DNA of 55,618 bases, taken from NCBI GenBank assembly GCA_013002205.1, contig JABDKN010000085.1, forward strand, positions 1 to 55,618. Direction: 5' to 3'. The notes under the pieces were generated by a model that did not search any database, had not been told where the DNA came from, and worked only from the letters and a program-made list of their open reading frames with translations. This DNA comes from Granulosicoccus sp. GTDB taxonomy: Bacteria; Pseudomonadota; Gammaproteobacteria; Granulosicoccales; Granulosicoccaceae. Within the stretch, counting starts at the first letter, position 1, and the number at the start of each line of letters is the position of its first letter. The position numbers and the translations under genes were made by a program. This document shows, in pieces, positions 1 through 55,618 of the stretch.

Positions 1-782
1 CTGGAGCTGCCCACCAGGTCCTCATGCGGCTTGGCCACGAAGCTGGCACTGCACCCGGTGTTCCATGCAATTTCCTTGGTTGCGTGTTTGGCGATGCTGT
101 GGTTGTCAGCCATGTCCAGCGCATCCGAGTACCGAATGTTGAGTTCAGCCTGGCCGGACTCCGCTTCACCCTTGGTGCATTCCACCGGGATGCCCGCGGC
201 AACCAGCTGGTTACGCAACGGACGCATCATGCCCTCTTCCCTGGCTGTCTGCAGGATGTGGTAATCCTCGTTGTAGGCGCTTACCGGTGTCAGGGACCTG
301 TACTGCTTGCTACGCGCCTGCTCATAGGTCTCACGGTACACGAAGAACTCGAGTTCAGTGGCTGCCGTGCACGTGTAACCGAGTGCCTGCAGGCGTTCTA
401 TCTGTCGCTTGAGCACTGTTCTGGGCGAATGTGCCACCTCGCTGTGCGTATGATGATCCAGTACATCACACAACACCATGGCAGCACCTTCAGCCCATGG
501 AATGAGGCGTAATGTGCTCATGTCCGGTTGCATCACGTAGTCACCGTAACCGGTCGACCAGCTTGTCGAGGCATAGCCATCGGGCGTTGCCATTTCCAGA
601 TCTGTCGCCAGCAGGTAATTGCAGCAATGGGTTTCCTGGTGCGCCACCTCCAGGAAGTTGCTGACGTGAAAGCGTTTGCCCATCAGACGGCCCTGCATGT
701 CCACCATGACAGCCACCACCGTATCTATAGAACCATCTCGTGCTGCGCCTCGCAGCGCATCCAGGGTCAGATTTCCAGGCAT
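1..782 (-). CDS. Glutamine synthetase family protein (partial, 3' end outside window)
   Basis: ATP-dependent glutamate-amine ligase of the glutamine synthetase superfamily; about 260 N-terminal residues are present and the gene runs off the left edge. Reading from the ATG at 782 gives a beta-grasp N-terminal region (VDMQGRLMGKR near residue 30) followed by the start of the catalytic domain. TELEFFVY carries a metal-binding Glu, and KGEAESGQAELNI supplies two more acidic ligands; ASFVAKP lies near the nucleotide region. The look is closer to the PuuA/GlnA3-like gamma-glutamylpolyamine or amide synthetases than to GlnA, but the C-terminal part that would separate these is missing. GTG and TTG codons lie in frame upstream, so the start could be a little earlier. 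It follows dctP on the same strand after about 200 bases and may act on what the TRAP system imports (inference). Confidence 0.85.
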   Translation of the reverse strand, partial: MPGNLTLDALRGAARDGSIDTVVAVMVDMQGRLMGKRFHVSNFLEVAHQETHCCNYLLATDLEMATPDGYASTSWSTGYGDYVMQPDMSTLRLIPWAEGAAMVLCDVLDHHTHSEVAHSPRTVLKRQIERLQALGYTCTAATELEFFVYRETYEQARSKQYRSLTPVSAYNEDYHILQTAREEGMMRPLRNQLVAAGIPVECTKGEAESGQAELNIRYSDALDMADNHSIAKHATKEIAWNTGCSASFVAKPHEDLVGSS

Positions 783-985
783 CACTTTACCGTTGAATGA
801 AGAGCGCACCGACAGGACCACAGTGCGCCTGTATGACAAATGGGCCCGGCGGACCTGTGAGGTTCAGACTGCACCAACAGCGACCGCGGACCCGTTACTG
901 ATTCTGCCTGCAATCCCGAGCGGAACCGGTAAACCGGCAGGACCAACCCCAAATGGGGCCGGACCTGTATTATTCACCAGATTGC

Positions 986-2035
986 TCAGCCGTAGCGATA
1001 CGGACGACCAGCCTTCTCCATCACGGCATTGTACTGCTTGAAGATCTCGACCACCTGGGCCTTGATGTCGGACTCGGCAGCGATTTCATCCCAGAATTTC
1101 AACGCGGCTGCCTCGACGGTTGCCCATTCCTCATCCGGTATGGAGGTCAGTTCCATCTTGGGGCCGTTGACACGCAAGTCTGCTTCGCCGCCCCAGTACC
1201 ACCATTGTCGGTAGTAGTGAGAGCTGTCCATGGTGAGTTTGAGCAGTTCCTGGAGATGGGCAGGCAGTTCCTGGTACTTGTCCATATTGGCATAGAAGGA
1301 GCCTGCCCATGCACCGGAGATGTTGTTGGTCAGGAAATAGTTGGTGACGTCAGCCCAGCCGACCGTGTAGTCCTCGGTTATCCCGGACCAGGCGATACCA
1401 TCCAGTTCACCGGTCTGCACCGCTACTTCGATATCTTCCCACGGCAGGCTCACGGGCACCACACCGAACTGACTCATGAAACGACCGGCAGTGGGAAAGG
1501 TGAAGACGCGCTTGCCTTGCAGATCATCCAGGCTGCGGATCGGATCTTTGGTGGCAAAATGGCAGGGATCCCAGGCACCGGCGGATAACCATTTGACGCC
1601 GACCTTCTCGTATTCGGCCTCCCAGATCTTGTCCAGTCCATACTGGTTGAACAAAACCGGGACATCCAGCGAATAGCGGCTGGCAAATGGAAAGTAGCCA
1701 CCGAAAACGGTCACCTCGGTGGGCGAGGCCATCGAATCGTCATCGGACTGTACGGCATCGATGGTGCCCTTCTGCAGGGCACGAAACAGCTCACCCGTCG
1801 GCACCAGCTGATCGGCGAAATACAATTCGATCTCCATCTCGTCGCCAGCGATCTTGTTGAATGAATCGATGGCAGGCTTGATGACATGCTCTGCCAATGC
1901 CGGACCGGCGTAGGTCTGCATGCGCCACTTGATTTTCGACTGCGCATGGATGGCTGGAGCCCCCAGAATGGTACCGGCCCCTACAGCAGCCGTACCGGCA
2001 GCGGCATTGGACAAGAACTTGCGACGTGTACTCAT
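986..2035 (-). CDS. dctP: TRAP transporter solute-binding protein (DctP family)
   Basis: Periplasmic binding protein of a tripartite ATP-independent periplasmic transporter, which delivers an organic anion to the DctQM membrane unit. The 349-residue product is of usual size. Its N-terminus has a twin-arginine-like leader (STRRKFL, then a hydrophobic Ala/Gly stretch ending at a likely AIHAQ cleavage site near residue 32), so export by Tat is likely. The mature part has DctP features such as LQKGTIDAVQSD and GELDGIAWSG. The substrate cannot be read from sequence; 2-oxo acids, lactate or other carboxylates are typical of the family. It has a good ribosome-binding site (AGAGGG before the ATG). 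It follows dctM after 119 bases in a Q-M-P order. The symbol names the family, not a proven C4-dicarboxylate specificity. Confidence 0.93.
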   Translation of the reverse strand: MSTRRKFLSNAAAGTAAVGAGTILGAPAIHAQSKIKWRMQTYAGPALAEHVIKPAIDSFNKIAGDEMEIELYFADQLVPTGELFRALQKGTIDAVQSDDDSMASPTEVTVFGGYFPFASRYSLDVPVLFNQYGLDKIWEAEYEKVGVKWLSAGAWDPCHFATKDPIRSLDDLQGKRVFTFPTAGRFMSQFGVVPVSLPWEDIEVAVQTGELDGIAWSGITEDYTVGWADVTNYFLTNNISGAWAGSFYANMDKYQELPAHLQELLKLTMDSSHYYRQWWYWGGEADLRVNGPKMELTSIPDEEWATVEAAALKFWDEIAAESDIKAQVVEIFKQYNAVMEKAGRPYRYG

Positions 2036-2154
2036 GATAATCCCTCTCTATCAGTCTCGTTTGAAGAATACCTGACCATCCCCGCCATCAGCAGGCACTG
2101 CATACTGCAGCATCACTCACAGTGACACCGTGCTTACCCGGGATGACCGTCGTT

Positions 2155-3477
2155 CTACCTGCCATACACGGTATCCGGCAGCCACAGGGCAATATCCGGA
2201 AAACGCATGACGATGGCAAGCCCCAGCACCATGACCGCCACGAATGGCACGATGGAACGATAAATATCCGACAGGGTGATCTCCGGCGGTGCCATTGCCC
2301 GCATCAGAAACAGGTTGTAGCCGAATGGTGGCGTCATGTATGCAATCTGTGTCGTCATCGTGTACAGCACACCGTACCAGATGAGGTCGAATCCGAGCAT
2401 CTGCACCAGCGGTACGTATAACGGAGCGACGATCACCAGCATGGCCGTATCGTCCAGAAACGTTCCCATGAGAATGAAGGAGAGCTGCATCAGGATGAGA
2501 ATGGTCCAGGGGTTCAGGCCCAGTCGTTCGGTAAACAGGTCTTCGATAGCCCGCACGGCTCCGAGCCCGTCGAACACGGCGCCAAAACACAGGGCAGCCA
2601 GAATGATCCACATGAACATGCAGCTGATGGCCAGGGTCTGCCGCACCGATGTCTCGAACACCTCTCGATTCATGCGTCCCTTGAGCACTGCAGCGATCAG
2701 CGCGGTCATGGCGCCAATAGCCGAACTCTCCACCAGGCTCGTCCAACCGTTGACGAACGGCACCATCATGGCCGCGAAGATGACCAGCGGCAGGATACCG
2801 GCACCCAGAAGCCGGATTTTCTCACGGACAGGCACATTGCGCTCCTCCGGCGGCAGTGCTGGTCCGAGAGTCGGCTGAAGTTTGCAGCGCACCACTATGT
2901 ACAGGACGAACAGCGCAGCCATCATGAGACCCGGCAGAACACCGGCGAGCCAGAGCTGGCCCACCGGCTGGCGGGCAATCATGGCATACAGCACCAGGAC
3001 GACCGACGGAGGTACCAGAATGCCCAGCGATGAGCCAGCCTGCACCACCCCCGTCACCATCTGCTTGTCGTAGCCACGGCGCAACAATTCGGGCAGTGCG
3101 ATGGTGGCACCGATGGCCATACCGGCAACGGACAGACCGTTCATCGCTGACACCAGCACCATCAGTCCGATGGTCCCGATGGCCAGGCCTCCGCCGAGCG
3201 ATCCCATCCAGACATGAAACATGCGATACAGATCGTTGGCCAGTCCGGATTCGGACAACACATAACCCATGAAGATGAACATTGGCAGGGTCAGAAGCGG
3301 ATACCACTTCATCAGCTTCATGGCCGCGGAAAAGGCGAAATCCGAGCCGCCGGTCCCATACAGGAGTATGGCTGCAATGACCCCTACCGCACCAATCGCC
3401 GCGAACACCCGCTGCCCGGTAAGCAGCATCAGCATCATTGACGAGAACATCAGGATGGCGATGAGTTCGTAGGACAT
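2155..3477 (-). CDS. dctM: TRAP transporter large permease (DctM family)
   Basis: Large membrane subunit of the TRAP transporter, expected to carry the sodium-coupled translocation path in the inner membrane. The 440-residue protein is hydrophobic throughout with about a dozen predicted helices and standard DctM sequence: LPMFIFMGYVLSESGLA near residue 65 and the Gly-rich GSSLGILVPPSVVLVLY segment near 150. Length matches the family (about 425-440). It lies between dctQ upstream (68-base gap) and dctP downstream and is very likely co-transcribed with both. Strong family call; substrate unknown. Confidence 0.95.
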   Translation of the reverse strand: MSYELIAILMFSSMMLMLLTGQRVFAAIGAVGVIAAILLYGTGGSDFAFSAAMKLMKWYPLLTLPMFIFMGYVLSESGLANDLYRMFHVWMGSLGGGLAIGTIGLMVLVSAMNGLSVAGMAIGATIALPELLRRGYDKQMVTGVVQAGSSLGILVPPSVVLVLYAMIARQPVGQLWLAGVLPGLMMAALFVLYIVVRCKLQPTLGPALPPEERNVPVREKIRLLGAGILPLVIFAAMMVPFVNGWTSLVESSAIGAMTALIAAVLKGRMNREVFETSVRQTLAISCMFMWIILAALCFGAVFDGLGAVRAIEDLFTERLGLNPWTILILMQLSFILMGTFLDDTAMLVIVAPLYVPLVQMLGFDLIWYGVLYTMTTQIAYMTPPFGYNLFLMRAMAPPEITLSDIYRSIVPFVAVMVLGLAIVMRFPDIALWLPDTVYGR

Positions 3478-3545
3478 CTAGCGAACCCGCTGTACGTGGC
3501 TGAACGTGGTCTGCGGCCGGGGGCATACGAATACTGGCAGCGTGA

Positions 3546-4055
3546 TCACTGGACGGTGACGCCTCTCAGTCGGGCGATATCCCGGACCAGTTCGGCAATG
3601 GCCTGCAGCAGCATCAGCAGGATTCCCAGGCACATCAGGCTCTTGATGGGCCACATTTCCGGGCGCCAGGCACTGGGACTGCGTTCCTTGTATTCCAGCG
3701 CGTAGGCCAGGCTCTCGATTCCGCCATACAGCAGTACACCCAGATAGAAAATCAGAAACAGCACGGTGAAGGCATCCACCCAGGCCTTCCCGCGCGGGGT
3801 CCAGCTGCCGTACAGCAGGTCCATGCGCACATTGGCACCGAGCTGCATCGCGTACGGGCCGCCCAGGATAAAGTAGGCAACCATCGCGAACTGGGCCATT
3901 TCCAGCGTCCAGAGTGATGGCAGGAAAAACGTTTTCGAGATGGACGACCATAACAGGATGCCGATCATCACGAAGATGAAGTACATCACCAGCCGGCCCA
4001 GACGGTAGTTGATGGCATCGACGATGCGCACGAATTTCATCGCGAATCCGGGCAT
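3546..4055 (-). CDS. dctQ: TRAP transporter small permease (DctQ family)
   Basis: Small membrane subunit of the TRAP transporter, which pairs with DctM. It is 169 residues with four hydrophobic segments (around 20-40, 50-70, 90-115 and 135-155) and the DctQ-like stretch GPYAMQLGANVRMDLLY between helices 2 and 3. It is the first gene of the Q-M-P set, so a promoter should lie in the 172 bases upstream, where I could not pick a convincing one. An in-frame ATG at 4040 is an alternative start with a GGA at better spacing. Confidence 0.9.
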   Translation of the reverse strand: MPGFAMKFVRIVDAINYRLGRLVMYFIFVMIGILLWSSISKTFFLPSLWTLEMAQFAMVAYFILGGPYAMQLGANVRMDLLYGSWTPRGKAWVDAFTVLFLIFYLGVLLYGGIESLAYALEYKERSPSAWRPEMWPIKSLMCLGILLMLLQAIAELVRDIARLRGVTVQ

Positions 4056-4227
4056 GACTCAAGCGTCGGCAGGTATGAAATTCATGGCCGAATACTGTGC
4101 TGCCGGAACAACTGTGTCAAGCATCGGACGCACAGCCCCCGATTTCCGTACGGCTGTCGCGGCAGGTCAGGTTCACCACCGCCGTGGTGCCGCGCTGCGT
4201 GACATCCGCCCTGTGCATCCGCCAGGC

Positions 4228-4881
4228 CTACATGGGCCTGGACAGGTAGTGCTGGTCGTCGAACAGGGCGACGGCTCGCGGAAAGTACACCACCAGGATC
4301 GTGATGATCATACCTTCCAGGGTGGCCTCACCACCGGCCAGCAACAGGCTCCAGACCGTCCTCTCGGAAAAAACGGCAGCTGGCACCGGGGTTCCCGCCG
4401 CCAGAGCGCTCAGTGCAGCACCGGCGCACGCTTGCACGGCATACACCAGAAAAAGCCCGAAAAAACCGCAGCCGAGAAGAAAGACGAACGGGTTGGCCGG
4501 TAGAAAACGGCGACTGAGCCTGACCACCTGGACCATCAGCCACACCGGCAGCAATGCATCGACGATCATTGTCTGTGCCATGCCGTTCAGGCTCTGGGTG
4601 ATCAGCAACAGCAGGGACATGGACAGCAGAGCCCTGGCATAGCCAAGTGTCAGCGCCAGAAACGCAGCCCCTGAATATCGCAGGGTCACACCATCCGGCA
4701 GATCATGAGACAGTAGCTGTGCGGCAAAGATGAAGAGGGTAAGGCCCACCCAGATAGCCAGCTGCTCCCGGGATGCTGTGTCGATCCCCGAACGGCGCAG
4801 GGCATCCAGCAGACAGGGCAACAGCAGCAACAGGAAGACAAGTTGCACAGGCTCTTCCAGGAATGCGAAGGGTGAGCTCAA
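4228..4881 (-). CDS. CbiM-like predicted membrane protein (COG3235-type) at the end of the cbb3 cluster
   Basis: A 217-residue, very hydrophobic protein with about six predicted helices. It resembles the COG3235 group, distantly related to CbiM-type permeases of energy-coupling-factor metal transporters; the call rests on overall pattern (GYARALLSMSLLLLITQS, then a final GGEATLEGMIITILVVYFP block). No ATPase or T component is encoded nearby, so if it moves a metal it would do so alone or with distant partners. Its start overlaps the stop of the preceding 109-residue gene by four bases (ATGA), so the two are translationally coupled and belong to the ccoNOQPGH transcript. That position suggests a role in oxidase assembly or metal or cofactor supply (inference only). 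Confidence 0.65.
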   Translation of the reverse strand: MSSPFAFLEEPVQLVFLLLLLPCLLDALRRSGIDTASREQLAIWVGLTLFIFAAQLLSHDLPDGVTLRYSGAAFLALTLGYARALLSMSLLLLITQSLNGMAQTMIVDALLPVWLMVQVVRLSRRFLPANPFVFLLGCGFFGLFLVYAVQACAGAALSALAAGTPVPAAVFSERTVWSLLLAGGEATLEGMIITILVVYFPRAVALFDDQHYLSRPM

Positions 4882-5207
4882 TCCCTCATGCGGCGCCGGC
4901 CTGCACGCCTGGGTGTTTCCGTACTGGCCAGGTACCAGGTGGTTCCGCAGGCCAGGGAGAACAGCCCCCAGAGCAACAGGAATCCGATCGTATAGCTGGC
5001 TTCACGACTGTCGTGCAGGTGCGCCGCCACCCAGTCGATCTCCATCGGGTCGATCAGGGAAAACAACAGGCCGACCGTCAGTGCAGCTCCCACGAAGGCC
5101 GGCCAGAGAACCTGCATCAGAAATCGCGCAACGGGATGCCGACCGGGATCGGCAGCTGGCTGCAGTGAATGTGCAGGTTTATCGCTGGTCACTTTCGAAT
5201 TCGACAT
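4878..5207 (-). CDS. Hypothetical two-helix inner-membrane protein linked to ccoH
   Basis: A 109-residue protein I cannot name. The first 28 residues are polar. Two predicted membrane helices follow (about residues 32-50, PAFVGAALTVGLLFSLI, and 71-92, YTIGFLLLWGLFSLACGTTW), separated by a short loop rich in Asp and His (DPMEIDWVAAHLHDSREA). The tail is very basic (RRAGRRRMRD), which should stay in the cytoplasm. It sits 42 bases after ccoH and overlaps the CbiM-like gene by four bases. The operon position suggests a small oxidase accessory factor; nothing in the sequence shows a catalytic site. Confidence 0.75.
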   Translation of the reverse strand: MSNSKVTSDKPAHSLQPAADPGRHPVARFLMQVLWPAFVGAALTVGLLFSLIDPMEIDWVAAHLHDSREASYTIGFLLLWGLFSLACGTTWYLASTETPRRAGRRRMRD

Positions 5208-5249
5208 GGGGTTTACTCCAACCGGATCGCCTCACTGATGAGGATCCCC

Positions 5250-5894
5250 TCAACGAGACTGTCCAAACAGGGCAGTACCGAATACCTCTTCCGGCAACCT
5301 CGCCGACAGCGACAGGGAACCACTTTGCTGCAAGGTGACCATCTTGCTGAACAGTCGCCATGGTGCATCATCACGTGGCTGGATATGAATCCTGAATCGG
5401 CCACTGCCGGGCAACTGTACACCTGGCGCCAGATAGCGTTCACCCCCCAGGGATTGCAGTAGCGTTTCCCCGTCACGCTCTGCCTGTGTCACATGCACCC
5501 AGCGAATCTGCAGAGTCTCAGGCCAGCGGAAGTCGGCCGTGGCCGCGGCCAGGTCATCCTGCAGCGAGGCAGGCAACTCGGGTGCCCGCTGCGCCACTTC
5601 AAGGATGAGTCCTTCCTGGGAAGGCCTGAGCGTGGCATGCAGACCCAGCAATGCTGCTGTCCGATCACGGTCTATGCGCTGGTTGATCGCCTTGCCTTCC
5701 TTGTAGTAGTCGTCCACGACCAGCGAGTTGTTGGCAGTGAGTCCCAGGTACAGCATCATGCCGCCCAGTGCCATGGACACAAAGGGAATACTGATCAGGA
5801 ACCAGGGCCAGCCATAGCGATACCAGGGCTTGAACGGTAGGTCACGATCATTGTCAGGCGGATTGATGGCAGTGCTCAGGGTTGGCCCGGTCAT
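5250..5894 (-). CDS. ccoH: FixH/CcoH family cbb3 oxidase assembly protein
   Basis: Membrane-anchored protein needed for cbb3 oxidase assembly or stability in other proteobacteria. The 214-residue product starts with a short polar region, then the FixH signature: KPWYRYGWPWFLISIPF near residue 25, one membrane helix, and NNSLVVDDYYKEGKAIN near residue 60. The remainder is a soluble periplasmic beta-rich domain. Its ATG overlaps the end of ccoG by four bases, giving tight coupling. Family match is strong even though FixH proteins diverge after the first 80 residues. Confidence 0.9.
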   Translation of the reverse strand: MTGPTLSTAINPPDNDRDLPFKPWYRYGWPWFLISIPFVSMALGGMMLYLGLTANNSLVVDDYYKEGKAINQRIDRDRTAALLGLHATLRPSQEGLILEVAQRAPELPASLQDDLAAATADFRWPETLQIRWVHVTQAERDGETLLQSLGGERYLAPGVQLPGSGRFRIHIQPRDDAPWRLFSKMVTLQQSGSLSLSARLPEEVFGTALFGQSR

Positions 5895-7303
5895 TGAATC
5901 TGTTCCGGCAGGAAGAAAGATGTTTTGGCCGTCTGCACGACTGTGGGGTCGTCGGCCGCACGTACAACGAACTGGACTGGATTGCTTCCCGTCTCGCCTG
6001 AATCCGGCTCGGAGCGAACGCGCACCGCCACCACTCGATTGGATGCACCCGGCACGGTAACACGTCGTTCCGAGTCGATGCGCATACCCGGAAGCCCCTG
6101 CACCGACAGATCGAAGCTGCGCTCGAATTCAGCACTGTTGATCAGCATGACCTGATAGACGTTCTCGATCACGCCATTCTTCACTTCACGAGACAGGGCT
6201 CCCCGGTCCCTCATCACATCCACCTTGACCGGTGTGCGGGTCAGGATGTGACCGAACAGAATGCCTGTTACGCTCAGCAGAATGACACTGTATACCAGTA
6301 CCCGCGGTCGAAATACGCGCCTCCACAACTGCGCCCGGGACCATCCCTGCTCCATGCCATTGAGCGTATCGTACCTGATGAGCCCTTGCGGACTGCCCAC
6401 CTTCTGCATGACCTGGTCGCAGGCGTCGATACAGGCTGCGCAGCCTATACATTCGTATTGCTGACCATCGCGTATGTCGATGCCGGTCGGACATACCTGC
6501 ACACACAGACTGCAATCCACACAGTCACCCTTGCCTGCCGAGCCCGATTTTCGGGAGCGGGCTCCGCGCGGCTCACCGCGACCCGGATCATAGGTGATGA
6601 TCCAGGTGTCCCGGTCGAACATGACACCCTGAAAACGGGCGTAGGGGCACATGTACTTGCACACCTGCTCGCGCAGGAATCCGGCATTGCCATAGGTTGC
6701 AAATCCATAGAACAGTATCCAGAACGTCTGCCATGGACCCAGTGACAGGCTGAACAACTGCCCCAGCATGGAGCGAATGGGCGTGAAATACCCGACGAAG
6801 GTCAAACCGGTCCATAGCGCAACGGCAATCCAGGCCGCATGCTTGGCAACTTTGAGACGTAACTTGCGGGACGAAAACCCGGCTGCATCCAGCTTCATCC
6901 GTCTTGCACGATCACCCTCTATCCGGCGTTCGATCCACATGAAGATTTCCGTGTAGACCGTCTGCGGACAGGCATAGCCACACCAGAGCCTGCCGGCCAC
7001 CGTGGTAAACAGAAACAGGGACATGGCTGAAATGATCAACAGGCCCGTCAGGTAGATGAAGTCCTGCGGGTAGAGGATCAGCCCGAAAATATGAAATTTG
7101 CGTGCGGCAAGATCGAACAGCACAGCCTGCCGGCCATTCCAGTTAAGCCACGGCAGGCCATAGAAAAGCACCTGCGTGAACCACACGAGGATCCATCGCC
7201 ACCTGGCAAATACACCTGACACCGAGCGCATGTACACCTTGCGGCGTACCTCCAGCAGCATTTGCTCCTGTCGGATACCGCCTGGCGCTGAAGAAGTAGA
7301 CAT
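5891..7303 (-). CDS. ccoG: Cytochrome c oxidase accessory protein CcoG (RdxA/FixG)
   Basis: Membrane ferredoxin-like protein that, in studied relatives, reduces copper for the CcoN copper site. The 470-residue sequence has an N-terminal helix set (about 37-57, 80-104, 155-180, 190-205), the conserved GRLWCGYACPQTVYTE region near 104-119, and EQVCKYMCPYARFQG near 212. Two [4Fe-4S] Cys clusters follow: C261, C264, C267, C271 and C285, C288, C291, C295. After another helix near 340, the C-terminus is an Ig-like periplasmic domain. It lies 73 bases after ccoP and overlaps ccoH. All key Cys residues are present, so it should be functional. Confidence 0.96.
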   Translation of the reverse strand: MSTSSAPGGIRQEQMLLEVRRKVYMRSVSGVFARWRWILVWFTQVLFYGLPWLNWNGRQAVLFDLAARKFHIFGLILYPQDFIYLTGLLIISAMSLFLFTTVAGRLWCGYACPQTVYTEIFMWIERRIEGDRARRMKLDAAGFSSRKLRLKVAKHAAWIAVALWTGLTFVGYFTPIRSMLGQLFSLSLGPWQTFWILFYGFATYGNAGFLREQVCKYMCPYARFQGVMFDRDTWIITYDPGRGEPRGARSRKSGSAGKGDCVDCSLCVQVCPTGIDIRDGQQYECIGCAACIDACDQVMQKVGSPQGLIRYDTLNGMEQGWSRAQLWRRVFRPRVLVYSVILLSVTGILFGHILTRTPVKVDVMRDRGALSREVKNGVIENVYQVMLINSAEFERSFDLSVQGLPGMRIDSERRVTVPGASNRVVAVRVRSEPDSGETGSNPVQFVVRAADDPTVVQTAKTSFFLPEQIQ

Positions 7304-7376
7304 GTATGTTGACCGTGATTTATTCGACCGTCACGCGGTGGCGCACGAGACTGACACCCATTACTCCTGCCGCTCG

Positions 7377-8312
7377 TCAGTTGACTTCCGCCACTTTCTC
7401 CGAGGTGTTGGACAGACTCCAGATATACGCGGCCAGCACATGCGCCTTGCCTTCTCCCAGCAGCTCACCAAAGGCTGGCATTCGGTTGTTCAGACCGTTG
7501 CTGATGGCGGTTTTCACCGAATTGAGCGATCCGCCGTACAACCATATGTCGTCGGTCAGATTGGGTGCGCCGATGACCGGGTTGCCCTGGCCCTCCGGAC
7601 CATGACAGGCGGCACACACGGCAAACTTGGGTTTACCCGCCTCCGCCAGTGCCTCATCGTGATTGCTGCCGGACATGGACAGGACGTAGTTGGCAACCGC
7701 ATCGAGGTCGGCCTCGGTATTGCCGATGGCTGCCGCCATGGCCGGCATCACCGCATTACGCCCGTTGAGTATCGTGTTCTTGATGTAGGCCGGATCACCG
7801 GTTCCCAGCCATTCGTTGTCACTGAGATTGGGAAATGAGCGCCCACCTCGAGCATCCGAACCGTGGCACTGGCTGCAATACGTCAGGAACAGTCGCTCAC
7901 CCATTGCGAGCGCTTCCTGATTGGCCGCTACGGCAGGAATTTCCTGTGCCAGGTAGCCGGCAAACAAGGGAGCGGCGACTTCGTCAATCGTGGCGACTTC
8001 CGTCTCGTATTGACCTGACGAGGACCATTTGAGCGACCCCGCAAACGTACCCAGGCCCGGATACAGGAACAGGTATATCACGCCGAAGAGACAGGTGATG
8101 TAAAACAGGTACAGCCACCACCGCGGCAGCGGATTGTTCAATTCCTGCAGGTCTTCATCCCAGACATGGCCAGTGGATTCGACCACCCCGTCGACCGACG
8201 TTGCCGTTTTGGCACGGGAGGTCAGCCACGCAACAATGAAACAGGCCAGTATGGACAGCAGGGTACCTGCCGCGATGAAAATGCTCCACCCACTGTGAAA
8301 GAAATCAGCCAT
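7377..8312 (-). CDS. ccoP: cbb3-type cytochrome c oxidase subunit III (CcoP, dihaem)
   Basis: Dihaem cytochrome c subunit that takes electrons from soluble cytochrome c and passes them to CcoO. I chose the ATG at 8312, which has a strong GGAGG ribosome site seven bases upstream; it gives 311 residues, the family's usual length. A longer in-frame reading up to 8519 would add 69 residues that look unlike CcoP and overlap most of ccoQ. There are two membrane helices (about 9-29 and 65-85) and two haem c motifs, CSQCH at 146-150 and CAACH at 233-237. It overlaps the end of ccoQ by eight bases. Confidence 0.95.
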   Translation of the reverse strand: MADFFHSGWSIFIAAGTLLSILACFIVAWLTSRAKTATSVDGVVESTGHVWDEDLQELNNPLPRWWLYLFYITCLFGVIYLFLYPGLGTFAGSLKWSSSGQYETEVATIDEVAAPLFAGYLAQEIPAVAANQEALAMGERLFLTYCSQCHGSDARGGRSFPNLSDNEWLGTGDPAYIKNTILNGRNAVMPAMAAAIGNTEADLDAVANYVLSMSGSNHDEALAEAGKPKFAVCAACHGPEGQGNPVIGAPNLTDDIWLYGGSLNSVKTAISNGLNNRMPAFGELLGEGKAHVLAAYIWSLSNTSEKVAEVN

Positions 8313-8565
8313 GTGACACCTCCTTCCCTGAAGTTGATCGAGCTTTCTGTGGCTCGCCTGCCTGTGTTGACCCTGAGGAGGAATTTTCCCTGCCCGTGCG
8401 TGCCTGCTCAATCGTGCGCTGCTGCATCTCGTCATCGGCAAAAGGCAGATTGGCCGCCTCATCAAAGCGCTTCTTCGAATGGCCGCTGTAGGCCCAGACA
8501 ACGATGCCGATAAAGGCAACGAAGCTCAACAGGGTGATGACGATCCGCATATCCATGACTCCCAT
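8305..8565 (-). CDS. ccoQ: cbb3 oxidase small subunit CcoQ/FixQ, long C-terminal tail
   Basis: Small single-helix subunit (residues about 5-25, MRIVITLLSFVAFIGIVVWA) that stabilises the cbb3 complex. With the ATG at 8565 it has 86 residues; the stop of ccoO (TGA) shares its last base with this ATG, and AGAGGAG lies at good spacing. A GTG three bases earlier is also possible. After the typical YSGHSKKRFDEAANLPF stretch, the tail is about 40 residues longer than in common CcoQ proteins (around 50-60) and is rich in Gln, Ser, Glu and Lys, with no helix. Order and overlaps with ccoO and ccoP support the call. Confidence 0.9.
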   Translation of the reverse strand: MGVMDMRIVITLLSFVAFIGIVVWAYSGHSKKRFDEAANLPFADDEMQQRTIEQARTGRENSSSGSTQAGEPQKARSTSGKEVSHG

Positions 8566-9179
8566 CACTGGACTCCTCTGCCGGCCGTCCCCAGCACCTG
8601 CAGATAGGCGATGATGGCGTCAAGCTCGTTCTTGCCTTCCAGCATTCCCGGTGCTGCGGCGATCTGCTCATCACTGTAAGGGTGTCCCAGCATACGCAGC
8701 ACATTCATCTTCCTGGTGATACCGGCAGGTTCGAGATCAGTCTCGGCCAACCAGGGATAGGCCGGCATGATCGAGTCCGGCACCACATCGCGCGGATCAT
8801 TCATGTGTACCCGGTGCCATTCATCACTGTAGCGCCCGCCGACGCGGTGCAGATCCGGCCCGGTGCGCTTGCTGCCCCACTGAAACGGCCGGTCGTAAAC
8901 AAACTCACCGGCAACCGAGTACGGCCCGTAACGTTCAGTCTCGGCGCGGAACGGACGAATCATATGTGAGTGACAGTTGTAACACCCTTCCCGAACATAA
9001 ATGTCCCGACCCTCGAGTTGCAATGCGTCATAAGGCTCCAGGCCGGCAACCGGCTCTGTCGTCGACTTCTGGTTGAACAGGGGGACGATCTCTATCAGTC
9101 CACCCACTGATATCACCAGTACGATCAGGACAATCATCAGGCCGATATTCTTCTCGACCAGTTCATGTGTCAGTTTCAT
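8565..9179 (-). CDS. ccoO: cbb3-type cytochrome c oxidase subunit II (CcoO, monohaem)
   Basis: Monohaem cytochrome c subunit that passes electrons from CcoP to CcoN. I chose the ATG at 9179, with GGAGAG before it; it gives 204 residues beginning [11 protein letters not shown], as the family does. An upstream in-frame extension to 9281 would run into ccoN and looks non-coding. One N-terminal membrane helix (about 12-33) is followed by a periplasmic domain with the haem c motif CYNCH at 66-70 and the family stretch [17 protein letters not shown]. It lies 25 bases after ccoN. Confidence 0.96.
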
Positions 9180-9204
9180 TTTGCGATCTCTCCGGTTGCC
9201 AGGA

Positions 9205-10731
9205 TCAGGATTGTGCAACCGGCTCGACGCCAGCAGCTGATCCAACAGACTGCCTGCCGGTACTGACCGGTATGGGCGCAACGATCTGCCTGCCCTGGCG
9301 AATGGTCATGATCATGTTGTAGAGCATCAGCAGCATACCGCTCAGGTACAGAAGTCCGCCGAAGAAGCGCATGGTGTAATACGGATGGGTTGCCTTGACC
9401 GCTTCGATGAAGGCATAGACCAGCGTACCGTCAGGGTTGGTCGCACGCCACATCAGACCCTGCATGACACCGGCTATCCACATGGAGGCGATGTACAGCA
9501 CGATGCCCAGGGTCGCGATCCAGAAATGCACTTCGATCATCCTGACGCTGTACATTTCCTTGCGGCCGAACAGTCGTGGTATCAGGTAGTAGATGGCACC
9601 CATGGAGATCATGCCCACCCAGCCCAGCGCACCGGAATGCACATGACCGATGGTCCAGTCCGTGTAATGAGACAATGCATTGACCGTCTTGATGGACATC
9701 ATCGGCCCTTCAAACGTGGACATGCCGTAAAACGACAGGGAAACGATCAGGAACTTGAGAATGGGGTCGGTACGCAGTTTGTGCCAGGCACCCGAGAGCG
9801 TCATGATGCCGTTGATCATGCCACCCCAGCTTGGTGCCAGCAGGATCAGCGAGAACACCATGCCGACCGACTGCGTCCAGTCCGGCAAGGCGGTGTAATG
9901 CAGGTGGTGCGGACCGGCCCACATGTAGGTGAAGATCAGCGCCCAGAAATGCACGATGGACAAGCGGTATGAATATATCGGGCGGCCAGCCTGCTTGGGT
10001 ATGAAGTAGTACATCATCCCCAGAAAACCGGCAGTCAGGAAAAACCCCACCGCGTTGTGGCCGTACCACCATTGGATCATGGCATCCTGCACACCCGCAT
10101 AGGCCGAGTAGGATTTGCCCAGCGTGACGGGAACTGCCGCACTGTTGACGATGTGCAACACGGCGATGGTCAGGATGAAGGCGCCATAAAACCAGTTGGC
10201 CACGTAGATATGCGGTGTCTTGCGCTTGACGATGGTACCGAAGAACACCAGCGCGTAGGACACCCAGACGGCGGCGATCAACAGATCGATCGGCCATTCC
10301 AGCTCGGCGTATTCCTTGGACTGGGTAATGCCCATGGGCAAGGTGATGGCAGCGGCGACGATCACCACCTGCCAGCCCCAGAATGTGAAGGGTACCAGTG
10401 GCCCTCCCCACAACCTGGCCTGACAGGTTCTCTGCACCACGTAGTAGGACGTGGCAAACAGCGCGCTGCCGCCAAATGCAAAGATGACAGCATTCGTGTG
10501 CAAGGGACGCAACCTGCCGAACGTCAACCAGCTGATACCACCGTTGAGCTCAGGCCAGGACAACTGGGCAGCGATGACCAGGCCGACCAGCATGCCAACC
10601 ACCCCCCAGACCACCGTCATGACGGAAAACTGACGAACAACCCGGTAGTTGTAGGTGTCCCTGGATTCGACCTGCAGTTCGTCCTGATCAGAGGCGGCCA
10701 GACCTGCAGCCTCGCTCATGGTAGTACTCAT
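9205..10731 (-). CDS. ccoN: cbb3-type cytochrome c oxidase subunit I (CcoN)
   Basis: Catalytic subunit of the high-affinity terminal oxidase: reduces oxygen to water and pumps protons. The 508-residue protein has about twelve helices and all expected ligands: H78 (low-spin haem b, in [12 protein letters not shown]), H225 (copper, [10 protein letters not shown]), H275 and H276 (copper, GPHHLHY), the probable cross-linked Tyr at 269 (FTYMWAG), and H363 and H365 (haem ligands, IGHVHSG). The first 25 residues are a polar extension; GAGGA lies about ten bases before the ATG. It opens the ccoNOQPGH unit and is preceded by an FNR/ANR box at 10807-10820, pointing to induction at low oxygen. Confidence 0.98.
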
Positions 10732-10806
10732 ATGATTGCATTCCTCGGGGAATTCGGTTCAGCTGTGCCGAATGCCGCATGCTACTAGCGCTTGATCCGC
10801 CGCTTC

Positions 10807-10820
10807 TTGATCTTGGTCAA
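10807..10820 (-). promoter_or_regulatory. FNR/ANR box upstream of ccoN
   Basis: TTGATCTTGGTCAA matches the TTGAT-N4-ATCAA consensus at 9 of 10 positions. Its centre is about 82 bases before the ccoN ATG. If it acts at -41.5, transcription would start near 10772 with a leader of about 41 bases, and a weak -10-like TAGTAG (minus strand, about 10782-10787) sits where it should. An almost matching box with the same spacing lies before the DUF2189 gene (15806-15819). The match and geometry are seen; binding is inferred. Confidence 0.75.
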
Positions 10821-10951
10821 CCTCATTGGACTGATGATCTACAGTGCATCAGTGAAATCGGCACAACACCTTGGAGACAGATGCACAAGCAGGCTTGTAC
10901 AGCACCTCCACCGTGAGCCGCCACTGGCCCCTGCCGATTGCCCGCCATGGC

Positions 10952-11164
10952 TCACTGCCTCTCATGACGGCCCGTACGATCGGCTGCGGACAGGGTTTTC
11001 CCATCCTCCGGCTCCTCCGCTGTCCGATCATCATCCAGCAGAATGCTCCAGGCTGGCCCCTGGTCGTCGTCAAACTGCCCGCCGCGATTCATGCGAAAGA
11101 AAAACAGCACTGCAACCAGCACTGCCAATACTGACAGCGGTATCAGAATGAAAAGCGATTCCAC
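10952..11164 (-). CDS. ccoS: cbb3-type oxidase assembly protein CcoS
   Basis: Small membrane protein required for cofactor insertion into the cbb3 oxidase. The 70-residue product has one N-terminal helix (MESLFILIPLSVLAVLVAVL) followed at once by the CcoS signature RGGQFDDDQGPAWSILLDDD, then a polar tail. Its start overlaps the end of ccoI by 22 bases, the usual ccoI-ccoS arrangement. The 220 bases between it and ccoN hold the ccoN promoter and no gene. Confidence 0.95.
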   Translation of the reverse strand: MESLFILIPLSVLAVLVAVLFFFRMNRGGQFDDDQGPAWSILLDDDRTAEEPEDGKTLSAADRTGRHERQ

Positions 11165-13836
11165 AGTCGATTCCCGGCCAGTGGCCTGGTGAGAGCGGGC
11201 AATGAGCCGCCGGCGGACCAGAGACGCTGGGCATTGGCGACCACCAGCAGTGAACTGCCAGCCATGCCCACCGCCGCAGCCCAGGGAGGCACGAAACCCA
11301 GTGCAGCAAGTGGAATGGCGGTAGCGTTGTAGAGGATGGCCCAGGCAAGATTCTGACGCACGATCTGCATGGTCTGGGCAGATTTGACCAGCAGCGCGTC
11401 CAGGCCTTCCAGGCCAGGCATCAGTGATATCACGTCAGCCGCCGTCCTTGCCAGTGCTGTCGCCTCGCCTGCTGCCAGGGAGACATCGGCACTGGCCAGT
11501 ACCGGCGCATCGTTGATGCCATCACCGACCATCAGTACCGTCGCCCCGCCAGCCTGCAGATCGGCCACATACCCCTGCTTGTCTGCCGGTGTCGCAGCCG
11601 CGGCGAACCGGCTGATCTGCAGCGACGCTGCGACCGCCTCCACGACTTCCCTCCGGTCTCCGGACAACAGGTGGACCATGAGCTGGCGATCGTGCAAGGC
11701 ACGTATCAGTGAACTGACTTCGGGTCGCAGCGTATCGCGGATCAGGAAGCGCGCCAGGACCTGGGGTTCGCCTGCAAGCTCTGCCATGGATAGTGTGTCG
11801 ACATTACCGGGCGGGGCGCCGGGTTCGTGGCATGCGCTCAGCATCATGACATCGGCTGGCAGTGGGCGCCGCACCAGGTAAACCTCACTGGATGCACGCG
11901 CTGCTTGTTCGTCATCCACTTGCCAGCACCTGATCGCTGGCGCGCTCAGGGCGCACCAGCTGGCAGAGCCCAGGAACAATGCCGATGCCCTTCCCTGCTC
12001 AGGCTTCAGCATCGCTGCCACCCCCTGTCCGGCAGCGTGTTCCAGCCTGATCGCCGGCTCGGCCAGCCGCTTCAGCTCGGCAATGGCATCGGCCGGTGGC
12101 GCCTGCTCATCACGCCGCACCGATGCGTCCAGCGTCAGATCCGCGAGCGCCAGTCGCAGGGCGTTTGCACAGGGATGGGTCGAACCTGTCTCGAGCGCCG
12201 TCGCCAGTTGCAGCACTGCCTGCTGTTCCTGGCCCGGGCCGAGCTGTATCGCACTGACCCTCGGAGAACCAGTGGTCAGGGTGCCTGTCTTGTCGAAGAC
12301 GACGTCTGTCACTCTGGACAGTGTTTCCAGCGCATGTCCACGAGTGATGAGCATGCGACTACGCAGCAAAGCTCCGGTGGTGGCCGCCATTGCTGCGGGT
12401 GTCGCCATCGACAGGGCGCAGGGACAGGAGACCACCAGAACGGCAATCGCCGTGCTCGCCGCCCGCGATGGGTCAACGTACAGCCAGAGCATCCAGACCA
12501 GTGCAGCGAGTAGCAACAGAGCGGTGACGAACAGGGTAGCGATACGGTCTGTCATCCTGACCGTCGCCGGCTTTTCACTGGCGCCTCGATCGATCAGGCG
12601 ATCTATGACGGACAGCGTACTGGCAGCCTGACGGCGCAATACGCGAAGTTGCACGGGCGCTCCGCACAGCAATGCCCCTCCGGCAAGTTCATCACCGGGA
12701 CCTACCGCGATCGGTGCGGATTCTCCGGTTACCAGCGCATTGTTGACGGCGCTGCGACCTGAGCTCACGACTGCATCCACCGGTATCCGCTCGCCATTGT
12801 TGACGATGATCAGGTCATCGAGATCCAGTCGTGCAGCCGGTACTGTTTCCACGACATCGCCGAGAATCCGCTGCGCAGTCTCCGGCGCGGCCGCGCTGAT
12901 GTCATCCACGGTGCGCATGGCGCGACGCCGTGCAGACCATTCCAGATAGCGCGCGCCAAGCAGCAGGAACACGAACATGGCTACCGAATCGAAGTAGATT
13001 TCCCCCACTCCGGTTATCGTTGCCCGGACGCTGGCAAGAAATGCGGCCAGGATGCCGATACTGACCGGTACATCCATGCCTGGCTGGCGATGGAGCACAT
13101 CACGCCAGGCGCCCTGCAGGAACGGCACGGCACTGTAGAGCAGAACCGGTGTCGTCAGTACCAGGCTCGCCCAGCGCAGTAGATTCTCATGCGCAGGATC
13201 GATTTCACCGGCATCACTCAGGTAGGCCGGCAGGGCGTACATCATTACCTGCATGGTGGCGATACCGGCCACGAAAAGGCGCTGCAGAAAAATACGGGAC
13301 TCACGCCTGAGTGCAAGCTCACGCTCACGCGCGTCGAAAGGTGCGGCCTGGAAACCCATCTCGGACACTCGACGCAGAATGTCGGACAATCTGAGGCGTG
13401 TGGCGTCGAAGCGAATGCTGGCACGTGCACTTGAAAAATTGACACTTGCCCGCGCAACGCCGGGCAAGCTGCCGACCGACCGTTCGAGCACCCATACGCA
13501 GGCACCGCACCTGAGTCCAGCCACGGAAAGATTCAGGTCAACCAGGTCGCTGGATTGGCTTGCTTCACCGGGCTCGACCGGCTGCAGGTAGCGTTCACTG
13601 AACTCCGGTTCGTCGAATACGGCCAGTTCGTCCAGCCTGGCTGCCAGATCGTCGGGTAGGACACCAAACTCGGCAGGTTCGGTGCGAAAACGGTAATAGT
13701 CGCCAAGACCTGCATCGACGATGGCCCGCATGACCGCCTCGCAGCCGGCACAGCAGACATCGTGACGCTGGCCGTCGAACTCGACTTGCCAGCGCCCGGA
13801 TTGCAGAACGTTTTCCGTGCAGTGATAGCACCTCAT
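11143..13836 (-). CDS. ccoI: Copper-exporting P1B-type ATPase CcoI (CopA2-like)
   Basis: P-type ATPase that moves copper out of the cytoplasm for cbb3 oxidase assembly. The ATG at 13836 gives 897 residues beginning MRCYHCTENV, the usual start of this subfamily; upstream codons overlap the neighbouring gene and look unlike it. Order: an N-terminal Cys-rich metal-binding region (C3, C6, then CCAGC at 28-32), a heavy-metal-associated domain with CGAC at 110-113, the membrane CPC motif (VVSCPCALSMATP), phosphorylation site DKTGT, the THPCANAL motif, and hinge MVGDGINDAPVLASAD. It starts 29 bases after the TauE-like gene and overlaps ccoS. The N-terminal metal domain plus location distinguish CcoI from detoxifying CopA. 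Confidence 0.95.
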   Translation of the reverse strand: MRCYHCTENVLQSGRWQVEFDGQRHDVCCAGCEAVMRAIVDAGLGDYYRFRTEPAEFGVLPDDLAARLDELAVFDEPEFSERYLQPVEPGEASQSSDLVDLNLSVAGLRCGACVWVLERSVGSLPGVARASVNFSSARASIRFDATRLRLSDILRRVSEMGFQAAPFDARERELALRRESRIFLQRLFVAGIATMQVMMYALPAYLSDAGEIDPAHENLLRWASLVLTTPVLLYSAVPFLQGAWRDVLHRQPGMDVPVSIGILAAFLASVRATITGVGEIYFDSVAMFVFLLLGARYLEWSARRRAMRTVDDISAAAPETAQRILGDVVETVPAARLDLDDLIIVNNGERIPVDAVVSSGRSAVNNALVTGESAPIAVGPGDELAGGALLCGAPVQLRVLRRQAASTLSVIDRLIDRGASEKPATVRMTDRIATLFVTALLLLAALVWMLWLYVDPSRAASTAIAVLVVSCPCALSMATPAAMAATTGALLRSRMLITRGHALETLSRVTDVVFDKTGTLTTGSPRVSAIQLGPGQEQQAVLQLATALETGSTHPCANALRLALADLTLDASVRRDEQAPPADAIAELKRLAEPAIRLEHAAGQGVAAMLKPEQGRASALFLGSASWCALSAPAIRCWQVDDEQAARASSEVYLVRRPLPADVMMLSACHEPGAPPGNVDTLSMAELAGEPQVLARFLIRDTLRPEVSSLIRALHDRQLMVHLLSGDRREVVEAVAASLQISRFAAAATPADKQGYVADLQAGGATVLMVGDGINDAPVLASADVSLAAGEATALARTAADVISLMPGLEGLDALLVKSAQTMQIVRQNLAWAILYNATAIPLAALGFVPPWAAAVGMAGSSLLVVANAQRLWSAGGSLPALTRPLAGNRLWNRFSF

Positions 13837-13865
13837 GGGATCATCGTCGCACAATCCGCCAATGA

Positions 13866-14627
13866 TCAGGCATGGGTCATGGACATCATCCTGCCCCACA
13901 GCAGCAACCCTGCTGCACCGAAGAGCATGATCAGCATCCCGGCAATCCGCCTGATTCGCTGATTGCGACTGGCACGCGCCAGCCATTGTCCCGATAACCC
14001 GAGTAACATCAGATTAGGCAATGTTCCCAGACCGAAGGTCAGCATCAGCAATGCACCCTGCTGCCAGCTACCGGAGACCAGCGCTGCACTGAGCACGGCG
14101 TACACCATCCCGCAGGGCACCAGACCCCACAAGGATCCAGCCAGTATCGAATTGACATGACCCGCCCCCTGGAGTCGACTCGTCGCCAACGGCCGGACCA
14201 GTTTCCAGACAGGACTTCCCCAGGATTCAACCAGGACCCCGATTCGCCTGAAACCGAACACATAGAGACCCATCAGAATCACCAGCACATTACCGATGAA
14301 GTAGGCCACTTGCTGTACCGGCAGGATCGAATGCATCATCCAGGCGACGGAACCGACACCACCGGCCAGTGCACCGAGTAGTGTGTAGGTCGCGATGCGA
14401 CCCAGGTTGTAGGATGCCACGGCCACCAGTGGGGACACGGTGTGGGTTTTGAGCGTCGATGAGCCTGCAGCCACCACGGATACGGGAAACCGGGGGTATC
14501 CGGACATCGGCCTCTGTTGCATCATGCCAAGGGCGCTGACGATGCCACCGCACATGCCGGCGCAATGCACACCGCCGAGAAGACCCGTGAGAAATACCGC
14601 CAGCAGTGAGAGTTCAGGTAGAGCCAT
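13866..14627 (-). CDS. Sulfite exporter TauE/SafE-like membrane protein (COG2836 type) of the cbb3 cluster
   Basis: A 253-residue membrane protein with about six or seven helices. Near the N-terminus it has the signature GLLGGVHCAGMCGG, whose two Cys and one His are typical of the COG2836 group found next to ccoI and ccoS in many gammaproteobacteria. The Cys/His pattern and location suggest handling of copper or thiols during oxidase assembly rather than sulfite export (inference). It lies 29 bases before ccoI and 39 bases after DUF2788. Family call firm; biochemical role not known to me. Confidence 0.87.
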   Translation of the reverse strand: MALPELSLLAVFLTGLLGGVHCAGMCGGIVSALGMMQQRPMSGYPRFPVSVVAAGSSTLKTHTVSPLVAVASYNLGRIATYTLLGALAGGVGSVAWMMHSILPVQQVAYFIGNVLVILMGLYVFGFRRIGVLVESWGSPVWKLVRPLATSRLQGAGHVNSILAGSLWGLVPCGMVYAVLSAALVSGSWQQGALLMLTFGLGTLPNLMLLGLSGQWLARASRNQRIRRIAGMLIMLFGAAGLLLWGRMMSMTHA

Positions 14628-14641
14628 GATCTGTTTTTTGA

Positions 14642-14659
14642 CGCCGTGGATTCACGGCG
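14642..14659. other. Perfect 7-bp hairpin between DUF2788 and the TauE-like gene
   Basis: CGCCGTG-GATT-CACGGCG forms a 7-base-pair stem with a four-base loop in the 39-base gap. On the minus strand, the direction of the operon, it is followed by TCAAAAAA and not by a T run, so it is unlikely to be an intrinsic terminator there. It may be an mRNA processing or stability element. Structure seen; role unknown. Confidence 0.45.
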
Positions 14660-14666
14660 ATTTTGT

Positions 14667-14876
14667 CTAAATATTCATCCAGCGCTGAATCACGCTCTTC
14701 GCTATGAATCCCAGCATGCCGAATCCAAGCACGAAGAACAGCACGATGGTGCCCGTCCTGCCGGCTTTGGATTCCCTGGCAAGATTCCAGACGATGAAGA
14801 GCATGTACACCATGAAGCCGGCCAGACCAAAGGTCAGGCCAAAGCTGGCGATCTGTTGTTCAGTGAAACCAAACAC
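14667..14876 (-). CDS. DUF2788 small membrane protein
   Basis: A 69-residue protein with two hydrophobic helices (about 9-31 and 43-63) separated by a basic loop (ARESKAGRTGT). It matches the DUF2788 pattern: MFGFTEQQIASFGLTFG at the start, YMLFIVWNLARESKAG in the middle and LGFGMLGFIAKSVIQ at the end. No function is known to me. It starts on the base directly after the DUF2189 stop and shares that gene's upstream FNR/ANR box, which ties it to the ccoI-ccoS unit. Confidence 0.85.
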   Translation of the reverse strand: MFGFTEQQIASFGLTFGLAGFMVYMLFIVWNLARESKAGRTGTIVLFFVLGFGMLGFIAKSVIQRWMNI

Positions 14877-15731
14877 TCAGCTGACAGTATTTCGCTGGAC
14901 CAGGTCACGGTAGGCATGCCAGGTGGCATGTCCGACCAGGGGGGCTGTGATCAGGAGCGGTAGAAAACCAGCGGCCAGACTCAGGCCGATGATCACCACG
15001 ATCAACAGTGCCCATAGATACAGGGCCCCGGGGTTGGCATGCACGCTGCGCACACTGCTGAATACGGCCATCATGGTGTCTGCCCGGCGATCGAGCATCA
15101 TGGGTGCCGCGATGACACCGATGGCAAACACGAGTGAGGCGAAGACGAATCCCACGCCTGACCACAGCAGCAGGAATTGCGGATTATCCAGCGAAAATAT
15201 CATGCTGAGAATACCTTTCACCGTCGGGAAACTGGTGGTCGATACGAGGGCGAAGAGAATCAGCGACACCCTTGCCCAGACGATCATGGCAAAGGTCAGC
15301 ATGATGGCAAAAAAGGCAAGACTGCCCGGATTCCTCGACCAGCAGGTGAGCGATTTGAGCAGACTGGCAGACCCGGAGGCTTCGTGCTGCCGCGACAGGT
15401 CGTAGATGCCGGTACACAGAAATGGCCCCATGAGAAAGAAGCCGCCTATCAGCGCCATCGTCAGTTGCCATTTGGTGGCATACACCCAGATGATGCCATA
15501 ACCCATGAGCACGAATATGAGCCCATAGAAACACCCCTGGAATCGAGTGGCGAGAAGATCCTGCCAACCCTTGCGCAGCCAGTTCACCGGGGCATTGACC
15601 GGCACCCGGTTGATCGCCGGCATGGGTGGTGGCAGTGATTCTCCCGTGACGGGATCAACAGTCGCCGCCGGCGCCACGTCACCCTGTGCCGCAGTGCCGG
15701 GATCGTGCAGATTGTCTGAGCTGTTTGACAT
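14877..15731 (-). CDS. DUF2189 integral membrane protein
   Basis: A 284-residue membrane protein with a polar, Pro-rich N-terminus (about 45 residues) and roughly six helices; the sequence from WLRKGWQDLL onward follows the DUF2189 family (GCFYGLIFVLMGYGIIWVY, then LSRQHEASG). No redox ligand motif stands out. It is the first gene of the unit DUF2189-DUF2788-TauE-ccoI-ccoS and lies 75 bases after an FNR/ANR box with a reasonable -10 element (TATGTT). The promoter and operon position make it a candidate accessory factor for the cbb3 oxidase, an inference that no motif confirms. Confidence 0.85.
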   Translation of the reverse strand: MSNSSDNLHDPGTAAQGDVAPAATVDPVTGESLPPPMPAINRVPVNAPVNWLRKGWQDLLATRFQGCFYGLIFVLMGYGIIWVYATKWQLTMALIGGFFLMGPFLCTGIYDLSRQHEASGSASLLKSLTCWSRNPGSLAFFAIMLTFAMIVWARVSLILFALVSTTSFPTVKGILSMIFSLDNPQFLLLWSGVGFVFASLVFAIGVIAAPMMLDRRADTMMAVFSSVRSVHANPGALYLWALLIVVIIGLSLAAGFLPLLITAPLVGHATWHAYRDLVQRNTVS

Positions 15732-16034
15732 GACGCCTCACGGTCAACCCGCCTGGATCATCAACAGGCGAGACGTTAACATAGCGCAGCCATCGCACGC
15801 GATCATTGACCTTGATCAACTCGGATGATGAATGTCCTGCAGATGGCAGACAGGCTGCTCCCCAGCCTCCCTTGCGCCGCTACCCCGGGAATTGCAATAT
15901 GTCATCATGTCCAGTCCACTGCCCGAACCATGCGTCTCCTCCGTCAAGGCAAGGGACTGTTACCGCTTCGTGTGTCTGAGCCGTTCCATCCTGCCCGCCA
16001 TGCGCCCTCTTCCAGCCAGGTCAATGCTCCTCTC
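15732..16034. other. Divergent intergenic region between DUF2189 and NAD synthetase
   Basis: About 300 bases without a supported gene. It holds the FNR/ANR box at 15806-15819 and a -10-like TATGTT (minus strand, 15778-15783) for the minus-strand operon. The NAD synthetase frame stays open through much of the right half, but the extra residues it would add look unlike the enzyme. I found no convincing plus-strand promoter. Confidence 0.6.
15806..15819 (-). promoter_or_regulatory. FNR/ANR box upstream of the DUF2189-ccoIS operon
   Basis: TTGACCTTGATCAA matches TTGAT-N4-ATCAA at 9 of 10 positions. Its near edge is 75 bases before the DUF2189 ATG, almost the same distance as the ccoN box from ccoN. 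Placing it at -41.5 predicts a start near 15771, and a -10 element TATGTT (4 of 6, minus strand 15778-15783) is centred 32 bases downstream of the box centre, as a class II FNR promoter needs. The box is nearly symmetric, so an effect on the divergent NAD synthetase gene is possible but less well placed. Confidence 0.78.
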
Positions 16035-18080
16035 ATGAAAGGATTTGCCCGAATAGCCGCCGCGGTCCCTGCAGCGGCAGTCGCCGACATCGATGTCAAT
16101 CACGAACGCACGCTGGCACTGTGGCGGGAGGCCGACGTGGCCGGTGCCAATGTCGTGGTCTTCCCGGAACTGGGCCTGAGTGGTTACAGTATCCGTGATT
16201 TATGCATGAACACCGCGCTGCTGAATGCCTGTGAAGCATCCCTGACTTCGCTGATCGAGGCCGGCACGTCGCTGGAACCTGCAGCCATCGTCGGCTTGCC
16301 GCTACGCTTCAATCACGGTCTCTACAACGTCGCCGCGGTCATCCATCACGGCAAGCTGCTCGGCGTGATTCCCAAGGCTTACCTGCCAAACTACCGAGAA
16401 TTCGAGGAATCGCGCTGGTTCCGCCCGGGGTTCGACCTGCCTGCAGATGCCGTGGTTCACATAGGCCGGCACAAGGCACCGTTCGGCCTGAACCTGCTTT
16501 TCAACAGCTCATTGCCAGAGCTCATGTTGAGTATCGAGATCTGCGAGGATCTGTGGGTTCAGCTACCGCCGAGCGGTTTTCAGACATCCGCCGGCGCGAC
16601 GCTGGTGTGCAACCTGTCCGCCTCGAATTTCACCATCGGCAAGGCTGAACTACGACGCCTGCTGGCCCGTTCGGCCTCCGACAGGGGCAAGTGTGCCTAT
16701 GTCTACGTCGCCGCAGGTCCAGGCGAATCCTCTACCGATGTCAGCTTCGATGCCGATGCCTTCATCTGTGAAAACGGCAATCTAATGGCCGAGTCGCACC
16801 GTTTCCAGCGCAAGGCACAACTCGTCGTCCAGGATATCGACCTTGAATTACTGGCCTACGAGCGGCGCTCGACCTCGACGTTTGGCGACTGTGCCCGGCA
16901 ACACCTGCGCGCGGTTCGCGTCGTCGACTTCGAGTCCACACCCTCGGAGGGCCTGGTCCGGCAGGTCACCCGCACCCCGTTTCTGCCACGTGATCCGGCC
17001 ACCCTGGCAAATCGGTGTTGGGAGATGTTCGAGATCCAGAGCAATGCTCTGGCCACGCGCATGGCAGCGATCGGCAAACCCAGGCTTGTTCTGGGTGTGT
17101 CAGGTGGTCTGGATTCAACCCACGCCGCCCTGGTTGCTGCTGCCGCACTGGACCTGCGCGCCCAGCCGCGCACCGACCTGTTGTGTATCACCTTGCCAGG
17201 TTTCGGTACCAGTGACGGGACACGCGACAATGCCGAGGCACTCGCTCTGGCGCTGGGAGCCTCATTCAGCGAGATAGGCATCTCCGATGCGAGCCGCACA
17301 GTGCTGGAAGCGATCCAGCATCCGGCAACCGAGGAGGTAACCAGCGCCGTGCAACTGATCGAGCGCTTGCGCAGCCATCCTGAGCTTGGCGATGTGACAC
17401 TGGAAAATGTGCAGGCCCGCCTGCGAACTCTGCTGTTGATGACCGTGGCCAACCAGGAAGGCGGCCTGGTGGTCGGCACAGGAGATCTTTCCGAGAAGGC
17501 ACTGGGCTGGTCGACCTATGCGGGCGATCACATTGCCATGTACGACGTGAACGCCGGTGTACCCAAGACCCTGATCCAGTTTGTCATCCGCTGGGTAGCG
17601 AACGAACGGGCCAGCACCTGGAGTGAGAGCGAGAGTCTGCGCAAGACGCTGTTCGCTATTCTGGATACGCCTATCTCACCCGAGCTGCTACCTGCCAGTG
17701 CCGAGGGGAACATAGCCCAGCTGACCGAGGAGACGATTGGTCCTTATGAGCTGCATGATTTCTTTCTGTATCACATGGTTCGCCACGGCGCTCGTCCGTC
17801 GCGCATTCTGGATCTTGCACGCGTGGCGTTCAATGAGTCACAGTATGATGACGAAGCCCTGAAGCAGTGGCTCAGTGTTTTCATCAGGCGTTTTTTCATG
17901 CATCAGTTCAAACGTTCCTGTACCGCCGACGGGCCCAAGGTGGGTAATGTCGCCCTGTCTCCGCGTGGCGACTGGCGCATGCCCTCGGATGCCCGGCCCG
18001 ACACATGGCTTGCCGACGTGGCAGCCTGGCATCCCAGTCCCACAGTGGCCAGGGATTCGGGGAGCCGGCCATTGTATTGA
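16035..18080 (+). CDS. nadE: Glutamine-dependent NAD(+) synthetase
   Basis: Makes NAD from deamido-NAD, ATP and glutamine-derived ammonia in the cytoplasm. The ATG at 16035 gives 681 residues, the normal size of the fused two-domain enzyme. The N-terminal nitrilase-like glutaminase domain shows its triad: E45 (VVFPELGLSGY), K114 (GVIPKAYLPNYREF) and C170 (IEICEDLW). The C-terminal synthetase domain has the ATP-binding SGGLDS at 356-361 and VGTGDLSEKALGW. In-frame codons up to 15825 would add 70 residues with no likeness to the family, so I excluded them. The ribosome site is weak. It is transcribed away from the oxidase block. Confidence 0.95.
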   Translation: MKGFARIAAAVPAAAVADIDVNHERTLALWREADVAGANVVVFPELGLSGYSIRDLCMNTALLNACEASLTSLIEAGTSLEPAAIVGLPLRFNHGLYNVAAVIHHGKLLGVIPKAYLPNYREFEESRWFRPGFDLPADAVVHIGRHKAPFGLNLLFNSSLPELMLSIEICEDLWVQLPPSGFQTSAGATLVCNLSASNFTIGKAELRRLLARSASDRGKCAYVYVAAGPGESSTDVSFDADAFICENGNLMAESHRFQRKAQLVVQDIDLELLAYERRSTSTFGDCARQHLRAVRVVDFESTPSEGLVRQVTRTPFLPRDPATLANRCWEMFEIQSNALATRMAAIGKPRLVLGVSGGLDSTHAALVAAAALDLRAQPRTDLLCITLPGFGTSDGTRDNAEALALALGASFSEIGISDASRTVLEAIQHPATEEVTSAVQLIERLRSHPELGDVTLENVQARLRTLLLMTVANQEGGLVVGTGDLSEKALGWSTYAGDHIAMYDVNAGVPKTLIQFVIRWVANERASTWSESESLRKTLFAILDTPISPELLPASAEGNIAQLTEETIGPYELHDFFLYHMVRHGARPSRILDLARVAFNESQYDDEALKQWLSVFIRRFFMHQFKRSCTADGPKVGNVALSPRGDWRMPSDARPDTWLADVAAWHPSPTVARDSGSRPLY

Positions 18081-18206
18081 ACACCGGCAGACTCATCGTG
18101 TCGAACGCGCCGGCCCGGAGCATGATGTTATGATTCGCGGCCGCCTGCTGGACACGCATCCAGGCGAATCGACCCCATGACAATTTCACGGAATTCCAGG
18201 TAACTT

Positions 18207-18953
18207 ATGCGCTCGATATGGCTGGGATCTGCACTGATAGTGTTCGCCACAGTCGCCCGGGCACAGTCGATTCTGGAGCCATTTGGAAACGAAGTCGTGA
18301 CCCCGGGTGCAGGCTGGCTTGGCTTTACCGACTGGGCATTCGTCACCAGTGCCTTTCTAACCCTGTCGCTGGCAAGCATTCTCGGGGCCGTGGTTGCCTA
18401 CCACCCGCGTCACGGTCAGACCGCCGACTCCATCGAGGAAATCGAAGCGCCGAAGGTCTACATCATCTACTCAGCCATCGGCGCCCTGATAGGCATCATT
18501 GTCGTCAAATACGGTCTCGCAGTGGGCTTCGTCCTGTTCGGCATCGGTGGGTTGATTCGAGTCCGTACCATCCTGCAATCCGCCACGATGACCGGTCGCC
18601 TGATCTTCGTAACCCTCATCGGCCTGAGCTGCGGCCTGGAAATGCCCCACGTGGCCGTGCTGGCCACTGTGTTCGTGTTCATCCTCATCTTCATACTCGA
18701 CTCCCGGGTCACTTACCGCATCAACATCCAGGCCCTGCCGAAGAAACGCGTGGCCGAGGCTGCGGCTGCTTACCGGACTATCCTTGAACGTCACGGCTGT
18801 TTCATTCTCAGCGAGAAAAAATACCCGAGCAAGGAACGAGTTACCTTCATTTTTCGTTGCGGGCGAGCCACTTCCCTTGTCGATCTGGAGGAAAGCCTGG
18901 AAACAGGCCTGGATCAGTCATTGCAGGGTGCGCTGGACTGGGAGGTCGATTGA
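18207..18953 (+). CDS. Unassigned membrane protein with an MgtC/DUF4956-like core
   Basis: A 248-residue protein with a probable signal peptide or first helix (residues 1-20, ending RAQS), a helix near 45-65, and three closely spaced helices at about 88-160. The stretch GIGGLIRVRTILQ followed by TGRLIFVTLIGLSCGL resembles the arginine-containing core of DUF4956 or MgtC-like proteins; this is a loose likeness, not a firm family call. The last 75 residues are soluble (KKRVAEAAAAYRTILERHGC onward) and could form an alpha-beta regulatory domain. It lies 126 bases after nadE and is convergent with the phosphorelay genes (22-base gap). Confidence 0.7.
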   Translation: MRSIWLGSALIVFATVARAQSILEPFGNEVVTPGAGWLGFTDWAFVTSAFLTLSLASILGAVVAYHPRHGQTADSIEEIEAPKVYIIYSAIGALIGIIVVKYGLAVGFVLFGIGGLIRVRTILQSATMTGRLIFVTLIGLSCGLEMPHVAVLATVFVFILIFILDSRVTYRINIQALPKKRVAEAAAAYRTILERHGCFILSEKKYPSKERVTFIFRCGRATSLVDLEESLETGLDQSLQGALDWEVD

Positions 18954-18975
18954 GCTCGATGTGACGACGGCAACC

Positions 18976-20082
18976 TTATGCTGCGACAAGCCCTGCCTCA
19001 CCGATGACCGGCTGGGGCAATGTAAAAAAGAACGTGGTGCCCTTTCCCGATTCCGACTCGCACCAGATCTGTCCACCATGCCGCCGCACGATGCGCTGAC
19101 AGGTAGCCAGACCCAGGCCTGACCCCTCGTAGACATCGAGACCATTCAATCGCGTGAAAGGCTCGAATATTCTCTGCCTGGAGTCTTCGGCAATACCTAT
19201 ACCGTTGTCGGTAACCGTAAACGTACACATGCCCTCGGCGGCGGTGTGCACATCTATGACGATACGTGGTGTGCCATCCTTGCAGAATTTCATCGCGTTT
19301 GAAATCAGGTTCTGGAAAAGCTGCGTAAGCTGTGCAGGATCTCCGTAGACATCGGGAAGATCGCTGAAGACGATCTGCGCAGACTTGCTCTCGATGACCG
19401 AACTCAGATTCTCAACCGCTCCCTGCACGACGCTGTCTGCTGAAACCATAACGGGCTGCAGTTCGCCACCCATCAGAATGTGAGCGCTCATACTCCTGAT
19501 CAATGCCCCCATCCGATCGGCCGTCTTGCCAATACTGGACACATCGTCGCGCACCAGATCATAGTCTCCATCATTGATGCTTTCCTCAATGAATTCAGTC
19601 AGGGCGTGGATCGACAGAAGCGGCGCAGCGAGATCGTGGACGAGCGCATGGGCGAATGTCTCCAGCTCACCTTGCTGCTCACGCAGTTTCCGGCGCATCG
19701 TCATGATCGACAGACTGTTGTCGATCAGCTTTACAATCGATCCTGCATCGAGCTCCCGCTTGGCAATATAGTCGACCGCTCCAGCCTTGATCGCTTCAGA
19801 GGCGATCTTTTCATCCCCCTGGCCGGTCGACATGATCAACGCGGCGTCCGGCCATCGACTGGTGAATAGTTGCAGCGCAGACAAGCCATCCATCTCGGGC
19901 ATCTGGAAATCCAGAAATATGAGCTCGTAGTTTTCCCTCTGATCGGTATCCACGCCGCTGGCCACACTGTCGGCTTCGTCCACGATACAGTCGATACCGG
20001 TTCGCAGGAGTATGCGTTTCAGATGCTTGCGATCACCTGAATCATCGTCGACCAGCAATATTCGAAGTGTATCTCTGTGCAT
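18976..20082 (-). CDS. Response regulator-histidine kinase hybrid (REC-HisKA-HATPase)
   Basis: A 368-residue soluble signalling protein, counted from the ATG at 20082. It begins with a receiver domain (LRILLVDDDSGD, phospho-acceptor Asp in LIFLDFQMPEMDG, Lys near IAKREL). A helix then leads to a HisKA domain with the phosphorylatable His in FAHALVHDLAAPLLS and a HATPase domain (N box QLFQNLISNAMKF, G1 VTDNGIGIAED, G2 EGSGLGLATCQRI). It has no membrane segment and no DNA-binding domain. A receiver ahead of the kinase suggests that phosphorylation gates its kinase activity. It follows the single-domain receiver gene by four bases. An earlier in-frame codon at 20127 would overlap that gene. Confidence 0.9.
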   Translation of the reverse strand: MHRDTLRILLVDDDSGDRKHLKRILLRTGIDCIVDEADSVASGVDTDQRENYELIFLDFQMPEMDGLSALQLFTSRWPDAALIMSTGQGDEKIASEAIKAGAVDYIAKRELDAGSIVKLIDNSLSIMTMRRKLREQQGELETFAHALVHDLAAPLLSIHALTEFIEESINDGDYDLVRDDVSSIGKTADRMGALIRSMSAHILMGGELQPVMVSADSVVQGAVENLSSVIESKSAQIVFSDLPDVYGDPAQLTQLFQNLISNAMKFCKDGTPRIVIDVHTAAEGMCTFTVTDNGIGIAEDSRQRIFEPFTRLNGLDVYEGSGLGLATCQRIVRRHGGQIWCESESGKGTTFFFTLPQPVIGEAGLVAA

Positions 20083-20086
20083 GAGC

Positions 20087-20539
20087 TTAGCGCAGTACTG
20101 GCAGCTCGACCAGGCGCCAATAGGCATCCAGCGTGTTCACCAGATTCAGAAAATCCTGACCGGCCTTTTCCTTGACGATATAGCCAGCCACGTTGTTATT
20201 GTAGGCGGTCGCCCGATCGTCGTTGCTCTTGGATGTTGTCAACATGAAGATAACGTGCTGATGCAGATCAGCATCCTCGCGAATCTGTGACACCATTTCA
20301 TGACCGCTCATTCGTGGCATATTGATGTCCACGAGAACGATCAACGGCGATAGGGATTTCATCACCTCTTCATCGCGCAGAAACTCCAGTGCCGCAACAC
20401 CGTCGACGACGCGATGAATGTTATTGGCAATGGCAGCCTTGCCGAATGCCCTGACGACAGCCTTGGCATCGCCATCATCATCCTCGACCAGCAGGATATT
20501 GATGGGCATTTCCGTTCTCGTTGCGGCAAGTGATGTCAT
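20087..20539 (-). CDS. Single-domain response regulator (CheY/Rcp1-like)
   Basis: A 150-residue receiver with no output domain: acidic pocket NILLVEDDDGDAK, phospho-acceptor Asp in LIVLVDINMPRMSG, Thr in FMLTTSKSNDD, and Lys in GYIVKEKAG. The loop and tail pattern (ANNIHRVVDGVAALEFL) is that of Rcp1-type receivers that pair with bacteriophytochrome-like kinases. Its ATG overlaps the stop of the upstream kinase gene (ATGA), which argues for co-translation. Together with the hybrid kinase downstream it can act as a shuttle between two kinases. A second ATG ten codons in is possible. Confidence 0.92.
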   Translation of the reverse strand: MTSLAATRTEMPINILLVEDDDGDAKAVVRAFGKAAIANNIHRVVDGVAALEFLRDEEVMKSLSPLIVLVDINMPRMSGHEMVSQIREDADLHQHVIFMLTTSKSNDDRATAYNNNVAGYIVKEKAGQDFLNLVNTLDAYWRLVELPVLR

Positions 20540-22836
20540 GCGGCTTTATCCAGTTCAGATGGTACTTGTTGGTATTTCGGCCAGGTGAAACGAAAACTAC
20601 AGCCTCGTCCGCCCTCAGAAATCAGACTGATTTCGCCACCTGCTACTTCTATGTTTTTCTTGACCATCGCAAGACCCATACCACTGCCTTCCACCTCGTC
20701 ACGAGGTTTAAGGGTCTGAAACATGCCAAAGACGCGCTGATGAAACTCCGGTGCTATGCCAGGCCCGTCATCAGAGACTGTAAATTCGTAGTGGTCATCC
20801 CGATCCTTCACACAGACCTCAATCAACCCCGCTTCAAGATCGTGATGTTTGATGGCATTGGAGACCAGGTTCAGCAGGACGTTTCGAATGGGCATGCGAG
20901 GAAGTTGAATACTGGAAAACGCAGGGTCCAGCTCAATTCTGAATTGCGTTGGTGGTGCCACCAGTGCTATGACGTCTTCCATCAGCTCGGATCCGGTGAC
21001 CGTCTCCTCGGCAAGCCTGGTTCTGCCAATTCTGGAGTGCTCGAGAAGGTCATCCAGCAATCGCTCCATTCTGACGATCCTGCTGCGTAGAAGCGCCATG
21101 CTCTCCCGCGTATCGTCGTCCAGATACTGTTCAAGGTCCTCTTCAAGCCATCGTGATGCATTGTCGATCACTCGCAGCGGTGCTTTGAGGTCGTGCGAGG
21201 CAATGTAGGCAAAACTGTCCAGTTCTGCATTCGAGCGTTCGAGTGCCGTAATCATTTCCTGCCGGTGACGTTCCTCCAGTCTACGCTCCGAGACATCGCG
21301 AATTATCCCGACGAAGCTCGTCCGGTGGTCCGATATCGCGTGGCTTATCGATACCTCCAGCGGCAACTCGGTGCCATCTCTGCGCAATCCCTGGACGTCA
21401 CGGTTCTCAGCCATCAGGCGGCCGTTTTCGCTCAGCACAGCGTCGTCAACCAATGCCCCATGCCTGTGTCGAATGGACTCAGGCAACAGCATGCTGATGT
21501 TCCTGCCGCACATTTCTGCGGGTTCATAACCAAAGATCTTTGCGGCCGCCGGATTCGCCGTCAGGATCACGCTGTCCCGGTCGATTGCAATGATACCGTC
21601 AGCCGCTCCATTGAAAATCGCGTCCGCGAAGGCCGAACGTTCGATCAGCTTATTGCTGAGCGTCGAAAAAGCGTCCAACAGATCACCAATCTCGTCATCA
21701 CGGGTATCGTTCAACTGAATGGATTCCAGCTTGCCACTGCTCTGGGAGATCAGTTTCGTCAGTTCTCTGAGTGGCTCAGCAAGTCGTGCACCCAGAATCC
21801 AGGCGAGCACGGCAAAACCAACGGCCAGTAGACTGGAGATCAGCAGTCCACTGCTCATCGCTGCTCTGCTTTCCTTGAGCAGTATTTCCTTGGGGGCAGT
21901 AACGACGAGACCGGCGAAGACACTCTGGTGGACATTTGCGGTATCGGTTCGAGAAAAATACGAGAACAGGTCGTCTACACTGTCAAGCGATTCAGACAAG
22001 CGGGTCTCTTGCAGGACCTCGTGAAAGGGAGGTGCAACCCAGTCCGGATCGGTGCGAAAGTGATGGGAAATTCGGGTGTCGCGACCGTGATACTCGATGA
22101 AGTCTCCGGCAACGGTCGTCAATACGATTGCATGGCCTTGCGGAAGTTGCGGAAGCGACTCCTTCATCATCCTGCGCAGATCGGCGTATAGCACGACGAT
22201 TCCAAAAAAATCCCTGTTTTCATCCAGCACCGGCCATACGAACCGGATCGCCGGATTGCCTGCATCATCGACGCCTGAATCCTCGCCGCCTGGTACCAGG
22301 CTGGCCAGGTAGCTCTCTCCGGCGTCCATGACACGTGCATCGTGAAGATAGGGGCGTTCGTCCATCTGCATCAACTGATCTACCGGGGCTGCTTCTATGC
22401 CTGCATCCGTTTGCGAAACCCTCACCAGTTCCCTGCCACCATCGATGGGGCCGATCAGCTCGATCTGCGCATAAAGTGCATGTTCACCGAGCATGGATAT
22501 GAACAGTTTCTCAAGCCGCGTCCGCCATTTCTGGACATTGGACAGATTGCCCTCGTCACCGGTATCGGGCAGCATCACCGACTGGATCATGCCCGCCATG
22601 GAGGGTGTTTCAATCAGGAATCTGGCATCCTGCTCAATCGACATGAACACATTGCTCAGTTGTTCCGAGTAACGTCTCGTGGTCGAGGCAAGTTGATTGG
22701 CAGCGATGTTTTCCACCAGATGACGCGACTGCGTGTACTGGATAGCCGTGATGATAAACGCTGGCAACAGCGCCACACACAGCGTGAAGACGATAAACCT
22801 GTTTCTGATGGTGAAGCGGCGTTCGAAGACCTTCAA
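20536..22836 (-). CDS. Membrane sensor histidine kinase (periplasmic sensor-HAMP-PAS-HisKA-HATPase)
   Basis: A 766-residue sensor kinase. A first helix (about 15-35) is followed by some 300 residues of periplasmic sensing region, perhaps of dCache type, and a second helix near 330-350 (LLISSLLAVGFAVLAWILG). Then come a HAMP linker (AEPLRELTKLI), a PAS domain (ADGIIAIDRDSVILTANPAA, RRDGTELPLEVSIS), HisKA with the active His in YIASHDLKAPLRVI, and HATPase (LLNLVSNAIKHHD, SDDGPGIAPEF, GSGMGLAMVKK). The HDLKAPLR form is common in phytochrome-like kinases. It is the first gene of a three-gene operon and overlaps the receiver gene. The ligand is unknown. The PAS domain resembles FixL's, but the haem His position is an Arg. 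Confidence 0.93.
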   Translation of the reverse strand: MKVFERRFTIRNRFIVFTLCVALLPAFIITAIQYTQSRHLVENIAANQLASTTRRYSEQLSNVFMSIEQDARFLIETPSMAGMIQSVMLPDTGDEGNLSNVQKWRTRLEKLFISMLGEHALYAQIELIGPIDGGRELVRVSQTDAGIEAAPVDQLMQMDERPYLHDARVMDAGESYLASLVPGGEDSGVDDAGNPAIRFVWPVLDENRDFFGIVVLYADLRRMMKESLPQLPQGHAIVLTTVAGDFIEYHGRDTRISHHFRTDPDWVAPPFHEVLQETRLSESLDSVDDLFSYFSRTDTANVHQSVFAGLVVTAPKEILLKESRAAMSSGLLISSLLAVGFAVLAWILGARLAEPLRELTKLISQSSGKLESIQLNDTRDDEIGDLLDAFSTLSNKLIERSAFADAIFNGAADGIIAIDRDSVILTANPAAAKIFGYEPAEMCGRNISMLLPESIRHRHGALVDDAVLSENGRLMAENRDVQGLRRDGTELPLEVSISHAISDHRTSFVGIIRDVSERRLEERHRQEMITALERSNAELDSFAYIASHDLKAPLRVIDNASRWLEEDLEQYLDDDTRESMALLRSRIVRMERLLDDLLEHSRIGRTRLAEETVTGSELMEDVIALVAPPTQFRIELDPAFSSIQLPRMPIRNVLLNLVSNAIKHHDLEAGLIEVCVKDRDDHYEFTVSDDGPGIAPEFHQRVFGMFQTLKPRDEVEGSGMGLAMVKKNIEVAGGEISLISEGGRGCSFRFTWPKYQQVPSELDKAA

Positions 22837-23058
22837 TGTGCAGCCCTCTGGCTCGATCTGATGACCGTTTGTAATTTGCAGCCGCTTACGGCTTGACCCG
22901 AATTTGCCACTTGCAGCTGTCTAAGCTAATTCAGAATTAACGTTGCTCGATGGCGGACCGTCTGTTAGCCATACCCATTGCAAGCAACTTTCGCTCCAGC
23001 GAATTCGATGAATTGACCTGCGGATGCGATTGGATAAAAGCTGTGGACTGTTGCTACC

Positions 23059-23670
23059 TCAATCCTTACCCAGTATGCGCCTCACAGACTCACGTTCCAG
23101 CATGCTCGATCGGTGAGCCACAACCTGCGGATAACGGGATACGTCGACCCCGTCTCCTTCCAGCCACTGACTGATGGCAAACAGGTAAGGATCGCTGATG
23201 GAGAAACTGCTACCGTGCACCCACGGCCCCTTCAGCAGTGTGGATTCGATGAGGTCGAAGCAGTGCGCCATGGATACCGGCACAAAGGCGGCCAACGCCG
23301 CCAGGGCATCGCTGTCGTCTGTCCATCGGGTCCCACGCCGCCCGTGGGCATGCGCTACGTGTACCGTCGAACCCAGATAGCTGTTGAAGGACTGGATACG
23401 GGCGAATGCAAGTGGGTCGACCGGCAATGCCAGTGTCGAGCCAGGCGAGATCTGCGCGATATACACCAGAATCGCCTGCGTCTCGGTCAGAACCTCTCCG
23501 TCGACATCCAGCGCCGGAACGCGCAACCTGGGGTTGATTCGGCGATAGTGTTCTGACAGTTGTTCGCTGGCAGCAAAATCTATCGTCACCTGCTCATAGT
23601 CGAGGCCCGACTCCTCTAGAGCGATCTGTGTGGCCAGGCCGATCGTGCCGGGGGAGGTATACAGAATCAT
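23059..23670 (-). CDS. Glutathione S-transferase family protein
   Basis: Cytoplasmic glutathione-dependent enzyme of unknown substrate. The ATG at 23670 gives 203 residues starting MILYTSPGTIGL, the thioredoxin-fold N-terminal domain; RVPALDVDGEVLTETQAILVYIA around residues 50-75 holds the cis-Pro and the Glu/Thr (SNAIL-like) glutathione contact. The all-helical C-terminal domain follows, with SISDPYLFAISQWLEGDG near 155. An in-frame ATG nine codons earlier is possible. It lies downstream of ffh, where rpsP is often found in gammaproteobacteria. Confidence 0.88.
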   Translation of the reverse strand: MILYTSPGTIGLATQIALEESGLDYEQVTIDFAASEQLSEHYRRINPRLRVPALDVDGEVLTETQAILVYIAQISPGSTLALPVDPLAFARIQSFNSYLGSTVHVAHAHGRRGTRWTDDSDALAALAAFVPVSMAHCFDLIESTLLKGPWVHGSSFSISDPYLFAISQWLEGDGVDVSRYPQVVAHRSSMLERESVRRILGKD

Positions 23671-23746
23671 GGAGTTCCAATTGTCTGCTGGCACCATTCA
23701 GCCAGTCTGCTTAACGCCAATGAGGGGCTGTCTCCAAGGCATGCGC

Positions 23747-23765
23747 GGCAGGCACCATGCCTGCC
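23747..23765 (-). terminator. Possible hairpin terminator at the ffh stop codon
   Basis: GGCAGGC-ACCAT-GCCTGCC makes a 7-base-pair GC-rich stem with a five-base loop, overlapping the last base of the ffh stop codon. No T run follows on the minus strand, so it may act as a pause or rho-linked end, or protect the mRNA 3' end. Structure seen; activity inferred. Confidence 0.4.
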
Positions 23766-25153
23766 TACTTCATACCCATACCGCCCATCCCACCCATTCC
23801 ACCCATTCCCGGTGGCATCTGACCTTTCATGGCTCGCATCATCCTGGCCATGCCGCCCTTGCTCATCTTCTTCATGGTGCGGGCCATCTGCTGATGCTGC
23901 TTGAGCAGGCGATTGAGATCCTGAACCTGCAATCCTGCACCGGCGGCAATCCGCTTCTTGCGTGATCCCTTGAGTATCGCCGGGTATTTACGCTCCTGCG
24001 GTGTCATGGAGTTGACCAGCGCAATCATGTGCACGAACTGCTTGTCATCCATCTTGTTCTTGACACTGTCCGGCACATCGCCCATGCCGGGCATCTTATC
24101 CATCAGTGCTGCCATACCACCCATGCTGGCCATCTGTTCGAGTTGATCCTTGAGATCGTTCAGATCGAAATTCTTGCCCTTGCGCATCTTGTTGGCAAAC
24201 TTTTCGGCCTTTTCATGATCGACCTTGGCAGTCACCTCCTCTACCAGGCTGACCACATCCCCCATGCCCAGGATGCGTGAGGCGATCCGATCAGGATGGA
24301 ATGTTTCCAGTGCGTCGGTCTTCTCGCCGGAGCCTATAAACTTCACAGGCTTGCCAGTGATGACGCGAACCGACAGCGCTGCACCGCCCCGGGCATCACC
24401 ATCTGTCTTGGTCAGCACCACGCCGGTCAGTGGCAATGCTGCACCGAAGGCTGCCGCGGTAGTGGCCGCATCCTGGCCGGTCATGCTATCGACCACAAAC
24501 AAGGTCTCCACCGGTTTGACCACGGCATGCAGTTCCTTGATTTCCGCCATCATTTCCTGATCGATTGCCAGACGTCCGGCAGTGTCGACCAGCAGGACGT
24601 CGACCAGCTGACGGCGTGCCGCCTCCATTGCGGCGGTGGCAATCGCTACCGGCGCCTGGTCTGCAGAGCTGGCAAAGAAGATGGCTCCAACCGACTCTGC
24701 CAGTGTTTCCAGTTGCCTGATGGCCGCAGGCCGGTAGACGTCACAGCTGACGACCATGACCTTCTTCTTGTCTCGCTCCCTGAGCAGTCTGGCCAGCTTG
24801 GCAACCGTGGTGGTCTTGCCTGCACCCTGTAGACCAGCCATGAGAATGACTGCAGGTGGCTGCGTAGCCAGATTCAACGGGGCAGCGTTGTCCCCCATGA
24901 TCGATACCAGTTCATCATTGACGACCTTGATGAAAGCCTGTCCGGGTGACAGACTGCCGATGACTTCCTGACCCATGGCTTTTTCACGCACGGCCTCGAC
25001 CAGCTGCCTGACCACCGGCAATGCAACGTCAGCTTCCAGCAGTGCCATGCGCACTTCACGCAGGGTATCCTTGACATTCTCTTCGGACAAACGCCCCTGG
25101 CCGCGCAGGTTCTTGATCGTGCGGCCCAGCCGCTCACTGAGGTTATCGAACAT
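23765..25153 (-). CDS. ffh: Signal recognition particle GTPase Ffh (SRP54)
   Basis: Binds signal sequences of nascent membrane proteins and, with 4.5S RNA and FtsY, targets ribosomes to the inner membrane. At 462 residues the order is the standard N domain (1-90), G domain with GLQGAGKTT at 107-115, DTAGR and TKTDG motifs, and a Met-rich M domain (KMRKGKNFDLNDLKDQL onward) ending in a repeated Gly-Gly-Met tail. The start MFDNLSERL is conserved. A TATACT -10-like hexamer lies about 70 bases upstream. The 4.5S RNA gene is not in this window. Confidence 0.98.
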   Translation of the reverse strand: MFDNLSERLGRTIKNLRGQGRLSEENVKDTLREVRMALLEADVALPVVRQLVEAVREKAMGQEVIGSLSPGQAFIKVVNDELVSIMGDNAAPLNLATQPPAVILMAGLQGAGKTTTVAKLARLLRERDKKKVMVVSCDVYRPAAIRQLETLAESVGAIFFASSADQAPVAIATAAMEAARRQLVDVLLVDTAGRLAIDQEMMAEIKELHAVVKPVETLFVVDSMTGQDAATTAAAFGAALPLTGVVLTKTDGDARGGAALSVRVITGKPVKFIGSGEKTDALETFHPDRIASRILGMGDVVSLVEEVTAKVDHEKAEKFANKMRKGKNFDLNDLKDQLEQMASMGGMAALMDKMPGMGDVPDSVKNKMDDKQFVHMIALVNSMTPQERKYPAILKGSRKKRIAAGAGLQVQDLNRLLKQHQQMARTMKKMSKGGMARMMRAMKGQMPPGMGGMGGMGGMGMK

Positions 25154-25313
25154 GGTCAGTCCTGATGGGTTGACAATTGATCGGATTGGTACCAGGCAAC
25201 GATCCGGTGTCCGTCCGTTTATCGACAGTATACGGGACCACGAACGGGGCGTTCACGGTCTGATGTGTCGTGCATCCATGCCATACGCCACTGGCTGGTT
25301 CCACAGGTAGTGC

Positions 25314-26054
25314 TCAATGGAGGCCTTTTTCCCGACGGCCGCCCACCTGCTTGTCCAGCGATACCGTGGCACCATCGTTTGAGCCTGCACTGTGCGCTTC
25401 ACCATTTCGATAGCGAACCCGCCTGGGTCGGGCGCTCACCAGACCCTCCATGCAGTTGTCGTTAACGATCTGGCGCTTTCTGATGATCAGGCTGGAACTG
25501 CGCGGCACGTCTGTTCCTCCAGTATTCCCCTGAGCACCAAGGGCAGAGGATTCGCCTGCACCCCCGCCTGCTGACTGTTGTCTTTCCCGGTCTATTCTGC
25601 GGGCCCGCTCCAGCACGGCCAGGGCGAAACCTGTCCGATAATCGAAACTGGCTGACCGGCCCGGCGCAACCGAACCGTCTGTCTTGCGCGACTTCAGGGA
25701 ACGTTCCATGACGTCTGCCAGATAGCCGAACGTCAGTGATGCCACCTCTGCGTCGATGCTGAAGCCCCTGAATTCGATGGTGCGCCCCTTCACGCAAATG
25801 CAATCGTGCAGCAGCGCAACCGCTGAGCCCAGCACACCCACATAGGTCGGTACCGCGCGGAAATCCCTGCCGATGGTGCTGGACCCAAATTCGGACGTCT
25901 GCAGGTCCTCTTCACTGATACCGAATTTCGACATCAATGACTGGCACCGGCGCATGGCGATTTCCGCCTCATGGGGGCTCGACTCACTTTCACGGCTCAT
26001 TGCATAGAGCTTGCGAATGCGTGCCAGCAGCTTTTCCCGATCATCTGTTTTCAT
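25314..26054 (-). CDS. DUF2786 domain protein
   Basis: A 246-residue soluble protein, counted from the ATG at 26054. Residues 1-45 match DUF2786 (KLLARIRKLYAMSRESES, then EAEIAMRRCQSLMSKFGIS). A middle region with CICVKGRTIEFRGFSIDAEV and YRTGFALAVLERARRI resembles the domain that often follows DUF2786. The last 80 residues are low-complexity, Gly/Ser/Arg-rich and probably disordered. Such proteins are common on phages and plasmids, and their function is unknown to me. Here the gene separates ffh from the ypjD-like gene, which are usually neighbours. A longer reading up to 26210 adds Cys-rich residues that look non-coding. Confidence 0.78.
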   Translation of the reverse strand: MKTDDREKLLARIRKLYAMSRESESSPHEAEIAMRRCQSLMSKFGISEEDLQTSEFGSSTIGRDFRAVPTYVGVLGSAVALLHDCICVKGRTIEFRGFSIDAEVASLTFGYLADVMERSLKSRKTDGSVAPGRSASFDYRTGFALAVLERARRIDRERQQSAGGGAGESSALGAQGNTGGTDVPRSSSLIIRKRQIVNDNCMEGLVSARPRRVRYRNGEAHSAGSNDGATVSLDKQVGGRREKGLH

Positions 26055-26203
26055 GCCCGCAGCATACCGGCAGCAGGTTGCTGCCGTGAATGCAAATCGG
26101 TCACTGCGCTGATCAGGCAGCCAGTAGCGCATCCTGTCTGGCATCTGTGACGCATGGTATTCTTGAGTGCCCGCAGCATCCACCAGACACACGGCCGAGC
26201 ATC

Positions 26204-27061
26204 GTGACATTCGCCATTTCCCTGATTGCAGCCGTCATGTATGGCCTGTCCAGTGCACGCCTGTCTCGTGCTCTGGGTGACAGGCTACAGCCCGGGAACC
26301 AGCTCGATGCCGCTGGCAGTGCAAGCTGGCCAACCGGCCCTTCTCCTGCAAACAGCCCGGGAAGCCGACGGCGAACCACGTTGATGCTGACCACGGCTGC
26401 GCTGGTACTGCACGGGTGGGTCGTGTTCCGCCAGAGCGGCATGCCCGGCAGCCTGTCACTGCCGTTGTTCACCTCCATTGCCGCCACCACCCTTGCCATC
26501 GTCCTGCTGCACATCGTGCTGTGCCTGAAACAGCCTGCGGACTACCTGGGTATTGCGCTGTACCCGATAGCAGCCGTGTCACTGCTGGCCAGCCAGTGGT
26601 CGACTGGCGGAACGGCGGTCATCGGCCATGCGGTCCAGTTTCACGTCTTCCTGTCACTGCTCTCCTATGCCGTGCTTGCCCTGGCCGCCGCGCAGGCCAT
26701 GCTGGTGTCCATTCAGCGTCATTTTCTGTCGCGGCATAAGCCCGGAGGCCTGATTCGAGCCCTGCCGCCACTGGATACGACGGAGCGGCTGCTGTTCACG
26801 CTGCTGACGGCGGGCTTCATTCTGCTGTCGCTGAGTCTTGCCAGTGGATTTTTCTACCTCGAGGACATGTTTCACCAGCGACTGGTACACAAGACGGTGC
26901 TCTCCTGCACGGGCTGGGCGGTATTTGCCGTCCTGCTGTTCGGGCGCTGGAAATTCGGCTGGCGCGGCAAGAAAGCTGTCCACTGGACACTGGCTGGTTT
27001 CGGCATCCTCGTCCTGGCCTATTTCGGCACGAAAATCATCATCGAGGTGATTCTGCGCTAG
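26204..27061 (+). CDS. CcsA/YpjD-like cytochrome c assembly family membrane protein
   Basis: An inner-membrane protein of about 285 residues with eight or so helices, resembling the CcsA/HemX/YpjD group (COG4137). Genes like this lie between ffh and a yfjD-like gene in many gammaproteobacteria, and the yfjD-like gene follows here too. The typical haem-handling WWD motif of true CcsA is not visible; conserved His remain in AVIGHAVQFHVFLSLLSYA. I placed the start at GTG 26204 so that the first helix (FAISLIAAVMYGLSSA) is complete; an ATG at 26237 is inside that helix, and the frame is open upstream to 26090. Start uncertain. Confidence 0.8.
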   Translation: MTFAISLIAAVMYGLSSARLSRALGDRLQPGNQLDAAGSASWPTGPSPANSPGSRRRTTLMLTTAALVLHGWVVFRQSGMPGSLSLPLFTSIAATTLAIVLLHIVLCLKQPADYLGIALYPIAAVSLLASQWSTGGTAVIGHAVQFHVFLSLLSYAVLALAAAQAMLVSIQRHFLSRHKPGGLIRALPPLDTTERLLFTLLTAGFILLSLSLASGFFYLEDMFHQRLVHKTVLSCTGWAVFAVLLFGRWKFGWRGKKAVHWTLAGFGILVLAYFGTKIIIEVILR

Positions 27062-27264
27062 GGCGCTGCCACGGGTCGACTCTGCAGCCAGGTCCCAATT
27101 GGGGCCCGCACACCGCATGGGGTTCAGCCTGCCCCCCGGCCCTGGACGGCTCCAGAGTAGATGTCGCGAGTCAGATTACGCGCCACTAAGTGAGATCGGG
27201 ATACTCACAAGGGCGTACTCATTGCTATAGTGCTACCAATCCATGCAAAAAAGGCCAGTTGTTC

Positions 27265-28575
27265 TTGAACAGTATCCCCATCGGCGTATTGGTATCCATA
27301 CTGATACTGCTGATATTAGCGTCGGGTTTCTTCTCCGGATCCGAAACCGCCCTGATGTCACTCAATCGCTACCGGTTGCGGCATCAGGCCAATAATGGCA
27401 ACAAGGCAGCCCAACGGACCGCCCGGCTGCTGGAAAACCCTGACAGACTGATCAGTCTGATCCTGCTTGGCAATAATTTCGTCAATATTTCGGCATCAGC
27501 CATCGCTACCGTCATTGCCCTGCGTTTGATGGGTGAGGCCGGCATTGCCGTGGCGACCGGACTGCTGACCATCATCATCCTGGTATTTGCGGAGGTCACA
27601 CCGAAAACTTTTGCCACGCGGCGCGCCGAACAATTTGCCGCCATAGCCTCAGCGGTCTATGTGCCCCTGATGGTGGTCACCTACCCACTCGTGGCGGCTA
27701 CCAACTGGTTCAGCTCGCTGATTCTGAAACTGCTGAAGACAGAGGCCGTGTCCAGTGAGGAAGAACACCTGTCCAGCGAGGAATTACGTACCGTACTCAA
27801 CGAGACGGCCGGCATGATTCCGCAGCGTCACCGGGACATGCTGCTCAATATCCTTGATCTTGGAACGGTATCCGTCAATGACATCATGGTGCCGCGCAAC
27901 GAGATCATCTGCATCGATCTGGATGATCCCTGGGAAAAGGTAATGCGCCAGATCAGCGACAGTCCGCACAGTCGTCTGCTGGTCTACCGGGACAATATCG
28001 ACAACGTCGTCGGCTTCATCTACCTGCGCAAGATGCTCGATGCCCTGCGTTCCGGGAAATTCACCCTGCAGTATCTGGAGACCGTCATACGGGAACCCTA
28101 TTTCATTCCGGAAGGCACGACGCTGACCGTACAGCTGTTGAATTTTCAGCGGGAAAAGCGTCGAGTCGCACTGGTGGTGGATGAATATGGAGACATTCAG
28201 GGTCTGCTGACACTGGAAGACATTCTCGAAGAGATCGTCGGTGAATTCGATAACGATCCGAGAATCGCACCAGCGGAAATTCGACCACAGGCCGATGGCA
28301 GTTTCATCGTCGATGGCACGGCGCAGGTACGCAACCTCAACAAGTCACTGAACTGGTCACTGCCCTCGGAAGGCCCCAAGACACTCAACGGCATCGTGGT
28401 CGAGCACTTCGAGAGCTTTCCTCCACAGGGGGCCGTGTTCACCTTCAATGGCCACCCCATGACCATACTGGCCGTCGAGGACAACAAGGTGCAGCAGGTG
28501 CGTATCGAGCCCGCAGCCTTCGACGAAAGCGAAGAGGACTCGGACAACCGGACACAAATGGCCGCGGGCAGCTGA
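27265..28575 (+). CDS. CorB/YfjD-like CNNM-family membrane protein with CBS domains
   Basis: HlyC/CorC-family protein linked to magnesium or cobalt transport. N-terminal CNNM (DUF21) region with helices at about 6-26, 75-95, 100-125 and 140-160 (SGFFSGSETALMSLNRYRL is the signature), paired CBS domains (IMVPRNEIICIDLDDPW and VALVVDEYGDIQGLLTLEDI) and a C-terminal CorC_HlyC domain (DGTAQVRNLNKSLNW). I chose TTG 27265, giving 436 residues starting just before the first helix, with AAGG ten bases upstream; an ATG at 27190 would add 25 polar residues. A -10-like TATAGT at 27226-27231 fits this start. It follows the ypjD-like gene as in relatives. Confidence 0.9.
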   Translation: MNSIPIGVLVSILILLILASGFFSGSETALMSLNRYRLRHQANNGNKAAQRTARLLENPDRLISLILLGNNFVNISASAIATVIALRLMGEAGIAVATGLLTIIILVFAEVTPKTFATRRAEQFAAIASAVYVPLMVVTYPLVAATNWFSSLILKLLKTEAVSSEEEHLSSEELRTVLNETAGMIPQRHRDMLLNILDLGTVSVNDIMVPRNEIICIDLDDPWEKVMRQISDSPHSRLLVYRDNIDNVVGFIYLRKMLDALRSGKFTLQYLETVIREPYFIPEGTTLTVQLLNFQREKRRVALVVDEYGDIQGLLTLEDILEEIVGEFDNDPRIAPAEIRPQADGSFIVDGTAQVRNLNKSLNWSLPSEGPKTLNGIVVEHFESFPPQGAVFTFNGHPMTILAVEDNKVQQVRIEPAAFDESEEDSDNRTQMAAGS

Positions 28576-28657
28576 CCGGTAATTCGCTGCCCGGTCAAGC
28601 CCTGTCTTGCGTGGTACTGCTGGCCACAGCGCCGGGCAAACATGCCACACTGCCGGC

Positions 28658-30037
28658 ATGTCGAGGACAAAGCAACGCTATCAATGTACCGCCTGTGGTG
28701 CAATCTCGAGCAAGTGGAGCGGACAGTGCGCAGACTGTGGTGAATGGAATTCGCTGGAAGAATCTGCAGCGCCCGTCAGTGCGAACAGCTCGGCCACGGC
28801 CGCTGCCACCAATGCCCGTTATGGAGGCTATGCCGGCGGCAGCGGCATCACCAATGCCTCCGATGTTGCCCTGGTGGAAGACGTCCGCCTCAGTACCGGA
28901 CTATCGGAACTGGACCGGGTACTGGGTGGGGGCCTGGTGTCCGGTTCTGTCACCCTGCTCGGTGGAGATCCGGGTATTGGCAAATCCACACTGCTGATAC
29001 AGAGCCTGGCCTACCTCAGCCAGCATCACCGTGTGTTGTATATCACCGGTGAAGAGTCCCTGGCGCAGGTAACCCTGCGTGCACGCCGGCTGAATCTTCC
29101 CGAGCAGAAACTTCGACTGCTGGCCGAAACCCAGGTAGAGGCCATTCTGGCGCATGCCAGTCAGGAGAAGCCCGAGGTCATGGTCATCGATTCAATCCAG
29201 ACCATGTACACCGAACTGCTGAGCTCGGCACCCGGTGCGGTTGCCCAGGTACGCGAAAGCGCCGCACGTCTCGTGCGCCATGCCAAGCAGACCGGAACCT
29301 CCATCTTCCTGGTAGGCCATGTCACCAAGGAAGGTGCACTTGCCGGTCCACGTGTTCTGGAGCACATGGTAGACACGGTACTGTATTTCGAAGGTGATCC
29401 GGGAAGCCGGTATCGTGTCATTCGCGCGGTCAAGAATCGCTTCGGGGCAGTCAATGAACTCGGTGTATTCGCCATGGACGAGTCAGGACTGAAAGCGGTC
29501 AAGAACCCCTCTGCCATTTTTCTCTCCAGGCATCCTGACCCGGTCAGCGGCAGTGTGATCATGGTCACCAGGGAAGGTACCCGGCCGATGCTGGTCGAAG
29601 CACAGGCGCTGGTCGATACCAGTCACTCCGGCAGCCCGCGACGAGTCTCGCTGGGGCTGGAGCAGAATCGACTTTCCATGTTGCTTGCCGTCCTGCACCG
29701 TCATGCCGGTATCGCCATGTTCGATCAGGATGTCTACGTCAATGTCGTCGGTGGCGTGCGCATCTCCGAGACGGCTGCCGATCTGCCCATTCTGCTGGCG
29801 GCCCTGTCCTCCTTTCGTACGCGGCCATTGCCGGGTGATCTGGTGGTGTTTGGCGAGATTGGCCTGGCCGGTGAAGTGCGGCCCGTGGCCAACGGTGAGG
29901 AACGCCTGCAGGAGTCGGTAAAGCATGGTTTCAAGCGTGCTATCGTGCCACATGGCAATACGCCCAAGAAAGCCATACAGGGTCTGCGTGTGGAGGGCAT
30001 CCATCGACTTCACGAAGCGCTGGACCTGCTCGATTGA
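28658..30037 (+). CDS. radA: DNA repair protein RadA (Sms)
   Basis: RecA-like ATPase that promotes branch migration during recombinational repair. The ATG at 28658 gives 459 residues. An N-terminal zinc finger (C10, C13, C24, C27), a Walker A motif GGDPGIGKST at 102-111, Walker B VMVIDSI near 175, the RadA-specific KNRFG at 259-263, and a Lon-like C-terminal domain (VYVNVVGGVRISETAADLP) are all present. It lies 82 bases after the corB-like gene and 65 before xseB on the same strand. Confidence 0.97.
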   Translation: MSRTKQRYQCTACGAISSKWSGQCADCGEWNSLEESAAPVSANSSATAAATNARYGGYAGGSGITNASDVALVEDVRLSTGLSELDRVLGGGLVSGSVTLLGGDPGIGKSTLLIQSLAYLSQHHRVLYITGEESLAQVTLRARRLNLPEQKLRLLAETQVEAILAHASQEKPEVMVIDSIQTMYTELLSSAPGAVAQVRESAARLVRHAKQTGTSIFLVGHVTKEGALAGPRVLEHMVDTVLYFEGDPGSRYRVIRAVKNRFGAVNELGVFAMDESGLKAVKNPSAIFLSRHPDPVSGSVIMVTREGTRPMLVEAQALVDTSHSGSPRRVSLGLEQNRLSMLLAVLHRHAGIAMFDQDVYVNVVGGVRISETAADLPILLAALSSFRTRPLPGDLVVFGEIGLAGEVRPVANGEERLQESVKHGFKRAIVPHGNTPKKAIQGLRVEGIHRLHEALDLLD

Positions 30038-30102
30038 CACTAATCCCGTAAACTGGCCCGGACAGGTTCGCCATCAATTTCAACCAGCAGACGAGTACCC
30101 AG

Positions 30103-30366
30103 GTGTCGCAGAAAACACGCAGGATTCCAAAATCCACCAGGTTCGAGGATGCACTGAAAGAACTCGAGACTATCGTGGAGTCGCTTGAAAGTGGAGAGCC
30201 CTCGCTGGAACTCTCACTCGAACAGTTCGAACGAGGTGTCAGCCTGTCCCGTTTCTGCCAGCAAAGCCTGAGTGAAGCGGAACAGAAGGTGAAGATACTG
30301 CTGGACGAGGACGATGCCGGGGATGATGATGCGCTGACAGACTTCGATGCCAGTGCGCAGAACTGA
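30103..30366 (+). CDS. xseB: Exodeoxyribonuclease VII small subunit
   Basis: Small helical subunit of exonuclease VII, which trims single-stranded DNA with the large subunit XseA (not in this window). The 87-residue product begins with GTG and shows the family core FEDALKELETIVESLESGEPS and LEQFERGVSLSRFCQQSL, then an acidic tail. The stop codon overlaps the ispA ATG (TGATG), and the order xseB-ispA-dxs is common in proteobacteria. Confidence 0.95.
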   Translation: MSQKTRRIPKSTRFEDALKELETIVESLESGEPSLELSLEQFERGVSLSRFCQQSLSEAEQKVKILLDEDDAGDDDALTDFDASAQN

Positions 30367-31295
30367 TGGCCACCGCTGTAACTTCTGACACACTGGCCAC
30401 CGGTGCACCATTTGCCGAACGCCTCGAGCTCTATCGGCTGCGGGTTGACAGGATGCTGCTGTTGCACTTGCCTGAGACAACAGGCAGTTCTACCCAGTTG
30501 CCTGCGGCCATGCGTTATGCCGTCACCAACGGTGGGAAACGATTTCGTCCCGTACTTGCATACGCCACCGGAAAGGCCCTGGGCCTGTCCCTGGACAGGG
30601 TGGATGTGGCTGCCTGCGCACTGGAGATGATGCACGCCTACTCCCTGGTTCACGATGATCTGCCGGCCATGGACAATGACGACCTGCGTCGCGGCAAACC
30701 CACGTGTCACAAGGCCTTCGATGAGGCTACGGCCATCCTGGCCGGCGATGCCTTGCAGGCACTGGCCTTCACGATCCTTGCGCTCAACCGGGATGCCGGG
30801 ACTTCCGCTGCCGCGAAGTTGCGTATGGTGGAAATTCTCGGGGTGTGCAGTGGCGCCGATGGCATGGCCGCAGGACAGGCCATCGATCTGGAATCCGTGG
30901 GTCGAGGCCTGACGCTTGCAGAGCTGGAGAACATGCACAATCACAAGACTGGTGCGCTGATCAGGGCCAGTGTGTTGCTGCCCTCGGCAATGGCCGATTC
31001 GGTGGATGCGGCACTGATGCAGCGCCTGGATCGCTACGCGGGAGCCGTTGGACTGTGTTTTCAGATAGTCGACGATATTCTGGATGTGACCGCAGACACA
31101 GAAACCCTGGGTAAGACGCAGGGCGCGGACATGGCGCGCAATAAGCCGACGTACCCGGCCCTGCTGGGCCTGGAAGGCGCGCGTGTACGCGCGCAGGACA
31201 TGCATGAGGCGGCTGTCGCCGAACTGGAGGGCCTGGGAGCGGACTTCGACGAACTGCGGATGCTGTCATCCTTCGTGCTCGAGCGCACATACTGA
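30366..31295 (+). CDS. ispA: Polyprenyl (farnesyl/geranyl) diphosphate synthase
   Basis: Trans-prenyltransferase that condenses IPP with DMAPP/GPP to farnesyl diphosphate for quinones and undecaprenyl phosphate. The 309-residue protein has NGGKRFRPVL near 55, the first Asp-rich motif in HDDLPAMDNDDLRRGKP (D97, D98, D103) and the second, DDILD, at 236-240. Length and motifs fit IspA. Its ATG overlaps the xseB stop, and dxs, the first enzyme of the same pathway, follows after about 170 bases. Confidence 0.96.
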   Translation: MATAVTSDTLATGAPFAERLELYRLRVDRMLLLHLPETTGSSTQLPAAMRYAVTNGGKRFRPVLAYATGKALGLSLDRVDVAACALEMMHAYSLVHDDLPAMDNDDLRRGKPTCHKAFDEATAILAGDALQALAFTILALNRDAGTSAAAKLRMVEILGVCSGADGMAAGQAIDLESVGRGLTLAELENMHNHKTGALIRASVLLPSAMADSVDAALMQRLDRYAGAVGLCFQIVDDILDVTADTETLGKTQGADMARNKPTYPALLGLEGARVRAQDMHEAAVAELEGLGADFDELRMLSSFVLERTY

Positions 31296-31307
31296 ATGGA
31301 CGAGCCA

Positions 31308-31347
31308 TCGAACCTTCGAACCTTCGAACCTTCGAACCTTCGAACCA
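31308..31347. repeat. Tandem 8-bp repeat between ispA and dxs
   Basis: Five head-to-tail copies of TCGAACCT, the last ending in A. Each junction forms the palindrome TTCGAA. The array begins 13 bases after the ispA stop and ends about 60 bases before the dxs -35 element. It is too short and regular for CRISPR. Such arrays can change length by slippage. Confidence 0.85.
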
Positions 31348-31408
31348 TCACCAGATTGTAACGTCGGGACTTGAATATCGGTAAATTCACACCTTTGGGG
31401 CAGTCGGG

Positions 31409-31438
31409 TTGTCAAGCGGACCGTCCAGCAGTGATAAT
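31409..31438 (+). promoter_or_regulatory. Sigma70-type promoter of dxs
   Basis: A -35 element TTGTCA (5 of 6) and a -10 element GATAAT (5 of 6) are separated by 18 bases. Transcription would begin near 31445, giving a leader of about 20 bases before the dxs ATG at 31465. This would let dxs be expressed independently of xseB-ispA. Based on consensus match only. Confidence 0.6.
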
Positions 31439-31464
31439 CCGCGTTACACCGCAAACGTGACACC

Positions 31465-33378
31465 ATGACTACGGCAACGGAATATCCCCTGCTGGACCGC
31501 ATTCACGCACCTTCAGACCTGCGTAGACTCGATGTGCAACAGCTGCCGGCCCTGTCGCGGGAGTTGCGCAATTACGTGATTGATTCCGTGTCGCGCACTG
31601 GCGGACACCTGGGTTCCAGCCTGGGCACGATCGAGCTGACCGTTGCACTCCACTATGTCTACCTCACTCCCTCAGACAAGCTGGTCTGGGACGTCGGGCA
31701 CCAGACCTACGGTCACAAGATCCTGACCGGGCGTCGTGAGCAGATGTCCACCATTCGCAAGCAGGGCGGACTCGCAGGCTTTCCCAATCGGGCCGAGAGT
31801 CCCTACGACACCTTCGGTGTCGGCCACTCCAGCACCTCGATCAGTGCGGCGCTGGGCATGACACTGGCAGCCCGGCACCGCGCTGCGGCCGGCGGAGAAT
31901 CCGGACAGAGTCCGGAAAAGGTCGTTGCGGTCATCGGCGATGGGGCATTGACGGCAGGACTTGCCTACGAGGCGCTGAACCATGCCGGTGGCGTGAAGGC
32001 GGACATGCTGGTGATACTCAACGACAACGACATGTCCATCTCGCCAAATGTGGGGGCAATGAACAAGTACCTGGCCCGCATGCTGTCCGGCAAATTCGTC
32101 TCCGGCGCCCGGGAAGGCAGCAAACGTGTACTGAGCCGGGTACCATCGATGCTGGAGCTGGCTCGCCGGACTGAAGAACACGTCAAGGGGATGGTGGTTC
32201 CCAGTTCACTGTTCGAGGAGCTCGGCTTCAACTATTTCGGCCCGGTGGATGGGCACGATGTGGAAAGCCTGGTGGCGGTTCTGCGCAATCTGCGTGAGCT
32301 GAAAGGCCCGGTCTTCCTGCACGTCGTCACCCGCAAGGGCAAGGGATACAAGTTCGCGGAACAGGACCCGCTGGCGCTGCACGCCATCGGTCCCTTCAAT
32401 CCCGAAACCGGCAAATCGCACAAGAGCGCGGCGTCGAATCATCCCACGTATACCCAGGTGTTCGGGCAATGGTTATGCGACATGGCGGAGAGGGATGATC
32501 GCCTGGTCGGCATCACGCCCGCGATGCGGGAAGGATCCGGCATGGTGGAATTCGAAAGGCGATTCCCGGATCGCTACTTCGATGTCGGCATCGCGGAACA
32601 GCACTCAGTGACCCTGGCTGCGGGCCTGGCCTGCGGTGGCCTGAGACCGGTGGTTGCCATCTATTCCACGTTCCTGCAGCGTGCCTACGACCAGCTGGTT
32701 CATGATGTGGTCGTGCAGAACCTGCCCGTACTATTTGCCATCGACCGTGCCGGACTGGTCGGACCGGATGGTCCCACCCATGCCGGAAGCTTCGACTTCT
32801 CGTACCTGCGCTGCCTGCCCAATATCGTCATCATGGCCCCTGCCGATGAGAATGAATGCCGACAGATGCTGTATACCGGCATGCAGATCGACGGGCCAAG
32901 CTCGGTGCGCTACCCGCGCGGCGGTGGGCCGGGCGTGGACGTCGAGGAAACCATGACCGCGTTGCCCGTGGGCAAGGCTGAGGTTCGTCGACATGGCAAA
33001 CGGGTAGCCCTGCTCGCGTTTGGCACCCTGGTCGAGCCCGCCACTCAACTGGCCGATGAACTGGACTTCACACTGGTCAACATGCGCTTCGTCAAACCAC
33101 TGGATAGCGCATTGATAGACTCCGTCGCCAGCTCTCATGACCTGATCGTCACCCTGGAGGAGAATGCCATTGCCGGTGGGGCCGGTGCTGGCGTACTGGA
33201 ACACCTCAGTGAAGTGGGCGCCTCGACGCCCGTCAAACTGATCGGGCTCCCGGATGAGTTCGTGGAACACGGCTCACGTGAGGAGTTGCTGCACCATTGT
33301 CGGCTGGATCTGGACGGACTGCGCAAGCAGATTGCTGCGCTGGTTGAAGCGGAACCGAGCCTGCGCGAAGTCAGCTAG
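31465..33378 (+). CDS. dxs: 1-deoxy-D-xylulose-5-phosphate synthase
   Basis: Thiamine-diphosphate enzyme that makes DXP from pyruvate and glyceraldehyde 3-phosphate, the entry step of the MEP isoprenoid pathway. The 637-residue protein has the conserved GGHLGSSLG near 47, [17 protein letters not shown] near 74, the ThDP/Mg motif starting GDGA at 158-161 with its paired Asn in [13 protein letters not shown], the catalytic Glu in [15 protein letters not shown], and a C-terminal transketolase domain. Length fits the family. It has its own promoter, and it shares the pathway with ispA just upstream. Confidence 0.98.
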
Positions 33379-33429
33379 CCCGGGCTATTCATGAAGCGTA
33401 TCGCCGACAAGCACGAGAGCGCGCCACCC

Positions 33430-34590
33430 TCAGTCGTTTCTCAGGCCAGGTGCCAGTAAGACCGTCAGTCCTGCCAGCAATGCAAGTACAGCAAATGAGA
33501 CGCGCAAGCTGCTGAATTGCGCGATAAAGCCAACTATCGGCGGGCCTAGCAACATCCCGCCATATGCCAGGGTCGCAACACTTGCAATGGCGGGTCCCGG
33601 ACGCATGGAGGGGTCGTTTGCCGCCCTTGAGAATGCTATCGGCATGACGATCGCATAGCCCACCCCGATCAACGCAAACCCTGCCAGGGCGACCGGCAGG
33701 CCTGGTGCCCCGATGACTGCCGCAAATCCGATGAGGGCGGTCATTCCGCTTAGCCGCGCAGTCTTTGCCGGTCCGAATCGATCAACGATGAAACCGCCAG
33801 CCAGCCGGGTCAACACCATGGTCGTACTGAATGCCGCGTAGCCCAGCGCAGCCTGCGCCTCCGTTGCCTGGGCAACGATACGCAGGAACACCGCACTCCA
33901 GTCAGCCATTGCACCCTCACCCATGGAGGTTGAAAACGCGATCAGGCCAATCAGGAGCAGTGAGCTGGATGGCAGTGCGAACAGCGGCTGAGAAGCAGCT
34001 GCCGTTGCCGTTGCCGGGCTGGCAGCCCTGGCAGGCAGCATAGTGCGCGCGGCGAGTACTGCGCCCAGACCCGCAACAACGACAAAGTGCACCTTCGGCA
34101 TGTAACCCAGGCTGGCGGCGGCAGCACCACTGGCGGCTCCAATGCCGGCTCCGAGGCTGAACATGGCATGAAACACCGGCATGGTGTGGGTCTCCAGCCG
34201 CTGCTCAGTGCGCGCTCCCCAGCCGTTCATTGCCACATCCATCGCACCGTGAAAGATGCCAAACAGGAACAGGGCAATGCCCAGTATCCAGCTGTTCGGA
34301 GCCAGTGAGATCAGTACCAGTGCGGGTGCGTAAGCCCAGGCGCATCGTAGCGTCAATCGCTCGACACCCCATTTTTCCGACAGGACGCCGGCAAACGGAA
34401 AGGCGACTATCGCACCACCTGCCAGGGCAAGCAGCAACACACCCAGCATCGCAGGCTGCAAATCGAAGCTGTCCTTGAACGCCGGCACACGAGAAGCCCA
34501 GGCACCGAACAGCAGGCCATTCAGTGCAAATGCAGCGGCAACCGCCCTCCAGCCTGCATCTTTCCACACGCTCACGGAGGGTGAATTCAT
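33430..34590 (-). CDS. MFS transporter (YbjJ-like)
   Basis: A 386-residue major facilitator with about twelve helices. The N-terminal half begins RAVAAAFALNGLLFGAWASRVPAFKD and contains FGIFHGAMDVAMNGWGARTEQRL, both typical of the YbjJ/FucP-like branch. Substrate unknown. It is convergent with dxs (about 50 bases) and lies downstream of the MBL hydrolase gene on the same strand, a place often held by purC in relatives. Confidence 0.88.
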   Translation of the reverse strand: MNSPSVSVWKDAGWRAVAAAFALNGLLFGAWASRVPAFKDSFDLQPAMLGVLLLALAGGAIVAFPFAGVLSEKWGVERLTLRCAWAYAPALVLISLAPNSWILGIALFLFGIFHGAMDVAMNGWGARTEQRLETHTMPVFHAMFSLGAGIGAASGAAAASLGYMPKVHFVVVAGLGAVLAARTMLPARAASPATATAAASQPLFALPSSSLLLIGLIAFSTSMGEGAMADWSAVFLRIVAQATEAQAALGYAAFSTTMVLTRLAGGFIVDRFGPAKTARLSGMTALIGFAAVIGAPGLPVALAGFALIGVGYAIVMPIAFSRAANDPSMRPGPAIASVATLAYGGMLLGPPIVGFIAQFSSLRVSFAVLALLAGLTVLLAPGLRND

Positions 34591-34650
34591 CGCTCCAGTG
34601 TCTTCGCTGTCGTCGTTGCGGGATAGGATCGTTACATCGTTCGTCGGCGT

Positions 34651-35502
34651 TTACGCGAGGTCAGCCAGCCGGACACTGCCTCCTGAGCTGGCAGGCGCCA
34701 GGGTGATGCCTCCAGCGGTGGACAGTCCGTCCGGATCGGCGACGACGTCGAACCACGGACTGCAACAGTGCTGTGCCAGCACCGAGATACGTTCATGGCG
34801 ATCTTCGAGGTGCTCCTGAATGGTCGCCAGGGCCACGGCATCGGAGTTGTTCTTTTCGGACAGGTGCCCGAGCAGGATGCACTGCAACTCAGGATGATCC
34901 AGTTCCTGCAGCAGCACACCAGCCTGATCATTTCCCAGGTGTCCGTAATCGGAGCGTATACGAGCCTGCAGGCTCGGTGGATAGGGTCCTTCGCGCAACA
35001 TCTGGTTGTCATAGTTGCATTCAACCACCAGTCCGTGCACGCCCGCCAGTTTTTCCCGTACGTGCGGCGTACAGGCACCCAGATCAGTCACGTTGGCAAA
35101 CCGTGTCTCGTTCACGGTAAACACGAACTGGCAGGATTCCGCCGCATCATGTGGTGTTGGGAACGGATCCACCTCCACATCCCCGATGACGAAGGGTTCG
35201 TGCGCATGAAACAGTCTCACTGAGGCAAATCGATTGTCCCGTGCCTGGTGATAGGTGCCATGCGTACACCAGACGGGCAGTCCGAACTTGCGTGACAGTG
35301 GACCGACTCCCTTCATGTGGTCACCGTGTTCGTGCGAGATCAGCACCGCATCCAGGTCCGAGGGGGACAGGCCCAGGTGGACCAGGCGCGCGATCGTCTC
35401 CTTCATGGTGAACCCGCAGTCGATGAGCAGCGTCGTCCTGCCCGCACGCAGCAACAGGGAATTGCCCGAACTGCCGCTACCCAGGGCTGCCACCTTGATC
35501 AT
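34651..35502 (-). CDS. MBL-fold metallohydrolase (YycJ/WalJ-like)
   Basis: Metallo-beta-lactamase-fold hydrolase, perhaps a nuclease or phosphodiesterase. The 283-residue protein begins with the fold's first strand (MIKVAALGSGSSGNSLLLRA) and has the metal motif HEHGDH at 57-62 with further ligands in FPTPHDAAESCQF, VTDLGACT and LLGHLSEKNN. It lies two bases after bamC; dapA-bamC-MBL is a conserved gammaproteobacterial set. Physiological substrate unknown. Confidence 0.9.
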   Translation of the reverse strand: MIKVAALGSGSSGNSLLLRAGRTTLLIDCGFTMKETIARLVHLGLSPSDLDAVLISHEHGDHMKGVGPLSRKFGLPVWCTHGTYHQARDNRFASVRLFHAHEPFVIGDVEVDPFPTPHDAAESCQFVFTVNETRFANVTDLGACTPHVREKLAGVHGLVVECNYDNQMLREGPYPPSLQARIRSDYGHLGNDQAGVLLQELDHPELQCILLGHLSEKNNSDAVALATIQEHLEDRHERISVLAQHCCSPWFDVVADPDGLSTAGGITLAPASSGGSVRLADLA

Positions 35503-35504
35503 CG

Positions 35505-36491
35505 TCAGGCCATCTGTGCCAGCAGGGTATTCAGTACCTCCAGCTCCCGTAGATCCGGCAGGCGTCGTCCGTCCTGGTCACTCAGCGCCACGCGCACCTC
35601 ACTGACATGCTGCGGGGTCAACTCGATGACCAGGGGGATTCCCCCATCCCTGAACTCGATACGTCCCACTCCGTCATCACTGCTGGTGATGGCATAGTCG
35701 AGCCTGCCCAACGCTGCCAGCACGGCATTGAACGATGGTTGGAAACCGCGATACACGATCAACTGACTACCAGAACCCGTGGTGATGACCAGCGCATTAT
35801 CGGTCACCATATGCGCCTGATCCTCATTGACGATGCCGCGCGCCTTCTGCTCTTCCATACCGAGGAACACCAGCAGGCGGCTCAGCAACTCACTGGTGGC
35901 TTCCGGGTCGTGCGAGCGCGCCGGCCAGCTGAAGGGAGTCGTGCCCGCAGCCGTTGCCACTTTCTCGGACGCAGCCTGTGATCGCGCGAACAAGCGGCTG
36001 CCGGAGCCGTTTCGCTCAAGCCTGAATGCGATGCGGGTGTACTCCTCGTCGCCCCCTATCAGGTTCTGCAGCAGGTTTCCCCGGGCTATCGCGCTGGCGG
36101 CTCGCCATTGAGTGACGATGAGGCCGGCAGCAGGTTCTGTCCTGTCGATCAGGTATTTTTCCTTTTTCATGAAGGCAAGCAGCTGAGGCCAGACGGCCTC
36201 TGGCGGCGAATCGAGCGCCAGCCAACTCTGCTGACCGGCACGTTCGAACGTCACAGTGGAGAATTGCGGCAACAGTGTATTGCGCGAAACCGGTCCCCCG
36301 TTGGTGCCGGGCAGGACGAACTGTTCGGCGTTACTGATGTCCGTCAGATCCGGTGGGATCTGCAGCGAACGTGCCTGTTCGGCGTTATTGTCATACCGCA
36401 CATCCGGACTGTTGGGCGAGCTGAAACTGCCACAGCCTGCCAGCCATGGGACGGCCAGCAACAGCAGGTAAGCTACATTGCGAGGATTCAC
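35505..36491 (-). CDS. bamC: Outer-membrane assembly lipoprotein BamC
   Basis: Lipoprotein of the BAM complex, which folds beta-barrel proteins into the outer membrane. I chose GTG 36491: it overlaps the dapA stop by four bases (GTGA) and gives a 328-residue protein with a clean lipoprotein signal (hydrophobic to LAGC, Cys at 20). Next comes the unstructured N-terminal stretch with SLQIPPDLTDISNAEQF, then two BamC domains, the first with SPPEAVWPQLLAFMKKEKY and the last ending in LRELEVLNTLLAQ. Codons further upstream in frame lie wholly inside dapA. Confidence 0.9.
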   Translation of the reverse strand: MNPRNVAYLLLLAVPWLAGCGSFSSPNSPDVRYDNNAEQARSLQIPPDLTDISNAEQFVLPGTNGGPVSRNTLLPQFSTVTFERAGQQSWLALDSPPEAVWPQLLAFMKKEKYLIDRTEPAAGLIVTQWRAASAIARGNLLQNLIGGDEEYTRIAFRLERNGSGSRLFARSQAASEKVATAAGTTPFSWPARSHDPEATSELLSRLLVFLGMEEQKARGIVNEDQAHMVTDNALVITTGSGSQLIVYRGFQPSFNAVLAALGRLDYAITSSDDGVGRIEFRDGGIPLVIELTPQHVSEVRVALSDQDGRRLPDLRELEVLNTLLAQMA

Positions 36492-37366
36492 GTTAAGGCT
36501 CCAGCCTTTTTCAGGGCAGCGGTGACCGACGCATGATACTCGCTTGCCAGAGGCGTCAACGGCAAACGGATACCCGGGCCGATGCGCCCCATGGCCTGCA
36601 GCGCCCACTTGACCGGTATCGGACTGGATTCCTGGAACAACACCGTGTGCAGGTCGCTGATACGCTCTTCGATCGTCATGGCGGTGTCCCGGTCGCCGGC
36701 GACGGCCGCCTTGCACATCAGGTGCATCTCGCGCGGTACCACGTTCGCCGTCACCGATATATCCCCCTGTGCACCGGCCAGCATGCTTTCCATGGCAGTT
36801 GCATCGTCGCCGGTCACGACCATGAAGCCATCGGTGCAGATAGCCAGCAACTCCCGTATACGTTCAACCGTGCCGAATGCTTCCTTGATGCCGATGATGT
36901 TGTGCAGCGCGGACAATCGTGCCGTCGTGGCAGGCAGCATGTCCACGGCGGTACGACCCGGCACATTGTAGAGAATCTGCGGGATGTCAACGGCCGAGGC
37001 GATGGCCTGGTAGTGGCGAAACAGCCCTTCCTGCGTTGGTTTGTTGTAATACGGCGTCACCAGCAGGCAGGCATCCGCACCGGCCCTGCGGGCATGGTCG
37101 GTGAGCTCGATTGCCTCTGCGGTGGCATTGGCACCGGTACCGGCAATGACCGGAATACGCCGGGCCACCAGATCGATGATCTGCCTGATCACACGTGCAT
37201 GCTCCGGTATCGTCAGGGTAGCCGATTCACCGGTCGTGCCCACGGCCACGATGGCATCGGTGCCAGCCTCGACATGAAATTCGACCAGATCGGCCAGCGC
37301 CGCGTCATCCACCGAACCATCGTCGAGCATCGGAGTGACCAGCGCCACCATGCTGCCCTGAAACAT
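36488..37366 (-). CDS. dapA: 4-hydroxy-tetrahydrodipicolinate synthase
   Basis: First committed enzyme of lysine and diaminopimelate synthesis; condenses pyruvate with aspartate semialdehyde. The 292-residue product has the expected residues: T44 and T45 (AVGTTGES), Y107 (LLVTPYYNKPT), Y133 (ILYNVPGR) and the Schiff-base Lys K161 (GIKEA). Start MFQGSMVALVTPM is conserved. It is the first gene of dapA-bamC-MBL and lies divergent from bcp over about 100 bases that should hold both promoters. Confidence 0.98.
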   Translation of the reverse strand: MFQGSMVALVTPMLDDGSVDDAALADLVEFHVEAGTDAIVAVGTTGESATLTIPEHARVIRQIIDLVARRIPVIAGTGANATAEAIELTDHARRAGADACLLVTPYYNKPTQEGLFRHYQAIASAVDIPQILYNVPGRTAVDMLPATTARLSALHNIIGIKEAFGTVERIRELLAICTDGFMVVTGDDATAMESMLAGAQGDISVTANVVPREMHLMCKAAVAGDRDTAMTIEERISDLHTVLFQESSPIPVKWALQAMGRIGPGIRLPLTPLASEYHASVTAALKKAGALT

Positions 37367-37468
37367 GTATTACTCCCGAGTTATCCCCGCCATGGTACTT
37401 TCGCCTTAGCGCTTTCTCAACCGATTTCGCGAAAGACCACACCAGCACCCTGAGTACAACGGACATCC

Positions 37469-37936
37469 ATGAACACACCAGAACTCGACAAGCCGGCCCC
37501 GGCCTTCGATCTGCCGGCCACCGGCGAGCAGCGCATTTCACTGGCCAGCCTGGCAGGCAGCAAGGTCATACTGTATTTTTACCCCCGTGATGCCACGCCG
37601 GGTTGCACCACGGAGAGTCAGGACTTCAGAGACGCCAGCGAGGCATTCACGGCCCACGGAGCCATCATTCTTGGCATATCGCAGGACTCGGTGGCGAGCC
37701 ATGAGAAATTCAAGGCAAAGCAGTCCATGCCCTTCGACCTGCTGTCAGATGAGCAGGGTACCGTCTGCGCTGACTACGACGTCATCAAGCTGAAGAAAAT
37801 GTACGGTAAGGAATTCGAGGGAATCGAGCGCAGTACCTTTCTGATCGACGACAAAGGCGTCCTGCGACAGGTTTGGCGCAAGGTCAAGGTACCCGGTCAC
37901 GTGCAGGAAGTACTGGAGGCCGTGCAGGTTTTATAG
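37469..37936 (+). CDS. bcp: Thioredoxin-dependent peroxiredoxin (Bcp/PrxQ)
   Basis: Reduces hydrogen peroxide and organic peroxides in the cytoplasm. The 155-residue protein has the peroxidatic Cys C46 in ATPGCTTES, with the usual Pro-Thr neighbours, and conserved PFDLLSDEQG and GIERSTFLIDDKG. The resolving Cys that sits five residues later in E. coli Bcp is replaced by Gln (position 51), so the enzyme probably works by a one-Cys route or uses another Cys (TVCADYDV, near 97). It is divergent from dapA. Confidence 0.95.
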   Translation: MNTPELDKPAPAFDLPATGEQRISLASLAGSKVILYFYPRDATPGCTTESQDFRDASEAFTAHGAIILGISQDSVASHEKFKAKQSMPFDLLSDEQGTVCADYDVIKLKKMYGKEFEGIERSTFLIDDKGVLRQVWRKVKVPGHVQEVLEAVQVL

Positions 37937-37970
37937 ACTGAAAAATCCGGCGGCAGATTGCCAGGCCAGT

Positions 37971-39056
37971 TCACAGTGGTTGCGAGTGATCGTGATGCGA
38001 CCGATGTTCCAGTGCCTTGGGCCAGGCATTCATGACCGCCTGCACCAGTGTGGCCAGAGGGATGGCAAAGAACACTCCCCACAGTCCGAACAATCCGCCG
38101 AAGAACAGAACTGCGGTAATGATGGCCAGCGGGTGCAGATTGACCACTTCGGAAAACAGCAGCGGTACCAGCACGTTGCCGTCCAGTATCTGGATGATCT
38201 GGTAGGCAATCAGCAGGTAACCCAGCTTGGGCGTCAAGCCCCACTGGAAAAAACCGATCAGGGCGATCGGCACGGTCACCGCGATGGCACCCACATAGGG
38301 AATGATGACCGACAGACCAACCAGGAAGCTCAATAGCAGAGAGTAGTTGAGGCCCATGACGGCAAACAGGATGTAAGACACTACCCAGACGATGATGACC
38401 TCGACAAACTTGCCGCGGATGTAATTGGCGATCTTCTGGTCCACTTCCCGCCAGACCTGGAATGTCAACTCGCTGCGGTGGGGCACGAACTTGGAGGCAA
38501 AGCCCAGCAGCTTGTGCTTGTCCTTCAACGCGAAAAACACCATGATCGGTACCAGCACCACGTACACGGCTATCATCACGATGTTTCCCAGGCGTGCCAG
38601 CGAGAAGGACAGGACACTCTGGGTAAAGGAGGTCAACTCGCGTCGCAGATTGGAAATCAGGTCGTTGACCTGTTCCACTGTAAAGATGTCGGGGTATTTC
38701 ACCGGCAGCCGCAGCAACTGCTCCTGAATATTGCCGATCATGCCAGGCAATTCCCTGACGATTCCGGTGAGCTGTTGCGACAGAACCGGAACCAGGCCGA
38801 ACAGAACGATCACCGACAAGGCGATGATGAGACACAGGACGAAGACCGATGCCAGTGTTCGCGGCACATGCAGACGCTGCATGGCGGCTACCACGCTTTC
38901 CAGCAGGTAGGCAAGTACCAGGGCCACCAGCACCGGTGCCATGATGTCGCCGACCAGCCAGAGAAGGCCGAATACCACCAGCAACAGAAAGGCAAGGATA
39001 ACCGCCTGGGGGTCCGAGAAATTCCGGGCATACCAGTCACGGATGATGTCGTACAT
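37971..39056 (-). CDS. AI-2E/PerM family inner-membrane transporter
   Basis: Predicted permease of the AI-2E/PerM family. The ATG at 39056 gives 361 residues starting MYDIIRDWYARNFSDPQAV, typical of gammaproteobacterial PerM. There are about eight helices: a pair near 20-60, one near 70-95, a soluble middle (about 100-150), and a C-terminal set including LSFLVGLSVIIPYVGAIAV and FGGLFGLWGVFFAIPLATL. The transported compound is not known. A longer reading to 39230 adds basic residues unlike the family. It converges on bcp (35 bases). Confidence 0.88.
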   Translation of the reverse strand: MYDIIRDWYARNFSDPQAVILAFLLLVVFGLLWLVGDIMAPVLVALVLAYLLESVVAAMQRLHVPRTLASVFVLCLIIALSVIVLFGLVPVLSQQLTGIVRELPGMIGNIQEQLLRLPVKYPDIFTVEQVNDLISNLRRELTSFTQSVLSFSLARLGNIVMIAVYVVLVPIMVFFALKDKHKLLGFASKFVPHRSELTFQVWREVDQKIANYIRGKFVEVIIVWVVSYILFAVMGLNYSLLLSFLVGLSVIIPYVGAIAVTVPIALIGFFQWGLTPKLGYLLIAYQIIQILDGNVLVPLLFSEVVNLHPLAIITAVLFFGGLFGLWGVFFAIPLATLVQAVMNAWPKALEHRSHHDHSQPL

Positions 39057-39267
39057 CGCCGGGACGACTCCTGGATAATCGATTGAATACAAGGCCGAAG
39101 CCTCAGGGCCCCGATAGTCGCACAGTATGACACCGGCAGACTCCGGCTGCCGTCGCGAATCGGTTCTCCTACCAGCCTGCAAGATGAGTGCACACCGGGT
39201 ATGCCGTTTTTTTGACGCCCTCGGTGGCAAGCGGAGAACCCGGACAGCCGATCGTCAGGCGGGATGC

Positions 39268-40176
39268 TCAGTCCGGAGTCTGCACGTTGTCGAAGTAGGT
39301 GCGGGCGAACTGGAACAGATCGTCCATCAGGTGCGTACGGAACTTCTGCCGCTGGCGCACGAAATAGAATGAACGCAGCAATGGCGGTTCCAGGGGTACG
39401 GCCACCAGATGACCCAGCGCCAGCTCTTTGTACACGGTCGCCCTGGACACGATGGTGACACCAACACCTGCCTGCACCGCGCCCTTGATGGCCTCCGTAC
39501 TGCCCAGCTCGAACGGCTGGTTCAGCGTATTCCCGTCCACCCCATGGTCTGCGAAATAGCGTTCGATGACACTCCGGGTACCCGAGCCGTCTTCTCGATA
39601 GATGAAGGGATAAGGTGTCAGTTCGAGTGGCGCTACGGCAACTTTCCCGGCCAGCGGGTGGCCAGGCGGTACGATGAGCTGCATCTCGTCCTCCTGACAA
39701 CGCTCCACCCGCAGAAGCTGACTGTCCACCTCACCCTCCACCACGCCCAGGTCAATCGAATTGTCGGCCACCATGTTGACCACTGCATCGGTATTGGCGA
39801 CACGCAGGCGGATCTGTACGTCGGGAAACCGTCGCCGGAAATCTCCCAGCAAACCGGGCAACATGTATTCGGCGATGGTCGTGCTGGCACCGAGTGTTAC
39901 CAGCCCGGTTCGATCACCGGTCAGCGCCTTCACCGATTCCTGCATCTCGTCATAGAGTGTCAGTATCTGGTCCGCATACTCGACCACCCGCTCTCCGGCG
40001 GCAGTCAGGCTGATGCGATTGTTGCGGCGATCGAACAGGCGCGCATTGAACTCCTCTTCCAGTTGCCGGATCTGGTGAGTCACAGCAGGCTGGGTCATGT
40101 GCAGGATTTCCGCAGCACGGGTGAAATTGAGAACACCGGCCACGGTGTGAAATACCTGTAAACGACGATCAGACAT
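39268..40176 (-). CDS. LysR-type transcriptional regulator
   Basis: A 302-residue LysR regulator. The N-terminal winged helix-turn-helix is clear (LNFTRAAEILHMTQPAVTHQIRQL, given here only by its ends: residues about 16-39), followed by a linker helix and a two-lobe effector domain from about 92 (LVTLGASTTIAEYMLPGLL). The sequence type is close to the CysB/CbbR/YeiE range, but I cannot name a ligand. It is divergent from proS with about 130 bases between, and the 211 bases separating it from the PerM gene hold nothing I can identify. Its target is likely itself or a distant operon. Confidence 0.92.
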   Translation of the reverse strand: MSDRRLQVFHTVAGVLNFTRAAEILHMTQPAVTHQIRQLEEEFNARLFDRRNNRISLTAAGERVVEYADQILTLYDEMQESVKALTGDRTGLVTLGASTTIAEYMLPGLLGDFRRRFPDVQIRLRVANTDAVVNMVADNSIDLGVVEGEVDSQLLRVERCQEDEMQLIVPPGHPLAGKVAVAPLELTPYPFIYREDGSGTRSVIERYFADHGVDGNTLNQPFELGSTEAIKGAVQAGVGVTIVSRATVYKELALGHLVAVPLEPPLLRSFYFVRQRQKFRTHLMDDLFQFARTYFDNVQTPD

Positions 40177-40276
40177 ATAGGAAGCTGCTGCTCAGAGTTG
40201 AATACCGGCCCTTGCAAGGCATACATGGTACTCGCCTGCCCGCGGCCGTGGACGACATGCACATCGCATCGCTCGC

Positions 40277-40282
40277 TATACT
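40277..40282 (+). promoter_or_regulatory. Possible -10 element of proS
   Basis: TATACT (5 of 6 to consensus) lies 27 bases before the chosen proS ATG. The best -35 nearby (ACGACA, 4 of 6) is spaced 19 bases away, so the promoter is weak on paper. Confidence 0.35.
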
Positions 40283-40309
40283 GCGCACCAGAGCAACGGG
40301 ATCATGTGC

Positions 40310-42007
40310 ATGCGCGCCAGTCAGTTCCATATCAGTACTACCCGGGAAACCCCCAATGATGCGGAGATCGTCAGCCATCAACTGATGCTCAGGGCCGGCT
40401 TCGTGCGCCGTCTGGGTGCCGGCCTGTATTCGTGGATGCCATTGGGTCTGCGAGTACTGAGAAAGATAGAAGCCATCGTCCGTGAAGAGATGAACCGGGC
40501 AGGTGCGCTGGAACTGCTGATGCCGTCGATTCAACCAGCCGAGTTATGGCAGGAAACGGGGCGCTGGGATAAATTCGGCCCTGAACTCCTGCGCCTGCAG
40601 GACAGGCACCAGCGTGATTATTGCGTTGGACCCACGCATGAGGAGGTCATCACCGACATCGCCCGGCGGGAGATCAGAAGCTACCGTCAGTTACCACTGA
40701 ATTTCTACCAGATTCAGACAAAATTTCGTGATGAAATCAGGCCACGCTTCGGCGTGATGCGTGCGCGCGAATTCATCATGAAGGATGCCTATTCATTCAA
40801 CCTGGGTGAGGAGTCTCTGCAGCAGAGCTTCGACCAGATGCATGACGCCTATTGCAGGGTCTTTGACCGGATGGGACTGCACTACCGTGCAGTGGAAGCA
40901 GACAGCGGCAGCATCGGCGGCGCCCGTTCACGTGAGTTCCATGTGCTCGCCGACAGCGGCGAGGATGCCGTGGTGTACTCGACCGAGGGTGACTATGCGG
41001 CAAACATGGAAAAGGCCGCAGTGGTTCCCCGGGGCAGCCGCAGCGATCCTGCCCGTGAACTGGAGACCATCGACACACCGGGCGTACACACCATTGCCGA
41101 ACTGGCAGCGCAGCTTGAGGTACCCGAGAGCACCTGCCTGAAGACGCTGCTGGTCAAGGGATCACAAGGCTCGGTGGTGGCCCTGGTGTTACGCGGTGAT
41201 CACCAGCTCAACGAAGTGAAGGCCGAACACCTGCCTGAGCTCTCCTCACCGTTGACCATGGCTGACGCCGATGACATTCGCGCAGTGGCCGATTGCGATG
41301 CCGGCTCGATAGGCCCGCTTGGCCTGGCCGTTACCGTGATCGCCGACACGGATGCTGCCACCATGAGCGATTTCATCTGTGGCGCCAATACCAATGGGCA
41401 ACACCTGCGCGGTGTCAACTGGGGACGGGACCTGCCCGAGCCACTGGTTCGTGATCTGCGTAACGTCGTCGAGGGTGATCCCAGTCCGGTAGGGACAGGA
41501 ACCCTGAAAATCGTCCGGGGCATTGAAGTCGGCCACATCTTCCAGCTCGGTGATACCTACAGCCAGAGCATGGGAGCCACGGTGCTGGATGAAAGCGGCA
41601 AGCCGCAGACCCTGATGATGGGATGTTATGGAATCGGTATCACGCGCATTGCCGCTGCCGCCATCGAGCAGAACAGTGATAAGGCGGGCATCATCTGGCC
41701 TTTGGCCATTGCACCGTTCGAGGCAGTCATCTGCCCTGTCAACATGGTGAAATCAGACGCCGTAAAGGCCGCTGCCGAGACACTCTACGAGGAACTGCTC
41801 AAGGCAGGCGTGGATGTGCTGTTCGACGATCGACCGCTACGACCGGGTGCCATGTTCGCTGATATGGAACTGATCGGCATACCGCACCGTTTCGTACTCA
41901 GCGACAAACACCTGGCCAACGGCGAAATCGAATACCGTGGCCGACGCGACCCTGAGTCTTCAATCATCAGTCGCGCCGACGTACTGGCGCAGATGAAACC
42001 GAACTGA
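40310..42007 (+). CDS. proS: Prolyl-tRNA synthetase (bacterial type with editing domain)
   Basis: Charges tRNA-Pro with proline. From the ATG at 40310 the protein has 565 residues and begins [20 protein letters not shown], aligned with the start of E. coli ProS; another ATG lies two codons earlier. Class II motifs are present (motif 1 near [10 protein letters not shown]-like [16 protein letters not shown], motif 2 [19 protein letters not shown], motif 3 CYGIGITRI), and the central insertion around 220-400 (the editing domain that removes mischarged alanine) is intact. The C-terminal anticodon-binding domain ends the protein. Confidence 0.97.
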
Positions 42008-42093
42008 CGACCCGGGATTCATGGACAAGCGCCATTCACCGCAGGCGATGAAAAATGCTGCACAGACGGCAGTGTGACGGTTCGGCAAACGAC

Positions 42094-42125
42094 TGCACCC
42101 GGATCATGTAATTGATCCGGGTGCA
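42094..42125. terminator. Strong 13-bp hairpin between convergent proS and DUF2852 genes
   Basis: TGCACCCGGATCA and TGATCCGGGTGCA pair perfectly over 13 bases around a six-base loop (TGTAAT). It lies 87 bases after the proS stop and 37 after the DUF2852 stop on the other strand, the expected site of a shared terminator. No T run follows on either side, so it is not a classic intrinsic terminator; it could act with Rho or stabilise both 3' ends. Confidence 0.6.
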
Positions 42126-42161
42126 CATTGCCGACTAATGGTTGTGGGTACGGGCCGGAAC

Positions 42162-42608
42162 TCACTGTTCCGCTCGACCCGCCTTCGAACCGTTGGCCAT
42201 GAAACGGTCGAACTCTTCCTGATCAGCCCGCCGGCGAGCGTCCATGCGAAATTCACTGAATCGCTGGGCCCGTGACTTGATCTCCTCCTTTATCTCACGG
42301 ATACGATCGTACTGAGTCTGCTGATAGTCATTGAACACGACGTTATCCGACCCCGCCGGAACCTGCCCGTTGCCGTGGAACAGGCGACCCCACTGTTCGC
42401 GGATCGCACCTGGCAACTCCTGGACGTTTCGTCCTGACATGATCCAGAACAGAACCACCAGTCCGACAGGCCAGAAGAAAACGAAGGCCACGACCATGAC
42501 GGCGATATTGAATCCGGACCACCTGGCCGATCGCCCGAACTGACTGCCGCAGCGTGTCGATGACTGATGGTGGCGCGGCTCGACTGTATGTGCATTGGAT
42601 GTAGACAT
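42162..42608 (-). CDS. DUF2852 membrane protein
   Basis: A 148-residue protein. After a polar N-terminus, WSGFNIAVMVVAFVFFWPVG (residues about 30-49) and the rest of the hydrophobic stretch form one long or two short membrane helices that match DUF2852. The C-terminal half is a charged helix (YDRIREIKEEIKSRAQRFSE) that could form a coiled coil, then an Arg/Ala/Asp-rich tail. Function unknown. It has a strong ribosome site (AGAGGTG), a near-consensus promoter upstream and an operator-like palindrome over the start site, and is divergent from a TetR regulator that probably controls it. Confidence 0.85.
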   Translation of the reverse strand: MSTSNAHTVEPRHHQSSTRCGSQFGRSARWSGFNIAVMVVAFVFFWPVGLVVLFWIMSGRNVQELPGAIREQWGRLFHGNGQVPAGSDNVVFNDYQQTQYDRIREIKEEIKSRAQRFSEFRMDARRRADQEEFDRFMANGSKAGRAEQ

Positions 42609-42721
42609 CTTTCACCTCTTTCTCTGGTATTGACGAGAAGCGCATTGTCGTCACAGTGCTCGCCGACCAGGTAACGTTGACGCCCCCGATCCAGGCCTGA
42701 TCCGCTTCCGTAACCAAGCTA

Positions 42722-42738
42722 TGTAAACACTGTTCACA
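42722..42738. promoter_or_regulatory. Operator-like inverted repeat in the DUF2852-TetR divergent region
   Basis: TGTAAACA-C-TGTTCACA: two 8-base arms around a central C, with 7 of 8 positions symmetric. It covers about -6 to +12 relative to the predicted DUF2852 start, so a bound repressor would block initiation. It fits the size of TetR-family operators and lies beside a TetR gene. Binding is inferred. Confidence 0.65.
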
Positions 42739-42739
42739 T

Positions 42740-42769
42740 ACTATATCTGATAATTGAACTACTTTTCAA
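42740..42769 (-). promoter_or_regulatory. Sigma70-type promoter of the DUF2852 gene
   Basis: On the minus strand, TTGAAA (-35, 42764-42769, 5 of 6) and TATAGT (-10, 42740-42745, 5 of 6) are separated by 18 bases within an AT-rich stretch unlike the surrounding DNA. Transcription would start near 42733, inside the palindrome at 42722-42738, leaving a leader of about 125 bases. Confidence 0.62.
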
Positions 42770-42786
42770 GTAATTTCGAAAAAAAA

Positions 42787-42801
42787 GTGAACAACAGTCA
42801 C
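42787..42801. promoter_or_regulatory. Second, weaker operator-like repeat before the TetR start
   Basis: GTGAACA-A-CAGTCAC is an imperfect inverted repeat (5 of 7) that reuses the TGAACA half-site of the palindrome at 42722-42738. It ends 23 bases before the TetR ATG, a position suited to autorepression. Weaker evidence than the first site. Confidence 0.4.
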
Positions 42802-42823
42802 ATTGACGAGTAGAATCAGGAAC

Positions 42824-43444
42824 ATGAAACATCCCATGAAAAAGGACAAGGGCGCTTATCACCACGGGAATCTGGCGGAATCCCTGCTCGACGCGGTGGA
42901 CGAAATAGCCAGCCAGTTCGGTCTCGAAGCGGTCACCCTGCGCGCCTGTGCCAAACGTATTGGCGTCTCACCCTCGTCGGCCTTCCGACATTACAGCGAC
43001 AAGCGCGACCTGCTCACATCGTTTGCCACCCGTGCCCTGATGCAGCTTTCCCGGAACCTGGCCGTGGCCAACACCCGTGCCCGTCAGGACGGTGACAATG
43101 CCCTGATGGCCGTTGGCCTGGCCTATATCGCATTTGCCATCGACAATCCGGCTTTCTTTCGAGCCATGTGGAATGAGGAAATTATCTACGCCGGTAATGA
43201 TGCCTATGTGGCTGCCTCGGAACAGCTCAGTGCACATCTGAAGGGCGGTTTCGCCGATTCCATCCATGATACTGACCCGGCGCAATTGAGTGTCGAGGAG
43301 CTTCTCGCCTGGTCATCCGTCCACGGCCTGGCCAGTCTGCTGGTCGAGGAAGTGGTCGGTCGCGGACATTCCAGGGAGTACAAGCTGAATCTGGCCACAC
43401 GCATGATCAGGTCGATGGCCCCGGCCTTCGACAAAGCGAGCTGA
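42824..43444 (+). CDS. TetR-family transcriptional regulator
   Basis: A 206-residue repressor, counted from the ATG at 42824. The N-terminal helix-turn-helix is typical (GAYHHGNLAESLLDAVDEIA, then VTLRACAKRIGVSPSSAFRHYSDKRDLL, roughly residues 8-60), and the C-terminal part resembles the WHG/TetR_C_33 type (NPAFFRAMWNEEIIYAG, ELLAWSSVHGLASLLVEE). Ligand unknown. It faces the DUF2852 gene over about 215 bases holding two operator-like repeats that share a half-site. An ATG four codons later is also possible. Confidence 0.92.
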   Translation: MKHPMKKDKGAYHHGNLAESLLDAVDEIASQFGLEAVTLRACAKRIGVSPSSAFRHYSDKRDLLTSFATRALMQLSRNLAVANTRARQDGDNALMAVGLAYIAFAIDNPAFFRAMWNEEIIYAGNDAYVAASEQLSAHLKGGFADSIHDTDPAQLSVEELLAWSSVHGLASLLVEEVVGRGHSREYKLNLATRMIRSMAPAFDKAS

Positions 43445-43499
43445 CGGATCCGGTTTCATCCCTGCCCACCCGTCGGCCGTCGGCCGTCGGGCAAGGCTC

Positions 43500-44792
43500 T
43501 CAACAGCTCGCCGAAGCGCGTTCCCGCCAGGCGTCCAGCAGTCGATAGCGCCAGTAGGTCGCCTGCACCGCAGCACGACCGATCAATCCGGCCGTGTAGT
43601 CCAGGCCGAAGGGCTGAAAATGCCGGTAGCGTTCCGAATGCCCGGTGATTGCTTCGGCCACCACCCGGCCACCTATGGCCGTGGTATTCAACCCATGCCC
43701 ACCAAACGCGGTGCAATACCATATCCCGCTACCCAGCTGCCCGATCTGCGGCATGCGGTGCCGCGCATAACTCATCAGACCGGACCAGGCCATGTCTACC
43801 TCGAGACCAGCCAGTTGCGGGAAGATGTCGGTCATCGAACGCTGCAGCATGCGTGACAAGGCCCGTGGCTGCGTAGTGCGCGTGGTGATCCCGCCACCCC
43901 ACAACAATCGCCGCCCGTCATCGATCAGGCGGTAATAGTCGCTGGCCAGCCGGTCATCGAAAATAGCCGACCGGGTACCGATGGCGGTGGCCAGCAGCTC
44001 GGGATCTGCCTGGGTCGACATCACGTAGGTGGCAATCGGCAGGTAGCTGCGATACAGCTCGGTCGAGAGCCTGCCGGTGTAACCACCGGTGGCGATGACC
44101 ACATCCCTCGCCTGCACCTCGAGCGTGTCCGTCACCACCTGCCAGTCACCCCGTCGACCATCGATGGCCGTCACCGGACACTGCTCGAAGATTTCGCCGC
44201 CCTGCTGGTGGACTGCATTCGCCAGACCCCGTGCGTAGCCCAGTGGATTGATGTGAAATGCCTGACGATCATGCAGTGCTTCGTGATAGCGGGTTGTCTG
44301 CAGGAGCTCACTCAGCGCCGCCCTGTCGAGATAGTCCACCGTATAGCCAAACTCCTCTGCCAGCCAGTCACGACGTGCCTTGAGCTCTGCAGCTGCTCGG
44401 TAGCGTCGGACGCTGAGTATTCCGTCTACTGCCTCGGCGCACGGTATTCCCAGTGACCGGATATTATCGGCCACCATCTGCAGCCCTTCGATGGACATGC
44501 CATGCAGTATGCGCGCTTCGTGACTGCCAGCTCTTGCCTCGATGGCCGCATGCTCCAGCGCATAGCCCGGAGCGACGAACCCGCCATTGCGACCCGAAGC
44601 CCCCCAGGCGACCTGCTCCGCTTCCAGCACGACCACCTGATGCCCGTGCCGCATCAGTTCGCGGGCACAGTTCAGGCCTGCCAGTCCTGCGCCGATGATG
44701 CAGACACCAGTGCTCCGTGTTCCATCGACCTGGACAGGTGTTCGCTCCGGCACGCAGCCTCGGTACCAGGTGTCAACCAGCACCGCTGTCAT
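43500..44792 (-). CDS. FAD-dependent oxidoreductase (PuuB/OrdL-like, DAO family)
   Basis: A 430-residue flavoenzyme of the D-amino-acid-oxidase superfamily. The N-terminal dinucleotide motif is GVCIIGAGLAGLNCAREL (near residues 29-46), followed by VVVLEAEQVAWGASGRNGG, the PuuB/OrdL signature. The C-terminal FAD contact is in YCTAFGGHGLNTTAIGG. Such enzymes oxidise gamma-glutamylputrescine or other secondary amines. The N-terminal DTWY is also typical of PuuB-like proteins. A glutamine-synthetase-family ligase, the partner in the Puu pathway, is present at the other end of the window, but the two are 43 kb apart. It converges on the TetR gene. Confidence 0.87.
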   Translation of the reverse strand: MTAVLVDTWYRGCVPERTPVQVDGTRSTGVCIIGAGLAGLNCARELMRHGHQVVVLEAEQVAWGASGRNGGFVAPGYALEHAAIEARAGSHEARILHGMSIEGLQMVADNIRSLGIPCAEAVDGILSVRRYRAAAELKARRDWLAEEFGYTVDYLDRAALSELLQTTRYHEALHDRQAFHINPLGYARGLANAVHQQGGEIFEQCPVTAIDGRRGDWQVVTDTLEVQARDVVIATGGYTGRLSTELYRSYLPIATYVMSTQADPELLATAIGTRSAIFDDRLASDYYRLIDDGRRLLWGGGITTRTTQPRALSRMLQRSMTDIFPQLAGLEVDMAWSGLMSYARHRMPQIGQLGSGIWYCTAFGGHGLNTTAIGGRVVAEAITGHSERYRHFQPFGLDYTAGLIGRAAVQATYWRYRLLDAWRERASASC

Positions 44793-44953
44793 CCCCGGGA
44801 TAGAGAAGTCGTGGAGAATCGAGAGGTGTCACCAACGTCGCGATACTCAGTCGTGCACGTCCCCACTCAGCCACGCAGATGCCCTGATGATCCTGAAACC
44901 TGTGTGGGATGGTAGCACCGGTACTGAGGACCAGTGCAGCAGGGCCCTGCCCA

Positions 44954-45487
44954 TCACCCAGGTTTGCCGATCTCGGCTTGCTGCGCGCTGTGCAGGGCTC
45001 GCTGCATATAGACCACATCCAGCCATCGCCCATGCTTGAATCCCAAACCCCTGGCAATACCCACCAGCCTGAAACCACACCGCTCATGCAAGGTAATTGA
45101 AGACTGATTGCCACTGTCCCCGATGACGCCGATCATCTGACGGTAGCCCTGCATCGTGCACCGCGTTACCAGCGCGTTCAGCAACGCTCTACCCACACCC
45201 TGCCCGATATGATCCGGTGCCACGTAGATCGAATCCTCGACCGTGAATCGATAGGCAGAGCGCGGCTTGTAATTCCCCGCATAGGCAAACCCTGCAATAC
45301 GACCATCGATTCGAGCCGTCAGGCTTGGATAACCAGCCGCCTCACGAGACTGCCAGCGCTCCTGCATGGCCTGCTGATCCGGTGGCACTTCCTCGAAACT
45401 ACCGCAACCATGCAACACATGATGGGCATAGATCTCGGTCACGACATTCATGTCGTCGAGGGTGGTAGCCTGGAGGGCAATCGGCAT
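44954..45487 (-). CDS. GNAT family N-acetyltransferase (Pat/MnaT-like)
   Basis: A 177-residue acetyl-CoA-dependent acetyltransferase resembling the phosphinothricin or L-amino-acid (MnaT/YncA) group. Features: YAHHVLHGCGSFEEVPP near 20, the sheet segment YRFTVEDSIYVAPDHIGQGVGRALLNAL with the acetyl-CoA loop QGVGRA (around 105-110), and a C-terminal HERCGFRLVGIARGLGFKHGRWLDVVYMQ ending, each described by its key residues. The ATG at 45487 is preferred to a GTG four codons earlier. It lies 161 bases upstream of the PuuB-like gene on the same strand and may be co-transcribed. Confidence 0.88.
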   Translation of the reverse strand: MPIALQATTLDDMNVVTEIYAHHVLHGCGSFEEVPPDQQAMQERWQSREAAGYPSLTARIDGRIAGFAYAGNYKPRSAYRFTVEDSIYVAPDHIGQGVGRALLNALVTRCTMQGYRQMIGVIGDSGNQSSITLHERCGFRLVGIARGLGFKHGRWLDVVYMQRALHSAQQAEIGKPG

Positions 45488-45562
45488 GCAACTGTTCACG
45501 ATGCTGGAGCATTCCGTACAGGTTATGAATGTGCGGGATTATCGTTCAGGCCTGCACCAATC

Positions 45563-47431
45563 TCAATCCAGCAGTGGCGCCGGTGTCACCTTCAGGACTT
45601 CTTCGAAGCAGGTCCTGCCCTGCGCAACCTTGCCAAGCCCGCTGATGCGCATGGGACGCATGCCGTCCTTATAAGCCTGTTTACGCAAGTCCTCCAGGTG
45701 CACATCCGGTGTGATCAGGTTCTTGACGCCAGGCGTCATCTGCAGCAGTTCATAGATACCCGCCCGTCCCAGAAATCCGGTATTACGGCACTCCAGACAG
45801 CCTTCGGCCACGTGCATATGTTCAGGCACCGGCGCCTTCCAGGGTGCCATCAGTGCTTTCCACTGCTCTTCGTCCATCCTCTGCCTGGCGACGCAGGACG
45901 GGCAGAACGTGCGAATCAGTCGCTGCGCGATGACCCCGATCAGGGTCGAACGAATGAGATAGTAGGGAATACCCAGTTCCAGTAATCGGGTAACGGCCGA
46001 TGCCGCATCGTTCGTGTGCAGGGTCGACAGCACCAGATGCCCGGTGAGGGCTGCCTGAACAGCCATCTGGGCAGTTTCCAGATCCCGGATCTCTCCGACC
46101 ATGATGATGTCCGGGTCCTGCCTGAGCAGGGTTCGCACCCCGGCGGCGAAATCCAGATCGATATTGTGCTGCACCTGCATCTGGTTGAAGGCCGGCACCA
46201 CGAGCTCGATCGGATCCTCGATAGTGCAGACATTCACATCCGGTGTTGCCAGCAACTGCAGGCTGCTGTAGAGCGTCGTCGTCTTGCCCGAACCGGTTGG
46301 ACCGGTCACCAGCAATATCCCGTTCGGCTGCCGGATCATCGAATTCCAGATGCCCGCTTCACGCGAATCGAAGCCCAGTTGAGTCTGATCCTTGACCAGT
46401 ACCTCGGGGTCGAAGATGCGCATGACCATCTTTTCACCAAAGGCCGTAGGCATGGTGGAGATACGCAGCTCCACTTCCTTGCCTTCACCGTTGCGGGTCT
46501 TCAGCCGGCCATCCTGCGGGCGTCGCTTCTCGGCCACATCCAGCCGGCCCAGTATCTTCAGGCGACTGGTTACCGCTGCCATCACCGTTGCCGGCATGTC
46601 ATAGACCTGTTGCATGACACCATCGATGCGAAACCGTACGGCACCCGTTTCGCGACGTGGTTCCAGATGAATATCGCTGGCCCGTTGCTCATAGGCGTAT
46701 TGCAGCAACCAGTCCACGATACTCACCACGTGGCTGTCATTGGCTTCCAGTTTGCCGTGTCTGCCCAGCTCCATGAGCTGTTCCAGGTTCTGCACCGCGC
46801 TGGAGCGGTGATTCTGATCCTGCTTGGCACCCAGCACGGATTTCGATACCGAGTACAGTTCCTTCAGGTAACGCCGGATGTCGGCGGGGTTGCAGATGAC
46901 CAGGCGAATATCTTTCTGCAGCACATTGCGCAATTCCTGCTGCCATTCGTCATAGAAAGGTTCAGCGGTACCGAAAACCACATACTCCGGTGTGACCTCG
47001 ATACAGATCACATTGAACCGGCTGGCATAGGCATTCGAGGTAACCGCGGTGACGGCGGGTACATCGATCTGCAGTGGATCGATACGTTTCCACTCCAGGT
47101 CGACTTTCCTGGCCAGCCAGCGCGTCAGGAAATCCAGATCGATCTTCTGCGAGGGATCGTGGGCATTGACCCAGCCACCAGCGGCTATTCGCTCCAGCGG
47201 CCCGTAATTCGCGGGGCTGCTTGCGGACTTGGAGATCGACCGCAACAGCGTGCTGTTGGACTCTTCGATCAGGCCGTCTATCAGCAAGCCGTCGAGCACC
47301 GCTTCCAGTTCAAGCTTGCCCGACACGGGATCGGCGAATCGTTTGGCGTTTTCGGTGAGCACTATGGTGACGGAGGTTTCAGCATTGACACCCTTATCGG
47401 CACTGGAACTCCAGGTGTGAATCAAGCGCAC
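45563..47431 (-). CDS. GspE/PilB-family secretion or pilus assembly ATPase
   Basis: A type II secretion/type IV pilus ATPase of about 620 residues. The N-terminal region (LEAVLDGLLIDGLI onward) resembles the MshEN/T2SSE_N domain. The motor domain has SDIHLEPRRETGAVRFRIDG, Walker A GPTGSGKTTT, the Asp box TIEDPIE, Walker B DPDIIMVGEIRD and the His box STLHTNDAASAV. A zinc-binding tetracysteine follows (CPSC and CLEC). No pilC, pilD, pilin or gsp gene adjoins it. The start is uncertain: I give GTG 47431, but an ATG at 47518 and a GTG at 47362 share the frame; the ATG would overlap the divergent wrbA start and leave no promoter space. Confidence 0.88.
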   Translation of the reverse strand: MRLIHTWSSSADKGVNAETSVTIVLTENAKRFADPVSGKLELEAVLDGLLIDGLIEESNSTLLRSISKSASSPANYGPLERIAAGGWVNAHDPSQKIDLDFLTRWLARKVDLEWKRIDPLQIDVPAVTAVTSNAYASRFNVICIEVTPEYVVFGTAEPFYDEWQQELRNVLQKDIRLVICNPADIRRYLKELYSVSKSVLGAKQDQNHRSSAVQNLEQLMELGRHGKLEANDSHVVSIVDWLLQYAYEQRASDIHLEPRRETGAVRFRIDGVMQQVYDMPATVMAAVTSRLKILGRLDVAEKRRPQDGRLKTRNGEGKEVELRISTMPTAFGEKMVMRIFDPEVLVKDQTQLGFDSREAGIWNSMIRQPNGILLVTGPTGSGKTTTLYSSLQLLATPDVNVCTIEDPIELVVPAFNQMQVQHNIDLDFAAGVRTLLRQDPDIIMVGEIRDLETAQMAVQAALTGHLVLSTLHTNDAASAVTRLLELGIPYYLIRSTLIGVIAQRLIRTFCPSCVARQRMDEEQWKALMAPWKAPVPEHMHVAEGCLECRNTGFLGRAGIYELLQMTPGVKNLITPDVHLEDLRKQAYKDGMRPMRISGLGKVAQGRTCFEEVLKVTPAPLLD

Positions 47432-47516
47432 CCAAGCTATCGCCCAGGTCACGAAGTGGCTGCCGGATGTGACACACTCGAAGAACCAGCAGTAACCACA
47501 GTGAGTACCAGTACAC

Positions 47517-48155
47517 ATGTCAGACAATGACCGGGCCCGCATACTGATCGTCTACGATTCCAACAGCGGCAACACCTATCGAATGGCGCAACAGATAGGG
47601 CGCGGTGTCGAATCGGTCCGTCAGTGTACTGCCTTGCTCAGAGCAGCCCCCAAAGTGGGCGAACGCAATAGCAGCCGACTCCCCCCGGTACCGGACAGCG
47701 GTGCGCCCTATGCCGAGGTTGCAGAACTTCTGGAGTGCGAGGGCCTGATCATCGGCAGTCCGACGCACTTTGGCAACATGTCTGCTTCCCTCAAGCACTT
47801 TCTCGACCGGACGACCCCGTACTGGCTGGGCGGTAAGCTCAGCGGCAAACCAGCGGCTGCATTCACCTCCACCGGCAGCATGCACGGAGGTCAGGAGGCC
47901 ACACTGCTGGGCATGATGGTGCCCCTGCTGCATCATGGCATGTTGATCTGCGGACTGCCCTATACGCATCCGCAACTGATGCAGACGAGGCGCGGCGGAA
48001 CACCCTACGGTGCCAGCCACGTCTCGGGCGAGGACGGCAAGGCACCGCTGGTGGACAGCGAGACGGTCCTGTGCAGAGCGCTGGGTGCCAGGGTGGCCAG
48101 TACTGCCTGCTTGCTGGCAGGCCGGGCATCGGACACCCTCAGCAGCAGCTCATGA
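47517..48155 (+). CDS. wrbA: NAD(P)H:quinone oxidoreductase (WrbA-like flavodoxin)
   Basis: FMN-dependent two-electron quinone reductase. The 212-residue protein has the FMN phosphate loop YDSNSGNTYRMA near residues 13-24, the central LIIGSPTHFGNMSASLKHFLDRT block, TSTGSMHGGQEATLL near 118 and a C-terminal GASHVSGEDG region, all typical of WrbA. It is divergent from the GspE-like gene, and its stop overlaps the following DUF2069 ATG (ATGA). Confidence 0.92.
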   Translation: MSDNDRARILIVYDSNSGNTYRMAQQIGRGVESVRQCTALLRAAPKVGERNSSRLPPVPDSGAPYAEVAELLECEGLIIGSPTHFGNMSASLKHFLDRTTPYWLGGKLSGKPAAAFTSTGSMHGGQEATLLGMMVPLLHHGMLICGLPYTHPQLMQTRRGGTPYGASHVSGEDGKAPLVDSETVLCRALGARVASTACLLAGRASDTLSSSS

Positions 48156-48568
48156 GTACACCGAGGAAACCACGCAAGCCCCGTGTCGAATCTCCGCAGC
48201 ATGCAGCAACCGGTCGGCTGCTGACACTGATCGGCTATTTCGGACTGCTGTTGCTGATCGTCAACTGGTTCACGTGGATCGCACCACCGGTTCAGGTGCC
48301 TCGCTCACTGGTACTGGCAGCGCTGTCCATCCCGCTGCTCTTTCCATTGCGCGGCATCCTCCATGCGCGTCGCTATACACATCAGTGGGTCGGCTTCCTG
48401 AGCCTGCTGTACTTCATGATCGGCGTGGACGTCTGGTACAACCGTATCGGACTCGAACGCCTGCTGGGTATGAGCATGGTGCTGTTCAGCCTGCTGCTGC
48501 TGATCGGCAGCGCCATGTACGCTCGTTTTACCCCGACTCCCCCGGATCAGCGGAAATCCGTCGACTAG
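48152..48568 (+). CDS. DUF2069 membrane protein
   Basis: A 138-residue protein with four predicted helices (about 22-42, 52-68, 78-98, 103-122) and a basic N-terminus (MSTPRKPRKPRVES). It matches DUF2069, which commonly follows wrbA in gammaproteobacteria: FPLRGILHARRYTHQWVGFLS is the recognisable core. The ATG overlaps the wrbA stop, so translation is coupled. Function unknown. Earlier in-frame codons would lie inside wrbA. Confidence 0.88.
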   Translation: MSTPRKPRKPRVESPQHAATGRLLTLIGYFGLLLLIVNWFTWIAPPVQVPRSLVLAALSIPLLFPLRGILHARRYTHQWVGFLSLLYFMIGVDVWYNRIGLERLLGMSMVLFSLLLLIGSAMYARFTPTPPDQRKSVD

Positions 48569-48606
48569 CACCATGAGGGGTATGCCGAAGCTGGTTATCA
48601 GCTGCC

Positions 48607-48641
48607 TGTCAGGATCACTCTCCAGCACTGACGTCCTGACA
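48607..48641. terminator. Possible long-loop hairpin between DUF2069 and hda
   Basis: TGTCAGGA and TCCTGACA can pair over eight bases around a 19-base loop. It lies in the 95-base gap between convergent genes, where a two-way terminator is expected. The long loop and missing T run make it weak. Confidence 0.3.
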
Positions 48642-48663
48642 ACACCCTGCGCGTCACTGAGTC

Positions 48664-49410
48664 TCAGCGAAGATTTTCTGATAACGCGGCACGCTCGGCC
48701 TCACCGAATACGCTCTTGACCAGGGGAATCGTGATACGTCGCTGCTCGGTAAGGGAGACTTCATCCAGGGTGTCCACCACGCTCTTCAGGGCGGACATGC
48801 GTCGTGGGAAGCGGCGCAACACATAACCGATCACCTCGTCACTGGCTTGCAGTGAACGGTTCTCAATCTCTTTGCGCAATGCCTGTCGCAGGCCTTCGTC
48901 GCCCATGGGCTGAGTGTGGCAAACCAGGCCCCAGGCCAGGCGAGTTTCCAGGTCCTTCAGGGCCAGTCCGAGTCGATCCGGCGCTCGATCGGCGGCGAGA
49001 ATGAGGCGGGACTGCATCTGCCGGCACCGGTTGATGCAATGAAACAGGTCAACCTCCGAGGCATGGTCGAGGCGCTGCAGATCGTCAATGCACAGCAGAT
49101 CACAGTACTCCATACCCTCCAGCGCACCCGGATGATTGATCATCTCCCCGGGCATGTAGGCCACCCGGTAGCCCTTGTGTGAAAACCACTGGCAGGCAGC
49201 GCTGAGCAGGTGCGATTTACCGGTACCCATATCGCCCCATAAGTAGATCTGCACCTCATCCAGACCGCCGCCGGCAAAGGCTCGCATGCTGTCCAGGACC
49301 AGGCGCGTGGATTCGTCCACATGGAAGCTGTCGAACGTGGCGCCCGGTGCAGTGTCCAGCGCAAGGGTCAACTGCGGATGTGCATGCAGCAATGACACAG
49401 GCTGGTTCAT
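48664..49410 (-). CDS. hda: DnaA regulatory inactivator Hda
   Basis: DnaA-related AAA+ protein that, with the loaded DNA clamp, stimulates ATP hydrolysis by DnaA to limit re-initiation. The ATG at 49410 gives 248 residues. The clamp-binding motif is present at the very start (QLTLAL, residues 13-18), followed by Walker A GDMGTGKS (59-66), Walker B CDLLCIDDLQ and the AAA+ lid ending. Codons upstream in frame overlap the DUF2066 gene. Neighbours DUF2066, purM and purN are the usual gammaproteobacterial ones. Confidence 0.95.
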   Translation of the reverse strand: MNQPVSLLHAHPQLTLALDTAPGATFDSFHVDESTRLVLDSMRAFAGGGLDEVQIYLWGDMGTGKSHLLSAACQWFSHKGYRVAYMPGEMINHPGALEGMEYCDLLCIDDLQRLDHASEVDLFHCINRCRQMQSRLILAADRAPDRLGLALKDLETRLAWGLVCHTQPMGDEGLRQALRKEIENRSLQASDEVIGYVLRRFPRRMSALKSVVDTLDEVSLTEQRRITIPLVKSVFGEAERAALSENLR

Positions 49411-49438
49411 GGCGGCAATCCCGGCACGCAGACTGCGG

Positions 49439-50707
49439 TCAACGTCCGAATTCAAGTGCCAGGTCGGCGTTTGAACTCAGGGAGCCGGGGACCTCGGTAA
49501 TCGGTGGCACCGTACGGCGAAGCCAGTTTTGCCGGACAGCCGCGGTTTCGATCTCGTTCAAGGCGCTGCGGGGCAGCACGGCAAACACCATGGCGCTATC
49601 ATTGACCTCCTTCGGATAGACCGTACCGACGCTTGACAAGGACTCAAAGAATTTCATCATGCTGGCGTAGTCTCCAAGGGAATTCAGCGAGCCGACCCAG
49701 ACCAGTGCTTCGGTATCGGAGGACGCATTACCCCCGTAACGATAGCTTTCATCGATGACCCCCTCGTTGCTGAGCATCGACAATCCATCCTGCAGTGCCT
49801 GATCCAGGCTGCCTGTATCAAAGCTGTTCTCCAGCACCGCCCCTCCCAGCAGCCTGACCCACTGACCGCGCCAGCCTTGCGCGCCGTTGCGTGACAGAGT
49901 GCCGGCGAGGACCATTCCCTGGTGGTATCGATCAGAGGCAGCAGCGATGCGGTCCAGATCTCTGGTGATCATGTCCTCTACGGTCAAGGCCTGCTGATCT
50001 TCTGCATCCCCGGCCGGAAACAGCAGCGAGATTCCAGCTGCGCCGGCAATCTCGCGAGCCCTGCTTTGCACGTTCACCGCAGCAGGATCACTGATCATGA
50101 TGTCCCTGCCATCATCCTGCACCAGCAACCAGACCAGTGCGCTGCCAGGCACATCGGACGTTACCGGCGCATCGCCCTCTGCCGGTTCGGATCCACCTTC
50201 GGCAGATTGGTCTATCAGCTGCCTGACCAGCGTTCGATCGAAACTTACCAGCATAAGCTGGGTGGCCTGACCGGTCTGGCGAACGAGGTCAGTGATGGGT
50301 GTATCAGATGCGATGACCGTGCCGGGTGGCGGCGTGCGGTAGTTGACGCTGGCAACGTATTCCTCGGAGCGTTTCAATGCAGAGCGGACTGCATCGCGAT
50401 TGAGCAGTGTCTTGTCACCACTGTTGTCCAGCAGTACACGCCGAAATCCCAACCTGAATGCATCCTGCTGTTCTTCCGCTCCACGATCGGCAACGGCCAC
50501 CTCCACCGAATAGGCATCCCGCTGCGCCTGTGCCGTGCCGGCAAACAGCAGCAGGGCAATCGTGGTTGCTACCAGTGCGCCCAGACGCTGTCGCAGCCTG
50601 CACCGCTTACCCGTCCTGCTGAATGCTGCGCAAACTACCGCGCGTGGCACATCGATCACCCTGGGCAGAATACCCGGCGCTGCTCTGTCAACCGTACTGC
50701 CTGCCAT
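49439..50707 (-). CDS. DUF2066 exported protein
   Basis: A protein of about 422 residues with an N-terminal hydrophobic segment (LGALVATTIALLLFAGTAQAQ, described by its ends) that looks like a signal peptide after a long basic n-region, so the true start may be later than the ATG at 50707. The conserved first domain follows: AYSVEVAVADRGAEEQQDAF and GFRRVLLDNSGD. The family lies beside hda and purM in gammaproteobacteria; its role is unknown to me. It ends 28 bases before the hda ATG and is divergent from purM. Confidence 0.88.
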   Translation of the reverse strand: MAGSTVDRAAPGILPRVIDVPRAVVCAAFSRTGKRCRLRQRLGALVATTIALLLFAGTAQAQRDAYSVEVAVADRGAEEQQDAFRLGFRRVLLDNSGDKTLLNRDAVRSALKRSEEYVASVNYRTPPPGTVIASDTPITDLVRQTGQATQLMLVSFDRTLVRQLIDQSAEGGSEPAEGDAPVTSDVPGSALVWLLVQDDGRDIMISDPAAVNVQSRAREIAGAAGISLLFPAGDAEDQQALTVEDMITRDLDRIAAASDRYHQGMVLAGTLSRNGAQGWRGQWVRLLGGAVLENSFDTGSLDQALQDGLSMLSNEGVIDESYRYGGNASSDTEALVWVGSLNSLGDYASMMKFFESLSSVGTVYPKEVNDSAMVFAVLPRSALNEIETAAVRQNWLRRTVPPITEVPGSLSSNADLALEFGR

Positions 50708-50822
50708 CGGCCTGCTCACCCCACATTATCCAGCGCGCATCGCGCGAACACCGTCATGGCATTAAGCGTATCATTGAAAACCACTTTGCTTTGCCCTGGA
50801 CCACTGTTTCGCTGCAACGACC

Positions 50823-51887
50823 ATGACTGACGACACGCAGAGCGCACCTGCAGATGCGCCCCCCGGGCTGACCTACGCGGACGCCGGAGTGGATATCCAG
50901 GCCGGCAATGAACTGGTCAACCGCATCAAACCCCTGGTGGCCCGTACGACACGTGCCGGCGTTCTGGGAGGCATCGGTGGCTTCGGCGGTCTGTTCGAAC
51001 TGCCTACAGATCGCTACAAGCAACCGGTCATGGTCTCCGGTGCCGACGGTGTTGGCACCAAACTGCGCCTGGCCATCGAACTTGGCATCCATGACACCAT
51101 CGGTATCGATTTGGTCGCCATGTGTGTCAATGACATTATCGTGTGCGGTGCCGAACCACTGTGGTTCCTGGACTACTTTGCCACCGGCAGGCTGGACGTC
51201 GAACTGGCGCAGGCGGTCATCAGCGGCATCGCCGAAGGCTGTGTCCAATCGGGAGCCGCGTTGCTTGGTGGCGAAACCGCAGAGATGCCTGGCATCTATG
51301 CAGGCCAGGATTATGACCTGGCTGGTTTTGCCGTCGGTGTGGTGGAAAAAAGCCGCATCATCGATGGCGCTGCAGTAGCAGCCGGCAACCTGATCGTCGG
51401 CGTGTGCTCCTCGGGACCTCATTCCAATGGCTACTCACTGATCAGAAAACTCATCGAGGGTCATGATTTACAGAGTCCGATGGGTTCATCGACCCTGGGC
51501 CAGACACTGCTGGCGCCTACCCGCATCTATGCCAGGTCAGTGGCACAGGTACTGGCCCATCACCCGGTACACGCGATCGCACATATAACCGGCGGCGGTC
51601 TGAGCGAAAACATACCCCGCGTGCTGCCGGACAACACGGTGGCCGTGATCGATCGACGTAGCTGGAAACACCAGGACGTGTTCGACTGGCTGCAAAATGC
51701 AGGTGGCATCAGCGACACGGAAATGCTCAAGACCTTCAATTGCGGCATCGGCCTCGCGGTCATCGTGTCGGCCGCGGAGGCGGAGGCGGTCGTCTCCCGC
51801 TTCCAGGATTCCGGTGAACAGGCGTTTGTCATTGGGCAGGTGGAGAGCGACACGATCGCACCGTGCGTTCGATACATCCCCTCCTGA
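50823..51887 (+). CDS. purM: Phosphoribosylformylglycinamidine cyclo-ligase
   Basis: AIR synthetase, fifth step of purine synthesis, ATP-dependent. The 354-residue protein has the family motifs in order: [17 protein letters not shown] near 15, GGFGGLF near 52, [10 protein letters not shown] near 72, [23 protein letters not shown] near 97, GGETAEMPG near 147, and [16 protein letters not shown] near 257. A run of 14 extra residues precedes the core, which is ordinary. purN follows after 20 bases, as in E. coli. Confidence 0.97.
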
Positions 51888-51907
51888 GACCTGCAACCGC
51901 AACCGAC

Positions 51908-52531
51908 ATGTCTGAGGCATCTTCGTCAGTTCCGGGGCAACAGCCCACGCTGGCCATATTGATCTCCGGACGCGGTTCCAACATGCTGGCCATCGCCAAA
52001 GCGTGTCAGACCGGTCAACTGGCTGCCAGGGTATCGCTGGTCGTCAGCAATCGCCCCGAAGCGGCCGGAATTGCCGCAGCTTCCGCACTGGGACTCGACA
52101 CTGCGGTCATCGATCACACCGCATTCGACAGCCGTCGGGATTTTGACCAGGCTCTGCACGAGCGATTACTGGTGGTGCGCCCGGACTGGATAGTTCTGGC
52201 CGGATTCATGCGTATCCTGACCCGCAGTTTCGTGGAACGCTGGGAGGGTCGTATCCTGAACATTCACCCATCGCTGTTGCCCCGGTATCCCGGACTGGAT
52301 ACACACGCCCGGGCTATCGCCGCCGGTGATTCCCATGCAGGCGCCAGCGTGCATATCGTGTCACCCGAACTGGATGCCGGCCCGGTCATTGCTCAGGTTC
52401 AGGTTCCCATCCTGCCGGATGACACGACCGAGTCACTCGCACAAAGAGTTCTGAAAGAGGAACATACGCTGTATATACAGGCTCTGCAGCAATGTGTAGG
52501 CAGACACGGCCTAGCGTCGTTATTACCGTGA
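51908..52531 (+). CDS. purN: Phosphoribosylglycinamide formyltransferase
   Basis: GAR transformylase, third step of purine synthesis, using 10-formyl-THF. The ATG at 51908 gives 207 residues. Core motifs: LAILISGRGSNM near 18, VVSNRPEAAGI, LAGFMRILTRSFV near 98, and the catalytic NIHPSLLPRYPGLDTH with its Asn and His, followed by HIVSPELDAGPVIAQ with the catalytic Asp. Coupled to purM; the DUF3108 gene follows. Confidence 0.96.
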   Translation: MSEASSSVPGQQPTLAILISGRGSNMLAIAKACQTGQLAARVSLVVSNRPEAAGIAAASALGLDTAVIDHTAFDSRRDFDQALHERLLVVRPDWIVLAGFMRILTRSFVERWEGRILNIHPSLLPRYPGLDTHARAIAAGDSHAGASVHIVSPELDAGPVIAQVQVPILPDDTTESLAQRVLKEEHTLYIQALQQCVGRHGLASLLP

Positions 52532-52639
52532 TGTGATCCGCTTCAGATGCGAACATACGCTACCCTGCATGCATCCTTACACGGCAGCGAGTGCCATACA
52601 CTGCATACTTCTGCCAACCACGCCCACAGGGACCTAATC

Positions 52640-53554
52640 ATGACGAGTCTGCAACCGACCGGAACCATGAGCCGATTTCCAGCCCGTGCGCTGGCCTGCA
52701 TCGTATTGTCATGCGCGGCAGTCGGACAGGTCATGGCCCAGTCGATCAAGCCGGGTGACATTGCGCCGTTCGAAGTGGTGTACGAGGTGGGCAACAATCT
52801 GCTCAGTGCCGGTACAGCGCGACTGACACTCACCACTTCAGGCGATCTCTGGCACTACAGCCTCAACACCCGACCAAAAGGGGTGTTCAAGCTCGCAGGA
52901 AAAGGCGAGATATCCGAACTCAGTACGTTCCGGATCGTGAAATCCGATGCCGGTGTGGAACTGCAGCCGCAGATCTATCGTTACCGCCAGGATGAAGAAC
53001 GGCGTCGCGAGGTCGATGCAACTTTTGACTGGGACAAGCGCTCCCTGACGCATGTATACCGGGGACAAACGGCGACTGAATCTTTCACCGACCCTGTCCT
53101 GGACCGTCTGACTGTCACCCTGGTCATCATGAACGCCCTGCGCAACGATTTCGACAGAGCCGAACTGGCCGTGTTCGACAGCGGGAAAATCAAGCAAGTC
53201 GAATTCATCAACGAAGGGTCCGAAATTCTGAATACACCTCTGGGTGATATCGAGACCTATCGGGTGATCAACCGCAATGCAACAGGTGGCAGCCGGGAGA
53301 CCACTACCTGGATTGCGCCATCTCTGGACTACCTGCCGGTCAAGATCGAGCACCGGAAACGCCGGGAGCTGGTCGCCCGGCTGAGCCTGTTGAGTCTGGA
53401 CAACCGGGTCACCAGCATCGAGCTGGGGGGAGCGATACCTGAGGAAGCCGACGCGCAAGCCTTGCCATTGGAGGCGGGTACCGGGGAAGAGGGTACCGGG
53501 GATGCGGACAACGGTGCCGGCGACGCCGTTGCTGAACCGGTCAAGGCGGAGTAG
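52640..53554 (+). CDS. DUF3108 periplasmic protein
   Basis: A 304-residue protein from the ATG at 52640, which has AGGGA at good spacing; an ATG nine codons later is also possible. A signal peptide (to QVMAQS, near residue 34) precedes a beta-rich domain matching DUF3108: FEVVYEVGNNLLSAGTARLTL, LNTRPKGVFKLAGKGEISE and NRNATGGSRETTTWIAPSLDYLPVKIE (key ends). The last 35 residues are an acidic Gly/Glu/Asp/Ala tail with a GTGE-like five-residue repeat. DUF3108 genes commonly follow purMN in gammaproteobacteria. Function unknown. Confidence 0.9.
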   Translation: MTSLQPTGTMSRFPARALACIVLSCAAVGQVMAQSIKPGDIAPFEVVYEVGNNLLSAGTARLTLTTSGDLWHYSLNTRPKGVFKLAGKGEISELSTFRIVKSDAGVELQPQIYRYRQDEERRREVDATFDWDKRSLTHVYRGQTATESFTDPVLDRLTVTLVIMNALRNDFDRAELAVFDSGKIKQVEFINEGSEILNTPLGDIETYRVINRNATGGSRETTTWIAPSLDYLPVKIEHRKRRELVARLSLLSLDNRVTSIELGGAIPEEADAQALPLEAGTGEEGTGDADNGAGDAVAEPVKAE

Positions 53555-53608
53555 AGCCTGATTGCGTTGCAAGTGATACGGGTGGTAACGGCTTAGCGAG
53601 CCGAGCTG

Positions 53609-54469
53609 CTAGAACTGCTTTTCGAATACCGCGCGTAACCGGTAGTCCGGCTCACCATCGTCATCGAGCGTCTCGAATTCCACCGGCACCTGCATCTGGG
53701 CGGAAAATGTGAAACCAGGCTGTTGCCAGAACAGACTCGGGTTCAGATACCAGTCTCCCCGGGTTTCCAGTGATTCGCCATTGGTATCTTCCAGGATGTC
53801 GAAGTTGCCCTGGACTGACAGCAGCCATAGTGGGGAATGGGCGCTCAGCCCGGTAAAGCCCAGGCGTCTTCCGGTAGTGACGTCCAGTGAGAGCACATCA
53901 GGCTGCTGCGCGCCGTAGGGTTCATCGGCGAACTGCTCGAGATTGACATCGATGCCACCGTACCAGAGACGACCGAGACGGCCATAGGACAATCCCAGTA
54001 AGCTGGAACTGACATAGGCGGTGCCATCGATGTGCTCGTCTTCATGTTCGATACGCAGTCCGGCGGAATACACGAAACCGTCGTTGAGTTCCGAAATCGC
54101 CTCACCGAGTCTTGCCGGCCCCATGAGCCGACTGTGGACAGCCAGCTGGGGATCGGCGAACAGATCAAGTCCATAAGCACCGCGACGGGAAAAATCCGGA
54201 CGTTTGGGCTTGAGCTTGAATGACAATTCCGTTTGCCGCCAGACCACGCTGTGTTCTCTTTCCACAGGCGCTCGCTTGCGGCTCGCCATCTGCGGTCTGT
54301 CGCGCTCTTCCCGCGAGCGTGTAAAGCGAATTGGATCCAGTTCGGCCGGATTGAAATCGAAAGGATTTCCCTTGCCGTTAGCAGCGGTGTTGAAGTCCGC
54401 TGCCCAGGCACACGAACCCGTCGCCACTAAAAGCGCTATGATCACCAGCTGCGTTAGCAAACGTGCCAT
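53609..54469 (-). CDS. Predicted outer-membrane beta-barrel protein, unassigned
   Basis: A 286-residue exported protein. The ATG at 54469 gives a signal peptide (MARLLTQLVIIALLVATGS to AWAAD, cleavage near 24). A polar, Arg-rich stretch of about 60 residues follows, then alternating strands with regular Gly/Tyr/Trp/Leu, for example LLGLSYGRLGRLWYGGIDV and YLNPSLFWQQPGFTFSAQM. The chain ends in Phe (AVFEKQF), the usual signal for BAM-mediated insertion. About eight to ten strands are plausible. I do not recognise a family. It is divergent from darP across an AT-rich gap of 160 bases. Confidence 0.72.
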   Translation of the reverse strand: MARLLTQLVIIALLVATGSCAWAADFNTAANGKGNPFDFNPAELDPIRFTRSREERDRPQMASRKRAPVEREHSVVWRQTELSFKLKPKRPDFSRRGAYGLDLFADPQLAVHSRLMGPARLGEAISELNDGFVYSAGLRIEHEDEHIDGTAYVSSSLLGLSYGRLGRLWYGGIDVNLEQFADEPYGAQQPDVLSLDVTTGRRLGFTGLSAHSPLWLLSVQGNFDILEDTNGESLETRGDWYLNPSLFWQQPGFTFSAQMQVPVEFETLDDDGEPDYRLRAVFEKQF

Positions 54470-54629
54470 CAAGTGCGTCTGGTCCGGAAGCGGACGAGCC
54501 CTCTTAATCCTGTCGTTATGCAATTAAACTCTTATTGTCGTAAAAAAACAACGGAATAACAGTTTCTTGTGTAGCTGGAATGTAAATAATCAGACGAACT
54601 AGACTTTTGGACGCAACGACCCTGAGTAA

Positions 54630-55196
54630 ATGATAGACGAAAATCCAGACAGTTTCGAGGTCGACCCCGACACGGCAGATGGCGCAACTGACGAAATCAG
54701 CAAGAGTCAGCGAAAGCGCGATGCAGACTTGGTACGTGACCTGGGCGCCAGGCTGGCCGAACTGGGCGCCAGTGAACTGGCCACTATTCCGCTACCGGAT
54801 GACGTTCTGAGCGCCATCCACGAGCTGAACCGACTCAAAGCGCACGGGGCGCGTAAACGCCAGCTCGGCTTTCTGGCAAAGCGCCTGCGGCAGATCGATG
54901 TCGAGCCGATCGATGCCGCCCTCCTGCGGCTGCGCCAGGCTGCTCGCGCTAACACCAGGAGCCTGCACCTGATCGAACACTGGCGGGACCGGCTGCTCGG
55001 TGAGGTCGATGGCGAAAGCGAAAAGGTGGCGCTGACAGCATTCCTGGATGAATACATGGAAGCAGACCGGCAACGATTCCGGCATCTGCAACGCCAGGCT
55101 CTGGATGAACGACAAAAAAACAGACCTCCCGCAGCGGCGCGCCTGCTGTTCAAGGCCATTCGTGAGGTGGTGGTATCCGGCTCGGCCAGTGAGTAA
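54630..55196 (+). CDS. darP: Ribosome biogenesis factor DarP (YjgA, DUF615)
   Basis: Associates with pre-50S particles during large-subunit assembly in E. coli. The 188-residue product begins with an acidic stretch and then the conserved KSQRKRDADLVRDLGARLAEL near residue 25, followed by KAHGARKRQLGFLAKRLRQ near 70 and a Lys/Arg-rich helical C-terminus (RQRFRHLQRQALDERQKN). Family length matches. The downstream lipoprotein gene overlaps its stop by eight bases. The AT-rich gap upstream probably holds its promoter, but I could not choose one. Confidence 0.93.
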   Translation: MIDENPDSFEVDPDTADGATDEISKSQRKRDADLVRDLGARLAELGASELATIPLPDDVLSAIHELNRLKAHGARKRQLGFLAKRLRQIDVEPIDAALLRLRQAARANTRSLHLIEHWRDRLLGEVDGESEKVALTAFLDEYMEADRQRFRHLQRQALDERQKNRPPAAARLLFKAIREVVVSGSASE

Positions 55197-55618
55197 GCGG
55201 CGACAGGTAACCCCGTTGCGCATCGTCCGGATATTCCTGGTCATGCTCGCCTCCGGCTTCGCTTCCGGCTGCGCCTCGACGAATCATCTGCCGACCCGGC
55301 CACCGGATGCGCGCTTCGGGCAGGCGATGGGTACCGTGATGGCTGAGGAGTCGTCGCGCTTACCGGCCACGCCGGCTGCAACGGAGATGCCTGAGCCAGC
55401 AACCCGGATCATCGATGCGATCCAGCAAATCGGAACGCTGGAAGATGCGGCTCTCGACGAAGTCAGCGGCATGGCTGCGTCGCGCACGATCCCCGGTGTA
55501 CTGTTTGCAATAAATGACAGCGGTGCTCCAGCCATGCTGTTTGCGTTCGACGACAGCGGTGCACACCTGCGGCAATGGCACCTGGAGGCGGACAACCGGG
55601 ACTGGGAAGACATGGCGA
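55189..55618 (+). CDS. Putative lipoprotein (partial, 3' end outside window)
   Basis: The first 143 residues of a gene cut by the right edge. It starts with GTG overlapping the end of darP; an ATG at 55243 is an alternative but leaves a short signal. A basic n-region and hydrophobic segment end in a lipobox (ASGC, Cys near residue 28). After a Pro-rich linker comes LDEVSGMAASRTIPGVLFA, then INDSG and NRDWEDMA. This spacing of SG, NDSG and DWED is seen in secreted beta-propeller proteins of unknown or phytase-like function; the family call is tentative because most of the protein is missing. Confidence 0.7.
   Translation, partial: MSKRRQVTPLRIVRIFLVMLASGFASGCASTNHLPTRPPDARFGQAMGTVMAEESSRLPATPAATEMPEPATRIIDAIQQIGTLEDAALDEVSGMAASRTIPGVLFAINDSGAPAMLFAFDDSGAHLRQWHLEADNRDWEDMA

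Follow-up and report, generated by a model that had tools for sequence, protein, structure and literature searches.

Conserved FNR-type promoters link genes for DUF2189 and DUF2788 proteins to cbb3 oxidase genes in a predicted low-oxygen regulon of Granulosicoccus

Introduction

Control of cbb3 oxidase genes by FNR is already known, as is the separate control of fixNOP and of a unit carrying fixIS. In Sphingopyxis granuli TFA the boxes of ccoN and uspA (TTGAc/t-N4-g/aTCAA) are centred at -41.5 from mapped transcription starts (PMC7713065). Both fixNOP and hemN2-Hsero_3206-fixIS are direct Fnr1 targets in Herbaspirillum seropedicae (PMC5934665), and Pseudomonas has Anr boxes before ccoN (PMC6588701). 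Our literature search returned nothing relevant on DUF2189 or DUF2788 in connection with cbb3, FNR regulons or ccoI/ccoS; in the accessible part of PMC3388012, DUF2189 is named as a table entry.

Here we analyse a stretch of 55,618 nucleotides of Granulosicoccus sp. (hereafter the window), which resembles these systems in several respects. As in S. granuli, its genome has boxes before ccoN and before a usp gene that follows fnr; in contrast to S. granuli, where the starts were mapped, those of the window are predicted, and the accessible text of PMC7713065 has no mention of DUF2189 or DUF2788. As in Herbaspirillum, the structural genes would belong to one unit and those for maturation (fixI, fixS) to another, each under separate FNR control, but the maturation unit begins with hemN2 there and with DUF2189-DUF2788 in the window. 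With Pseudomonas the window shares the regulator family, the oxidase and the kind of box; the lineage, however, is different, and no DUF gene is mentioned in the accessible text of PMC6588701. What is new, a modest novelty, is the predicted membership of the DUF2189 and DUF2788 genes in the regulon.

Results

The window is one contig (C67) of a 4.46-Mb genome that is 98.7% complete. Family models recognise the cbb3 oxidase genes ccoN, ccoO, ccoQ, ccoG, ccoI and ccoS in two units, both on the minus strand. One unit consists of ccoN (9205..10731; TIGR00780 over cut-off), ccoO (FixO; 8565..9188), ccoQ (FixQ; 8305..8568), ccoP (7377..8312, start assumed; its translation has two haem-binding CXXCH motifs), ccoG (FixG_C and Fer4_18; 5891..7303) and a probable ccoH (5250..5894), named from its position alone. 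The assembly-factor unit starts with the gene for a DUF2189 membrane protein (PF09955; 14877..15731) of CysZ-like predicted fold. It continues with genes for a small DUF2788 protein (PF10981; 14667..14876, GTG start assumed) and a DsbD_2-family membrane protein (PF13386; 13866..14627), with ccoI for a heavy-metal (copper) P-type ATPase (11143..13836, start chosen at 13836) and with ccoS (FixS, PF03597; TIGR00847; 10952..11164). The models identify the ccoI product as a P-type ATPase with ATPase-cat_bd and HMA domains, and its name comes from its place beside ccoS. An earlier, sequence-only reading of this DNA had labelled the genes in the same way except for one, its 'TauE', which matches Pfam DsbD_2 and no TauE model. 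Successive genes from DUF2189 to ccoS are separated by 0, 39, 29 and -22 bases, a spacing consistent with a single operon.

Two FNR-type boxes, each with 9 of 10 matches to TTGAT-N4-ATCAA, had been claimed for the two units, and both are present. One, TTGATCTTGGTCAA (10807..10820; minus-strand reading TTGACCAAGATCAA), belongs to the ccoN promoter, and the other, TTGACCTTGATCAA (15806..15819; minus-strand reading TTGATCAAGGTCAA), to the DUF2189 promoter, both in minus-strand orientation. On that strand a -10-like hexamer lies 22 bp beyond each box, TAGCAT (10779..10784) before ccoN and TATGTT (15778..15783) before DUF2189. The centres of box and hexamer are 32 bp apart in both cases, in agreement with the 31-32 bases proposed earlier and equivalent to a box centred at -41.5; transcription would accordingly be predicted to start at about 10772 for ccoN and, from a box centre at -41.5, at about 15771 for DUF2189. 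The reading had also taken as evidence that the boxes lie nearly equally far, 76 and 75 bases, from the ATGs. The start coordinates hold, but we dropped the argument, because from box start to ATG of ccoN there are 165-175 bp in four related genomes (G012, G018, G023, G024) and 89 bp, by the identical measure, in the window. The distance to the ATG is thus not conserved and the '76 and 75' are a coincidence; the conserved distance is the one from the box to the -10 element.

Of the 27 genus genomes, several of which are incomplete, six were found to carry the window-type cluster (G000, which is the window genome, G007, G012, G018, G023 and G024). Both boxes are kept in all six, at 12 of 12 promoters, with a single box within the 330 bp preceding DUF2189 or ccoN and TANNNT exactly 22 bp after it. 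The conservation upstream of orthologues on which the sequence-only reading had staked its claim is therefore present. Before DUF2189 the hexamer is TATGTT, TATGGT or TAGACT; before ccoN it is TAGCAT, TACCAT or TAACAT. Across the 12 promoters the 22-bp gap is invariant, and so are the half-sites except for their innermost bases (T/C and A/G); the four spacer bases, most of the flanks and the distance from box to start codon differ. Since G012, G018 and G024 are closely related, the 12 promoters represent closer to 8 independent cases. Both boxes are very likely the operators of class II FNR-activated promoters of the ordinary kind, although some of the -10 elements (TAGCAT, TACCAT, TAACAT and TAGACT) are weak.

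A candidate reader of the boxes is encoded on another contig (C187) of the window genome, an FNR scoring 233.9 against a cut-off of 228 (NCBIfam PRK11161). It carries the CX2CX5C motif and has an FNR-type box before its own gene; the gene after fnr matches Usp. Among the 27 genus genomes, each of the six with the window-type cluster, and no other, has an orthologue of this FNR (56-82% identity), all six with CX2CX5C; none was found in the remaining 21, several of which are incomplete (best match 34%). A box precedes fnr in five of the six (counting G024, if its shorter start is right). In four of the six there is also a box past fnr, ahead of the following gene, each time with the 22-bp geometry. 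FNR is the likeliest reader of both boxes, with other readers possible, and the proposal of one low-oxygen regulon joining both units is supported by the 12 of 12 promoters and by the presence in the genome of an FNR with CX2CX5C.

Instead of the oxygen sensor FNR, a nitric-oxide or FixK/DNR-type regulator of the CRP family could be the chief reader. DNR recognises CTTGATnnnnATCAAG, in effect an identical box, according to the accessible part of PMC1274295, and the window genome encodes further CRP/FNR proteins without CX2CX5C, among them a FixK/DNR-like one (L003). In addition, of the five ccoN genes of a second, divergent type (see below) with upstream DNA, three (G001, G008 and G026) have a box of the same form, and two (G025 and G007:C305) have none. 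The three genomes lack an FNR orthologue, which means that some other regulator must be capable of reading their boxes. However, no orthologue of L003 is encoded in the five genomes that share the boxes with the window genome, where its best matches are FNR itself (28-31%), and the distribution of FNR coincides exactly with that of the window-type cluster. We therefore consider a chief reader other than FNR improbable.

The box at 15806 might also serve not DUF2189 but a divergent gene for NAD synthase, with a start at about 16035. The box is palindromic, and nadE stands divergently beside DUF2189 in five of the six genomes (the window, G012, G018, G023 and G024). In the sixth, G007, the contig extends 4.4 kb ahead of the DUF2189 box and has no nadE match there, but the box and the -10 element are kept, and in all six genomes the conserved -10 element at 22 bp is on the DUF2189 side. 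That the box serves nadE instead of DUF2189 is thus very improbable; it may be shared by the two genes. G023 has a further FNR-type box (L245 14223), which precedes the nadE start by about 36 bp.

In the window, boxes with two mismatches allowed are not above chance (22 against 17.3 expected), so boxes of that stringency prove little. In contrast, TTGAY-N4-RTCAA occurs exactly twice in the whole window, as the two promoter boxes, against 0.13 (200 runs) to 0.19 (3000 runs) expected per simulated window of first-order Markov sequence. The arrangement of a box, exactly 22 bp and TANNNT, a pattern picked after the hexamers had been seen, is found twice against about 0.002 expected (6 in total in 3000 simulations), and none of the 3000 simulated windows had two. 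With this excess and conservation at every promoter set against the commonness of two-mismatch boxes, it is scarcely conceivable that the two boxes are chance matches or functionless remnants.

The same geometry recurs elsewhere in the genome. All contigs together contain 55 FNR-type palindromes, compared with 7 matches to the reversed pattern, and 9 against 0 with the 22-bp geometry; for the six cluster genomes pooled, the latter counts are 46 and 4, the weakest contrast being that of G018 (6 against 2). We also scanned offsets 0-59 in both directions from 44 sites of the genome other than the window's two (88 directions), counting hexamers with at least four of six matches to TATAAT and T as the last base. 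At offset 22 there were 10 in 88 directions; at the other offsets the mean was 1.86, and none exceeded 5. As this peak is seen without the window sites, the fixed geometry is a property of this genome's regulon. At one further locus (L021) nqrA and a gene for a multihaem cytochrome are divergent, and the FNR-type box between them (1501) has -10-like hexamers 22 bp away on both sides.

Beyond the genus, we searched 140 gammaproteobacterial genomes, one per genus. DUF2189 matched in 25 of them, with 24 matches over cut-off, and DUF2788 in 16; 76 genomes have a ccoN match over cut-off. Such a ccoN match is present in 24 of the 25 DUF2189 genomes (Fisher p = 1e-6) and in 14 of the 16 DUF2788 genomes (p = 0.006), both values carrying no correction for relatedness or genome size. 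In the other two DUF2788 genomes the ccoN matches are split or lie at a contig edge. Among the 27 genus genomes, DUF2189 is present in 12, ccoN matches in 12 and both in 11 (p = 1e-5), one of these ccoN matches being distant (G019, 32%).

We rejected the idea that DUF2189 is a general FNR target, as boxes are rare among the loci of other taxa. We examined 79 loci (the best 80 of 573 relatives, minus L024, whose contig is as long as that of G024) over up to 350 bp upstream of the match, less at contig ends (as in L052 and L088). A box with at most one mismatch was found in three (L080, L094, L100), and TTGAC-N4-GTCAA forms in L042 and L045; none of the boxes listed for these loci has TANNNT at 22 bp in the direction of the gene, the nearest being TACCAC in L100. 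Thirty-three further DUF2189 loci, which include G130 and the paralogue in the window genome, yielded an exact box upstream in these two, and one-mismatch boxes in L291 and L148. The last of these is from G128, of another family, where a DUF2189-DUF2788 pair follows a one-mismatch box, 22 bp and TATAAA with no cco genes nearby; the predicted start would almost coincide with the ATG. Control of DUF2189 by an FNR-type box is thus chiefly characteristic of the Granulosicoccus group rather than of the family as a whole. Upstream of the second DUF2189 gene of the window genome (L175), the box TTGACAATTGTCAA (G000:C100:10639-10652) is followed by 21 bp and TAGAGT; the 15.8-kb contig bearing this gene has no cco match.

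A general link of DUF2189 to cco genes was likewise rejected, for the 79 loci and for most of the class sample of 33. Within up to 10 kb on each side (less at contig ends), the 79 loci have no match to ccoN, O, P, G or S, and two weak CcoI-like matches. Three of the 33 loci (L281, L282, L244) have genes of an aa3-type oxidase close by, an identification read from the L244 translation. At that locus, in G130, of another family, DUF2189 is divergent from an apparent aa3 oxidase operon, which is followed by cbb3 genes (L244 6385-14944); an exact FNR-type box (L244 7290) stands between DUF2189 and the apparent aa3 operon. In four beta-proteobacterial genera, 10 ORFs in the neighbourhood of DUF2189, picked by length and some probably in the wrong frame, were compared with Pfam, and nothing respiratory was detected; seven were assigned to families (hisG twice, an aminotransferase, dihydrouridine synthase and others). 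In Methyloversatilis, DUF2189 is found near hisG (L045, L058).

Within the genus there is a second, divergent cco operon, in which a DUF2189 gene (product 30-32% identical) lies between ccoP and ccoI. It occurs in six genomes (G001, G007, G008, G022, G025 and G026; L163, L164, L165, L167, L169 and L170), with ccoN on a different contig in G001 and G026; membership of its DUF2189 in the family was confirmed for G025. In a midpoint-rooted tree whose deep branches are weak and whose long branches meet, the DUF2189 proteins of the window type and of the second operon form separate groups, each with full support, and two separate recruitments of DUF2189 into cco operons are likely. The window type groups (100/100) with 13 beta-proteobacterial proteins, mostly from Burkholderiales; around the genes of these 13, the DNA examined contains no cco genes. 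On this evidence, the link of window-type DUF2189 to cco looks acquired.

An AlphaFold2 model of the window DUF2189 (mean pLDDT 89.8, pTM 0.85) resembles the sulfate permease CysZ (PDB 6d79, 6d9z, 3tx3), the CysZ matches scoring Z 15.4, 13.4 and 12.9. The best of these matches (Z 15.4) spans 198 residues, the greater part of the chain, at rmsd 3.4 and 10% identity. PNS1/CTL1 structures scored 14.6, 14.4 and 13.7, and the next row 5.8, values to be read beside the comparison tool's own caution that mostly helical models typically reach a best Z of about 14. Foldseek gave no hit with E under 0.001 for the model (CysZ, E 0.43), and a search of solved structures with the DUF2189 sequence alignment gave nothing even with E allowed to reach 1. 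From the model, a CysZ-like membrane fold is likely. Sulfate transport is a feature of CysZ, to which DUF2189 is likened by its predicted fold at 10% identity; the likeness does not show transport of sulfate or of anything else.

Discussion

We propose that, when oxygen falls, the FNR encoded on C187 would assemble a [4Fe-4S] cluster and dimerise. The dimer would bind TTGAY-N4-RTCAA centred at about -41.5, overlapping the -35 region, and would recruit RNA polymerase to the -10 element that follows after 22 bp. From one promoter the cell would then express ccoNOQPGH, comprising the structural genes of the oxidase together with ccoG and ccoH, and from the other DUF2189-DUF2788-DsbD_2-ccoI-ccoS; the maturation factors and the two DUF proteins would be made together with the oxidase.

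More tentatively, DUF2189, with its CysZ-like predicted fold, and DUF2788 could be dedicated factors of cbb3 biogenesis or of solute supply. DUF2189 would then have been taken at least twice into the cco operons of this lineage, once at the head of the FNR-driven ccoIS unit and once between ccoP and ccoI in the second, divergent operon. We regard this as possible rather than probable.

DUF2189 and DUF2788 have no assigned function. In one lineage, conserved promoters and operon position tie them to low-oxygen respiration, and co-occurrence with ccoN extends the tie beyond it. Together these links make a role of DUF2189 and DUF2788 in cbb3 assembly directly testable.
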